A stretch of DNA of 35,161 bases from a virus. The notes beneath the pieces were generated by a model. That model did not search any database and was not told the origin of the DNA. It saw only the letters and a list, made by a program, of their open reading frames with translations. Made by a program: the position numbers and the translations under genes. Location of the stretch: positions 1-35,161 of the IMG/VR virus record IMGVR_UViG_3300036045_000512; one strand, 5' to 3'. Below, one piece after another: positions 1 to 35,161 of the stretch (position 1 is the first letter of the stretch; every line of letters starts with the position of its first letter).

Positions 1-687
1 TTAATTTACGGGCAAATCGTAAGTACCAACAGTTATCGTCGCGTCGCAAGTGCCACTAATCGGACCGGCAGCGCCTCCTCCCTCGGCGTAGAGTGCGCAC
101 GAGCCGTAGCCGTCCAGCGTGAACGTGCCGCATTGGAAGCGTCCCGCCTCAGCAATTGTGGAAAGTCTTGGGTAATGGCCGCCCGCATAAAAAAAAAGAG
201 ACGGCCACCATGCCGACCCATCATAAACCAAATTGTAGTTATGGCCGAGGTAGAAAGGACTGACCGAAGAGCCAAAGCAAATCGCAAATCCCGGCGCCGC
301 GAAAAACGGGCTGTAAGCCACGTCAGCATAGGAGAATCCTCCCGCATCGGGAAACGCCCACGAAGTGCCGTCCGCCGTGAATGAGCTGATTAAGTCGGTC
401 ATCACCAGCGGGATTGAAGTTCTGTCCGCAGTGACTTCGGATGTCCCGCTCCAAGCATCGTCATCCGGAGGTTCATCAATCACAAAATTGGCGGTTATCG
501 CCAGTGACAATTCGTTCGCGCGGAACAGCAAATCGACCACCTGTGCGAGTGTCATCGCGAACGGATGGAACGTCCCATCGCCCGACTGCCATGCCGGATC
601 GGCTCCCTCAAAATCCTGAGAGACCTTGAACGGGAAACAATCAACCCACACGTCCCGGACCTTGTTGATTAAACCTTGAAGCTTCAT
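1..687 (-). CDS. Hypothetical distal tail protein (228 aa)
   Basis: I do not recognise a family. The protein is rich in Gly, Ala, Ser and aromatic residues, with many short hydrophobic stretches and no signal peptide or clear membrane segment. The second half (from about residue 105) looks beta-rich and contains several Cys residues. It is the last gene of the leftward late operon seen here. Its ATG overlaps the stop of the hub-like tail gene upstream in an ATGA junction (684-687), so it is probably translationally coupled to it. Position after tape measure and hub genes suggests a tail-tip or receptor-proximal component, but that is inferred from order only. The stop codon is the first three bases of the window, so the gene is complete. 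Confidence 0.7.
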   Translation of the reverse strand: MKLQGLINKVRDVWVDCFPFKVSQDFEGADPAWQSGDGTFHPFAMTLAQVVDLLFRANELSLAITANFVIDEPPDDDAWSGTSEVTADRTSIPLVMTDLISSFTADGTSWAFPDAGGFSYADVAYSPFFAAPGFAICFGSSVSPFYLGHNYNLVYDGSAWWPSLFFYAGGHYPRLSTIAEAGRFQCGTFTLDGYGSCALYAEGGGAAGPISGTCDATITVGTYDLPVN

Positions 688-3188
688 GGCGCATCGAGCG
701 GCTCGCTTAGGGGGTACACGTATAGCTTGAGGACCCCATCTTCGGCGCCATACACGCTGCGCAACTTGATATCGGTGGCGCCGGCCGTATTATCGGACGC
801 ATCGAGGCGCAGATGCGCATCCTCGCCCAAGCGCATGGCGATCCTGCCATTCCCATTTCCGTCGCGCGAGAGACTGACAATCGAAGAGAGGTCAAGCGCC
901 ACGATCTTGATGATCGAGTCGGTCAAAAAGCTCTGCGAGCCGGAGCCATATACGTTGATATTGCCCGTCTCTCCCTCCACTCCTGCATTGGTAGTGATGA
1001 GCAGCTTGGTGGGGGCGTCCGCATCCTTAATCACCATCTGCGCTGCGACGAGGACGAGAGAATCAATCGTGCACTCGGCGGGAGATGCCCCCATCGTCAA
1101 CACCCCAGATTGAGACTCCGCCTCTTCCGCCCAGTGAATGCAGCATGGCAATCCTCCCACTTCGAGATCAATCTCCGCGCTGGACAGTATGTCATACTCT
1201 TCGGGCTCCTCTTCGCCGGGACGATGGATGGTGAGTTTATGGAACTGCGCGCCAGTATCTTGTTCGAGGTCCGCTACCCGCAGGGAGATCTCTTCACCGG
1301 ACTCCGGGTCCCCCTGGATCGTCGCCAGCTTCTCTTTGACGTCTAGGACGATCATCTTTTGGTTGGCCCCTTCCTCAGTCAGCTTCACCTTTCCGGCTCC
1401 CGAATCTATCGAGATGCGCACCGTCGCTTCTTCTCCTTCGGTGACCACCTCGATGAGCCCCGTTTCTCCATCCAGCAATATGTACCTCTCTCCATCGTCG
1501 CTAGGCAACCGGAGCCTCTGCCAATACCCACCTTCGGCGCCTCCTGTGTCATCAGCGGACTGCGGCCCGAAGCTACCCTCGTCCTCGGCTTCGCTACCAT
1601 CTGCGCCTCCTCCGTAGGGGGATGGTCGGCGAACTCCCTGCGAGGGGGTTCTCCTCAACCGCGCGCCGCGCGAGAGCGACGCCCAATCGTTGGCGGTGAG
1701 ATGCTTGGCCGGGCCTACAGAGATAGATGTGCGCCCGGTCAATACATCATCCGTCACTTCTTGCACGGTGGCGTCCATCCTAGCCCATGTGACCGCGCCT
1801 CCCGAAATATTCAGTAGGCTGCCAGGTGTCACATCGAGAGTAGGCTCCTCCAGCGTCACCACCACGGCCCCCTCGTATTGAAGTCGAGAAAGGGACGCGA
1901 ACAGCTTGTCCGCCAGCCCCTTCGGCGCGGGCTCCATGAAAGTCCTCTCTGAGCCTGGTAAAGACGCGTTTGACGTGCCGTAGTAGGTGCGGGAGCGGGC
2001 ATTGGTGCAGAGCACCCGCGTCGAGATGGGCACCCCTCCTCGCTTGCTCACCACAGTGCCATTTTCATTGATCACTTCGTAGTTCACTCGAGCCCGGATA
2101 GTCGCGCGTTTCGATTCGATGTCCTGCTGCTCCATCCAATCTGGGATCGACCCAGAAATCAGCTCGCGCGGGAGGGGAGGGGACGCCGGCACTACATCAG
2201 TGATCTCCACATTTTGGAAAGTCCCGTCGCGGAGCCAATCGAGTCGGCCTTGCCACCAGGCCACAGAGAACAGGCTGATGGGCTCGACCTCCACCTTCTG
2301 CTTCGCGGGCTGGCTGGGGCCGCCTCCGATCGCGGCGCTCGAACTTTGGAGTTCGATGGTTTCCACGATCACTCCCTCATCTCCCTCTTCTCCGGTTCCG
2401 GCGCGCTCCTCCTCGACCTTGCGGTCACCATCGTCTCCTTGCCACACGAACTTCACGATGACTCCCTTAGGCACCAGATCCTCTCGCGCAGTCATGTGAA
2501 TGGATTCGCAGAACTTCCGCTCGACCGTTCGTCTCGGCAGCGACTTGGCCAGCCTCACATGCATCACGGGCGTGGCCTGGCGGTAATCGAAGTAAGTCAC
2601 GGCATCTGGCACCCATCTCAGCACCCTCACCAATGCCTCGGCGCAGGATATATCCCTGGCCTCGTCCCATGGTATCTCGATACTCGGCTCTACATCGCCG
2701 AGCCGAACACCCGTGACGGTCTTCATGATCTCCCGAATGACTTCGACGAGGGACACCTTCTCGCCGGTCTTGCTCTGCCCTAGCACCACCTGAGACAGCG
2801 TCTGCGAGAAGAACAGCCGGGGGGGCGGGTCGTCAGACTCCGGGTCGCCGCCCTCTTGGCGCTCCGAAAACTCGAAATCTTGCACGTAGGTGCTTCGTTC
2901 AAGAAAACTCCATGGTCCCACGAGGTTGACCTCCACCGATTCTTGACGACCTGACGCCTTCACCGTCGGCGGCCGGAGCACCCGGCCCGCAAATATGGAC
3001 CTGCCTCGATACAACACCGAGTAGGTCTGCCACAACTGGAACGGGACGCGGAGAGGCCGATCGAAAGGCACGTCCAAAAAGAGAGACAACTCATCGCTTG
3101 CCTGGTTGCGCAGAGTCCTGGTCGCGGCCGAGACCCCGAGCGCCTCAAACGTAGCGTGTCCGCCCGGACCGCTCACTTGCCAGCTCAT
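684..3188 (-). CDS. Tail hub/tip protein, tail-associated (834 aa)
   Basis: This large protein directly follows the tape measure gene, the usual place for the distal tail, hub or central fibre proteins of siphophages. Residues 1-100 are beta-rich and carry the motifs LWQTYSVLYRGRSIFAGRV, reminiscent of hub-domain proteins (gp27/gpD/Dit-Tal folds), though this match is by eye only. A Gly/Asp/Glu-rich hinge near residues 525-555 separates it from a C-terminal part of short beta repeats (for example GERYILLDGETGLIEV), typical of spike or beta-helical regions. Start and stop overlap both neighbours through ATGA junctions at 3185-3188 and 684-687. The structural role is inferred mainly from context; the exact family is not identified. 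Confidence 0.6.
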   Translation of the reverse strand: MSWQVSGPGGHATFEALGVSAATRTLRNQASDELSLFLDVPFDRPLRVPFQLWQTYSVLYRGRSIFAGRVLRPPTVKASGRQESVEVNLVGPWSFLERSTYVQDFEFSERQEGGDPESDDPPPRLFFSQTLSQVVLGQSKTGEKVSLVEVIREIMKTVTGVRLGDVEPSIEIPWDEARDISCAEALVRVLRWVPDAVTYFDYRQATPVMHVRLAKSLPRRTVERKFCESIHMTAREDLVPKGVIVKFVWQGDDGDRKVEEERAGTGEEGDEGVIVETIELQSSSAAIGGGPSQPAKQKVEVEPISLFSVAWWQGRLDWLRDGTFQNVEITDVVPASPPLPRELISGSIPDWMEQQDIESKRATIRARVNYEVINENGTVVSKRGGVPISTRVLCTNARSRTYYGTSNASLPGSERTFMEPAPKGLADKLFASLSRLQYEGAVVVTLEEPTLDVTPGSLLNISGGAVTWARMDATVQEVTDDVLTGRTSISVGPAKHLTANDWASLSRGARLRRTPSQGVRRPSPYGGGADGSEAEDEGSFGPQSADDTGGAEGGYWQRLRLPSDDGERYILLDGETGLIEVVTEGEEATVRISIDSGAGKVKLTEEGANQKMIVLDVKEKLATIQGDPESGEEISLRVADLEQDTGAQFHKLTIHRPGEEEPEEYDILSSAEIDLEVGGLPCCIHWAEEAESQSGVLTMGASPAECTIDSLVLVAAQMVIKDADAPTKLLITTNAGVEGETGNINVYGSGSQSFLTDSIIKIVALDLSSIVSLSRDGNGNGRIAMRLGEDAHLRLDASDNTAGATDIKLRSVYGAEDGVLKLYVYPLSEPLDAP

Positions 3189-5692
3189 GCCACCGCCTTG
3201 GCCAAGCTGGCCACTTGCGCGGAGAGCAAGCGTATCTCGCTGGCGATCGCATTCTGTTTTTGCGTAATCACGCTGAGAGTCTCCACCATGCTGGCTCCCA
3301 TCTCATTGATCGCAGCGCCTACCGCATCGGTGGAGCCACTCGCCGCGCCTGTGGCTTCCGACACTTGCTCGCCCGCCTGCTCGGCGGCTGCACGGGCGCG
3401 TTCCAGGGGGCCGTCACCTGGCGTGATGCGTCTGCCCTCATAAGTATCGGCGGCCACATCGGCGGCCGCGCGATCCTGCGCGCGCGTGCGAAGCGTGAAC
3501 TCGTCTTGGCTGATCTTTTGGCCTCCCGGAGTCCGCTCGTCGCGCGGCTGTTGGTCTTGGAGGTTGCGGCGGCGCTCCGCGTCCGCCATGGCACGCTCCG
3601 CCGCCAGCCTGCGCTCGTACAAATCTGTAGCCTCTCTTTGGGTGATGGCCCCATCCATCCAGAGAGCGTTGATCTCTTCGAGGATGGCTCGCTCGCGCTC
3701 CATCCTCTGAGCCTCTTCGTCTCGTCCCTTCGCCCGCATCTCGGCCATGCGCACTTCGAATTCCAATGCTTCGCGGCGCCGAGCGTGGGCGCGCTCCTCT
3801 CGCTCTTGAGCCTCCTGCTTTTGCTTGGCGTCCTCCGCGTCGGCCTCCTCCTTCTTCTTTTTATCCTCGTCGATTTTTTTGGTGGCGGCCTCGAGTAATT
3901 CGGCTTCCCTCTCCAGCAGCTTGATCCACTCGATGTGCGCAGCGAGTTCCTCCGGTTTGGCTCCTCGATCGAGCTTGTTGCCAGCCAGTTCTCCTCGGCG
4001 GCGATCGAGGGCCTCGTCCACCCGGGCCGCATCCCCGCTCTCGATCACGTCCTTAAGCTCCGCGTTCCTGGCCGCGCGCCTCTTCTCCTCCTCATACTTC
4101 GTGAGAGTTTCCGCGTTCTCCAACGCGTTCGCCTCGCGGCGACGCTCGGCCGCTTCGGCGGCTTGCTCTTCGGCGGTGGCTGCCATCGCATTCCGTCGCC
4201 GCTCCATCTCCTCCTGAGAAATATTAGCGAGCGCCTTGCGGTACGTCTCCAGGGTCCTCACCTGCGCCTCCCAGCCTTCCCGAGTCCCATCCGGGATCTG
4301 CCATTTGTTCCACCAAGGCAAGCTATCCAGGGCCTTCAGATTCGATTGCATCAACTCGATTTCGCCGTTGATCCTTGCGAGGACCTGGCCGCGTCCCTCA
4401 TCGCTCGACACGTTGCGCAGCAGTCCATTGATCTGTTGGTTTGCCTGATTGATGTGCTCGCCGATCTCGCCCACCGCTTCAGTGCCTCGGTCCATCTGGC
4501 TGCCGATCTCGTTGCCCAGTTCATAACTGGAGATCGCCGCTAGGCCCAAAGCCGCCGCTCCGGACATCCCGCCGCCCGCGCGGCCTGCCGCACCCGGAGC
4601 CAAGGCGCCTGGAGCGCGCGCCGCTGTATTGGCGGCCCAGGCGGCGGAGTTCGCTTGCACGGCGGCGGTCTCGGCTCTGACGGCCATTGTTTTTTTCACG
4701 ATACCCAACGTCCAATTTGCCAAGGCGCCTGCCCATTGGCCGATCTTCCACCCCGCGTAGGCGAGGGCGGCGGCCCTGGCGGCTCGGGCCGCCGCGTTCA
4801 CGTAATCGGCATGCTGCGCCAGCCATACCTTCCCTTCGAGCACGGCCTGGCGGAAGTCCATCCACGTCTGGAGCAAGTCCTTCAAGCCGCGCTTGAATTG
4901 GTCGCTGTTCATGGTCTCCTGCAAATCCATGTAACTGGCCTTCTGTTTTTCGAACAGATCGGCGGTCAGCGAGGCTGCTGTCTGCGTGAAGGCGTCTTCG
5001 ATATTGGAGAGGCTCACCGTGTAGCTCTGCGCTCCGCGCCGGCCGGCCTCGGCGAAGGAGTCCATCCTTCCCTGTATGAACTCGAATAAAGTACCTTGCT
5101 GCTTCGCGTCCTCGACCTGCTTGCGTGTGATCTCGAGAATCCTCGCGGCCTGGGCGTCCTCATTGATGTTCCCCATCAAAATCGCGCGAGTCTCTTGGAG
5201 GATTTGCTCGTTCCGGATGCCCAGGCCGGCGAGTGTCTGGCTCATCGTGACGATGGTATTGACCTGCTGCTGGATGTTCATCCCCGAGGATGCCATCGCG
5301 CCGGCGGTGCCTTGGTAAGCCTGCACGAGCGACTCGAAGGTCGCGGGAGATTCTTTGGCCGCCTGCTTGAGCATTTCGATAGCACCAGCCGCCTCTTCGA
5401 GCGCGGCGTCAAAATCCTGGAATTTGCCGGTCTGATCGAACTGCTTCAGCACGGCGGCGATGCCGAGCTTGCTGGTCTCCAAAGTCGCGTTGAATTGGAT
5501 GCCCTTATCGACCACCGAATCCATCATCTGCGGGATCGAGCGCAACCCCTGCGCGATCTGGGAGCCGATGTCAAAATTCAGCCCGGCCTTGATCTGCTCG
5601 AACACCGAGAAGATCTGCGTGCGCATGCGCTCGATCTCGGTCGCATCCGCGCGGGCGCGGATTAGGATGTCGGCGGTGGCGGCGTCGGGCAT
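3185..5692 (-). CDS. Tail tape measure protein (835 aa)
   Basis: Sets tail length and is packed inside the tail tube. The evidence is size (among the longest genes here), position immediately after the frameshifting tail assembly chaperone, and composition. The N-terminal 250 residues are helical, an Ala-rich hydrophobic stretch lies near residues 305-345 and again around 360-390, and from about 480 to 745 there is a very long charged coiled-coil region rich in Glu, Arg and Lys. Start choice: the frame is open to a GTG at 5731, but the ATG at 5692 begins MPDAATADILIRARADATEI, a typical tape-measure N-terminus. It overlaps the end of the chaperone extension (stop at 5662) by 31 nt. Neither start has a convincing Shine-Dalgarno site, so coupling to the frameshift product is likely. 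Confidence 0.8.
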   Translation of the reverse strand: MPDAATADILIRARADATEIERMRTQIFSVFEQIKAGLNFDIGSQIAQGLRSIPQMMDSVVDKGIQFNATLETSKLGIAAVLKQFDQTGKFQDFDAALEEAAGAIEMLKQAAKESPATFESLVQAYQGTAGAMASSGMNIQQQVNTIVTMSQTLAGLGIRNEQILQETRAILMGNINEDAQAARILEITRKQVEDAKQQGTLFEFIQGRMDSFAEAGRRGAQSYTVSLSNIEDAFTQTAASLTADLFEKQKASYMDLQETMNSDQFKRGLKDLLQTWMDFRQAVLEGKVWLAQHADYVNAAARAARAAALAYAGWKIGQWAGALANWTLGIVKKTMAVRAETAAVQANSAAWAANTAARAPGALAPGAAGRAGGGMSGAAALGLAAISSYELGNEIGSQMDRGTEAVGEIGEHINQANQQINGLLRNVSSDEGRGQVLARINGEIELMQSNLKALDSLPWWNKWQIPDGTREGWEAQVRTLETYRKALANISQEEMERRRNAMAATAEEQAAEAAERRREANALENAETLTKYEEEKRRAARNAELKDVIESGDAARVDEALDRRRGELAGNKLDRGAKPEELAAHIEWIKLLEREAELLEAATKKIDEDKKKKEEADAEDAKQKQEAQEREERAHARRREALEFEVRMAEMRAKGRDEEAQRMERERAILEEINALWMDGAITQREATDLYERRLAAERAMADAERRRNLQDQQPRDERTPGGQKISQDEFTLRTRAQDRAAADVAADTYEGRRITPGDGPLERARAAAEQAGEQVSEATGAASGSTDAVGAAINEMGASMVETLSVITQKQNAIASEIRLLSAQVASLAKAVA

Positions 5693-6110
5693 AGGCGGGC
5701 TGCGTAAGCAAGCACTTGGGCGGGCGTCCACTCAGCCATTGCCTGGGGAGCAATGCCGAGATGCACGCCCACTGTCAGGTAGGCATCTAGGAGGGCTTCG
5801 GCGCTTCCTCCGCGATGGCTCCCAGGAGCTTCGCCTGGCGCGCCATCGAGCGCCGGGCGAAGGATGATAAAAAATCCAGATTGAGCACCTCGCCGGCGGC
5901 GAGCACCTCCAGAGCGCTCTCGCGCGTGAGCGAATCCACCCACTCGGCATCGCACCCCGTGAAGAGCGCGATCGTCGCCGCCTCATCATCCACTACGCGC
6001 AGGTACTCGCGCATCTGCGAGAGCGCCAGCGCCTTTACTTCGATTTCTTCGGTTTTTCCGTCCTGGTAAAGAACCGGAAGGGGTTTGCGGGCGAGTATGG
6101 TATCGATCAT
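5662..6110 (-). CDS. Tail assembly chaperone GT, -1 frameshift product (149 aa)
   Basis: This is the extended form of the gene at 5787-6110. The first 81 codons are read in frame 0. The ribosome then slips back one base on T TTT TTA (5874-5868) and reads 68 more codons to a TAA at 5664-5662. The extension includes ALLDAYLTVGVHLGIAPQAM and WTPAQVLAYAARL, which resembles the T domain of lambda-like gpGT (a hydrophobic helix, then a T-P start to a second helix). In lambda and many siphophages the G and GT forms act together as chaperones that load tube subunits on the tape measure. The -1 frame is open across the whole overlap, the site is in the correct register, and a strong hairpin follows. 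I infer the frameshift; no product is shown. Confidence 0.75.
5787..6110 (-). CDS. Tail assembly chaperone G (107 aa)
   Basis: The unshifted product of the chaperone gene. It is a small, mixed-charge protein (MIDTILARKPLPVLYQDGKT at the N-terminus) lying just before the tape measure gene, as expected for the gpG-type tail assembly chaperone of siphophages. It ends at a TAG at 5789-5787, while the -1 frame continues to 5662. No Shine-Dalgarno site is visible before the ATG at 6110, so it may rely on coupling or read-in from upstream. An unusual point is that it is separated from the tube gene (11270-12454) by about 5 kb of fibre and appendage genes; in most siphophages the two are adjacent. 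Confidence 0.75.
   Translation of the reverse strand: MIDTILARKPLPVLYQDGKTEEIEVKALALSQMREYLRVVDDEAATIALFTGCDAEWVDSLTRESALEVLAAGEVLNLDFLSSFARRSMARQAKLLGAIAEEAPKPS
5829..5874 (-). promoter_or_regulatory. Programmed -1 ribosomal frameshift signal
   Basis: On the minus strand the slippery heptamer TTTTTTA lies at 5874-5868, in the register X XXY YYZ (codons TTT and TTA are Phe80 and Leu81 of the zero frame). A spacer of 5 nt (5867-5863) leads into an inverted repeat at 5862-5829. Its outer stem is CTTCGCC pairing with GGCGAAG (7 bp), then a single C/A mismatch, then an inner stem GGCGC pairing with GCGCC (5 bp), closing an 8-nt loop. Heptamer, spacing and stem match the standard layout for -1 frameshifting in tail chaperone genes. 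Confidence 0.8.
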
Positions 6111-6124
6111 AGGGGTTGCTGAGT

Positions 6125-6193
6125 TTAGGGTACTGAGAGCGATGTCACATCCATCTGCTCCATATTGTTTCCGGTGGTGGGCATGCCATTCAT
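6125..6193 (-). CDS. Possible 22-aa peptide upstream of the chaperone
   Basis: The gap between the fibre gene and the chaperone gene contains a short open frame, starting at an ATG whose reading begins MNGMPTTGNNMEQMDVTSL and ending at TAA 6127-6125, 14 nt before the chaperone start. A GGAGG lies 13 nt upstream of this ATG, within the end of the fibre gene. The frame is also open further upstream, overlapping the fibre C-terminus. It could be a leader peptide that couples translation into the chaperone gene (which lacks its own Shine-Dalgarno site), a remnant of another tail gene, or chance. Nothing else is seen in this gap. Confidence 0.2.
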   Translation of the reverse strand: MNGMPTTGNNMEQMDVTSLSVP

Positions 6194-6197
6194 AGGG

Positions 6198-9100
6198 TTA
6201 AGGCGACCTCCGAGCTCGAATCTCTCCAAAGGCCGACATTGTGCCCGCAGAAAAAGTAGCACGTGCGACAAGATAATAGGTGGTCGTGGAGGACACCGTG
6301 ATGCGAGCAGCAGACTTCGAGTGCGTCCAAGTGTCAGACAAGAGCGTCGTCATAAAGGGTGTGCTCACAAAATGACCGGTCGTCGTACTCAACGTCGCCG
6401 ACGTTGCCCCGAAGCTCGATTCCTGCCGCGTACTTGTGGTGGATGTGCCTGCAAAGTAAACATCGTAGGTCACATCCCATCGGCCTGCGGGAAGCGAGAT
6501 GCTCGTAACGTTAGCGGCCGTAGCCGTGGTTAAGGCCACCGCACTGCCCGAGTTGACGGTGGCAGACACCATGTTCCCGCCGAACGCCGGTGTGATAAGA
6601 ATCTTGTTAGCGGCCACTACAACGCCAACGGCTGCTTCATCGCTCGACAGCCTGATGTTCGTATCATCAGTGCAAAAGATGTTGTTGCCATGAGTAAGGA
6701 CTGCGCCTGTCGCATCGGACGACCAGAAGAAGTAGACGTTGCCAACGGTCAAATTGCTCATGTTAGTGACCGCCGTAGTACCCGTAATCTGCACCACATT
6801 ACCGGCCACGCCGCTCAAGTCGATGGTGGCGCCCGACGCCACGCTTGTACCGCGTTGCGTGAGCGTCGATCCCGACAGCGTGAGGCTGCGCAATACCCCG
6901 TCCCCGGTCTTGCTAAAGCTCCACGTCTCAGCGTCGCCCGCGTCCAGATTAAGTCCCCGCACCTTTTGGGATGCGGTGAGATAAAAATTCTCTGTGCCAA
7001 AAAAATCGTTCACCCCCAGATTGCCCCAGGCCAATTTGGACGAACCGTCAGGACCGCTAAGCTCGCGATTCCCCCAGGCGACCGACGTCTCCCCTATCGA
7101 ATCGTACAGTACCCGACCTGTAAAACTTGCCGATTCTAGCCCAGTTATAGGATCAATGACAAAAAAATTAGAAGGGCTGATGCTTAACAAAGTATTACCG
7201 TAAGACGTCTGAAAAATTAAAGCGGCGTCTCCTTTCGGCATAAGGACCATATCTATATCTGCCTGTGAGCCTCCCGGTCGAATCTGGACCTCATTTTCCG
7301 CGCCGTCCTCAAAAAAGATAAAATCGCCCGTGCCTTTGGCCGACGCCCGCCAATCCGCACTGGGGGACGTAGTCGCGGCACCGTAGGTGATGGTCGACCC
7401 CGCGCCCACGTCGGGCGCAAATACATTCGATTGGAGGGGCAGAGCCAGATCCGCAGACTGCTCGATCCAGGCCGCTCCGTCGTAGGTGTATGCTAGATGC
7501 CAGATTTGAGCCGAAACATTGTTGATGGCCCGAAGCACCGTCCCTCCGGAGCCGGAGCGGACATTGATGGTGGGGTTCGCCGACGCTTCCTTGTCCAGTC
7601 TCAAGAAAAATGTCGCTCCTTCGAAGGCTCCTGTGTTGTCGAGATCGATATTGTAAGTGTAGGTGCCGGCGCCGGCGTCGATGTCGTATCTGCGGACCTG
7701 TTCTTTGATGCCGACAGTCACGAGGTCGGTCGCGCCGGCCGTGATCGCTCCGGATGCCCACACCTGGCCACGCCCGATGTGAGATCCGGCATTACGGCCC
7801 TTGAGGAACCCGCCGCTGCCGACCTCCATGTCTCGGATGACCGAACCTCGGAATGGGGTTGTGCCATTACCGATCATGCCGAAGTTCGCCCCCGCGAGAG
7901 GTATGATATTAGCTCCCTCTCCCGAGCCTGGGGTTACGCCGATGAGGCCACCGCCGCCTCCATTATCGCCGATTTTTAACACGTTGCCCTCGCGATAGAT
8001 GGTACTCCGGTCGTTTGTGGATGTCGGGCCTGAAATATCATCCAGGATTATTGCGGGGCCGCCCGGTACAGAGCCATCATGTTGGAGGATCAAGGTCTTA
8101 TTGAGCATCAGGCCGGTCGCGCTCTCGGCGTCGGTCCTGATGGTGGGGGGTACGCTGCCAGTGCTCGCCAGTGTCAGCAGGGCCACGGTCTCTCGTTGCG
8201 GCCTCAATGCTCCAAAGATCGGCAGCGACTGCTTGAGTCGCCCCAAGAGCATGCCGTATCCAGAGGCAGAAGGATGAGTCCCGTCTGCCATCCATCCGGC
8301 TGCATTAGCAGCGGCATAGCTGATATAAGGAGTGTAACCGTCGAAGAAGCTCTCGTTATTGCTGATCGCCAGTCCTCTCAGGACAGCCCCCTGGGCTCGG
8401 CACGATGCCTCAGATAAGGAGATTGGGTTCGGTCCGATCCACAGCCAATCCGTGGAGACCCCGCTCGCTGTATTCATCCTCGAATAGAACGCCGGCATGT
8501 GTGCGCTGTACGTGGCAACGTCATCCGTGCCGAGCCACACCATCACGTCTGGCGCCACGGATGCCATGATTGGATTGAGCACCGCCGTGGGCACCGTGTT
8601 GAATTGCTCCACCGTCGTGTCCCCGCGCGTGATAGCGCCGTAGATTACTCCTCGCGAGGTGGAGTCTCTCGCCTCCATACCTATGATTTTGACGCTGCCA
8701 GTCAGCCCCACGATACCGACCCGCATATTCGCCCGCGTCACCGAACCGCTCGTCACCGAACCGCTCGTCGTACCATTGCTGGCCGATATATTGTCTCCGC
8801 CGATGCCTGAATCCGTCCACGCCCCGGCCCCGATCTTGTACTGAATCTTATAGGTCCCTCCGCCACTCTCGGCGACGACCATTGCCTTGATCGAATCAAC
8901 CCCAATAATGTCCAGAGACCCAGGAGCGCACATGACGAATCGCTGGCCGCTGGTGACCGTATCGTACACGCCATTGACCCACGTCGAGAATTGCCCTGTC
9001 GACGTCGTTGAAGTGCCTGTCCCATCACCCGGGCTGCCGACAGTGTATCCTGCGATCCCGATCGTGTCGCGCAGTAGGGCATGCATATGCGAATAGAGAT

Positions 9101-9617
9101 TTCCCGCCAGAGAATCGCCTGCCAGAATAATGCGCAACTGGCTCGTCGTCCCCGTCGCATTGAGCTTCGCCAGAGCTGCTCCCATCGGCGTGAGGCGCGA
9201 GTTATCCACTCCGCCGAAGTATCCGGTGCCTACAGGATCGACCATCGCCGCGTCCGTGCCGTCGCTCTCCTCCCAAAGTGACAGATTCGCCGTCTGGGTC
9301 GAGTGACCTTGGATGGTGCTTTGCACTTCATCTGCCGTGCCATCAATGATCTGTCCACGCGTATAGGTGTTACTGGTGCCGGTGCCTGGAATCGCGAGAT
9401 TGATGCGCGCTCCGGCCGCGTCCGTGGCGCCGGTGCCGCCGCGTGCGACCGGGAGGCTACCCGTGGTCGCGTTGGCCAGGCCGGCTAGAGCGGTATTTGC
9501 GTTGGAGGGCGTCCAAAAGCCGGATTCGACTGCGTCGTCGCTGCCCAACCGGATGAGGGTCTGGGCCTGCGAGTGCGCCGTGAGGAGGATGCAGATAGAG
9601 ATACAGATGCGCTTCAT
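6198..9617 (-). CDS. Tail fibre with SGNH/GDSL hydrolase domain and signal peptide (1139 aa)
   Basis: Large Gly/Thr/Ser-rich fibre-like protein. Residues 1-19 (MKRICISICILLTAHSQAQ) look like a classical signal peptide with cleavage after SQA, which is unusual for a tail protein. Residues 58-74 carry the tail-fibre motif ARGGTGATDAAGARINL. Residues about 160-470 form an SGNH hydrolase: block I GDS with Ser169, block III GTDD at 363-366 and block V DGTH at 445-448 with the expected Asp and His. The usual Asn of block III is Asp here. Such domains in fibres often deacetylate or cleave surface polysaccharide. The rest is beta-rich repeat sequence, ending in a beta-sandwich-like domain from about residue 1025. 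It is followed by the chaperone gene and preceded by another appendage gene two bases upstream. Confidence 0.75.
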   Translation of the reverse strand: MKRICISICILLTAHSQAQTLIRLGSDDAVESGFWTPSNANTALAGLANATTGSLPVARGGTGATDAAGARINLAIPGTGTSNTYTRGQIIDGTADEVQSTIQGHSTQTANLSLWEESDGTDAAMVDPVGTGYFGGVDNSRLTPMGAALAKLNATGTTSQLRIILAGDSLAGNLYSHMHALLRDTIGIAGYTVGSPGDGTGTSTTSTGQFSTWVNGVYDTVTSGQRFVMCAPGSLDIIGVDSIKAMVVAESGGGTYKIQYKIGAGAWTDSGIGGDNISASNGTTSGSVTSGSVTRANMRVGIVGLTGSVKIIGMEARDSTSRGVIYGAITRGDTTVEQFNTVPTAVLNPIMASVAPDVMVWLGTDDVATYSAHMPAFYSRMNTASGVSTDWLWIGPNPISLSEASCRAQGAVLRGLAISNNESFFDGYTPYISYAAANAAGWMADGTHPSASGYGMLLGRLKQSLPIFGALRPQRETVALLTLASTGSVPPTIRTDAESATGLMLNKTLILQHDGSVPGGPAIILDDISGPTSTNDRSTIYREGNVLKIGDNGGGGGLIGVTPGSGEGANIIPLAGANFGMIGNGTTPFRGSVIRDMEVGSGGFLKGRNAGSHIGRGQVWASGAITAGATDLVTVGIKEQVRRYDIDAGAGTYTYNIDLDNTGAFEGATFFLRLDKEASANPTINVRSGSGGTVLRAINNVSAQIWHLAYTYDGAAWIEQSADLALPLQSNVFAPDVGAGSTITYGAATTSPSADWRASAKGTGDFIFFEDGAENEVQIRPGGSQADIDMVLMPKGDAALIFQTSYGNTLLSISPSNFFVIDPITGLESASFTGRVLYDSIGETSVAWGNRELSGPDGSSKLAWGNLGVNDFFGTENFYLTASQKVRGLNLDAGDAETWSFSKTGDGVLRSLTLSGSTLTQRGTSVASGATIDLSGVAGNVVQITGTTAVTNMSNLTVGNVYFFWSSDATGAVLTHGNNIFCTDDTNIRLSSDEAAVGVVVAANKILITPAFGGNMVSATVNSGSAVALTTATAANVTSISLPAGRWDVTYDVYFAGTSTTSTRQESSFGATSATLSTTTGHFVSTPFMTTLLSDTWTHSKSAARITVSSTTTYYLVARATFSAGTMSAFGEIRARRSP
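8736..8769 (-). repeat. 15-bp tandem repeat inside the fibre gene
   Basis: The plus-strand unit CGTCACCGAACCGCT occurs twice in direct tandem (8736-8750 and 8751-8765), followed by a partial third copy. It is in frame and encodes a duplicated TSGSV pentapeptide in the fibre, inside the hydrolase domain between blocks I and III. It may be a replication-slippage duplication. Confidence 0.7.
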
Positions 9618-9619
9618 AG

Positions 9620-10504
9620 TTAGGAGACTCGGTAGAGCAGAGTGAGGGTGAGCCAGGCGCCGGGGGATGCGCTGCCTACGCTCTTGATTTTGGCTTGGAT
9701 CAGAGCTCCGGCTCCCACGGCCAGTGGGGCTCCGAAGATGGTTTCTTGATACTTCGCGGCGGCCGCCAGCGTGGCGATCTTGCCTTGCTCGACGCCAGCT
9801 CCATTCACCAGGTCCACCGTCACCGCCGATCCGGTCGGCGCATCCTGGGCGCTCAGCATTGCGCCGATGATCTCAATGTCGTCGGTATGAGGCTTCCAGG
9901 CCCCGAAGATTTGCTCGTCGGTCAGCTCTCCGAAGAAGATCAGTTCTTTGTAAGATACGAGAGGCGCTATGAGCGAGTACCACCCGCGATCACCATTGGC
10001 GTCTGTGCCGTAATACTTGAGTTCGCCTGGCTCTTCGGCATCGCCCTCGAGCTGCACTTTTTCTGCCGTGACCTTGATCGATCGGCGGACCTTCGTGTCC
10101 AGAAAAGCTGGAGATGGGTCCGTCGCGCTCGCCTTGACGGCGCCGTTGGCGAGCGGGAGGGGGTGGAAACCCTTAGCCCCTGCGTTGTCCGTGCCGTAAT
10201 ACTTGTCGGCCCCGGGCACCTCGTCGTCGCCATCAAGCGTCAGGGTGCGATCGCCTCCCAGGTCTCCGCCTCCGGCGAGACTCCCCGAGGTCGCTACCTG
10301 ACGATTGTCGTCCACCACGTCCACGCCTTGGCGCTGGAGGGCGCCCGTCGCATTCACCCCTGTGGTGCTGATTTGCAGGGCCGAGGCCGTGCCCTCTCCG
10401 TCCTCGATCGCGCGAAGTGTGGAGTCCACTCCGGCGTTCGCGTTCGAGACTTGCAGGAGATCCCGATACGTCGCCGAGGGCTTCCTTCCAGTCAGAGTCG
10501 CCAT
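9620..10504 (-). CDS. Tail appendage/fibre-like protein (294 aa)
   Basis: Fibre-type composition with low-complexity Gly/Asp/Ala stretches and two related repeats, one around residues 101-117 beginning YYGTDNAGAKG and one around 163-178 beginning YYGTDANGDRG. The central SGSLAGGGDLGGDRTLTLDG is a motif common in phage tail fibre and appendage proteins. The C-terminal 100 residues are predicted beta-rich and more compact. It lies between the 164-aa gene (1 nt upstream) and the hydrolase-bearing fibre (2 nt downstream), so the three are a module. No signal peptide is visible, in contrast to the fibre. A partner or base of the main fibre is a reasonable inference, but no specific family is recognised. 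Confidence 0.6.
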   Translation of the reverse strand: MATLTGRKPSATYRDLLQVSNANAGVDSTLRAIEDGEGTASALQISTTGVNATGALQRQGVDVVDDNRQVATSGSLAGGGDLGGDRTLTLDGDDEVPGADKYYGTDNAGAKGFHPLPLANGAVKASATDPSPAFLDTKVRRSIKVTAEKVQLEGDAEEPGELKYYGTDANGDRGWYSLIAPLVSYKELIFFGELTDEQIFGAWKPHTDDIEIIGAMLSAQDAPTGSAVTVDLVNGAGVEQGKIATLAAAAKYQETIFGAPLAVGAGALIQAKIKSVGSASPGAWLTLTLLYRVS

Positions 10505-10505
10505 A

Positions 10506-11000
10506 TCATGCTCCAGCTAATTCCCAATTTGCGGTGTTGAGTCCTTCCCAATTGGCGGCGTCCCAATCCTCCCAATTCCCGAGAGAGCCCATCGACAGAT
10601 TCTCGGAAACGGAAATGACCGGCTCACCGACGGAGAAGGCAAAGTGAGACTCCACGCTGCGTCCGTAACGCAGAGGCGTCACCGCTCGCAGGATCGCTGA
10701 ATCCCATGTGATGGTAATCACACCATCGCCGGTCTCTTCGGCGAGCATCAGCGCAGCCTCGATTGGCAGACTCTTGCGCAGGCCGTGCGCGTACTCTGCC
10801 GCGCGGAGTTCGTTCGCGAATTCGCGCACAACTTTGAAGCTCCGGATCTCGCGTTTGTTCCCGCGCGCAAATTCTTCGGCCCATGCTCCTCGTATATATT
10901 CGGCCGCCTGCGAGGCTCCCTGCCCATCGATCGTGATGAGCCCGCAGCTCTCGGATTCGAGGGAGCCTGTCAACTGGTGAGCTCCGAATTGGGCGATCAT
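10506..11000 (-). CDS. Hypothetical tail-associated protein with Asn-Trp-Glu repeats (164 aa)
   Basis: No family recognised. Residues 1-135 read as a compact mixed alpha/beta domain. The last 25 residues contain three imperfect repeats around the core NWE (NWEDW, NWEGL, NWELA), which makes a Trp- and Asn-rich C-terminal tail. Such aromatic tails may mediate docking onto another virion protein, but that is speculation. The gene lies in the appendage block between the tube protein and the fibres and is separated from its neighbours by 1 and 9 nt. Confidence 0.55.
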   Translation of the reverse strand: MIAQFGAHQLTGSLESESCGLITIDGQGASQAAEYIRGAWAEEFARGNKREIRSFKVVREFANELRAAEYAHGLRKSLPIEAALMLAEETGDGVITITWDSAILRAVTPLRYGRSVESHFAFSVGEPVISVSENLSMGSLGNWEDWDAANWEGLNTANWELAGA

Positions 11001-11009
11001 GGCTTAGGC

Positions 11010-11273
11010 TTACACCTCGAATGAATCGCGAGCCTCGTCCGCGATGGATGGCTGAGGCGACGCGGCCAAGGCCGAGGCGAGCGCCGCGCGGTCTGCGGCA
11101 CTTGGGCGGATTCCGGCGCTCTGCTTGACCCGGATGACGGCCAGCGCCAGGACGGCGCCAGAGTGAGGAGCCTCGGCAATAGCTCGTTCCAGCGCGGCTG
11201 CGGCGAGCTCCCGGATCGCGATGATCCCACGAGATCGCTCGTCCAAGGCGTTGAGTAGGTCTTGCGCGTTCAT
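11010..11273 (-). CDS. Hypothetical small helical protein (87 aa)
   Basis: Short Ala-rich, mostly helical protein with no recognised domain. Its ATG overlaps the stop of the tube protein gene in an ATGA junction (11270-11273), the strongest support that it is translated. It is in the position where some phages carry a small tail assembly protein. Because the true chaperone with the frameshift signal is at 5662-6110, I do not assign that role here. Confidence 0.5.
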   Translation of the reverse strand: MNAQDLLNALDERSRGIIAIRELAAAALERAIAEAPHSGAVLALAVIRVKQSAGIRPSAADRAALASALAASPQPSIADEARDSFEV

Positions 11274-12454
11274 ACCGATGTCAGTAGGAACAGCGGGTCA
11301 GGCACTCCTGCCGAGAAGGTGCGCGTCGCCTTCCATTCCAGTTCTCCCATGCGGTCCTGTTTCGAGGAAAATTGCTGCGGCCCTCCTTTGAGAGCCGCTC
11401 CGTAGATGACCACGCGACGGTCGCTTTGGGCGCCCGTAATCAAGAGATCGCCGCCCCGCAGCGACCGGCCCCGGAAAGCTCCGGCGCCTTGGAGTAGAAG
11501 CTTCGCCATGAGTTCGCTTTCCGAGACATTCTGGGGAGCGAATTTGGCTGAGGCGCTCACGCCCGCGAGCCGTCGTGACAAGATGCCCATGGCATCCGTC
11601 TCGATCGCCTCAAGCTGGAGATCGAAGTCCACGCTGATCGGCCCCTTCGGTGCCATGGCTTCCCAGGCTCCTCCCTCTCCCTCCCATTGCGCAGTCCAAG
11701 GTTCGGTCACGATCGCCGCCGGATCGAAAGAGGTGTCGGTATTCGCCGCATCAGCAATTGTCCACACGGCATTCGCCGTGTCCCAGTCCGTGTTGTTCAA
11801 CGGGAACGCCTCGAACTCGACTTCTTCGATCGCCGTCCTTGTCGTCGAGAGCCGAAGCCCTGGCATTTTTGTCACCGCCGCGTTGTGCAGCGTCACCACG
11901 CGGCCGGCGAAGGTATGAATCACCAGCGGAGTGTTCTGGATGAGACGCAGCGTCCCGGTCCCAGCATCGGTGATGTCGACCGCATTAGTGCCGGCCAGTG
12001 CATGAGCCTCGGTAAGATGGAGCTTGATCGTGTTTGCATCCGGGGCGGAGACAAAGTAGGTGGTCGCCGCGCCGAGACCGGCGGGAAGAGTCCCGGTCGT
12101 CCCGAGGCGCACTCCCGTCCCCACCACAATACCGTGCGCCGCGATGGTGATGGTATCGGCCGCCGCCGTCACGGCCGAAGCCGTATAGATGGGCGTGATG
12201 AGCGATCCGAGAAGAGAGGCTCCATAGGGGTGCAGGATCGCATCTTGCGCCGAGGTGAAGACACCCGCCGGCGTGAACCTCACTTTCAGCATGCGGTCCT
12301 TCGTGCGTTCATCGACCTCGCGGAATCGATCGACCTCGATCGCGAAGGTTTCCAGAGACGAATCCAGAATGATGTCTCCTTGACTATAGAAAGTCTGCCC
12401 TCGGTACTTGACCAGCGCCGGACCTCCTAAGATTTGCGTTACGTTTACGGCCAT
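11270..12454 (-). CDS. Major tail (tube) protein with inserted beta domain (394 aa)
   Basis: Probable tube subunit. The N-terminus (AVNVTQILGGPALVKYRGQT) and the C-terminal half (a region with AMAPKGPISVDFDLQLEAIE, ending LEWKATRTFSAGVPDPLF) have the pattern of tube proteins that report on an input material and its baseline. Residues about 90-170 form a recognisable insertion found in many phage tail proteins, running from TAAADTITIAAHGIVVGTG through TLPAGL and TTYFVSAPDANTIKLHLTEA to DITDAGTGTLRL. This is probably a surface-exposed beta domain on the tube. There is only one tube-like gene and no sheath gene. The ATG at 12454 starts MAVNV, 23 nt after the terminator-like gene upstream ends. 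Confidence 0.65.
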   Translation of the reverse strand: MAVNVTQILGGPALVKYRGQTFYSQGDIILDSSLETFAIEVDRFREVDERTKDRMLKVRFTPAGVFTSAQDAILHPYGASLLGSLITPIYTASAVTAAADTITIAAHGIVVGTGVRLGTTGTLPAGLGAATTYFVSAPDANTIKLHLTEAHALAGTNAVDITDAGTGTLRLIQNTPLVIHTFAGRVVTLHNAAVTKMPGLRLSTTRTAIEEVEFEAFPLNNTDWDTANAVWTIADAANTDTSFDPAAIVTEPWTAQWEGEGGAWEAMAPKGPISVDFDLQLEAIETDAMGILSRRLAGVSASAKFAPQNVSESELMAKLLLQGAGAFRGRSLRGGDLLITGAQSDRRVVIYGAALKGGPQQFSSKQDRMGELEWKATRTFSAGVPDPLFLLTSV

Positions 12455-12477
12455 TGGTGTTTCTCAGTTGTGGTTTT

Positions 12478-13182
12478 TTACGTGATGGTCTGAGCGGCTC
12501 CGTCGCTGCCCTGTAGACCGGGCTTGTAGGCGGCGGCCCGGACTGTTGTGCCGGATGTCACCGCGAAAGGGATGGTGTATTCAGTCGACTCTGCGTTGCC
12601 CGCGTAGGGGAACGATCCATCGAGGGTGTAATAAATCGTGGCGCCTGCCGTGAGCGTGGTGATGGTGACGTCCGCCGGCGTGCCGGCGATCACAGGCTTG
12701 GCCGCCTTGGCCACCTGATCGAGCCCGTTGCGAGCGTGCAAGATGATGTCGTAGCCTACCGTGCCATCCGGTACTTCGGTGGGCGTCATGGCGTCCTTCT
12801 CCGCATACAGGCATTGCGGACGGCGCGGAGACCAATGATGCAGCGTGCGCAGTACCTCCAAGCCCAGCCTCTCGGCGGTCTTCTGCGTACCGCCCGCCTC
12901 TCGGTTAACGAGAGGATTTTCGAGAACTCGGATGGTGTAAGCCACCTCCAAGAGAGGCCCGGGAGAATCGGAATCGATTGCGTCCACGTCAGGCATCAGC
13001 ACAATCACGCAGGCCCCAGGCAGCTTGCCGGCCTGGGAGGCGAATACAGTGAGCGCCGTCTCCACATCGCTCTCTACGACCCCCTTGGCTTGCGACAGCA
13101 CGATCACGTCGCTGAACGCTTCAGCGGCCAGCAGGCGTCCGTAAATATCAGCCTGCGCGCGATCCAGGAAATCGGTGTTCAT
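12478..13182 (-). CDS. Tail terminator/completion-like protein with chitobiase C-like domain (234 aa)
   Basis: The N-terminal 160 residues (NTDFLDRAQADIYGRLLAAE) resemble Mu gp37-type or tail terminator-like proteins in size, position and alternation of helix and strand; the match is by pattern only. Residues about 170-234 contain AGATIYYTLDGSFPY and GTTVRAAAYKPGLQGSD, the signature of the CHB_HEX_C (chitobiase C-terminal) beta-sandwich domain, a probable decoration module. The frame is open 249 nt further upstream to 13431, but the ATG at 13182 has a strong Shine-Dalgarno (GAGGAGGGG) and overlaps the stop of the 64-aa gene (ATGA at 13179-13182), so I use it. Confidence 0.6.
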   Translation of the reverse strand: MNTDFLDRAQADIYGRLLAAEAFSDVIVLSQAKGVVESDVETALTVFASQAGKLPGACVIVLMPDVDAIDSDSPGPLLEVAYTIRVLENPLVNREAGGTQKTAERLGLEVLRTLHHWSPRRPQCLYAEKDAMTPTEVPDGTVGYDIILHARNGLDQVAKAAKPVIAGTPADVTITTLTAGATIYYTLDGSFPYAGNAESTEYTIPFAVTSGTTVRAAAYKPGLQGSDGAAQTIT

Positions 13183-13373
13183 GGCCCTTCCCCTCCTCGC
13201 GCTTGCTCGGCCGCCCACCGTAGATTCATGGCCATTTCCTCCGCCATCTCGGGAGTCATCGCGAATCTCATCGCCTGCCCTTCGTGGAGAGCAAGCTCCA
13301 TCCACACCTCTTCGCTGGGAGCGTCGAGATCCACAATCGCCTGCCTCACATGAAATATGGGACTGGCACTCAT
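13179..13373 (-). CDS. Hypothetical small protein in head-tail joining block (64 aa)
   Basis: Unrecognised 64-aa acidic, Met-rich protein (ALHEGQAMRFAMTPEMAEEM is the characteristic stretch). It is joined to both neighbours by four-base ATGA overlaps (13370-13373 upstream, 13179-13182 downstream), which strongly suggests it is translated. It lies between the morphogenesis-like protein and the terminator-like protein. Confidence 0.6.
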   Translation of the reverse strand: MSASPIFHVRQAIVDLDAPSEEVWMELALHEGQAMRFAMTPEMAEEMAMNLRWAAEQARGGEGP

Positions 13374-13963
13374 GACGAGCCTCCTTGCAGTCGAGAAATC
13401 TCCCGCTGCAAATATCGGGCGGCCGCGACATTGACAGTGGTCACGACCTCGGCAGAAGGCAGCACGGCACGCGGGTCCTTCTGAACCGCCACGCGAGGCA
13501 CGAGGAGGTAGTGGGCACGGATCGCCTTGCCCTCCCGTTTGGCCAGGATCGCGAACCGCCGGCCGCTGCGGGGCTTTAATAGGAAGAGTTCCCGGCGGTC
13601 ATTGCGGGCGCGCGGGCTCTTGCCGTAAGCCTCGGGCCGCAGCGGTATCGAGAGGTACTTGCCGCGCTTGGGCAAGATCTCTCCGCCGCGAGCTTTCAGC
13701 GCGATGGCGGCGCTGCTGATCCGGATGAGCGCCGTATTATCTGTGATCTGGTCGAGCCGGGTCCTATCGAATCCTTCCTTCTTCCAAAAATTCTGCTTCG
13801 GCCAATTCTTTTTGTTCGGTTCGCGGTTGCGGGCCAGGAAGAGATCTCGCTGAGCAACCTCGACGGCCTTGCCTACCTCGGCCATCAATCCGCGCGGGCG
13901 TGAGACCTGGCGATGCAGGGCGGACAGGAATGGGGTGGCGGCATCGCGGATAACCGTGCTCAT
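13370..13963 (-). CDS. Virion morphogenesis / head-tail connector-like protein (197 aa)
   Basis: Basic protein starting STVIRDAATPFLSALHRQV, with Lys/Arg-rich stretches such as KKNWPKQNFWKKEGFDRTR. Size, charge and position between the head genes and the terminator-like gene resemble Mu gpG-like (phage virion morphogenesis) or HK97 gp10-like proteins, which work at the head-tail junction. The motif set was not verified by search. It ends at an ATGA overlap with the 64-aa gene. Confidence 0.5.
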   Translation of the reverse strand: MSTVIRDAATPFLSALHRQVSRPRGLMAEVGKAVEVAQRDLFLARNREPNKKNWPKQNFWKKEGFDRTRLDQITDNTALIRISSAAIALKARGGEILPKRGKYLSIPLRPEAYGKSPRARNDRRELFLLKPRSGRRFAILAKREGKAIRAHYLLVPRVAVQKDPRAVLPSAEVVTTVNVAAARYLQREISRLQGGSS

Positions 13964-13998
13964 TGACTTTCCTCGCGGTTAAGAGCACATTTTCTTTT

Positions 13999-14172
13999 AT
14001 GGAAGAACCGACTGAATCGATGGCCCGGCTGGACCGGGCTATTGCCGCGATGGAACGGCCTCCTCACTCTGGGAGCGAGGAGATTGACGGAGAGGTCAAC
14101 GATTGCGTCGATATTGGTCCGGACGGTACGCTTACCATCCACGCAGGTATTGACCTGGCTGACGCTCCTTAA
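13999..14172 (+). CDS. Possible opposite-strand acidic small protein (57 aa)
   Basis: The only plausible rightward ORF inside the leftward late operon, filling the 211-bp gap between the MuF-type fusion gene and the morphogenesis gene. The 57-aa product is strongly acidic (about 14 Asp/Glu against 4 Arg) and ends with a regular-looking GPDGTLTIHAGIDLADAP. The start used is the ATG at 13999; there is no clear Shine-Dalgarno. A TTGACT at 13963-13968 could be a -35 box, with a weak -10 around 13987-13993, which would give a nearly leaderless transcript. The alternative is a 75-aa leftward ORF (13960-14187) that overlaps both neighbours. Its sequence is less protein-like, but its junctions fit the operon. 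One of the two may be real. Confidence 0.4.
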   Translation: MEEPTESMARLDRAIAAMERPPHSGSEEIDGEVNDCVDIGPDGTLTIHAGIDLADAP

Positions 14173-14174
14173 GT

Positions 14175-15818
14175 TCACGGCAGCCATCCTTTTTTCTTGA
14201 AGAGCTTTTCAATCGCGTCCGCGATCGGGGCGAAGTCGTCATCGCGCCATACCCCACGCCATTGCTGGTCCACGCCCACCCAATCTGGGCGCATTTTCTG
14301 AAGCTCCGAGGTCAACTGGAGATCTTTCCTCGCCAACCATTGCGCGTAGGAGCGTGCCCAGCATTCGTGGCACTTTCGGTGATACGGGCTCGTCAAGTCC
14401 TTAAACCCCTGGGATGCCCGGACGGCGTCCCTCCATTCCTGGAAGTCGGCGTGGTATTCCGATGCGAACTTGCCCACATCCTCTCTTGGAGTGAAATCCT
14501 TCAAGTCTCCGGTGAGGCCCGTGGTAGGTACATGGAATCCTCGATGATCTAAGAAGTGGCCGACTTCGTGCGCCATCGTCATGCGAGGATGATGGCTCTT
14601 TGGTTTCACGGCGATGTACTGGCCTTCCGTGTCAGTCGAATAGTAGGAGCCCACAGCATTGGGCGATGTCGTCGTTATAACGGAGATTTTATTGAGGTTC
14701 CCATCGTCGTGCGTGCGATCGATTAAATTGAGAGTATGGCGCACCATGTGGCGTATCGAATCGGGAGTGCTCGATGTGTCGACCGCCGACCCGACAGATG
14801 ATTTTGGCTCCCAGGCCGGTGCAGGTGCGGGCTCAGGTGCAGGTGCGGGCTCAGGTGCAGGTGCGGGCTCAGGTGCAGGTGCGGGCTCAGGTGCAGGTGC
14901 GGGCGCCGCGCTCCCCTTCCACCGGATCTGGTCTTTGACGATCTCTATCTGATGACCGAACTGGTCCTTGAGGCGGTCTCTCAGATCAGGAGAAATCCCG
15001 CGCAGGGATGCCTCAAGAGAGGCATTGAAATCCTTATCAATCGGCTTGATGATCTCGCCGGGCTTCAGGAGCGCATAGCGCTCGGCGTCGGCCCGCGACA
15101 CGTCTCGCACGCCCATGCCGCTTTGGAAATCGAATGGAGGCCATGGCACCCCGAACCGGGACAGCTTCGCCCATACCGGATCAGTCTTGAGGGCGATCCA
15201 TTTACCTTCGCTCGGCGACGGCCCTCCAGCTTCTGCCCACCGGCGCGCCCAATCGCGTGGCACCTGGCGGTCTTCGAGCCGCAGCAGTTCCTGCGCAGGG
15301 TAGGCATCCAGCACGTCTTCGTCCTGGTCCATCTTCCAACCGGCGTAGCCTTCGGCCTGTTTGGCATTGATGTCGAAGATCAGCCCGAGCCGGCGACGCG
15401 AGGAAAGATCGAGCAGCCCTCCTTCATCTCCGTCCCCCGGAGCGTAGCCGGACGCCTCGAGTTCGTCCTTGAGATCGGCGATGAATGATTCGCGGTCGAC
15501 CAAGGCCTCGCCTCGCGCCACCTTCTCGCGCGAGAGCGATAGATGCTTGTCGAGCTTGCCCTTCATCATCGACAGAAGCCGGGCATCCTCGACGCGGGAC
15601 GAAAAAAACGCCCGCTGCCGGAGGGCCGTCGGCAGTTGAGCCCATTCCTCAGTCCTCAGCTTGCTGCCAATCGGAGTCCTCGCCCCGATCTGCCGGACCG
15701 CTTCCGCGAACGGTTCCGCCTTGCTCAGATCGATCATGTTTGCGATCACCCGCGTCTTGCGGTGGATTCGCGCGAGTCGTCCCGGCTTCATCTTGGGCGC
15801 GGCCTTCCTCCGCCGCAT
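14175..15818 (-). CDS. Probable MuF-type minor head protein fused to zinc metallopeptidase (547 aa)
   Basis: Three parts. Residues 1-300 look like a minor head (Mu gpF/SPP1 gp7-like) protein; the stretch DPVWAKLSRFGVPWPPFDF followed by SGMGVRDVSRADAERYALL resembles the conserved end of that family. Residues 303-336 are a (APAPEP)n linker. Residues 340-547 carry a zinc peptidase: HEVGH at 417-421 with catalytic Glu418, and a downstream HECWARSYAQW (Glu485), a plausible third ligand. MuF proteins with C-terminal toxin or enzyme domains are a known group of prophage polymorphic toxins, so it may be a head protein, an injected effector or both. The ATG at 15791 (residue 10) has a better Shine-Dalgarno (GGAGGAAGG) and may be the true start. 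The position after gp36, not after the portal, is unusual. Confidence 0.65.
   Translation of the reverse strand: MRRRKAAPKMKPGRLARIHRKTRVIANMIDLSKAEPFAEAVRQIGARTPIGSKLRTEEWAQLPTALRQRAFFSSRVEDARLLSMMKGKLDKHLSLSREKVARGEALVDRESFIADLKDELEASGYAPGDGDEGGLLDLSSRRRLGLIFDINAKQAEGYAGWKMDQDEDVLDAYPAQELLRLEDRQVPRDWARRWAEAGGPSPSEGKWIALKTDPVWAKLSRFGVPWPPFDFQSGMGVRDVSRADAERYALLKPGEIIKPIDKDFNASLEASLRGISPDLRDRLKDQFGHQIEIVKDQIRWKGSAAPAPAPEPAPAPEPAPAPEPAPAPEPAPAPAWEPKSSVGSAVDTSSTPDSIRHMVRHTLNLIDRTHDDGNLNKISVITTTSPNAVGSYYSTDTEGQYIAVKPKSHHPRMTMAHEVGHFLDHRGFHVPTTGLTGDLKDFTPREDVGKFASEYHADFQEWRDAVRASQGFKDLTSPYHRKCHECWARSYAQWLARKDLQLTSELQKMRPDWVGVDQQWRGVWRDDDFAPIADAIEKLFKKKGWLP
14818..14904 (-). repeat. 18-bp tandem repeat encoding Ala-Pro-Glu linker
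   Basis: The plus-strand unit GGTGCAGGTGCGGGCTCA is repeated four times (14818-14889) plus a fifth partial copy to 14904, with no differences between full units. On the minus strand it encodes the repeating linker between the head domain and the peptidase domain of the fusion protein. Perfect identity points to recent expansion, and the copy number is likely variable. Confidence 0.85.
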
Positions 15819-15882
15819 GTTGCCGCGCCCATGAGGCGAGCATTCGGGCGATCCTGCGAGATTGGTGGTGGCTCATGCACGG

Positions 15883-16335
15883 CTAGATCCCGTCTGTGGA
15901 TTCCGCTCCAAACTGGAGTGGCGGCGAGGTGATGGCCGGGCGTTGGTGAGGCCGGGCTTCCTCGGATTCTTGCTCGGGAGGCTCGATCGAGAATTGGCAC
16001 TTGGCCACGTCCTTGAGCGTCTCCACCGCATCCTCGTAGAGCTTGCGCCGTTCCTCCGTCATCTTGTACCCGGGCAGTCGCGTTGACAGGCTGTACCTCA
16101 GCACCACCAGCGCCACGTCTTCGAGTTCGTCCGGGATCGTGCCCGGCGGTCCCAGCTTGTTCTGCGCGCAGGCCCCTACCCGCGCGCGAATATGGCGCGT
16201 GGCCGCCGCGATCTCCTCGGCGAGCATCGTGTCCGCATTCTGGCCGGAGCCGAGCGCGGCGGTCTTGATCGCCGTCCACTCGGCACCAGCCCACTTGCGG
16301 CGGATGTCTGCCTCGGTGATCGCGGTCCAGGCCAT
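15883..16335 (-). CDS. Mu gp36-like head-tail joining protein, DUF1320 type (150 aa)
   Basis: Resembles the DUF1320 family (Mu gp36), which lies just after the capsid gene in Mu-like phages and is thought to act at the head-tail connection. The start TAITEADIRRKWAGAE, the helix ending RHIRARVGACAQNKLG, then DELEDVALVVLRYSLSTRL and the Arg/Lys-rich continuation are typical of the family in order and length. The C-terminus is Pro/Glu-rich and shows no domain. It is separated from the signal-peptide protein upstream by 27 nt and from the MuF-type fusion gene downstream by 64 nt, in which nothing else is seen. Confidence 0.65.
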   Translation of the reverse strand: MAWTAITEADIRRKWAGAEWTAIKTAALGSGQNADTMLAEEIAAATRHIRARVGACAQNKLGPPGTIPDELEDVALVVLRYSLSTRLPGYKMTEERRKLYEDAVETLKDVAKCQFSIEPPEQESEEARPHQRPAITSPPLQFGAESTDGI

Positions 16336-16362
16336 GATAGGGGTACCAACGCGGGCCTGCGT

Positions 16363-16863
16363 CTAGTCTTTGCCGATCGTCCAATGGATCGAGGTCACCG
16401 TCAGGACGTTGGTGGCCGCGTTGTTGATGCTCTGGAGCCGCAGATACCTGGCGTTGTTGAGACTCGTCGATGCGTAGGGCGATAGGTTCACGAAGCCTCT
16501 TACCGAAGTCGTCCCGGTGGCCGGCACGGTGGCCGTAATGGGCGCGGTAGTCGTCCAGGTCGTGCCGTCTCGGGAGAGCCCGAACTGAAACGTCACGTTG
16601 CCTGTCGAGGCTCCGTCAGTGACAAACGTCGGCCAGATTCCGATGCCTTTTCCCGGCGCGAGCGGCACGGCATCCGACGTCACGGTGGCCGTCGTCGAGG
16701 CGGCCACCTGATTGGTCGAGAGCGTCGTGAACGAACCGATGCGGTACGGCGAATCTAATGTGGGCGCCGGGGCTTGGGCCATTAGGCTCAGGAGATCCAG
16801 GCCGGCGAGCGCAAAAAGCGTGAGAGCGGCCAGGACGAGCATGTTTTCATGTTTTCTAATCAT
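16363..16863 (-). CDS. Secreted or surface beta-rich protein with N-terminal signal (166 aa)
   Basis: Residues 1-31 (MIRKHENMLVLAALTLFALA then GLDLLSLMAQA) form a basic n-region, hydrophobic core and an AQA cleavage motif, an apparent signal peptide or N-terminal membrane anchor. The remainder is Thr/Ser/Ala-rich beta sequence, with a likely sandwich ending NNARYLRLQSINNAATNVLTV, reminiscent of discoidin-like or decoration domains. The gene lies between the major capsid and gp36 genes, 35 nt from the former. A signal peptide in the structural block is odd: it might be a lysogen surface protein, or a capsid-associated protein with a hydrophobic N-terminus. No family is assigned. Confidence 0.6.
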   Translation of the reverse strand: MIRKHENMLVLAALTLFALAGLDLLSLMAQAPAPTLDSPYRIGSFTTLSTNQVAASTTATVTSDAVPLAPGKGIGIWPTFVTDGASTGNVTFQFGLSRDGTTWTTTAPITATVPATGTTSVRGFVNLSPYASTSLNNARYLRLQSINNAATNVLTVTSIHWTIGKD

Positions 16864-16898
16864 GAGTTCCTTTGGTGATGGGGTTCTGAGTGGATTGA

Positions 16899-17888
16899 TT
16901 AGGCCGTGACGTTGAGGCGGCGGACCGCTTGGGTGTTGGTCACCTTCACGTCCTCGGACCAGTCGAACTTCGCGAACTCGACCCGGCCGTCGGTCGACGT
17001 GTAGCTGCCGGGGACCATCCAGCGTCCCATGAGTCTGAACGTCTTCATAAAGCTGGGATCGCGGCGGGTCGGATCAGGCTTGGTGGCGAAGACGAGGATC
17101 GATGCGTCGAATAGGAAGTTGATTTCTTCGGCTTTGCCTTCGGGCGCGGCGTCGAAGACCATCAGGCTCACTCGGCATTCGGGCTCCGCGATCAGCAGCG
17201 TGCTGAAATCGCCCAAGGACGGCACGGCCACCTTTTTTGCCGCCGGGTTGTATCGGTCGCGCACCTTGGCCGAGTTCTTCGTCCGGCGCCAGGCGGTGGC
17301 GCCGAAGAGAACGCGCACGCCCATCAGAGATCCGTACTTGGCGGCTTTGATGACTTCGAGGATCGATGCGTCGATGCCGTCGACGATATCTTCCGCCACG
17401 GAAATGTCCGTGCCGGCACCTGCGGCGGCCGCCGCCTTGTCGATCACGTCCTTTTCGTGCACCAGCCCGGCCACTTCGGCGGTCGCCGTCGCTCCCTCTC
17501 GGAGCCGGTTTTCGAGCTGCGCCTCATTGAGAAGCTCCAGGTTGTCCACCGGATAGTCGAGTGCGTGCGGTTCGCAGTTGAACGTAGCATCGCCCACGTC
17601 GAACGTGAGCACGGTGGCCTGGCCGCCGATAGGCCGACGCGTGTTCGGGAGGCGAAACCGGTGCTTCTCGTCGTAAATCTTGTACTTGCCGGTGGTGGTC
17701 GGGACATCGACGCTGGGGGCGATGAAGGCCGCCACCGGCTGAATGGCGCTTTGGGCCGCTCCTTGCGCGTACTCGCGCAAGGTGGGGTTGCTGCTGACCG
17801 CCTGAAGGCGGGCGTTGGCGATCGCTTGTGAATTGTGGTTTTTGATCGCGCCGGAGCCCCGGAGCGGACGGGTTGCAATAGTAGTCAT
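16899..17888 (-). CDS. Major capsid protein (329 aa)
   Basis: Probable shell protein of HK97-like fold, as used by B3/Mu-type phages. Evidence is length, position after the decoration gene, and sequence style: an Ala-rich N-terminus with NPTLREYAQGAAQS, an extended region with KHRFRLPNTRRPIGGQA, a long helix around residues 115-145, the segment LMGVRVLFGATAWRRTKNS in the middle and a C-terminal strand-rich domain ending SEDVKVTNTQAVRRLNV. It follows the protease, scaffold and decoration genes, as expected. A 39-nt gap separates it from the decoration gene. Confidence 0.7.
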   Translation of the reverse strand: MTTIATRPLRGSGAIKNHNSQAIANARLQAVSSNPTLREYAQGAAQSAIQPVAAFIAPSVDVPTTTGKYKIYDEKHRFRLPNTRRPIGGQATVLTFDVGDATFNCEPHALDYPVDNLELLNEAQLENRLREGATATAEVAGLVHEKDVIDKAAAAAGAGTDISVAEDIVDGIDASILEVIKAAKYGSLMGVRVLFGATAWRRTKNSAKVRDRYNPAAKKVAVPSLGDFSTLLIAEPECRVSLMVFDAAPEGKAEEINFLFDASILVFATKPDPTRRDPSFMKTFRLMGRWMVPGSYTSTDGRVEFAKFDWSEDVKVTNTQAVRRLNVTA

Positions 17889-17927
17889 GGTGATGGTGAT
17901 TTGGCTAGATGGTGATTGGAGTGGGGT

Positions 17928-18362
17928 TTAGACGACGACGACCTGGCCTTCGACGTGAGGCGTCATGAGGACTAATTGACCCGCCACGCCGGCCTCTTCG
18001 GCCTTGGCGAACACGTAGTAGGTGTCCGCGACCGCGCCGAGGGCGGCTACTTTGCCGTCGTGGGTGCCATCCGGACCGGCTAGGGTCATCCGATCGCCAG
18101 GATTGCAGGTGCCGAGCAGGATGGCGCGGAACTGCGGCACTGCGGTGATGCGGCGGGCCGTGACGAGTTCGCCGTCGGCTCCCCCATCAATCAGCACATA
18201 CGGGCACTGATCGGCCACATCGTCCGGGAGCTTAAGCTCCGGCTTGCCGGCATCGTGAGTGAGGCGGACTACGCGGCCCTCCATGTTCGTGAGGTTTTCC
18301 CCCGCCAAGGCGCGGAGGTCCGGGCCGGGGTTGACGTTGCTTTGAGTTGCGGTGTTGCCCAT
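17928..18362 (-). CDS. Head decoration-like protein (144 aa)
   Basis: Small, beta-rich protein between scaffold and capsid genes, where Mu-like and lambda-like phages carry a head decoration or DUF2190-type protein. Sequence features are the regular hydrophobic alternation with GRVVRLTHDAGKPELKLPDD, a Gly-rich centre with GTCNPGDRMTLAGPDGTH and the C-terminal QLVLMTPHVEGQVVV. No catalytic motif is apparent. The role is inferred from context and size. Confidence 0.6.
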   Translation of the reverse strand: MGNTATQSNVNPGPDLRALAGENLTNMEGRVVRLTHDAGKPELKLPDDVADQCPYVLIDGGADGELVTARRITAVPQFRAILLGTCNPGDRMTLAGPDGTHDGKVAALGAVADTYYVFAKAEEAGVAGQLVLMTPHVEGQVVVV

Positions 18363-18398
18363 TGGTATCTTTCAGTTGGGGGTTGCTTTCAGGTTTGT

Positions 18399-18884
18399 CT
18401 ATTTGCGGCCAATCTCGGCCTCCGCGCGCAGCCAGGCTTGGTCGAAGGTGATGCCTTTCGAGGCTGCCTGGATTTCAGTCGCCCGGTTGCGGATAGCCGA
18501 GGCGCGCTGCTCATCTTCCGCTGTCGACGTGCCCACGGGGCGATGAGGAGCGGAGGCCGGAGCGCGATTGGTCAGCGGCACGGCGCCGGACGTCTGGCCG
18601 GACTTGCTTTCGAGCAAGGGCAGCGTGGCAGCGCGATCGTCCAGAAGCGCGTCGCGCCAGGTCTGGCGCTCGGCCTCATTGGTGATGCCGGCGTCGTCGA
18701 GATCCCGCTCGACTTGCGCATTGAGCAGCGCGCCGCGCTCCTCTTGCAGCCGGTTGATGAGTGCTTCGTTCTCGTCTTCGGCGTCAATGAGGTCGGAGAT
18801 GACCTCCTCAACCTCCTCGGGAGTTGCTCCGGGATCGAGTCCCAAGCTCTCCAACAAGGCGGCATCCGATTCTTCTAGTTGCAT
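18399..18884 (-). CDS. Capsid scaffolding-like protein (161 aa)
   Basis: Strongly acidic at its N-terminus, with a continuous helix (ATPEEVEEVISDLIDAEDEN) that looks like a coiled coil, then a Ser/Ala/Pro-rich linker around residues 92-122 and a C-terminal helical part ending AWLRAEAEIGRK. Composition, size and place between protease and decoration genes fit a capsid scaffold. In Mu the scaffold (gpZ) is made from an internal start in the protease gene; here it appears to be a separate gene. This fits the finding that the protease ends in a basic tail rather than a scaffold domain. Confidence 0.55.
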   Translation of the reverse strand: MQLEESDAALLESLGLDPGATPEEVEEVISDLIDAEDENEALINRLQEERGALLNAQVERDLDDAGITNEAERQTWRDALLDDRAATLPLLESKSGQTSGAVPLTNRAPASAPHRPVGTSTAEDEQRASAIRNRATEIQAASKGITFDQAWLRAEAEIGRK

Positions 18885-18928
18885 ATGATGTTCCTCTTTT
18901 GTTGTTGGTGTTGGCCGGCTCGCGCCGG

Positions 18929-20017
18929 TTAAAACTCGGCCGCTTCCCTCCTGAGCCGGCGCAGCGTCCTGGCCATGCCGGTCCTGGCTTTCATGCGCTC
19001 CGGGTCGCCTCCGGAGCGCCGAGCATTGTTCTTTTCAAGCGCTGACTGCCTCTTTCGTTTGGCGGCTGCCGCCGTTGCCGTGGCGCTGCGCTTGCGGCTC
19101 TTGGACATCGCCGCGTCGACCTTGGCCGCGCGGCTGCGCACTTGGCCGATCCGCCGATCGGCACGCCCCGATAGATTCGGGCGGCCCATCAGTTTCTCGG
19201 CTTGGCCGATCGATGCCACGCGGGCCTTGAGCTTGGCTCCGATCCGCGCGGCCTGCGCTTCCTTGGCCATCATCGACTTGCGCTTTGCCCGGCGCTTGGC
19301 TTTGGCCTCGGGCTTCCGAGGTCCTCCGCCTCCGCTCCCCCGGCGTGTCAGCCACCCTTTGCGGGCTCCCTCGGAGGTGCCGGCATTGGAAAATAGAGCG
19401 CTGTTTGCCACGGCCGCGATGGCCGTCATGTTCGGCAAATTCGTCAAGCCGGCATCGTGCAGCTTAAGGGGCCGGATGCGGTCGCGTCCTAGGTTCTCGA
19501 CATCCGCCGGCATCCATACCGGTGACAAGTATCGATACTTGCCGCCTTCCACCGCGCTGCGCCCGTCATTGCTCCACCGCACGCGGCCCCACAATCCGTC
19601 GCTTCGCCCCTGCACTTCGGTGATCCACCCGGCTGCCGGAGCTTCTTTCCGGTCGCGATCGTGCGAAGAGTGCTCAAAGTCGACCAGGGCTTCGCCCCGA
19701 AAATTGGCCACCATGTTGGCGACCGCCGCGTCGTCGACCACCTGCACGTAACGCTTCTTGCTCCCGTTCTCCTCGATCATCACCGGCCACTCTCCCTTCG
19801 GAGCGATTTGCACGAACCCGTCCGTAGGCATCTCCCACTTGTCGCCCGTGCCACGGTTGGTGATAGGGATGCAGGACGAGGAGTGGTTCAGGATCGCGGA
19901 TTTTAGGAGGGTTACTCTTTCACCCATATGCGTTGCAATTCGTTGCAAGGGGGGGTACAGCGCGTTTTCGCGCCCGGAGAGGGTCAAGACAGCGGAGGGG
20001 GGGGTGTTCGGGGTCAT
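18929..20017 (-). CDS. Mu gpI-like capsid maturation protease with basic C-terminal tail (362 aa)
   Basis: Residues 80-205 match the Mu-type phage protease: GEALVDFEHSSHDRDRKEAP then AAGWITEV, GLWGRVRW, YRYLSPVW and AGLTNLPNM, in the family order with its conserved Glu-His. It processes capsid assembly proteins inside the prohead. From about residue 219 the protein becomes extremely basic: 45 of the last 144 residues are Lys or Arg, with almost no aromatics. That region replaces the scaffold domain expected in Mu gpI. The start at 20017 overlaps the portal stop (ATGA) and has AGGAA 6 nt upstream; the ATG at 19927 is an alternative. The K/R codons keep the GC-rich usage of the neighbours, so I regard the tail as real. 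Confidence 0.75.
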   Translation of the reverse strand: MTPNTPPSAVLTLSGRENALYPPLQRIATHMGERVTLLKSAILNHSSSCIPITNRGTGDKWEMPTDGFVQIAPKGEWPVMIEENGSKKRYVQVVDDAAVANMVANFRGEALVDFEHSSHDRDRKEAPAAGWITEVQGRSDGLWGRVRWSNDGRSAVEGGKYRYLSPVWMPADVENLGRDRIRPLKLHDAGLTNLPNMTAIAAVANSALFSNAGTSEGARKGWLTRRGSGGGGPRKPEAKAKRRAKRKSMMAKEAQAARIGAKLKARVASIGQAEKLMGRPNLSGRADRRIGQVRSRAAKVDAAMSKSRKRSATATAAAAKRKRQSALEKNNARRSGGDPERMKARTGMARTLRRLRREAAEF

Positions 20018-21588
20018 TTAGGGTTCCTGTGTTGGTGGTGCTTGCGAAGGGCCTGGCGGGCTCCATCAATCGCGGCCTGGCCCATGCCGGTCTCCAGGGC
20101 GCTCCGGAACTCGGATTCCTCCATCGCGCCAAAGACCTCGGGGATGCGGTCCCTCGCCGCCTCCAGAGCATTGAGCCATTCGGCATCGCTGATGCCGCCC
20201 CCGCGCTCTTCGAGATCCGTGATGATTCCACGGAGCGGGGCCAGCCATCCGGAGGGTATCCCGATCTCCCGTGCCGCGCGGTTGAGCACGGCATTGGCAT
20301 AGGCCTCCTCGGCATCCTCTTGCCCGGCTACCTCATCTCCGAACTCGTACCCCGTCTTCTCGGCGAGTTGAGCGCGCGTGACGAAGTAGCCCGCGTTTGC
20401 GAGCTTGGTGGTGTGGTCGACAATTGCGCCGGTGTCAGTTTCTTCCGCGAAGGCCATTTCGAAGTAAGCCAGGCGTGGATTCCCGGGGAATTTGGCGTCC
20501 AGCACGCGGCGGTCGAACGTCCGGCACAGGAGCCGGGAGATGGATTTGGCCTCGCTCTGCGCGAGGTCTCGGAACGCATCTTCATGCGCGGGAGTCGCTC
20601 CCTGGCCGATCCCTGTCGCGGCCGTCAGCATCGTCAGCTTGCCGCCCGTGCCGGCCAAGATCAGCTTTTCCGAAAGATGATCGAGCCTCTCCCTGAATGG
20701 AGCATTGGCCCTGGGCGCATCCGCGCACTTGGCGTCGCTGCCATTCGGTAGCGCTCCGCTCCCGCCCTTGGCCACATTCTCGGCCGCCGCCTGATAATCG
20801 GCTTCCTGGCCGACCGGGATGTCCGGCGGCATGATGATGATCCAGCCAGGAATGCCGTAGATCTCGATGAAGGCGTCCCAATCCTTATCTGATAGATTCG
20901 TGCGGATGTACTTGATGAGGGCAATGCGGTCGACGTACCGGGCGCGCTCGCGCACGATCCAGGTTTCGGGGTCGATGTCCCATTCCGGACCGAGACTCGA
21001 AAATGTCCGTTGGCCGGCGTCGGGATTGTAACGCCAGCCTCCGCGCAGGCCGTCCCTCACCATGTTCCACTGATCGACGGGGCGCAGCTCGATGATGTCG
21101 CCGGCTCCATCCGGGATCATCTCCAGGTGGGAGCATCCCCGGAAGGTCGCCATGCCGAGATGAGCGATGGCTCCATTATCGTCATCCAAATTCTCGATCC
21201 GCTCGTAGGCGGCGCGGAGCGCGGCGGCCTGATCCTCGGCAAGCTTCCGGTCAAAAGCCGCGTGGTCCTCTCCGACGATTTTGATATCCCAATCCATCTT
21301 GCAGAGCGCCGAGATGCGGCGCTCAACAAGAGCGAGCAGGTCGGGGTCGGTCTGCTCGATGAAGAAAAACGTCCATTGCAGGTCGGCCATGTCGCCTCGC
21401 TGGTAGGATTCGAGGAGGGAAATGGCCCGGGAGATCGTCAGGCCGCGCAGTGGGTTGTACTGCTCGCGCCAAGCGTTGAGCGCATTGATCCGCGCACTAA
21501 TCGTCACCTCGGCCCCAGGCGCCAGCGTCAACGGCTTGTGGCCATTGCGTCCAGCGTTGAGGATCGAATGGAATCCGGCTTTCATCAC
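20014..21588 (-). CDS. Portal protein, Mu gp29-like (DUF935 type, 524 aa)
   Basis: Forms the DNA entry ring at the head vertex. The N-terminal region contains LRGLTISRAISLLESYQRGD and DPDLLALVERRISALCKMDW, the usual order and wording of the DUF935 family; further on there is a typical stretch with IKYIRTNLSDKDWDAFIEIY and GIPGWI. Length is as expected for Mu-type portals. The first codon used is GTG at 21588, immediately followed by ATG at 21585. The terminase stop overlaps both (GTGATG), and a strong Shine-Dalgarno (AAAGGAGGG) precedes them. It overlaps the protease start by four bases. Confidence 0.85.
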   Translation of the reverse strand: MMKAGFHSILNAGRNGHKPLTLAPGAEVTISARINALNAWREQYNPLRGLTISRAISLLESYQRGDMADLQWTFFFIEQTDPDLLALVERRISALCKMDWDIKIVGEDHAAFDRKLAEDQAAALRAAYERIENLDDDNGAIAHLGMATFRGCSHLEMIPDGAGDIIELRPVDQWNMVRDGLRGGWRYNPDAGQRTFSSLGPEWDIDPETWIVRERARYVDRIALIKYIRTNLSDKDWDAFIEIYGIPGWIIIMPPDIPVGQEADYQAAAENVAKGGSGALPNGSDAKCADAPRANAPFRERLDHLSEKLILAGTGGKLTMLTAATGIGQGATPAHEDAFRDLAQSEAKSISRLLCRTFDRRVLDAKFPGNPRLAYFEMAFAEETDTGAIVDHTTKLANAGYFVTRAQLAEKTGYEFGDEVAGQEDAEEAYANAVLNRAAREIGIPSGWLAPLRGIITDLEERGGGISDAEWLNALEAARDRIPEVFGAMEESEFRSALETGMGQAAIDGARQALRKHHQHRNPK

Positions 21589-23051
21589 GCTTCGACCCTC
21601 CTTTCGCGGCGCGCTTGGCTCCGGTCCCCGCCGCGCTCGAAGGCGCGCGGCTCAAATGTCGCCACTGGTCCGCTCGACGCCTCGACCATCAAAGCTTTTG
21701 CCCAGAAATGGTCCGCGTGATTGGCGGCATCGTTGATGGCCGCGATTGAGACCCGACCGCCGGGCGTGACGACCTTCTCCGGCCTGCGCAGGTCGTCGCG
21801 CATGTCGAGGTCGCACGGATACTTGATCCGCTTGTCTTGGTGCCGCGCCAAGAGTTCGGTAGCCATTGCCTCCGTCACGCGGACGGTGGGGGCCTTGCGG
21901 CCTTCGGCCTGGATGCGGCGAGTCGCCGGCACCGAGGTTCCAAAGTGAATGCCGACCACACGGGTGCCGTGCTTCAATTGAGTGTACTCGAAGAGGCCGA
22001 GGCCGAGGCCCGTCATATCAATGCACATCCGGCGCAGTCGCGGATTGGCCAGGGCCTGATCGAGCCGGGCCTGTTGCTGGGGCAAGCTGATGTCTCTCAT
22101 CCTCAGCGTGGCTCGTTCGTAGATGATCCCTCCTCCGGCTTCCTCGCCGATCGATACGACGGATAGATTGCGAATCCTGGCCACGTCCACTCCCGCCCAC
22201 AGCGTGCCTTGGCACCGGTGGAGTCGGGCGAGGGCCGTGGGCGTCCAATCCTGTTCGCAGATTACGCCGCATAGGTTATCCGTCGCATCGTTGATGAGAT
22301 CGGATGTCAGCAGCGCACTGTTCTCGTCCGCGAAAGCGCATTCATAGTTTTGGTCATAGGCGCGCTTGTCGAGCGCCTGCTCCCGCGCCTCGTCTGGCGT
22401 GATAGGCTGGCGAGTCCTCTGATCGTAAATCTTGACCCCTTGCCGCCACGCCTCAGTCCGCGTCACCCTTGAAACGGCGAACGTCCCGGAAGTCGCCATT
22501 TCGTAAAACATGTTATGCCGGCCGTTCCCGGTGCTCGCGATCCGGCAGAGGAAGTCCGGGTGCGAGGAAAGGATTGGTTCGGCAGCCTCCCAGATCGCTC
22601 TGCTGTCCTCATGAAACGCGAACTCATCGAGGATCAGATCGCCAGAAAAGCCGCGCGCCGTGCGAGGATTGGCCGCCAGCACCTTGATGCGCGATGTGAA
22701 CTCTCCCAACCTGATGCGCACCTCGAATCGCATCGCATCGTATTCCACCGGCGATTCACGAAGTTTTTCGCAAGAGTCGATGGCTTGGTCTCCATCCGAC
22801 ATCTCGATCGCATGATCGAGTTGGCGCAGCACCTCCGCCGCCTTCACGGCGAACTCTGCGCCGTTGTCCTTGCTGTTGCTCAGCACAGTCACCAACCGTC
22901 CCGGCCGCGTCAGGCATCGATCGACCGCCCACGCCGCCAGCACGGTGCTCTTCCCGATCTGGCGTGACCAATGCAGGATTTGCACGCCGGTTCTTCGGTC
23001 GGCAAAGATCGGCCTCTGGAATGGGCGAAGCTGGATAATCGCCTTCTTCAC
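21585..23051 (-). CDS. Terminase large subunit, Mu gp28-like (488 aa)
   Basis: The packaging motor ATPase and nuclease. Walker A is SRQIGKST at residues 29-36 and Walker B is LILDE at 139-143, followed by FAFHED. The C-terminal RNase H-like nuclease has Asp residues in GVDVARIRNLSVVSI, MCIDMTGLGLGLFEYTQLKH and NDAANHADHFWAKAL. The frame is open to 23612, but the first 187 codons are shadow of the small terminase gene. A GTG at 23051 overlaps that gene's stop (GTGA) and has GGGAGG upstream, so I start there; the product is VKKAIIQLRPFQRPIF and has the right length for the family. Coupled by GTGA/TGATG junctions to both neighbours. Confidence 0.85.
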   Translation of the reverse strand: MKKAIIQLRPFQRPIFADRRTGVQILHWSRQIGKSTVLAAWAVDRCLTRPGRLVTVLSNSKDNGAEFAVKAAEVLRQLDHAIEMSDGDQAIDSCEKLRESPVEYDAMRFEVRIRLGEFTSRIKVLAANPRTARGFSGDLILDEFAFHEDSRAIWEAAEPILSSHPDFLCRIASTGNGRHNMFYEMATSGTFAVSRVTRTEAWRQGVKIYDQRTRQPITPDEAREQALDKRAYDQNYECAFADENSALLTSDLINDATDNLCGVICEQDWTPTALARLHRCQGTLWAGVDVARIRNLSVVSIGEEAGGGIIYERATLRMRDISLPQQQARLDQALANPRLRRMCIDMTGLGLGLFEYTQLKHGTRVVGIHFGTSVPATRRIQAEGRKAPTVRVTEAMATELLARHQDKRIKYPCDLDMRDDLRRPEKVVTPGGRVSIAAINDAANHADHFWAKALMVEASSGPVATFEPRAFERGGDRSQARRERRVEA

Positions 23052-23602
23052 TCTGGGGCCTCCCCGAACAATGTCTCCCGCGCCCTCCGAAGCCTTTCTT
23101 GCGCATCGATCGAGCGATCGCCCGCAATCGCCTTGAGGGCTGCCGCATGTTCCAGCGCCGCCTTCGCCGCGCTGAACTCGTACTTCTCCCGCTTCAGCCG
23201 TAGATCCTCGCCCTTCAGCGTTTGCCCCTTTTGCTCCAGCAAGAGCTTCACGAGGTGATACAATTCCGCCGGCTTCACCCCCGGTGCGGAAGCCAGGGTG
23301 AATGACAATTCGCGCACCTGAGCCATGATCGCCTCGTCCGTAATCTGCGATCCTGCCTCCACCGCCTCCTCGACCTTCTGTGCCATCGTCACCGCCCGCG
23401 ATCGCCGCATGAGCAGTTCCCGCGCACAGTAAGATTCCCAAAATCGCGACAGCGCAGAAACGGAGGTGCTTATAGAAAATTCCTTCTCCACCAGAGTCCG
23501 CACGCGCGCGTAGGAAAGTCCGCACAGCAACCAGTCGCACAGAGCGGCCTTCTGATCCTCGGCCAAGGCATCGAGCGTGCTGTCGGATCGTGGCTTTCTC
23601 AT
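23048..23602 (-). CDS. Terminase small subunit, Mu gp27-like (DUF3486, 184 aa)
   Basis: Recognises phage DNA for packaging. The sequence follows the DUF3486 pattern: RKPRSDSTLDALAEDQKAAL then CDWLLCGLSYARVRTLVEKE and SALSRFWESY, a predicted helix-turn-helix and a long helical second half with LYHLVKLLLEQKGQ and KREKYEFSAAKAAL. The frame is open upstream to 23659, but the ATG at 23602 (MRKPRS) is preceded closely by the stop of the 83-aa gene and gives the usual family start. Immediately upstream of TerL, as expected. Confidence 0.85.
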   Translation of the reverse strand: MRKPRSDSTLDALAEDQKAALCDWLLCGLSYARVRTLVEKEFSISTSVSALSRFWESYCARELLMRRSRAVTMAQKVEEAVEAGSQITDEAIMAQVRELSFTLASAPGVKPAELYHLVKLLLEQKGQTLKGEDLRLKREKYEFSAAKAALEHAAALKAIAGDRSIDAQERLRRARETLFGEAPE

Positions 23603-23604
23603 GA

Positions 23605-23856
23605 TTATCCATTCCGGCGCTCCGCGACTTCCCCGCACCCCTTCATTGTGATCTTCCACTTCACGGTCTTGGTGAGCCGATCCGTGATGCCCACCACCAG
23701 GCCCTGCGCTTCCAGGTTGCGCAATTCGCGCTCCAGCTCAGACAAGGTGAGCGTCGGGCCTCCGAACGCCGCGACATCCAGCCGCATGGCTTCATCGGTC
23801 AGCATCCGAGGGCTCACCGCATCCAGAGCAATCAATATGGCTACGGCCGCCGTCAT
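23605..23856 (-). CDS. Small winged-helix protein (83 aa)
   Basis: Short protein with hydrophobic helix at the start and a winged-helix-like pattern: LSELERELRNLEAQGLVVGI and RLTKTVKWKITMKGC. In Mu-like phages a small ArsR-like winged-helix protein (VpaChn25_0724 type) sits between the membrane/coiled-coil gene and the small terminase gene, exactly as here. Start overlaps the upstream stop in an ATGA (23853-23856); its own stop is 2 nt before the TerS start. Function unknown, possibly DNA binding. Confidence 0.65.
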   Translation of the reverse strand: MTAAVAILIALDAVSPRMLTDEAMRLDVAAFGGPTLTLSELERELRNLEAQGLVVGITDRLTKTVKWKITMKGCGEVAERRNG

Positions 23857-24215
23857 CGTTTTTCGATCACTCCCGCAATCCGGTGCACCTGCGCCGTGAG
23901 GTCCCGCAGCTGCGCTTCCACGAGCTGGGCGTGGGACTCCATGCGCGAATGGATCTTGCCCGCGCGCTCCTCTCCGGCTCGCAACAAATTGATGTACTGC
24001 TCGTGGCTTTCTTCGCGAATCTTCTCGACCTTCGCTTCGAGGTCGTCGAGCCGGCTATTGGTCTCCGCCTTCCCCGCGAATTGCTCGTGGAGAGGAGGCT
24101 GGCTCTTGAAGGCCGTGATGATCTTCACGATCGAGGCCACCCCGGCCGCCACGGCGAAAAACACGATCACCCATTGCCCCATCTGCAGTTCGCTTACGGC
24201 TTGAATGCTCATCAT
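23853..24215 (-). CDS. Membrane-anchored coiled-coil protein, DUF2730-like (120 aa)
   Basis: One N-terminal membrane segment (residues about 13-33, MGQWVIVFFAVAAGVASIVK), then a long charged coiled coil (ETNSRLDDLEAKVEKIREES, continuing to the C-terminus). Size, layout and place between endolysin and packaging genes match DUF2730 proteins of Mu-like phages; a spanin- or holin-related role has been suggested for such proteins and is not shown here. The frame is open to 24293, but the ATG at 24215 overlaps the endolysin stop (ATGATGA), so I start there. Confidence 0.65.
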   Translation of the reverse strand: MMSIQAVSELQMGQWVIVFFAVAAGVASIVKIITAFKSQPPLHEQFAGKAETNSRLDDLEAKVEKIREESHEQYINLLRAGEERAGKIHSRMESHAQLVEAQLRDLTAQVHRIAGVIEKR

Positions 24216-24757
24216 AGAATCACTCGCTGAGGCAGCACCGGGAGCCGGATGAACCGCTTGATGATTGAGAAGGCTCGGCACTTCCGGTAGCATCCGTCGC
24301 CGTCGCGTCCCCCGTCCGGCCCTGTATTGCCCTCCACGGTCACGACTGATAGTCGTCCTCCGTAACTCTCAACGATCCCGATATGTGAAAAAATGAAGAC
24401 CGCCAGGTCCCCCGCTTGCGGCCGGTAGACCTGATCGCGGGGACTGAAAGTCAGCGCCCCTACATCCTCGCGCGCCGCCCATGGCAGGTAGTCCGCCACC
24501 GCCGAAAATCGCGGCGGCACTGGAAACGAGAGAGCGTCCATCCGCCGGTCCGCTTCCTGCACGCACCAACTCACGAATGCCGCGCACCACGGCTCGCGGT
24601 TTCTCATGCCGGCCTTATAGGTCGTCGCGTCCCAATACTTTTGCAGTTCGGGCGCCATGTTGCGCGACTTCTCGCGCACCCCTACTTGCGTCGCGGCCAC
24701 CTCAGCGATCACCGCTTGCGGTATGACGTGGCTTAGCATGCTTGGCCCCGATTTCAT
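24212..24757 (-). CDS. CHAP/NlpC-P60-type endolysin (181 aa)
   Basis: Peptidoglycan hydrolase for lysis. The active-site Cys lies in REPWCAAFVSWC (Cys58), the catalytic His in AGDLAVFIFSHIGIVE (His125), and a third polar position in TVEGNTG (Glu142 or Asn144). This is the order of CHAP domain amidase/endopeptidases. There is no signal peptide, so release to the periplasm would need a holin or other route. It lies in the lysis cassette with the alpha/beta hydrolase and the 102-aa protein upstream and the membrane coiled-coil protein downstream. Starts at an ATGA overlap with the 102-aa gene. Confidence 0.8.
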   Translation of the reverse strand: MKSGPSMLSHVIPQAVIAEVAATQVGVREKSRNMAPELQKYWDATTYKAGMRNREPWCAAFVSWCVQEADRRMDALSFPVPPRFSAVADYLPWAAREDVGALTFSPRDQVYRPQAGDLAVFIFSHIGIVESYGGRLSVVTVEGNTGPDGGRDGDGCYRKCRAFSIIKRFIRLPVLPQRVIL

Positions 24758-25062
24758 CTCGAAGCCTCCAGAATCGCGTAATACATCTGCGCCAACTCCC
24801 TCGCCGTCATGCTGATCTTGATGCCGTCCAACCGCTTCAGGTCGTCGCGTGTCAACGTCGGCGGATCAGCCAGGCGGAGCCTCCGGATTTTCTGATTCAC
24901 CCGCAGAGATTCCTTCGCCATCACTTCTATGACGAATTGCTCCAGAGATGCGATTTCGCTGCTCTCCAATATCCGGAACGCGATGGGATTTGCGGAGGCT
25001 GGATCAGCTCCCTCCGGATCATAAGTCCGTCGAGCTTCCTCATGCTCCACTCCGCTATTCAT
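24754..25062 (-). CDS. Hypothetical protein of the lysis cassette (102 aa)
   Basis: Unrecognised. Acidic N-terminus (NSGVEHEEARRTYDPEGADP), then helical sequence with FRILESSEIASLEQFVIEVM and ISMTARELAQMYYAILE. No membrane segment, so it is not an obvious holin. Joined to the hydrolase and the endolysin by ATGA overlaps at 25059-25062 and 24754-24757, which suggests the three are made in fixed proportion. Confidence 0.6.
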   Translation of the reverse strand: MNSGVEHEEARRTYDPEGADPASANPIAFRILESSEIASLEQFVIEVMAKESLRVNQKIRRLRLADPPTLTRDDLKRLDGIKISMTARELAQMYYAILEASR

Positions 25063-25715
25063 ATGGCTCTCCCAAAATCGTCTTCGATCCCCATGCAGTC
25101 CCGATAGATCAACTCGAACGTCTCATCGCGCTGCGCTCCTAGGTAATAGCCGGAATGTCCGACTTTGGCCGGAAACCACCGCGTGAATATCCTCCCCGTT
25201 TCGATCCGGTCTTCACCTAACGTCCAACCCGTGAATCCCGCATTGCCATACGGCCATATCAGAGGGCTCTTCACCGCGAGGTCCCCTGTGTTCGCGTAGC
25301 ACACGGCGCGCCTCAAGAATCCCGATTGCATCAGCGTCAGAATGCCGTTCTTGGAGACGTCCTGTTCGCACGCCCCTCCGATGCAGACCACAGCCTCGAT
25401 ATGCACGCCTTGCCGCGCCAAGTGGCGGGCCATCTTCAGGATGATGTCGGCTCCGTTGGAGTGCCCCACCAACGCGGGCCGCGCCCCCAGCCGCAGCAAG
25501 GGTTCGAGCCGGGCCGCTGCCTCCCTCGCGATCTGGTAATTCTTCACCCATACATTCCACGCCGGGAAAGGGCCTCCGAAATAGCGAGCCTTCTCCACCG
25601 CCACCCCATTGTGACGCCCATGAATGTACGCCTCAAAATGATCGTTCCACGCCGGCGATGTCTTCCGGGTCAAGATCCCGTGCGCCGCGAAAATCACCAG
25701 ATCGGAATCCTTCAC
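25059..25715 (-). CDS. Alpha/beta hydrolase with lipase box, lysis-associated (218 aa)
   Basis: Serine hydrolase. An HGILT motif at residues 12-16 could form the oxyanion side, the nucleophile elbow is GHSNG at 84-88 (Ser86), Asp145 in NTGDLAVKS and His187 in VGHSGYY complete a plausible triad. It lies next to the endolysin. Actinobacteriophage LysB is an esterase of the same fold that attacks the outer lipid layer, and a similar role on host envelope lipids is a possibility, not a demonstration. The frame is open to 25790; I use GTG 25715, which overlaps the stop of the 61-codon ORF (GTGA), in the same way as the terminase. The longer start would add 25 residues with a Gly/Arg-rich look. Confidence 0.7.
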   Translation of the reverse strand: MKDSDLVIFAAHGILTRKTSPAWNDHFEAYIHGRHNGVAVEKARYFGGPFPAWNVWVKNYQIAREAAARLEPLLRLGARPALVGHSNGADIILKMARHLARQGVHIEAVVCIGGACEQDVSKNGILTLMQSGFLRRAVCYANTGDLAVKSPLIWPYGNAGFTGWTLGEDRIETGRIFTRWFPAKVGHSGYYLGAQRDETFELIYRDCMGIEDDFGRAI

Positions 25716-25897
25716 AGCGCCGCCCACATTGCCAAAAACAGGAGCGCGACGATCCGGTTGCCCTCCCGCTCCGCGTCCGCAAGGCCACATCGATAAGACC
25801 TGCGGACGCGGCGCGGGCTTTCCGGTGTGTGCTCGGCTAGATTTGGTGTGCCAGCAGCGGATATATTGGTGGAGAGCTTCCTTTGCACGGGCAGCAC
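25712..25897 (-). CDS. Possible short hydrophobic-tailed protein upstream of hydrolase (61 aa)
   Basis: A 61-codon frame whose last 15 residues (NRIVALLFLAMWAAL) are hydrophobic. It ends at TGA 25714-25712, exactly overlapping the GTG of the hydrolase gene. The first half (LPVQRKLSTNISAAGTPNL) is low in recognisable features and the start may lie further in. If real it could be a tiny membrane protein, for example a holin-like peptide of the cassette, but the hydrophobic stretch is short. The alternative is that this DNA is the N-terminal extension of the hydrolase in another frame. Confidence 0.3.
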   Translation of the reverse strand: MLPVQRKLSTNISAAGTPNLAEHTPESPRRVRRSYRCGLADAEREGNRIVALLFLAMWAAL

Positions 25898-26012
25898 TCT
25901 GCCACCACCTCCCGCCGTATAGTTAGGCTCCTATTGCTCGAGTGGCTTCGGTGGGGGGATTTTTTCTGGCGCCTTGTCCGTCTCTGCTGGTTCCTCTAGG
26001 GCCTCCCGCGAT
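25898..26012. other. Intergenic gap between repressor operon and late operon
   Basis: About 115 bp (nearly 300 bp if the 61-codon ORF is not real). The late leftward promoter could lie here or upstream, since the repressor operon must be silent or separately controlled when late genes are on. I see a G6-T6 run on the plus strand at 25953-25966 (so A6-C6 on the minus strand) but no convincing stem-loop terminator and no clear -10/-35 pair. Confidence 0.4.
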
Positions 26013-26537
26013 TCATTGCAGCGCTGGATCGTCGGCCCTCACCACATAGATTTTTCCCGCCGCCGCCTCGGGAACCCATACCCGCGTGTTAAACTGATAT
26101 TCCAGGATTTGCACCCCCCGCCGCGTCGTCCCGTCGTCAAAGAGGTGCGCGTCATCATGGGTCACCACTTCCCCCATAGGCCGCCTCCTCTGGCTCGCCG
26201 TATCCGACGCTATGTACAGTTTGACTCCCGGCTTCAGCCGCCCAGAAGCGGACGCCCATTCAGAGCGCGGAGTAGACTTTGAAACGGGACCGAGAGCGGA
26301 CGAGGTGGGGAGGAATTGATACCCAAATTCTTGGTGGAAAAAAACAATAAGCGCCAGTATCGCGATTGCGCATAGAGGTCCCGTGAACATCAACTTTCGC
26401 TGTTCAGCGGTCGCCAGCGCTGCCGCCCCGTAAATTAAGGCTGTCAGTAGAGGCCCGAGCCAAATGAGGGCCAAGTAACTCAAAGCCAAAATAATCAGGC
26501 CGAGCAATCCACAGAGTATGGCTTTAGCTGTTCTCAT
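26013..26537 (-). CDS. Two-TM membrane protein, repressor-linked (174 aa)
   Basis: The N-terminus holds hydrophobic segments at residues 5-32 and 48-68 (KAILCGLLGLIILALSYLAL then GPLLTALIYGAAALA and LCAIAILALIVFF); the remaining 100 residues are soluble, with a beta-like stretch (GRLKPGVKLYIASDTASQRR and ILEYQFNTRVWVPEAAAGKI). Family not recognised. It starts 3 nt after the repressor stop on the same strand, so it is expected to be made in the lysogen along with the repressor. Membrane proteins in this position often act in superinfection exclusion or host surface modification; that role is inferred. Confidence 0.65.
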   Translation of the reverse strand: MRTAKAILCGLLGLIILALSYLALIWLGPLLTALIYGAAALATAEQRKLMFTGPLCAIAILALIVFFHQEFGYQFLPTSSALGPVSKSTPRSEWASASGRLKPGVKLYIASDTASQRRRPMGEVVTHDDAHLFDDGTTRRGVQILEYQFNTRVWVPEAAAGKIYVVRADDPALQ

Positions 26538-26540
26538 TTT

Positions 26541-27230
26541 CTATCTCCTCATTTTTCTCACAATACTATCGACTGGGTACATCCACCTGAGTTGGCGGCG
26601 GTGTATCGTGATCGTCCGGTAATCTGGATTGGACGATATTAACTCTAGCGTATCGAATGTGCCCCCCGGCGTGTTGAGACGCTTGCAGACCACTCCAAGC
26701 TCCTCAATTACCGCCACCACCAAATCCCCATTTCGAGCCGGAATGCTCGGAAGAAGAACGGCTATGTCCCCTTCTCGTATTTCTGGTTCCATTGAATTCC
26801 CCTGGATTCTTAAAGCGAAGGCTTTAGGGTCGCCGACGGTAGTCGGTACTGCCTCTTGCCAATCTTTTGGCAATTCGTCGAAATCGTGGGCCTCGCCAGC
26901 CATAGCCCACGATATGACTGGGATCTGCCGTAGGGGCACCGAGAAAAGGTTCTTGGCAGAGTTGGTAATCGGGCCACTAATCGCGGATTTTCTTACTGAG
27001 TAATTATCGTCAAGCGGGAGGCTCGGCCTTTCTGCCAATAGGTCACTGCGATAATGGGTCTCAAGCGAAGAAAACAGCGCTTCCAGAGTAGGGGAGGGTT
27101 CTTTTTTGCCCATTTCGAGCATGCTTATGTAATTGCCTCCAACGTGCATGATACGACCGAGATCCTGCTGGGTCAGCTTGTGGGTCTCTCTGAATTTCTT
27201 TACTCGGTACGAAAAATGACTTGCAGACAT
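26541..27230 (-). CDS. Phage repressor, XRE HTH plus S24/LexA peptidase (229 aa)
   Basis: Maintains lysogeny. Residues about 15-48 form an XRE helix-turn-helix (THKLTQQDLGRIMHVGGNYI then SMLEMGKKEPS). A linker leads to a C-terminal LexA/S24 peptidase with Ala111-Gly112 (SWAMAGEA) as the probable self-cleavage site, Ser146 in GNSMEP and Lys183 in VVCKRL. So RecA-assisted cleavage and SOS induction are expected. Start: the frame runs GTG ATT ATG, and I use the ATG at 27230. It is divergent from the Ner-like gene across a short operator region. It differs from Mu c, which has no S24 domain. Confidence 0.85.
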   Translation of the reverse strand: MSASHFSYRVKKFRETHKLTQQDLGRIMHVGGNYISMLEMGKKEPSPTLEALFSSLETHYRSDLLAERPSLPLDDNYSVRKSAISGPITNSAKNLFSVPLRQIPVISWAMAGEAHDFDELPKDWQEAVPTTVGDPKAFALRIQGNSMEPEIREGDIAVLLPSIPARNGDLVVAVIEELGVVCKRLNTPGGTFDTLELISSNPDYRTITIHRRQLRWMYPVDSIVRKMRR

Positions 27231-27290
27231 AATCACTCAGTGATAACCAATGCACATGTACACGACGGGTGATAACATGGTGATACATCA
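27231..27290. promoter_or_regulatory. Divergent control region with repressor operator candidates
   Basis: Lies between repressor and early genes. A perfect 13-bp palindrome ATCACTCAGTGAT spans 27232-27244, right before the repressor start. GTGATAAC occurs at 27240-27247 and again at 27269-27276, with a related GGTGATAC at 27279-27286, overlapping the start of the Ner-like gene. These shared half-sites are the likely binding sites of the repressor and of the Ner-like protein. A TTGCAG at 27221-27226 could be a -35 box for the rightward promoter; I cannot place the -10 with confidence. Confidence 0.6.
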
Positions 27291-27483
27291 GAGGCAAGGC
27301 GATTTCGCTCTGAAGGTGAAAGTGGCCCTACTACTTCGCAAGGCTGCCGGCAAATCTCCTTATTCGATTACCGGACTGGCTTCAGTCCTTGGGAGGTCGC
27401 GCACTTCCGTGAGTCTTGCCGTCAATCATCCCACGTTGTTCATCAGGCTGAAACGCGAAATACGCCAAGTTCTTGATTTATGA
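27277..27483 (+). CDS. Ner/Cro-like DNA-binding regulator (68 aa)
   Basis: First gene of the rightward operon. Helix-turn-helix pattern: SPYSITGLASVLGRSRTSVS followed by LAVNHPTLFIRLKREIRQVL, as in Ner-type proteins that turn down early transcription in Mu-like phages. The frame is open from 27250; I prefer the ATG at 27277 (VIHQRQGDFALK), because GGTGAT lies just upstream and can serve as Shine-Dalgarno. The operator repeats overlap this start, which would let the repressor also hinder translation initiation or polymerase entry. Ends in an ATGA overlap with the next gene. Confidence 0.65.
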   Translation: MVIHQRQGDFALKVKVALLLRKAAGKSPYSITGLASVLGRSRTSVSLAVNHPTLFIRLKREIRQVLDL

Positions 27484-27680
27484 CCCCCGTTGAAATTCTG
27501 GCCCGGGCCGCGCTGCGCTCCGCCGAAACTCTCGATGAGAGGGCTCGCCGCATGGTGTTCCAGGCAGTCGTCGCTGCTCTACCAGTCAATCACGAGATAG
27601 CTGAGCTTTGCCGATCTACTCTCATGTACCTCGAGCAAGCAGAGAACACTCAACTATTACTATGGTCCAAGCTCCGATGA
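27480..27680 (+). CDS. Hypothetical early protein (66 aa)
   Basis: Small helical protein without a recognised domain (TPVEILARAALRSAETLDER then MVFQAVVAALPV). Begins at an ATGA overlap with the Ner-like gene and ends overlapping the start of the next gene (27677-27680). Retained as a real gene because of coupling at both ends and regular codon use. Confidence 0.55.
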   Translation: MTPVEILARAALRSAETLDERARRMVFQAVVAALPVNHEIAELCRSTLMYLEQAENTQLLLWSKLR

Positions 27681-27925
27681 CGCAAGACGAACTCCCCCTT
27701 CGCAGCCTGCGGGCTCACGACGTATTTCCCGGGAGATCTTCCCTATACGTGTGGGAGGTCGCCAAGGCTTGGGAATGCTCTGAGCAGCACATTATCAATC
27801 TCATCGACCGGGGCGAACTGCACGCCACCAACATCGGCTCGGCCAAGGTGCGATCGAAGCGCAGCTACTTCCGCATCCCCGTGAGCGAGTACGACCGCTT
27901 TGTCGTGGCCCGTTCGAACGTCTGA
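27677..27925 (+). CDS. Excisionase/MerR-like HTH protein (82 aa)
   Basis: Small DNA-binding protein: YVWEVAKAWECSEQHIINLI followed by RGELHATNIGSAKVRSKRSY is the pattern of helix-turn-helix 17 / MerR-type excisionase-like proteins, including the winged residues after the recognition helix and the final PVSEYDRFV. Frame is open from 27608, but ATG 27677 overlaps the stop of the upstream gene (ATGA). Could regulate early or middle transcription; Mu-like phages have no need of an excisionase for transposition, so a regulatory role is more likely. Confidence 0.65.
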   Translation: MTQDELPLRSLRAHDVFPGRSSLYVWEVAKAWECSEQHIINLIDRGELHATNIGSAKVRSKRSYFRIPVSEYDRFVVARSNV

Positions 27926-27930
27926 GTTTT

Positions 27931-28602
27931 ATGTCGAAGAAATCCATAACCTTACCGGATGAGGAGCAAATGCGCCTCATGGGCGAACAGATGACCGCTC
28001 AGTTTCAAAAGGCGGTCGGAGGCATTCGGGACATCGTCATTTTTGGGGCGATGTTCGTCGCGACTCAACGAGTAGTGTCCACGTGTGGACACTACTCCGA
28101 GAGGGGTCCGCAAACAAAAGGGGAGGGCTTGAGGGGATGGCTCGCGAAATATGCGCCCGAAGTGAATCGGCCTACCGCCTACCGCTTTGCGCAAATCTCC
28201 AAAGGCATCATCGACACCTTCTCGCTCGGTCGCACGGATTTGGCGGCGCTCCTCCAGGCCGACGCCTCGGCGCTTTCTGCGCCCCAGAAGAAGAAGCGTG
28301 AGGCGATCGAGGCGGCCATCTCAGGCCGCTCTCAACGCCAACTCCTCCTCACTTACGGTGGCGTGCGCAATCCCGAACCGAAGGCGAGGGGCGGCGCGCG
28401 TCCGAACACCCATCCCAAGCGCTCCGGCGAGGAGCAACTGGCTCTCCTCCGCAAAGACTTCGAGTGGACGTGGGGAGAGATCCGCAAGCACTTCGCCAGC
28501 ATCGAGCAGATTTACACCCCAGTCATTCAATCGGTCGACGCTCACGCGTTGATTGGCGACTGCGAGTTTCTCATCAAGAAACTCCACCCTCTAGCCAAAT
28601 AG
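27931..28602 (+). CDS. Hypothetical early protein (223 aa)
   Basis: Features are an N-terminal helical part (PDEEQMRLMGEQMTAQFQKA), a short hydrophobic IVIFGAMFVAT, then GLRGWLAKYAPEVNRPTAYR, which resembles the 'W-L-x-n-x-P-e' segment of DUF3102-type phage proteins, and a basic Pro-rich linker (RGGARPNTHPKRSG). I make no functional call. It starts 5 nt after the HTH protein. A 26-bp palindrome lies inside it (28071-28096), so part of the gene may double as a binding site. A role in replication or gene control is possible from position only. Confidence 0.6.
   Translation: MSKKSITLPDEEQMRLMGEQMTAQFQKAVGGIRDIVIFGAMFVATQRVVSTCGHYSERGPQTKGEGLRGWLAKYAPEVNRPTAYRFAQISKGIIDTFSLGRTDLAALLQADASALSAPQKKKREAIEAAISGRSQRQLLLTYGGVRNPEPKARGGARPNTHPKRSGEEQLALLRKDFEWTWGEIRKHFASIEQIYTPVIQSVDAHALIGDCEFLIKKLHPLAK
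28071..28096. repeat. 26-bp perfect-arm palindrome in an early gene
   Basis: Arms of 12 bp, AGTAGTGTCCAC (28071-28082) and GTGGACACTACT (28085-28096), with a 2-bp centre, without mismatch. It sits inside the coding region, at the Val-Val-Ser-Thr-Cys-Gly-His-Tyr-Ser part of the 223-aa protein. Possible uses are a protein binding site, a hairpin in mRNA, or a replication/transposition site. Confidence 0.85.
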
Positions 28603-28609
28603 ATCCTCC

Positions 28610-28822
28610 ATGCTAATCGAGAAAGACATACCCGTTCCCCCCATGCCTGTCCGCTCTCTCTTGCCGGTTGTGCAAGTGGCGCTTCGGATGGATGTCGGCG
28701 ATTCGATCTTTTGCGGATCTCGGGCCGAAGCTCAGCGGCTCTATTGGGGCCTTACCAACCACGGCCGCAAGGCCTGCCGCCGCAAGCAGGGCGGGGGCTA
28801 CCGCATTTGGAGGGTTTCATGA
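28610..28822 (+). CDS. Hypothetical small early protein (70 aa)
   Basis: Unrecognised. The C-terminal half is basic (GLTNHGRKACRRKQGGGYRI), which suggests a nucleic acid partner, with a hydrophobic first half. Starts 7 nt after the upstream stop and ends in an ATGA overlap with the next gene at 28819. The residues RSLLPVVQVALRMDVGDSIF are reminiscent of short proteins found in early regions of transposable phages, but no family is claimed. Confidence 0.5.
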   Translation: MLIEKDIPVPPMPVRSLLPVVQVALRMDVGDSIFCGSRAEAQRLYWGLTNHGRKACRRKQGGGYRIWRVS

Positions 28823-29118
28823 GGGCTTCTTCTGAGAAAAAATTGAAGCTGGCTAATGCCGCCGCTAATGCCGCCATTTCGCACTTCCTCAAAGTGATCG
28901 CGGAAGATCCGGAAAAGTTCTTTCTCATGGGAGATGGGACGGAATCTTGGGCCAAACTCACGGACGCCGCCTCCGCGCTCTGGGGCATTCCGGTCGAAGA
29001 AATTCGGGGCGACTTCCGGCCCAGCCTTAGCCGGTGCGAAAAATATCGCGTGAAGAGGGAATCTGACGAGGCGCTTCTGCGGCACTGCCGCAGACGAGGA
29101 ATTACTGCACCACAATGA
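28819..29118 (+). CDS. Hypothetical early protein (99 aa)
   Basis: Unrecognised helical protein, beginning RASSEKKLKLANAAANAAIS and ending with Arg-rich LLRHCRRRGITAPQ. Starts at an ATGA overlap with the 70-aa gene; the frame runs upstream to 28711 but the internal ATG at 28819 is chosen for coupling. Stop overlaps the transposase start (ATGA at 29115-29118), so it is translated with the transposase. Confidence 0.6.
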   Translation: MRASSEKKLKLANAAANAAISHFLKVIAEDPEKFFLMGDGTESWAKLTDAASALWGIPVEEIRGDFRPSLSRCEKYRVKRESDEALLRHCRRRGITAPQ

Positions 29119-30935
29119 CCTCCGCCGACCGCGATGAGTTCGCCCAGCTGCCCGACGGCGTGCGGGCCGAGGTCCATAAGCTCCGCGCCGAATTTGATGC
29201 GATCGCGCCGCCTTATCGTCGGGCGTTTATTTCGGTCGCGGATCGGCTTGGATTGTCCGTCTCCTCAGTCCGCCGCAAGTTCTATGAATATAGAGCCGGA
29301 GGCTGGCGGGCGCTTATCAATGAAACCAAGGTGCCGGAGATGCAGCGCGAGCTGCCGCCGGAGTTCGTCGGGTTCTGGCAATCTTTAGTAATACAAAACC
29401 AACGCAAGTCCCGTCCGGCGTACCGCCATCTCCTCCGCATCTGGAGCCAACGCACTCAGCGGGTCCCGGGCTATGAAGATTTTGGAGGCTGGCCGAAAGT
29501 CCCCCGAGGATGGAGCCCTCGCAATCTCTATCGCTATGTTCCTTCGAAGTTCGCGCAGTCCGCCGCCCGTCAGGGCCGATGCGCAGCCGTCGCATTCCGC
29601 CCCACCGTCAACCTCACGCGCGTCGGGTGCCAGGTCGGCCAATTCTACCAGTTCGACGACATGTGGCATGACCTCCTCGTCGGCGTCCCCGGCCAGCGCC
29701 GCCCACAGCGCCCGCTCGCCTTTCACGCTCTCGATTATCTCTCCGGGTGCCTGATCGCCTGGGGCGCCAAGCCTCGGCTTGATGTCGGAGATAAAACGGA
29801 AATTCTGAAAGAGTCCGACTTCCTGTTTTTGCTCGCTCACGTGCTCGGCTCGATAGGCATCAATCCTCACGCCGGCACCTGGCTCACCGTCGAGCACGGC
29901 ATGGCCGCGATCCGCGAGGATCTTGAGCGCGAACTCCACGATTTTTCTGGCGGCCTCATCCATGTCGAACGGTCGGGCATTGCCAAGCACTCTGCGCACG
30001 CCGGCGAGTTCGCCCCGTCCCCACGTGGCAACCCCCGAATGAAGGCGGCTCTCGAATCCCTCCACAACCTGGTCCATAACGATTTTGCGTCGCTGCCAGG
30101 CCAGACGGGTAAAGACCGCCAGCATTCGCCCGAGGGGCTACCAGGCCGCGAGAAATATCATATGGCCCTGGCGGACGCTTCCCTGCTCTTGCCGGCTGAG
30201 CGCGCCTCGCAAATCTTATGGCCGTTCCTGACATGGGAGCAATTCCTGCGGATCGCTAGCCATCTCTATGATCGGATCAATGCCCGCACCGACCACAGTA
30301 TAGAAGGCTGGGAAAAGGCTGGATTCGTTTTCACCGAGATGAGGCTAGGCGAAGTGCGCTGCCGCAAGCTCTCCCCGCTCGATGTATGGCTCCACGGACG
30401 CCGCGCTCTCCAGCCGGTTTCGGCGTCCATCGTCGCGCTGATCCTCGCTCGCTGCACCGGCGCCGAGCGAACCCTGCGCAATCATGAATGGGTGATCGAG
30501 GATGCCCCCCATCTCGGAACTGGCCTGCATCGCTTCCTTCCCGTCCTCCGCCAGGTCGATGGCACTGAGGTGCTTCTCTCTGACGGAGCGACATTCCGAA
30601 CCGTCGTGTCGCCCTATGACCAGCGCCTCTGGCTCTATGATGCTCGCGGGGCGTTCAAAGGCACCTGCGATCGCAAGGCTGTACCTTGCCGCGCTGATGA
30701 GGACGGCCGTCGCCGGGCCATGGGCCAAGCGTCCAAGATCGAGGCCGCGCTCCTACGCCCATTAGCCCGGCTCTCCCGCGAACAGGCCGCCGAGAAGGAA
30801 GCCATGCACCGCCATAACGCCTCTCTTCTCGCCGCCGAGCCTGGTGACCGCCGTCTCCAGCGCAAGGCCGCCGAGAGCGCCCTGGCCTCCATGGTCGACC
30901 AATTTTCAGGTGTAGAGCCCAACTATGATTTATGA
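29115..30935 (+). CDS. Mu-like DDE-type transposase (606 aa)
   Basis: Catalyses phage transposition and integration. N-terminal HTH (residues about 36-68, FISVADRLGLSVSSVRRKFY). The catalytic core follows: first acid at Asp181/182 in QFDDMWHD, second acidic position at Glu260 in LTVEHGMAAIRED, third at Glu314 in MKAALESLHNLVHND. Spacing from 182 to 260 to 314 (78 and 54) is close to MuA (67 and 56). The second position is Glu in place of the Asp usual in MuA, or the true Asp lies nearby; I cannot tell without an alignment. A C-terminal basic helical region (residues about 540-590) may contact the ATPase. The next gene encodes the MuB-like ATPase and overlaps by ATGA. Confidence 0.85.
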   Translation: MTSADRDEFAQLPDGVRAEVHKLRAEFDAIAPPYRRAFISVADRLGLSVSSVRRKFYEYRAGGWRALINETKVPEMQRELPPEFVGFWQSLVIQNQRKSRPAYRHLLRIWSQRTQRVPGYEDFGGWPKVPRGWSPRNLYRYVPSKFAQSAARQGRCAAVAFRPTVNLTRVGCQVGQFYQFDDMWHDLLVGVPGQRRPQRPLAFHALDYLSGCLIAWGAKPRLDVGDKTEILKESDFLFLLAHVLGSIGINPHAGTWLTVEHGMAAIREDLERELHDFSGGLIHVERSGIAKHSAHAGEFAPSPRGNPRMKAALESLHNLVHNDFASLPGQTGKDRQHSPEGLPGREKYHMALADASLLLPAERASQILWPFLTWEQFLRIASHLYDRINARTDHSIEGWEKAGFVFTEMRLGEVRCRKLSPLDVWLHGRRALQPVSASIVALILARCTGAERTLRNHEWVIEDAPHLGTGLHRFLPVLRQVDGTEVLLSDGATFRTVVSPYDQRLWLYDARGAFKGTCDRKAVPCRADEDGRRRAMGQASKIEAALLRPLARLSREQAAEKEAMHRHNASLLAAEPGDRRLQRKAAESALASMVDQFSGVEPNYDL

Positions 30936-32023
30936 GTAACACCCGCTATTCCGACTCGCCGGACGATTTCTCGCCCGAACACGCCCTCGCCTCCGCTTCC
31001 CTATCGGGCATCAATATACCGCTCACGGTAGTCGCTCGGGTGGCGGGTGCGCGCGGTCCCGTCGCTGGCCGCCCCATGATCTGGCTGCACAACTACGCCC
31101 TCATGCGTCGCTTATCGGCGGACTCCCTGTCCGAGAGTCTCGGGCTCGATCGATCGGAAATTCGCGCCTCTCTCACCGATCCCTATGCTCCGGCCTCCAC
31201 GATCGAGCGATTCGGCGCGGCGGTCGGCAAGTTGCGCGACTCCCACGATCGCAGCCGGCGACGGCTCGCGCGCACTCGCGCGAGCAAGATGATCCATAAG
31301 GTGGTCAAGTCCGCTCTCGCGTCGCGCACCCCGTGTGAAGTCATAGGCCGGTGGAGGGCTGGGAAAAGTTGGTCGGCGTGGGAAGCCTATCAAGACGATA
31401 TGGATCGCGCGGCCTGGTTCCGATGCCCGTCGGACGACACCGATCGCTCCTTCATTTTCAGCTTGGCGCGGTCGCTCGGAATCGGCGTCGGGTCCGGCTG
31501 TAAGCCGGGCCAACTCCGCCCGAAGATTCTGTCTTGCTTTGGGTCCGGCGCGATCGAGTTGCTCATCATTGACGAAGCTCATTACCTGTGGCCATCGACC
31601 GTCTCTCGCTCGGGGCACCTGCCCAAGCCTAAGCGTCTCGAGTTTGTCCGCGAGCTGTACGATCTATTCATTCCTTCTCAAGTCGGCATCGTCCTACTGA
31701 CGACGCCCCAACATGCCGACCTCATGAGCCGCGCAATCTCGGGGCACGAGACCTGGGCACCGGGCCAATGGGACGGGCGCGTGCTCCGCTTCTCGTTGCC
31801 TGACTCCATGAGCGATGACGAGCTGGCCGATGTCGCACGCTGGCACGGGCCTGACCTCGCCGAGTCCGCATTGCCTTTGCTTGTCGAGTTCGCCAAAGCC
31901 TCGGAGGGCTACATGGGCAAGATGGTCCGCGCCATCGAATTAGCCCGCTCATTTTTTGGCAGCGAAAATGGAATCTCGCGCGACGCAGTCGGCGGAGCGA
32001 TCCGGCATATGTCCACTCCATGA
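30932..32023 (+). CDS. MuB-like AAA ATPase, transposition target protein (363 aa)
   Basis: ATP-dependent DNA-binding partner of the transposase, which chooses targets and gives target immunity in Mu. Walker A GRWRAGKS at residues 139-146, Walker B LLIIDEAH at 210-217. N-terminal region with helix-turn-helix-like sequence (LSADSLSESLGLDRSEIRAS). Start overlaps the transposase stop (ATGA) and the end overlaps the next gene (ATGA at 32020-32023). Length is somewhat greater than MuB (about 312 aa). Confidence 0.8.
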   Translation: MSNTRYSDSPDDFSPEHALASASLSGINIPLTVVARVAGARGPVAGRPMIWLHNYALMRRLSADSLSESLGLDRSEIRASLTDPYAPASTIERFGAAVGKLRDSHDRSRRRLARTRASKMIHKVVKSALASRTPCEVIGRWRAGKSWSAWEAYQDDMDRAAWFRCPSDDTDRSFIFSLARSLGIGVGSGCKPGQLRPKILSCFGSGAIELLIIDEAHYLWPSTVSRSGHLPKPKRLEFVRELYDLFIPSQVGIVLLTTPQHADLMSRAISGHETWAPGQWDGRVLRFSLPDSMSDDELADVARWHGPDLAESALPLLVEFAKASEGYMGKMVRAIELARSFFGSENGISRDAVGGAIRHMSTP

Positions 32024-32550
32024 ACTCCATCGCCGAACGTATTGTCGGAGTCATTGCCACTCGCCACGGCGAAGCCGAGTCCATTTCCGCTCGACAGATC
32101 GCCCGCCGGATCGGCTGGCCTCTTAGCCGGGAACGCGAGGTGCGTCGCATCATCGCGTCCGTGTGGGGTCGGGGCGACGCGGGCCCTTGGCTGCTTGGGA
32201 CTCGTTCGGGCGGCGGCTACTGGAGGGTCACGCAATTCGAGGAGGCCGCCTCCACCGCCAGATGGCTCCGCGCTCTGGCAGACCGCGCCCGGGCGCGGGC
32301 CGAGGCTTACGCTGCTCATTGCCGCAGATTTGGGCTCCACATCGGCGGCGGCGGGCAGCGATCTGACGCCATCGCCAAGCTCATCGAACGGCAGCGCGTC
32401 GAGCGCCTCAGCGACCGCGAGGTCGCCAAGCGATTCGGCCTCAGCGCCTCGACGTGGTGCCGCGTCCGCAGCGGTCGCTATCGCGGCTCGCTCGCCGCTA
32501 TTTCTTCGAAGATCGAATCCTCCCTCACCCCCCCCATATCCACATCATGA
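32020..32550 (+). CDS. HTH DNA-binding protein of early region (176 aa)
   Basis: Appears to hold two DNA-binding parts: an N-terminal winged helix-like stretch (AESISARQIARRIGWPLSRE) and a C-terminal HTH (LSDREVAKRFGLSASTWCRV), with an Arg/Ala-rich helix between them (ARWLRALADRARARAEAYAA). Overlaps the MuB-like gene (ATGA) and the next small gene (ATGA at 32547). Candidate for the middle or late activator in this phage, because no Mor/C homologue is recognised; this is inference. Confidence 0.6.
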   Translation: MNSIAERIVGVIATRHGEAESISARQIARRIGWPLSREREVRRIIASVWGRGDAGPWLLGTRSGGGYWRVTQFEEAASTARWLRALADRARARAEAYAAHCRRFGLHIGGGGQRSDAIAKLIERQRVERLSDREVAKRFGLSASTWCRVRSGRYRGSLAAISSKIESSLTPPISTS

Positions 32551-32717
32551 CCAAACCTCAATTCACGGAAGGCGCCTTGTTAAAGAAAGTCGTCGACGAG
32601 ATCCGAATGGCTGGGAGGAATTGCGGCTGGCCCACCGTCACCCCTGAGTTCAGTGCCTATGTCGATGGGTGGAACTCGGTCTCTCCGTCCTGCCTTCGCC
32701 TCAACATCGCCTATTGA
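32547..32717 (+). CDS. Hypothetical small early protein (56 aa)
   Basis: Unrecognised 56-aa protein (TKPQFTEGALLKKVVDEIRM then GWPTVTPEFSAYVDGWNSV). Start overlaps the stop of the HTH gene in an ATGA junction, which is the main support; the frame is open upstream to 32454. Followed by an 82-bp gap that holds a CA repeat but no gene or site I can identify. Confidence 0.5.
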   Translation: MTKPQFTEGALLKKVVDEIRMAGRNCGWPTVTPEFSAYVDGWNSVSPSCLRLNIAY

Positions 32718-32799
32718 TCCCATTTTGCCCGACGCTAGCCAGGCTCTCCCAACAGCACCGGCATGACCCTAGCGGCTGCCACACACACACTGAAAAACT

Positions 32800-33237
32800 A
32801 TGACCTCACAACACCTCAAATCCATGGTTGCCGAAGCCGTCATCCTCGACCGCCAGATCGCCGACATGATCGATCGGCTCGATGTCCTCAAGGACCGCCT
32901 TGTCGCCTTGGCAGAAGTTGGCGCCGACTCCCAGGTGCCGACCGATGGCGGCGGATGGTCCGTCACCTTCGAGGGCTTGGATGGCTGCGTGGCCCGCGTC
33001 ACCCAGGAAGGCCCGCGACTCAGATCCTCTGTATCGTCGGAGAAAGACGTGGCAAAAATCAAAGACGCGGCGGGCAGCTTCTTCGGGCGCCTCTTCGTCC
33101 CGAGTATCGCCTACAAGCCGGTCAGCGGGTTCCGCGCCGAGGCTGAGGCACTGCTTGCTCGCGGTGCTTCCAAGCTCATCAAGCTCGTCACCACCAAAGG
33201 AGCCACCAAAGTCTCCTACGAAACGAAGAATGGTTGA
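32800..33237 (+). CDS. Hypothetical early protein with N-terminal coiled coil (145 aa)
   Basis: Residues 9-40 are heptad-like helix (VILDRQIADMIDRLDVLKDR), then a compact domain ending KLIKLVTTKGATKVSYETKN. It is in the position where Mu carries Gam and similar small early genes, but its sequence does not resemble Gam, so I leave it unnamed. No Shine-Dalgarno is visible; a CA repeat precedes the start. Overlaps the next gene by 8 nt. Confidence 0.6.
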   Translation: MTSQHLKSMVAEAVILDRQIADMIDRLDVLKDRLVALAEVGADSQVPTDGGGWSVTFEGLDGCVARVTQEGPRLRSSVSSEKDVAKIKDAAGSFFGRLFVPSIAYKPVSGFRAEAEALLARGASKLIKLVTTKGATKVSYETKNG

Positions 33238-33658
33238 TTCGCCGATCAAGCAACTCGCTGCTGATCCCTTGGTGCGCATGGCCATCGAGCAGATAGCTCC
33301 GGATCCGGGCCGGCCCCTCCCGGGGCCTCCAAGGAATCGGCTCGTCACGGATCTCGACATCCAGGCGCTAGATCTCCGCATCAAGCGCCTGGAGGCGCTC
33401 CTTCCTCGGTTAGAGCGGATAGAGAAGTCGCTGCTTTTCGTCGAACTCATCGATGATGATGAGGTCGCGTTAAAACAAGCCTGCATGCGAGTCGGGATCT
33501 CAGCCGGGAAGGTACGATCGCATTGCCGCTCGGCGCACCTCGTAGCCAAGCGTCGCCAGGTGTACCAGATCCTGCATGAGTTGGGGTGGTCCTACTGCCG
33601 GATCGGACGCGCCTGTGATCGCAACCATGCCGCCGTCATGCACCTCTTATCCTTATGA
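33230..33658 (+). CDS. Protein with DnaA domain IV-like C-terminus (142 aa)
   Basis: N-terminal half is helical (DIQALDLRIKRLEALLPRLE). The C-terminal 35 residues (from about 107, KRRQVYQILHELGWSYCRIG then RACDRNHAAVMHLL) follow the DnaA domain IV signature, where the recognition helix has G-R-x-x-x-R-D/N-H-x-x-V. Here it reads IGRACDRNHAAV, so it is close to the canonical motif. Such domains bind DNA at DnaA-box-like sequences. Start at ATG 33230; it overlaps the stop of the 145-aa gene. Could recruit host replication to phage DNA or sequester DnaA sites. Confidence 0.65.
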   Translation: MVDSPIKQLAADPLVRMAIEQIAPDPGRPLPGPPRNRLVTDLDIQALDLRIKRLEALLPRLERIEKSLLFVELIDDDEVALKQACMRVGISAGKVRSHCRSAHLVAKRRQVYQILHELGWSYCRIGRACDRNHAAVMHLLSL

Positions 33659-34122
33659 CCCCAAAACAGACTAAGCTGTATTGGCTCAAATGGGGCCAGG
33701 TGTGCGAGTCCCATGGATGGACAGCCCTCAACACCGACCTCGACGCCAGGCGCAAGTCCTGCCACGTCCTGGCACTCGGGACTCCTAAGTCCTCCAAAGA
33801 CTTCTCCAACGCCGATCTCGACCGTGTTCTCAACGTGTTTAGTTCGCTAATTGATTCAGATGATCTAGCCACGCAGATCGACCGCCAGGCTTACGAGACA
33901 GGTGATGATGATCCCGGCGAACGCAAGCGCATCCTGCACAAAATCGCCTCGCTCGGCTTAGAGCAGCCTTACATCACCAAAGTGACTCGCAATATGTACC
34001 ACACATCACGATTCACCGACCTCACGCTCGACCAGCTCCTTAACCTCCGCAACACCCTGGCTAACCGCGCCCGCGTCCGGGACCAGCATCAGAAGGCTGG
34101 GCTTTGGGAGCGTCCTTCATGA
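33655..34122 (+). CDS. Possible GemA/Gp16-like early protein (155 aa)
   Basis: Weak resemblance to the Mu gp16 (GemA) regulatory family: it begins TPKQTKLYWLKWGQVCESHG, contains FSNADLDRVLNVFSSLID and ends with a helix (FTDLTLDQLLNLRNTLANRA) in a similar order. The match is below what I would rely on. Starts at an ATGA overlap with the DnaA-like gene and ends at one with the nucleotidyltransferase (34119-34122). Function in Mu is modulation of host DNA structure or gene expression; here uncertain. Confidence 0.45.
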   Translation: MTPKQTKLYWLKWGQVCESHGWTALNTDLDARRKSCHVLALGTPKSSKDFSNADLDRVLNVFSSLIDSDDLATQIDRQAYETGDDDPGERKRILHKIASLGLEQPYITKVTRNMYHTSRFTDLTLDQLLNLRNTLANRARVRDQHQKAGLWERPS

Positions 34123-34673
34123 AGTTCCCGCGCTCGCTCGCCTGCCAGGTCGCCCGCGAAGTGCTCGTGGCCATCACACCAGCATGCGAGCGCGTGATAG
34201 TTGCGGGCTCTTTGCGGCGTCGCAGACAGGAGGTCGGCGACGTCGAGATCCTCTACGTTTCGCGCATGGAGCAGGACCCGACATCCGACTTGTTCGCTCC
34301 AACGTCGCGGCCGGTCGTGGACTCGGCGATCGCGCTCCTCGAACAACGAGGAATCCTCCGCCGGCGTGAGAGCAAGATCGGGACTGAAGTATTTGGGCCA
34401 AAGAATAAGCTCATGGTGCATTTGCCGACCAGTGTCCCGGTCGACTTTTTCTCCACGACGGTCTCGGCATGGTGGAACTACCTCGTCTGCCGTACCGGCG
34501 GCAAGCAGAACAACATCCGGATTTGCGAGGCAGCTCGGAAGAAAGGCTGGCAGTGGAAGCCCTACTCGGAGGGCTTCCTCGAATACGGCTACCGTGTCAT
34601 TCCCGTGGCATCAGAACAGGAGGTCTTTTCCCTCGTCGGCCTCCCCTACCTAGAGCCATGGGAGCGGCAGTAA
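34119..34673 (+). CDS. DNA polymerase X-type nucleotidyltransferase (184 aa)
   Basis: A compact PolX-like protein. The nucleotidyltransferase signature is AGSLRRRRQEVGDVEILYVS (residues 29-48), with metal-binding Asp41 and Glu43, and a third acid at Asp109 in VPVDFFST. Downstream RTGGKQNNIRICEAARKKGW matches the 'TGs-x-x-h-n-x-x-lR-x-A' segment of PolX, and the C-terminus GLPYLEPWER has its characteristic Y-x-x-P-x-x-R end. The 8-kDa lyase and fingers regions at the N-terminus are missing, so it is a minimal palm plus thumb. Glu replaces the usual second Asp (D-x-D). Likely gap filling or terminal addition; the frame is open upstream, and ATG 34119 is chosen for the ATGA overlap. Confidence 0.75.
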   Translation: MKFPRSLACQVAREVLVAITPACERVIVAGSLRRRRQEVGDVEILYVSRMEQDPTSDLFAPTSRPVVDSAIALLEQRGILRRRESKIGTEVFGPKNKLMVHLPTSVPVDFFSTTVSAWWNYLVCRTGGKQNNIRICEAARKKGWQWKPYSEGFLEYGYRVIPVASEQEVFSLVGLPYLEPWERQ

Positions 34674-35161
34674 CGATCCCTCCAGTGCTCGATGCGTGCT
34701 GCGGGCCTCGCATGATGTGGTTTGATCGCGCCGATGGGCGGGCGCTCTTCGTGGACAAGCGGCGCGAGGTTTGCCATGCAGACACACGGGAGGGCCGGCG
34801 CGAAATCGTCGTCGATCCTAACATGCTGGCGGACTTCACCGCGCTGCCCTTCGCGGATGGCACATTCACGTTGGTCGTCTTCGATCCGCCGCACACCTTC
34901 GCCGGCCCGAACGGGTGGACACGGAAAAAATACGGGACGCTCACGCCAGCGTGGCGGGAGGAAATCAGCGCTGGATTCGCGGAGTGCTTTCGAGTGCTCT
35001 GCCCTCTCGGCACCATGATTTTCAAGTGGAGTGAGCACCGAGTGCCCGTGTCCACCGTCCTGTCGCTTACTCCCGAGAAGCCTCTCTTTGGACAACGCTG
35101 CGGATCGACCGCGAAAACTCACTGGCTGGTTTTCTTAAAAGAACTGGGAGGCAATCCTTAA
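34658..35161 (+). CDS. Class I SAM-dependent methyltransferase (167 aa)
   Basis: Motif I is DACCG at residues 12-16 (VLDACCGPRMMWFDRADGR), followed by a strand with an acidic end (ALFVDKR), and motif IV is DPPH at 76-79 (VVFDPPHTFAG), which suits an N6-adenine or related DNA methyltransferase. A separate target-recognition domain is absent. Very similar short proteins are widespread in phage genomes, often of unknown target. Start at ATG 34658 overlaps the end of the nucleotidyltransferase by 16 nt, and the frame extends further upstream to 34469. It ends at the last base of the window with TAA. Confidence 0.7.
   Translation: MGAAVTIPPVLDACCGPRMMWFDRADGRALFVDKRREVCHADTREGRREIVVDPNMLADFTALPFADGTFTLVVFDPPHTFAGPNGWTRKKYGTLTPAWREEISAGFAECFRVLCPLGTMIFKWSEHRVPVSTVLSLTPEKPLFGQRCGSTAKTHWLVFLKELGGNP

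What the first reader, a model, noticed from the sequence alone, without database searches (positions are those of the whole stretch)
14175..15818. Minor-head domain joined to a zinc metallopeptidase by a repeat linker
The N-terminal part resembles MuF/gpF-type head proteins, and the C-terminal 200 residues hold HEVGH plus a downstream Glu in a HECWARSY context. This is the architecture of the MuF polymorphic toxins of temperate phages, but with a peptidase as effector. The protein may be injected with the DNA, cleave a host target or act during maturation.
Basis: partly seen in the sequence, partly recalled or inferred. Interest (0 to 1): 0.75.

Follow-up and report, generated by a model that had tools for sequence, protein, structure and literature searches.

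The report
Phage head protein carrying swappable peptidase
A virus of bacteria makes a minor head protein that ends in a zinc-peptidase domain, and related viruses swap that end for other toxin-like enzymes, so it is most likely a weapon packed in the particle and delivered into the infected cell; this is a known kind of phage toxin in a new lineage, with a small, previously unclassified partner gene that may act as its off-switch.

Summary
The finding holds, on the minus strand. Gene 14175-15818 (547 aa) joins a divergent MuF minor-head domain to a C-terminal zincin through an 18-bp tandem-repeat Pro/Ala/Glu linker. The window protein misses the Pfam MuF model, but its clade profile matches classical MuF at 99.1% (E 8.6e-19). 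The named ligands H417, H421 and E485 are invariant among 76 full-length family members, and the AlphaFold core (pLDDT 89) is zincin-like.

Phages with the same N-terminus carry no extension, this zincin, other HExxH domains, an ADP-ribosyltransferase, PBECR nucleases or kinase-like domains. A tree of N-termini needs at least 28 changes of effector type. That fits a polymorphic effector, not a head-maturation enzyme; the phage has a separate Mu-type head protease.

New here: most zincin versions have a small acidic gene directly behind them (80 of 106, against 0 of 37 short MuFs). It is under purifying selection and sometimes lies on the opposite strand; ten examples matched no Pfam family. 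It is an immunity or inhibitor candidate. In this window only a positional candidate exists (57 aa, 13999-14172, + strand).

MuF-metallopeptidase fusions were already reported (Jamet 2017). Delivery, cleavage and target remain inferred.

The parts
14175..15818 (-). MuF-zincin gene, 547 aa (ATG to stop)
   Evidence: Open frame; full-length relatives
15069..15659 (-). Divergent MuF minor-head domain, about residues 54-250; the classical CxC motif is not conserved in its clade
   Evidence: hhalign of clade alignment A7 with classical MuF: 99.1%, E 8.6e-19 and 98.4%, E 9.4e-15; alignment
14818..14904 (-). Pro/Ala/Glu linker encoded by an 18-bp tandem repeat, at the junction where relatives swap their C-termini
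   Evidence: Tandem Repeats Finder: 4.8 copies, 100% matches
14178..14798 (-). C-terminal zincin domain, residues 341-547
   Evidence: 98-sequence alignment; AlphaFold pLDDT 89.1, pTM 0.87
14556..14570 (-). HEVGH, residues 417-421: two zinc ligands and the catalytic Glu418
   Evidence: H417, E418 and H421 invariant; lie in the model helix 71-87
14364..14366 (-). Glu485, predicted third zinc ligand
   Evidence: Invariant; lies in the model helix 143-156
14709..14711 (-). His370, invariant, role unknown
   Evidence: Invariant
13999..14172 (+). Candidate partner gene, 57 aa, acidic, convergent with the MuF-zincin gene
   Evidence: Position and orientation as in L109, L110, L135, L161, L164. Codon score inconclusive; no match to the partner HMM. 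Positional candidate only
13370..13963 (-). gpG-like gene following the MuF gene; landmark for the 211-nt gap
   Evidence: Homologs follow the MuF gene in many relatives; gpG is this report's label, no Pfam or PHROG hit
15883..16335 (-). Mu gp36-like gene upstream
   Evidence: PF07030, E 2.8e-11
18929..20017 (-). Separate Mu-type head maturation protease
   Evidence: PF10123, E 1.8e-24; phrog_328, E 5.4e-27
20014..21588 (-). Mu-type portal protein
   Evidence: PF06074, E 4.1e-31

Best explanation
This is a MuF polymorphic effector of a Mu-like temperate phage, probably of a Verrucomicrobiota host. The N-terminal MuF domain places a few copies of the protein inside the head at the portal (inferred from SPP1 gp7). 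The C-terminal zincin is a swappable enzymatic warhead that enters the cell with the DNA and cuts a host protein through a zinc-bound water activated by E418, with H417, H421 and E485 holding the metal. A small acidic protein encoded directly behind the gene most likely restrains the peptidase in the producing or lysogenic cell. Shown: the domain architecture, conservation of the active-site residues, C-terminal swapping, and a partner gene in the family. Inferred: packaging, injection, proteolysis, target, the partner's role, and that this phage has such a partner.
For: MuF by profile. Active-site residues invariant and a confident zincin-like core. Same N-terminus joined to ADPrib_exo_Tox, PBECR1, PBECR3, other HExxH domains or nothing. 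At least 28 changes of effector type on the N-terminal tree, at least 14 for the zincin label, 7 forced by well supported branches. Same zincin on classical MuF N-termini. Acidic small ORF behind 80 of 106 zincin versions, 0 of 37 short MuFs, 3 of 25 other extensions; dN/dS 0.04-0.28. SPP1 gp7 is directed to the procapsid interior by the portal (PMC6316719); MuF toxins with metallopeptidases are known (PMC5576092).
Against: No biochemical or virion data for this family. 17 of 106 zincin versions, the Akkermansia representative L005 among them, showed no acidic small ORF by the criterion used. The window's candidate partner does not match the partner HMM. In L007 the gene lies about 9 kb from the portal gene, so it is not always a plain head-operon gene. 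Foldseek gave no match with E <= 0.001.
Confidence: 0.62

Rival explanations
1. The zincin is a maturation or self-processing peptidase: it acts inside the prohead, trimming MuF or its neighbours, or releases itself from MuF before ejection.
For: Some zincins of phage polyvalent proteins are thought to process their own polypeptide, as proposed for P1 DdrB (PMC5512222). The long linker gives a plausible cut site.
Against: Close relatives with the same N-terminus have no extension at all, or a non-peptidase one. The phage has its own Mu-type head protease. No other effector domain lies between MuF and the zincin that would need release.
Confidence: 0.15
2. The zincin is injected but is a counter-defence or lysogeny-decision factor with mild effect, not a growth-inhibiting toxin; the small partner is then a regulator or folding helper.
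For: Jamet et al. suggest moderate toxicity and a lysis-lysogeny role for MuF peptidases (PMC5576092).
Against: The alternatives at the same position include ADP-ribosyltransferase and PBECR nuclease domains, and the acidic partner is largely specific to zincin versions, which suits an inhibitor.
Confidence: 0.17
3. The zincin is inactive or a structural add-on kept for folding or capsid contacts.
For: No activity is known for this family, and no solved structure matched with E <= 0.001.
Against: Both zinc His, the catalytic Glu and the third ligand are invariant in 76 full-length and 98 domain sequences that otherwise diverge widely. dN/dS of the gene is about 0.1 in close pairs.
Confidence: 0.03

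Closest known systems
MuF polymorphic toxins of temperate phages (Jamet et al. 2017, PMC5576092)
   Same: N-terminal MuF domain, exchangeable C-terminal enzymatic domain, temperate phage; [quoted passage not shown]
   Different: This clade's MuF is missed by the Pfam model and has lost the CxC. Their toxins are over-represented in Firmicutes, these phages are tied to Verrucomicrobiota. The partner sometimes lies on the opposite strand.
Akkermansia phages Chambord and Chantilly 'head morphogenesis' protein
   Same: Same full architecture, 90% coverage at 26-27% identity. They are induced prophages of a mouse-gut consortium (PMC10197239).
   Different: The gene lies next to the terminase genes and the phages carry an integrase. 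No acidic partner of 38 aa or more was found behind L005, an IMG/VR locus whose protein matches Chantilly's.
Zincin MPTases of phage polyvalent proteins (Iyer et al. 2017, PMC5512222)
   Same: Core of helix, three strands, HExxH helix and Glu helix; Asp three residues after HExxH (D424); MuF is a partner domain in that network.
   Different: Two-domain protein rather than a large polyvalent one. The invariant His370 lies before the first strand of the model, not at the end of strand 2 as described for their widespread phage clade. LPD1 matches only 23 of 76 members, best E 2.1e-4.
Bxa and related MuF toxins of Bacteroides prophages (PMC11699363)
   Same: MuF head protein joined to an enzymatic toxin, with adjacent immunity genes; 13 of the 76 members match phrog_16625, labelled Bxa ADP-ribosyl transferase, probably through the MuF part.
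   Different: Bxa carries an ADP-ribosyltransferase, with demonstrated toxicity and immunity; nothing is demonstrated here.

Membership tests
MuF polymorphic toxin | N-terminal MuF domain | tested here: met
   Profile-profile 99.1%, E 8.6e-19. The window protein alone does not hit PF04233
MuF polymorphic toxin | C-terminal effector domain exchanged among proteins with the same N-terminus | tested here: met
MuF polymorphic toxin | Encoded by a temperate phage among head genes | tested here: met
   Between the gp36 and gpG-like genes of a record with Mu-type portal and protease
MuF polymorphic toxin | Adjacent immunity gene | tested here: inconclusive
   Small partner in 80 of 106 relatives; in the window only a positional convergent ORF
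MuF polymorphic toxin | Packaged in the virion and delivered to the host | not testable with these tools
   Needs virion proteomics
MuF polymorphic toxin | Toxic activity neutralised by the immunity protein | not testable with these tools
   Needs expression assays
Zincin metallopeptidase | HExxH plus a downstream acidic ligand, all conserved | tested here: met
   Invariant
Zincin metallopeptidase | Zincin fold with ligands clustered in space | tested here: inconclusive
   Helix order of the model fits and leading Foldseek hits are mostly zinc peptidases, none with E <= 0.001; distances not measured
Polyvalent-protein phage MPTase clade (Iyer 2017) | Conserved His at the end of strand 2 and Asp three residues after HExxH | tested here: inconclusive
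   D424 is nearly invariant, but the invariant His370 lies before strand 1 of the model
PHROG 4529 | HMM match of the protein | tested here: not met
   The window protein has no hit at E <= 1, though 71 of the 76 family members match

The most novel reading that the evidence does not exclude
The small acidic partner is a previously undescribed family of zincin-specific immunity proteins (protein inhibitors) that travels with the zincin module and is repeatedly turned to the opposite strand. In convergent phages, perhaps including this one, it would be expressed from the prophage and protect lysogens from the MuF-zincin injected by related phages: a built-in superinfection shield.
Probability: 0.35. 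Interest if true: 0.65.

Novelty: new member of a known kind. Interest (0 to 1): 0.5.

Why it matters
It extends phage-head polymorphic toxins with a peptidase warhead to a Mu-like clade of phages tied to Verrucomicrobiota and shows the warhead exchange directly on a tree. The small partner family makes the open question of whether MuF peptidases are really toxic testable by co-expression, and induced Akkermansia phages with the same architecture offer a system for asking whether the protein rides in the virion.

Tried and rejected
Single-sequence Pfam, NCBIfam, PHROG and PDB sequence searches were weak or hit the low-complexity linker. The search for related loci with the protein alone found nothing, so alignments were used. 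Foldseek with the N-terminal model found no MuF structure. My motif filter for a classical MuF profile kept one sequence only, so that HMM test was discarded in favour of hhalign. The same-strand 75-aa ORF at 13960-14187 was rejected as the window's partner: poor codon score, basic composition, no match. Promoter and terminator scans of the gap were near background. L184 against L093 as a clean module insertion was set aside, because they share no sequence beyond MuF and L184 lies near a contig end. Clustering of the extensions merged two types, probably through linkers, and was corrected by hand before the tree.

Full report
Observation. The window is a whole 35,161-base IMG/VR virus record with Mu-like genes: Portal_Mu, Mu-like protease and gp36, a terminase and a major head protein, and transposase-like and MuB-like genes (my reading of the sequence). 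The reported ORF lies on the minus strand, 15818 to 14175, 547 aa. The repeat linker is an 18-bp unit in 4.8 perfect copies.

MuF domain. Alone, the protein gives only phrog_220 at E 0.003 and no PF04233 hit. An alignment of its clade (A7) against MuF domains carrying the classical PPNGWGCRC-type motif gives prob 99.1%, E 8.6e-19, and a second classical group gives 98.4%, E 9.4e-15. Among 76 full-length family members, 35 match PF04233 directly. The classical CxC is not conserved in the window's clade. The N-terminal AlphaFold model is moderate (pLDDT 80) and Foldseek found nothing useful.

Zincin domain. Relatives were found with alignments in IMG/VR and GTDB genomes. By record title they span several phyla (Verrucomicrobiota, Bacteroidota, Proteobacteria, Planctomycetes, Chloroflexi, Actinobacteria and others). 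H370, H417, E418, H421, E485, A488, R489, Y491 and Q493 are invariant in 76 full-length sequences, as are the corresponding positions in 98 domain sequences. The AlphaFold model of residues 341-547 has pLDDT 89 and pTM 0.87. Its core is a helix, three strands, the HExxH helix, then a helix carrying Glu485, the layout described for the zincins of phage polyvalent proteins (PMC5512222). Foldseek against PDB gives no match with E <= 0.001, but the leading hits are mostly zinc peptidases or HExxH proteins. Coordinates could not be read, so ligand distances were not measured.

C-terminal swaps. A scan with the N-terminal alignment returned 80 loci. Their C-termini differ: no extension at all; this zincin; other HExxH domains; and, by Pfam, ADPrib_exo_Tox (L153, E 5.7e-10), PBECR1 (L204, 4.4e-13), PBECR3 (L144, 3.4e-4, below its cut-off) and Kinase-PolyVal (L220, 2.1e-4, below its cut-off). 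Three further loci (L016, cut off by its contig; L017; L019) carry nearly the N-terminus of the Akkermansia zincin phages with a different C-terminus, which holds another HExxH in L017 (HELAH) and L019 (HELIH). On a tree of N-termini, effector type needs at least 28 changes and the zincin label at least 14, of which well supported branches force 7. In the other direction, the same zincin sits on classical MuF N-termini. This is the defining behaviour of a polymorphic effector and argues against an obligatory maturation role. The phage also has its own Mu-type head protease.

Partner gene. Most zincin versions are followed by a small acidic ORF whose start overlaps or abuts the zincin stop. Counting acidic ORFs of 38-115 aa on the same strand gives 80 of 106 for zincin, 0 of 37 for short MuF and 3 of 25 for other extensions. 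One caution: the codons of the conserved terminal Gly-Trp can supply an ATG in another frame (GGATGG, as in the window), so the start overlap alone proves little. Two further facts do not depend on it. The small ORFs evolve under purifying selection (dN/dS 0.04-0.28 in the closest pairs with a finite value). An HMM from seven same-strand partners finds homologs on the opposite strand behind the zincin gene in L109, L110 and L135 (E 7e-10 to 8e-12; no reversed decoy below E 1), and L161 and L164 carry a similar sequence there. The distance from the MuF stop to the gpG-like gene, measured to the start of its model, is 26 nt (median) in short MuFs and 192-255 nt in 11 of 12 zincin versions (the twelfth is 1287 nt; several loci come from the same contigs), p = 7e-6; the window gives 229 by this measure, an actual gap of 211 nt. 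Ten small proteins, including the window's candidate, matched no Pfam family at E <= 0.1 and PHROGs only marginally.

In the window itself the gap holds a convergent 57-aa acidic ORF (13999-14172, +). It is the best of six frames by codon use, but within the overlap of true and false frames, and it does not match the partner HMM. Convergent acidic ORFs also appear behind 6 of 37 short MuFs. It is therefore a positional candidate only.

Host. In one search the zincin relatives that also share the window's N-terminal clade lie in records titled Verrucomicrobia, Opitutae, Haloferula and Akkermansia, and the nearest annotated phages are Akkermansia phages. A Verrucomicrobiota host is inferred.

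Mechanism. [quoted passage not shown] Jamet et al. proposed that MuF toxins are delivered with the DNA, and counted metallopeptidases in 20% of 191 MuF toxins (PMC5576092). The most likely reading is a packaged zinc-peptidase effector that cuts a host protein, restrained by the small partner. Packaging, delivery, catalysis, target and inhibition are all inferred.

Novelty. MuF-metallopeptidase fusions are a known kind. New to this analysis, as far as the libraries and papers searched show, are the Mu-like clade with its divergent MuF, the direct count of effector exchanges, and a small partner family that changes strand.

Noticed in passing
L146, L147, L148, L158, L188, L221 (C-termini): A shared C-terminal extension on the same MuF domain, with a GRKPLY/FH-like motif in most copies; the one scanned (L158) has no Pfam match and the gpG-like gene follows closely in five of them. 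Possibly an undescribed effector domain.
   Followed up: partly
L017, L019 (Akkermansia phages), L160, L149, L169: Other HExxH C-termini on related MuF domains (HELAH, HELIH, HELTH, HESGH, HELMH), with no clear match to the zincin family studied here; L169 gives a weak match.
   Followed up: partly
L007 (2992-4524) and L013 (4999-6555): MuF-zincin genes outside the usual gp36-gpG position; in L007 the gene lies beside early-type genes, about 9 kb from the portal gene, and no second MuF was found in either record.
   Followed up: partly
L168, L194, L198, L206: Very long MuF proteins (901-1554 aa) with a shared, kinase-like region by eye; L168 has no Pfam match.
   Followed up: no
window 25059-25790 (-): Alpha/beta-hydrolase-like ORF (GHSNG motif) near the endolysin-like CHAP gene.
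   Followed up: no
window 12478-13431 (-): ORF whose C-terminus matches Fn3_assoc and CHB_HEX_C_1 (E 1.5e-13 and 2e-12), in the tail region.
   Followed up: no
window 34104-34673 (+) and 34469-35161 (+): By eye, a family-X polymerase-like nucleotidyltransferase ORF and a methyltransferase-like ORF at the right end of the record.
   Followed up: no
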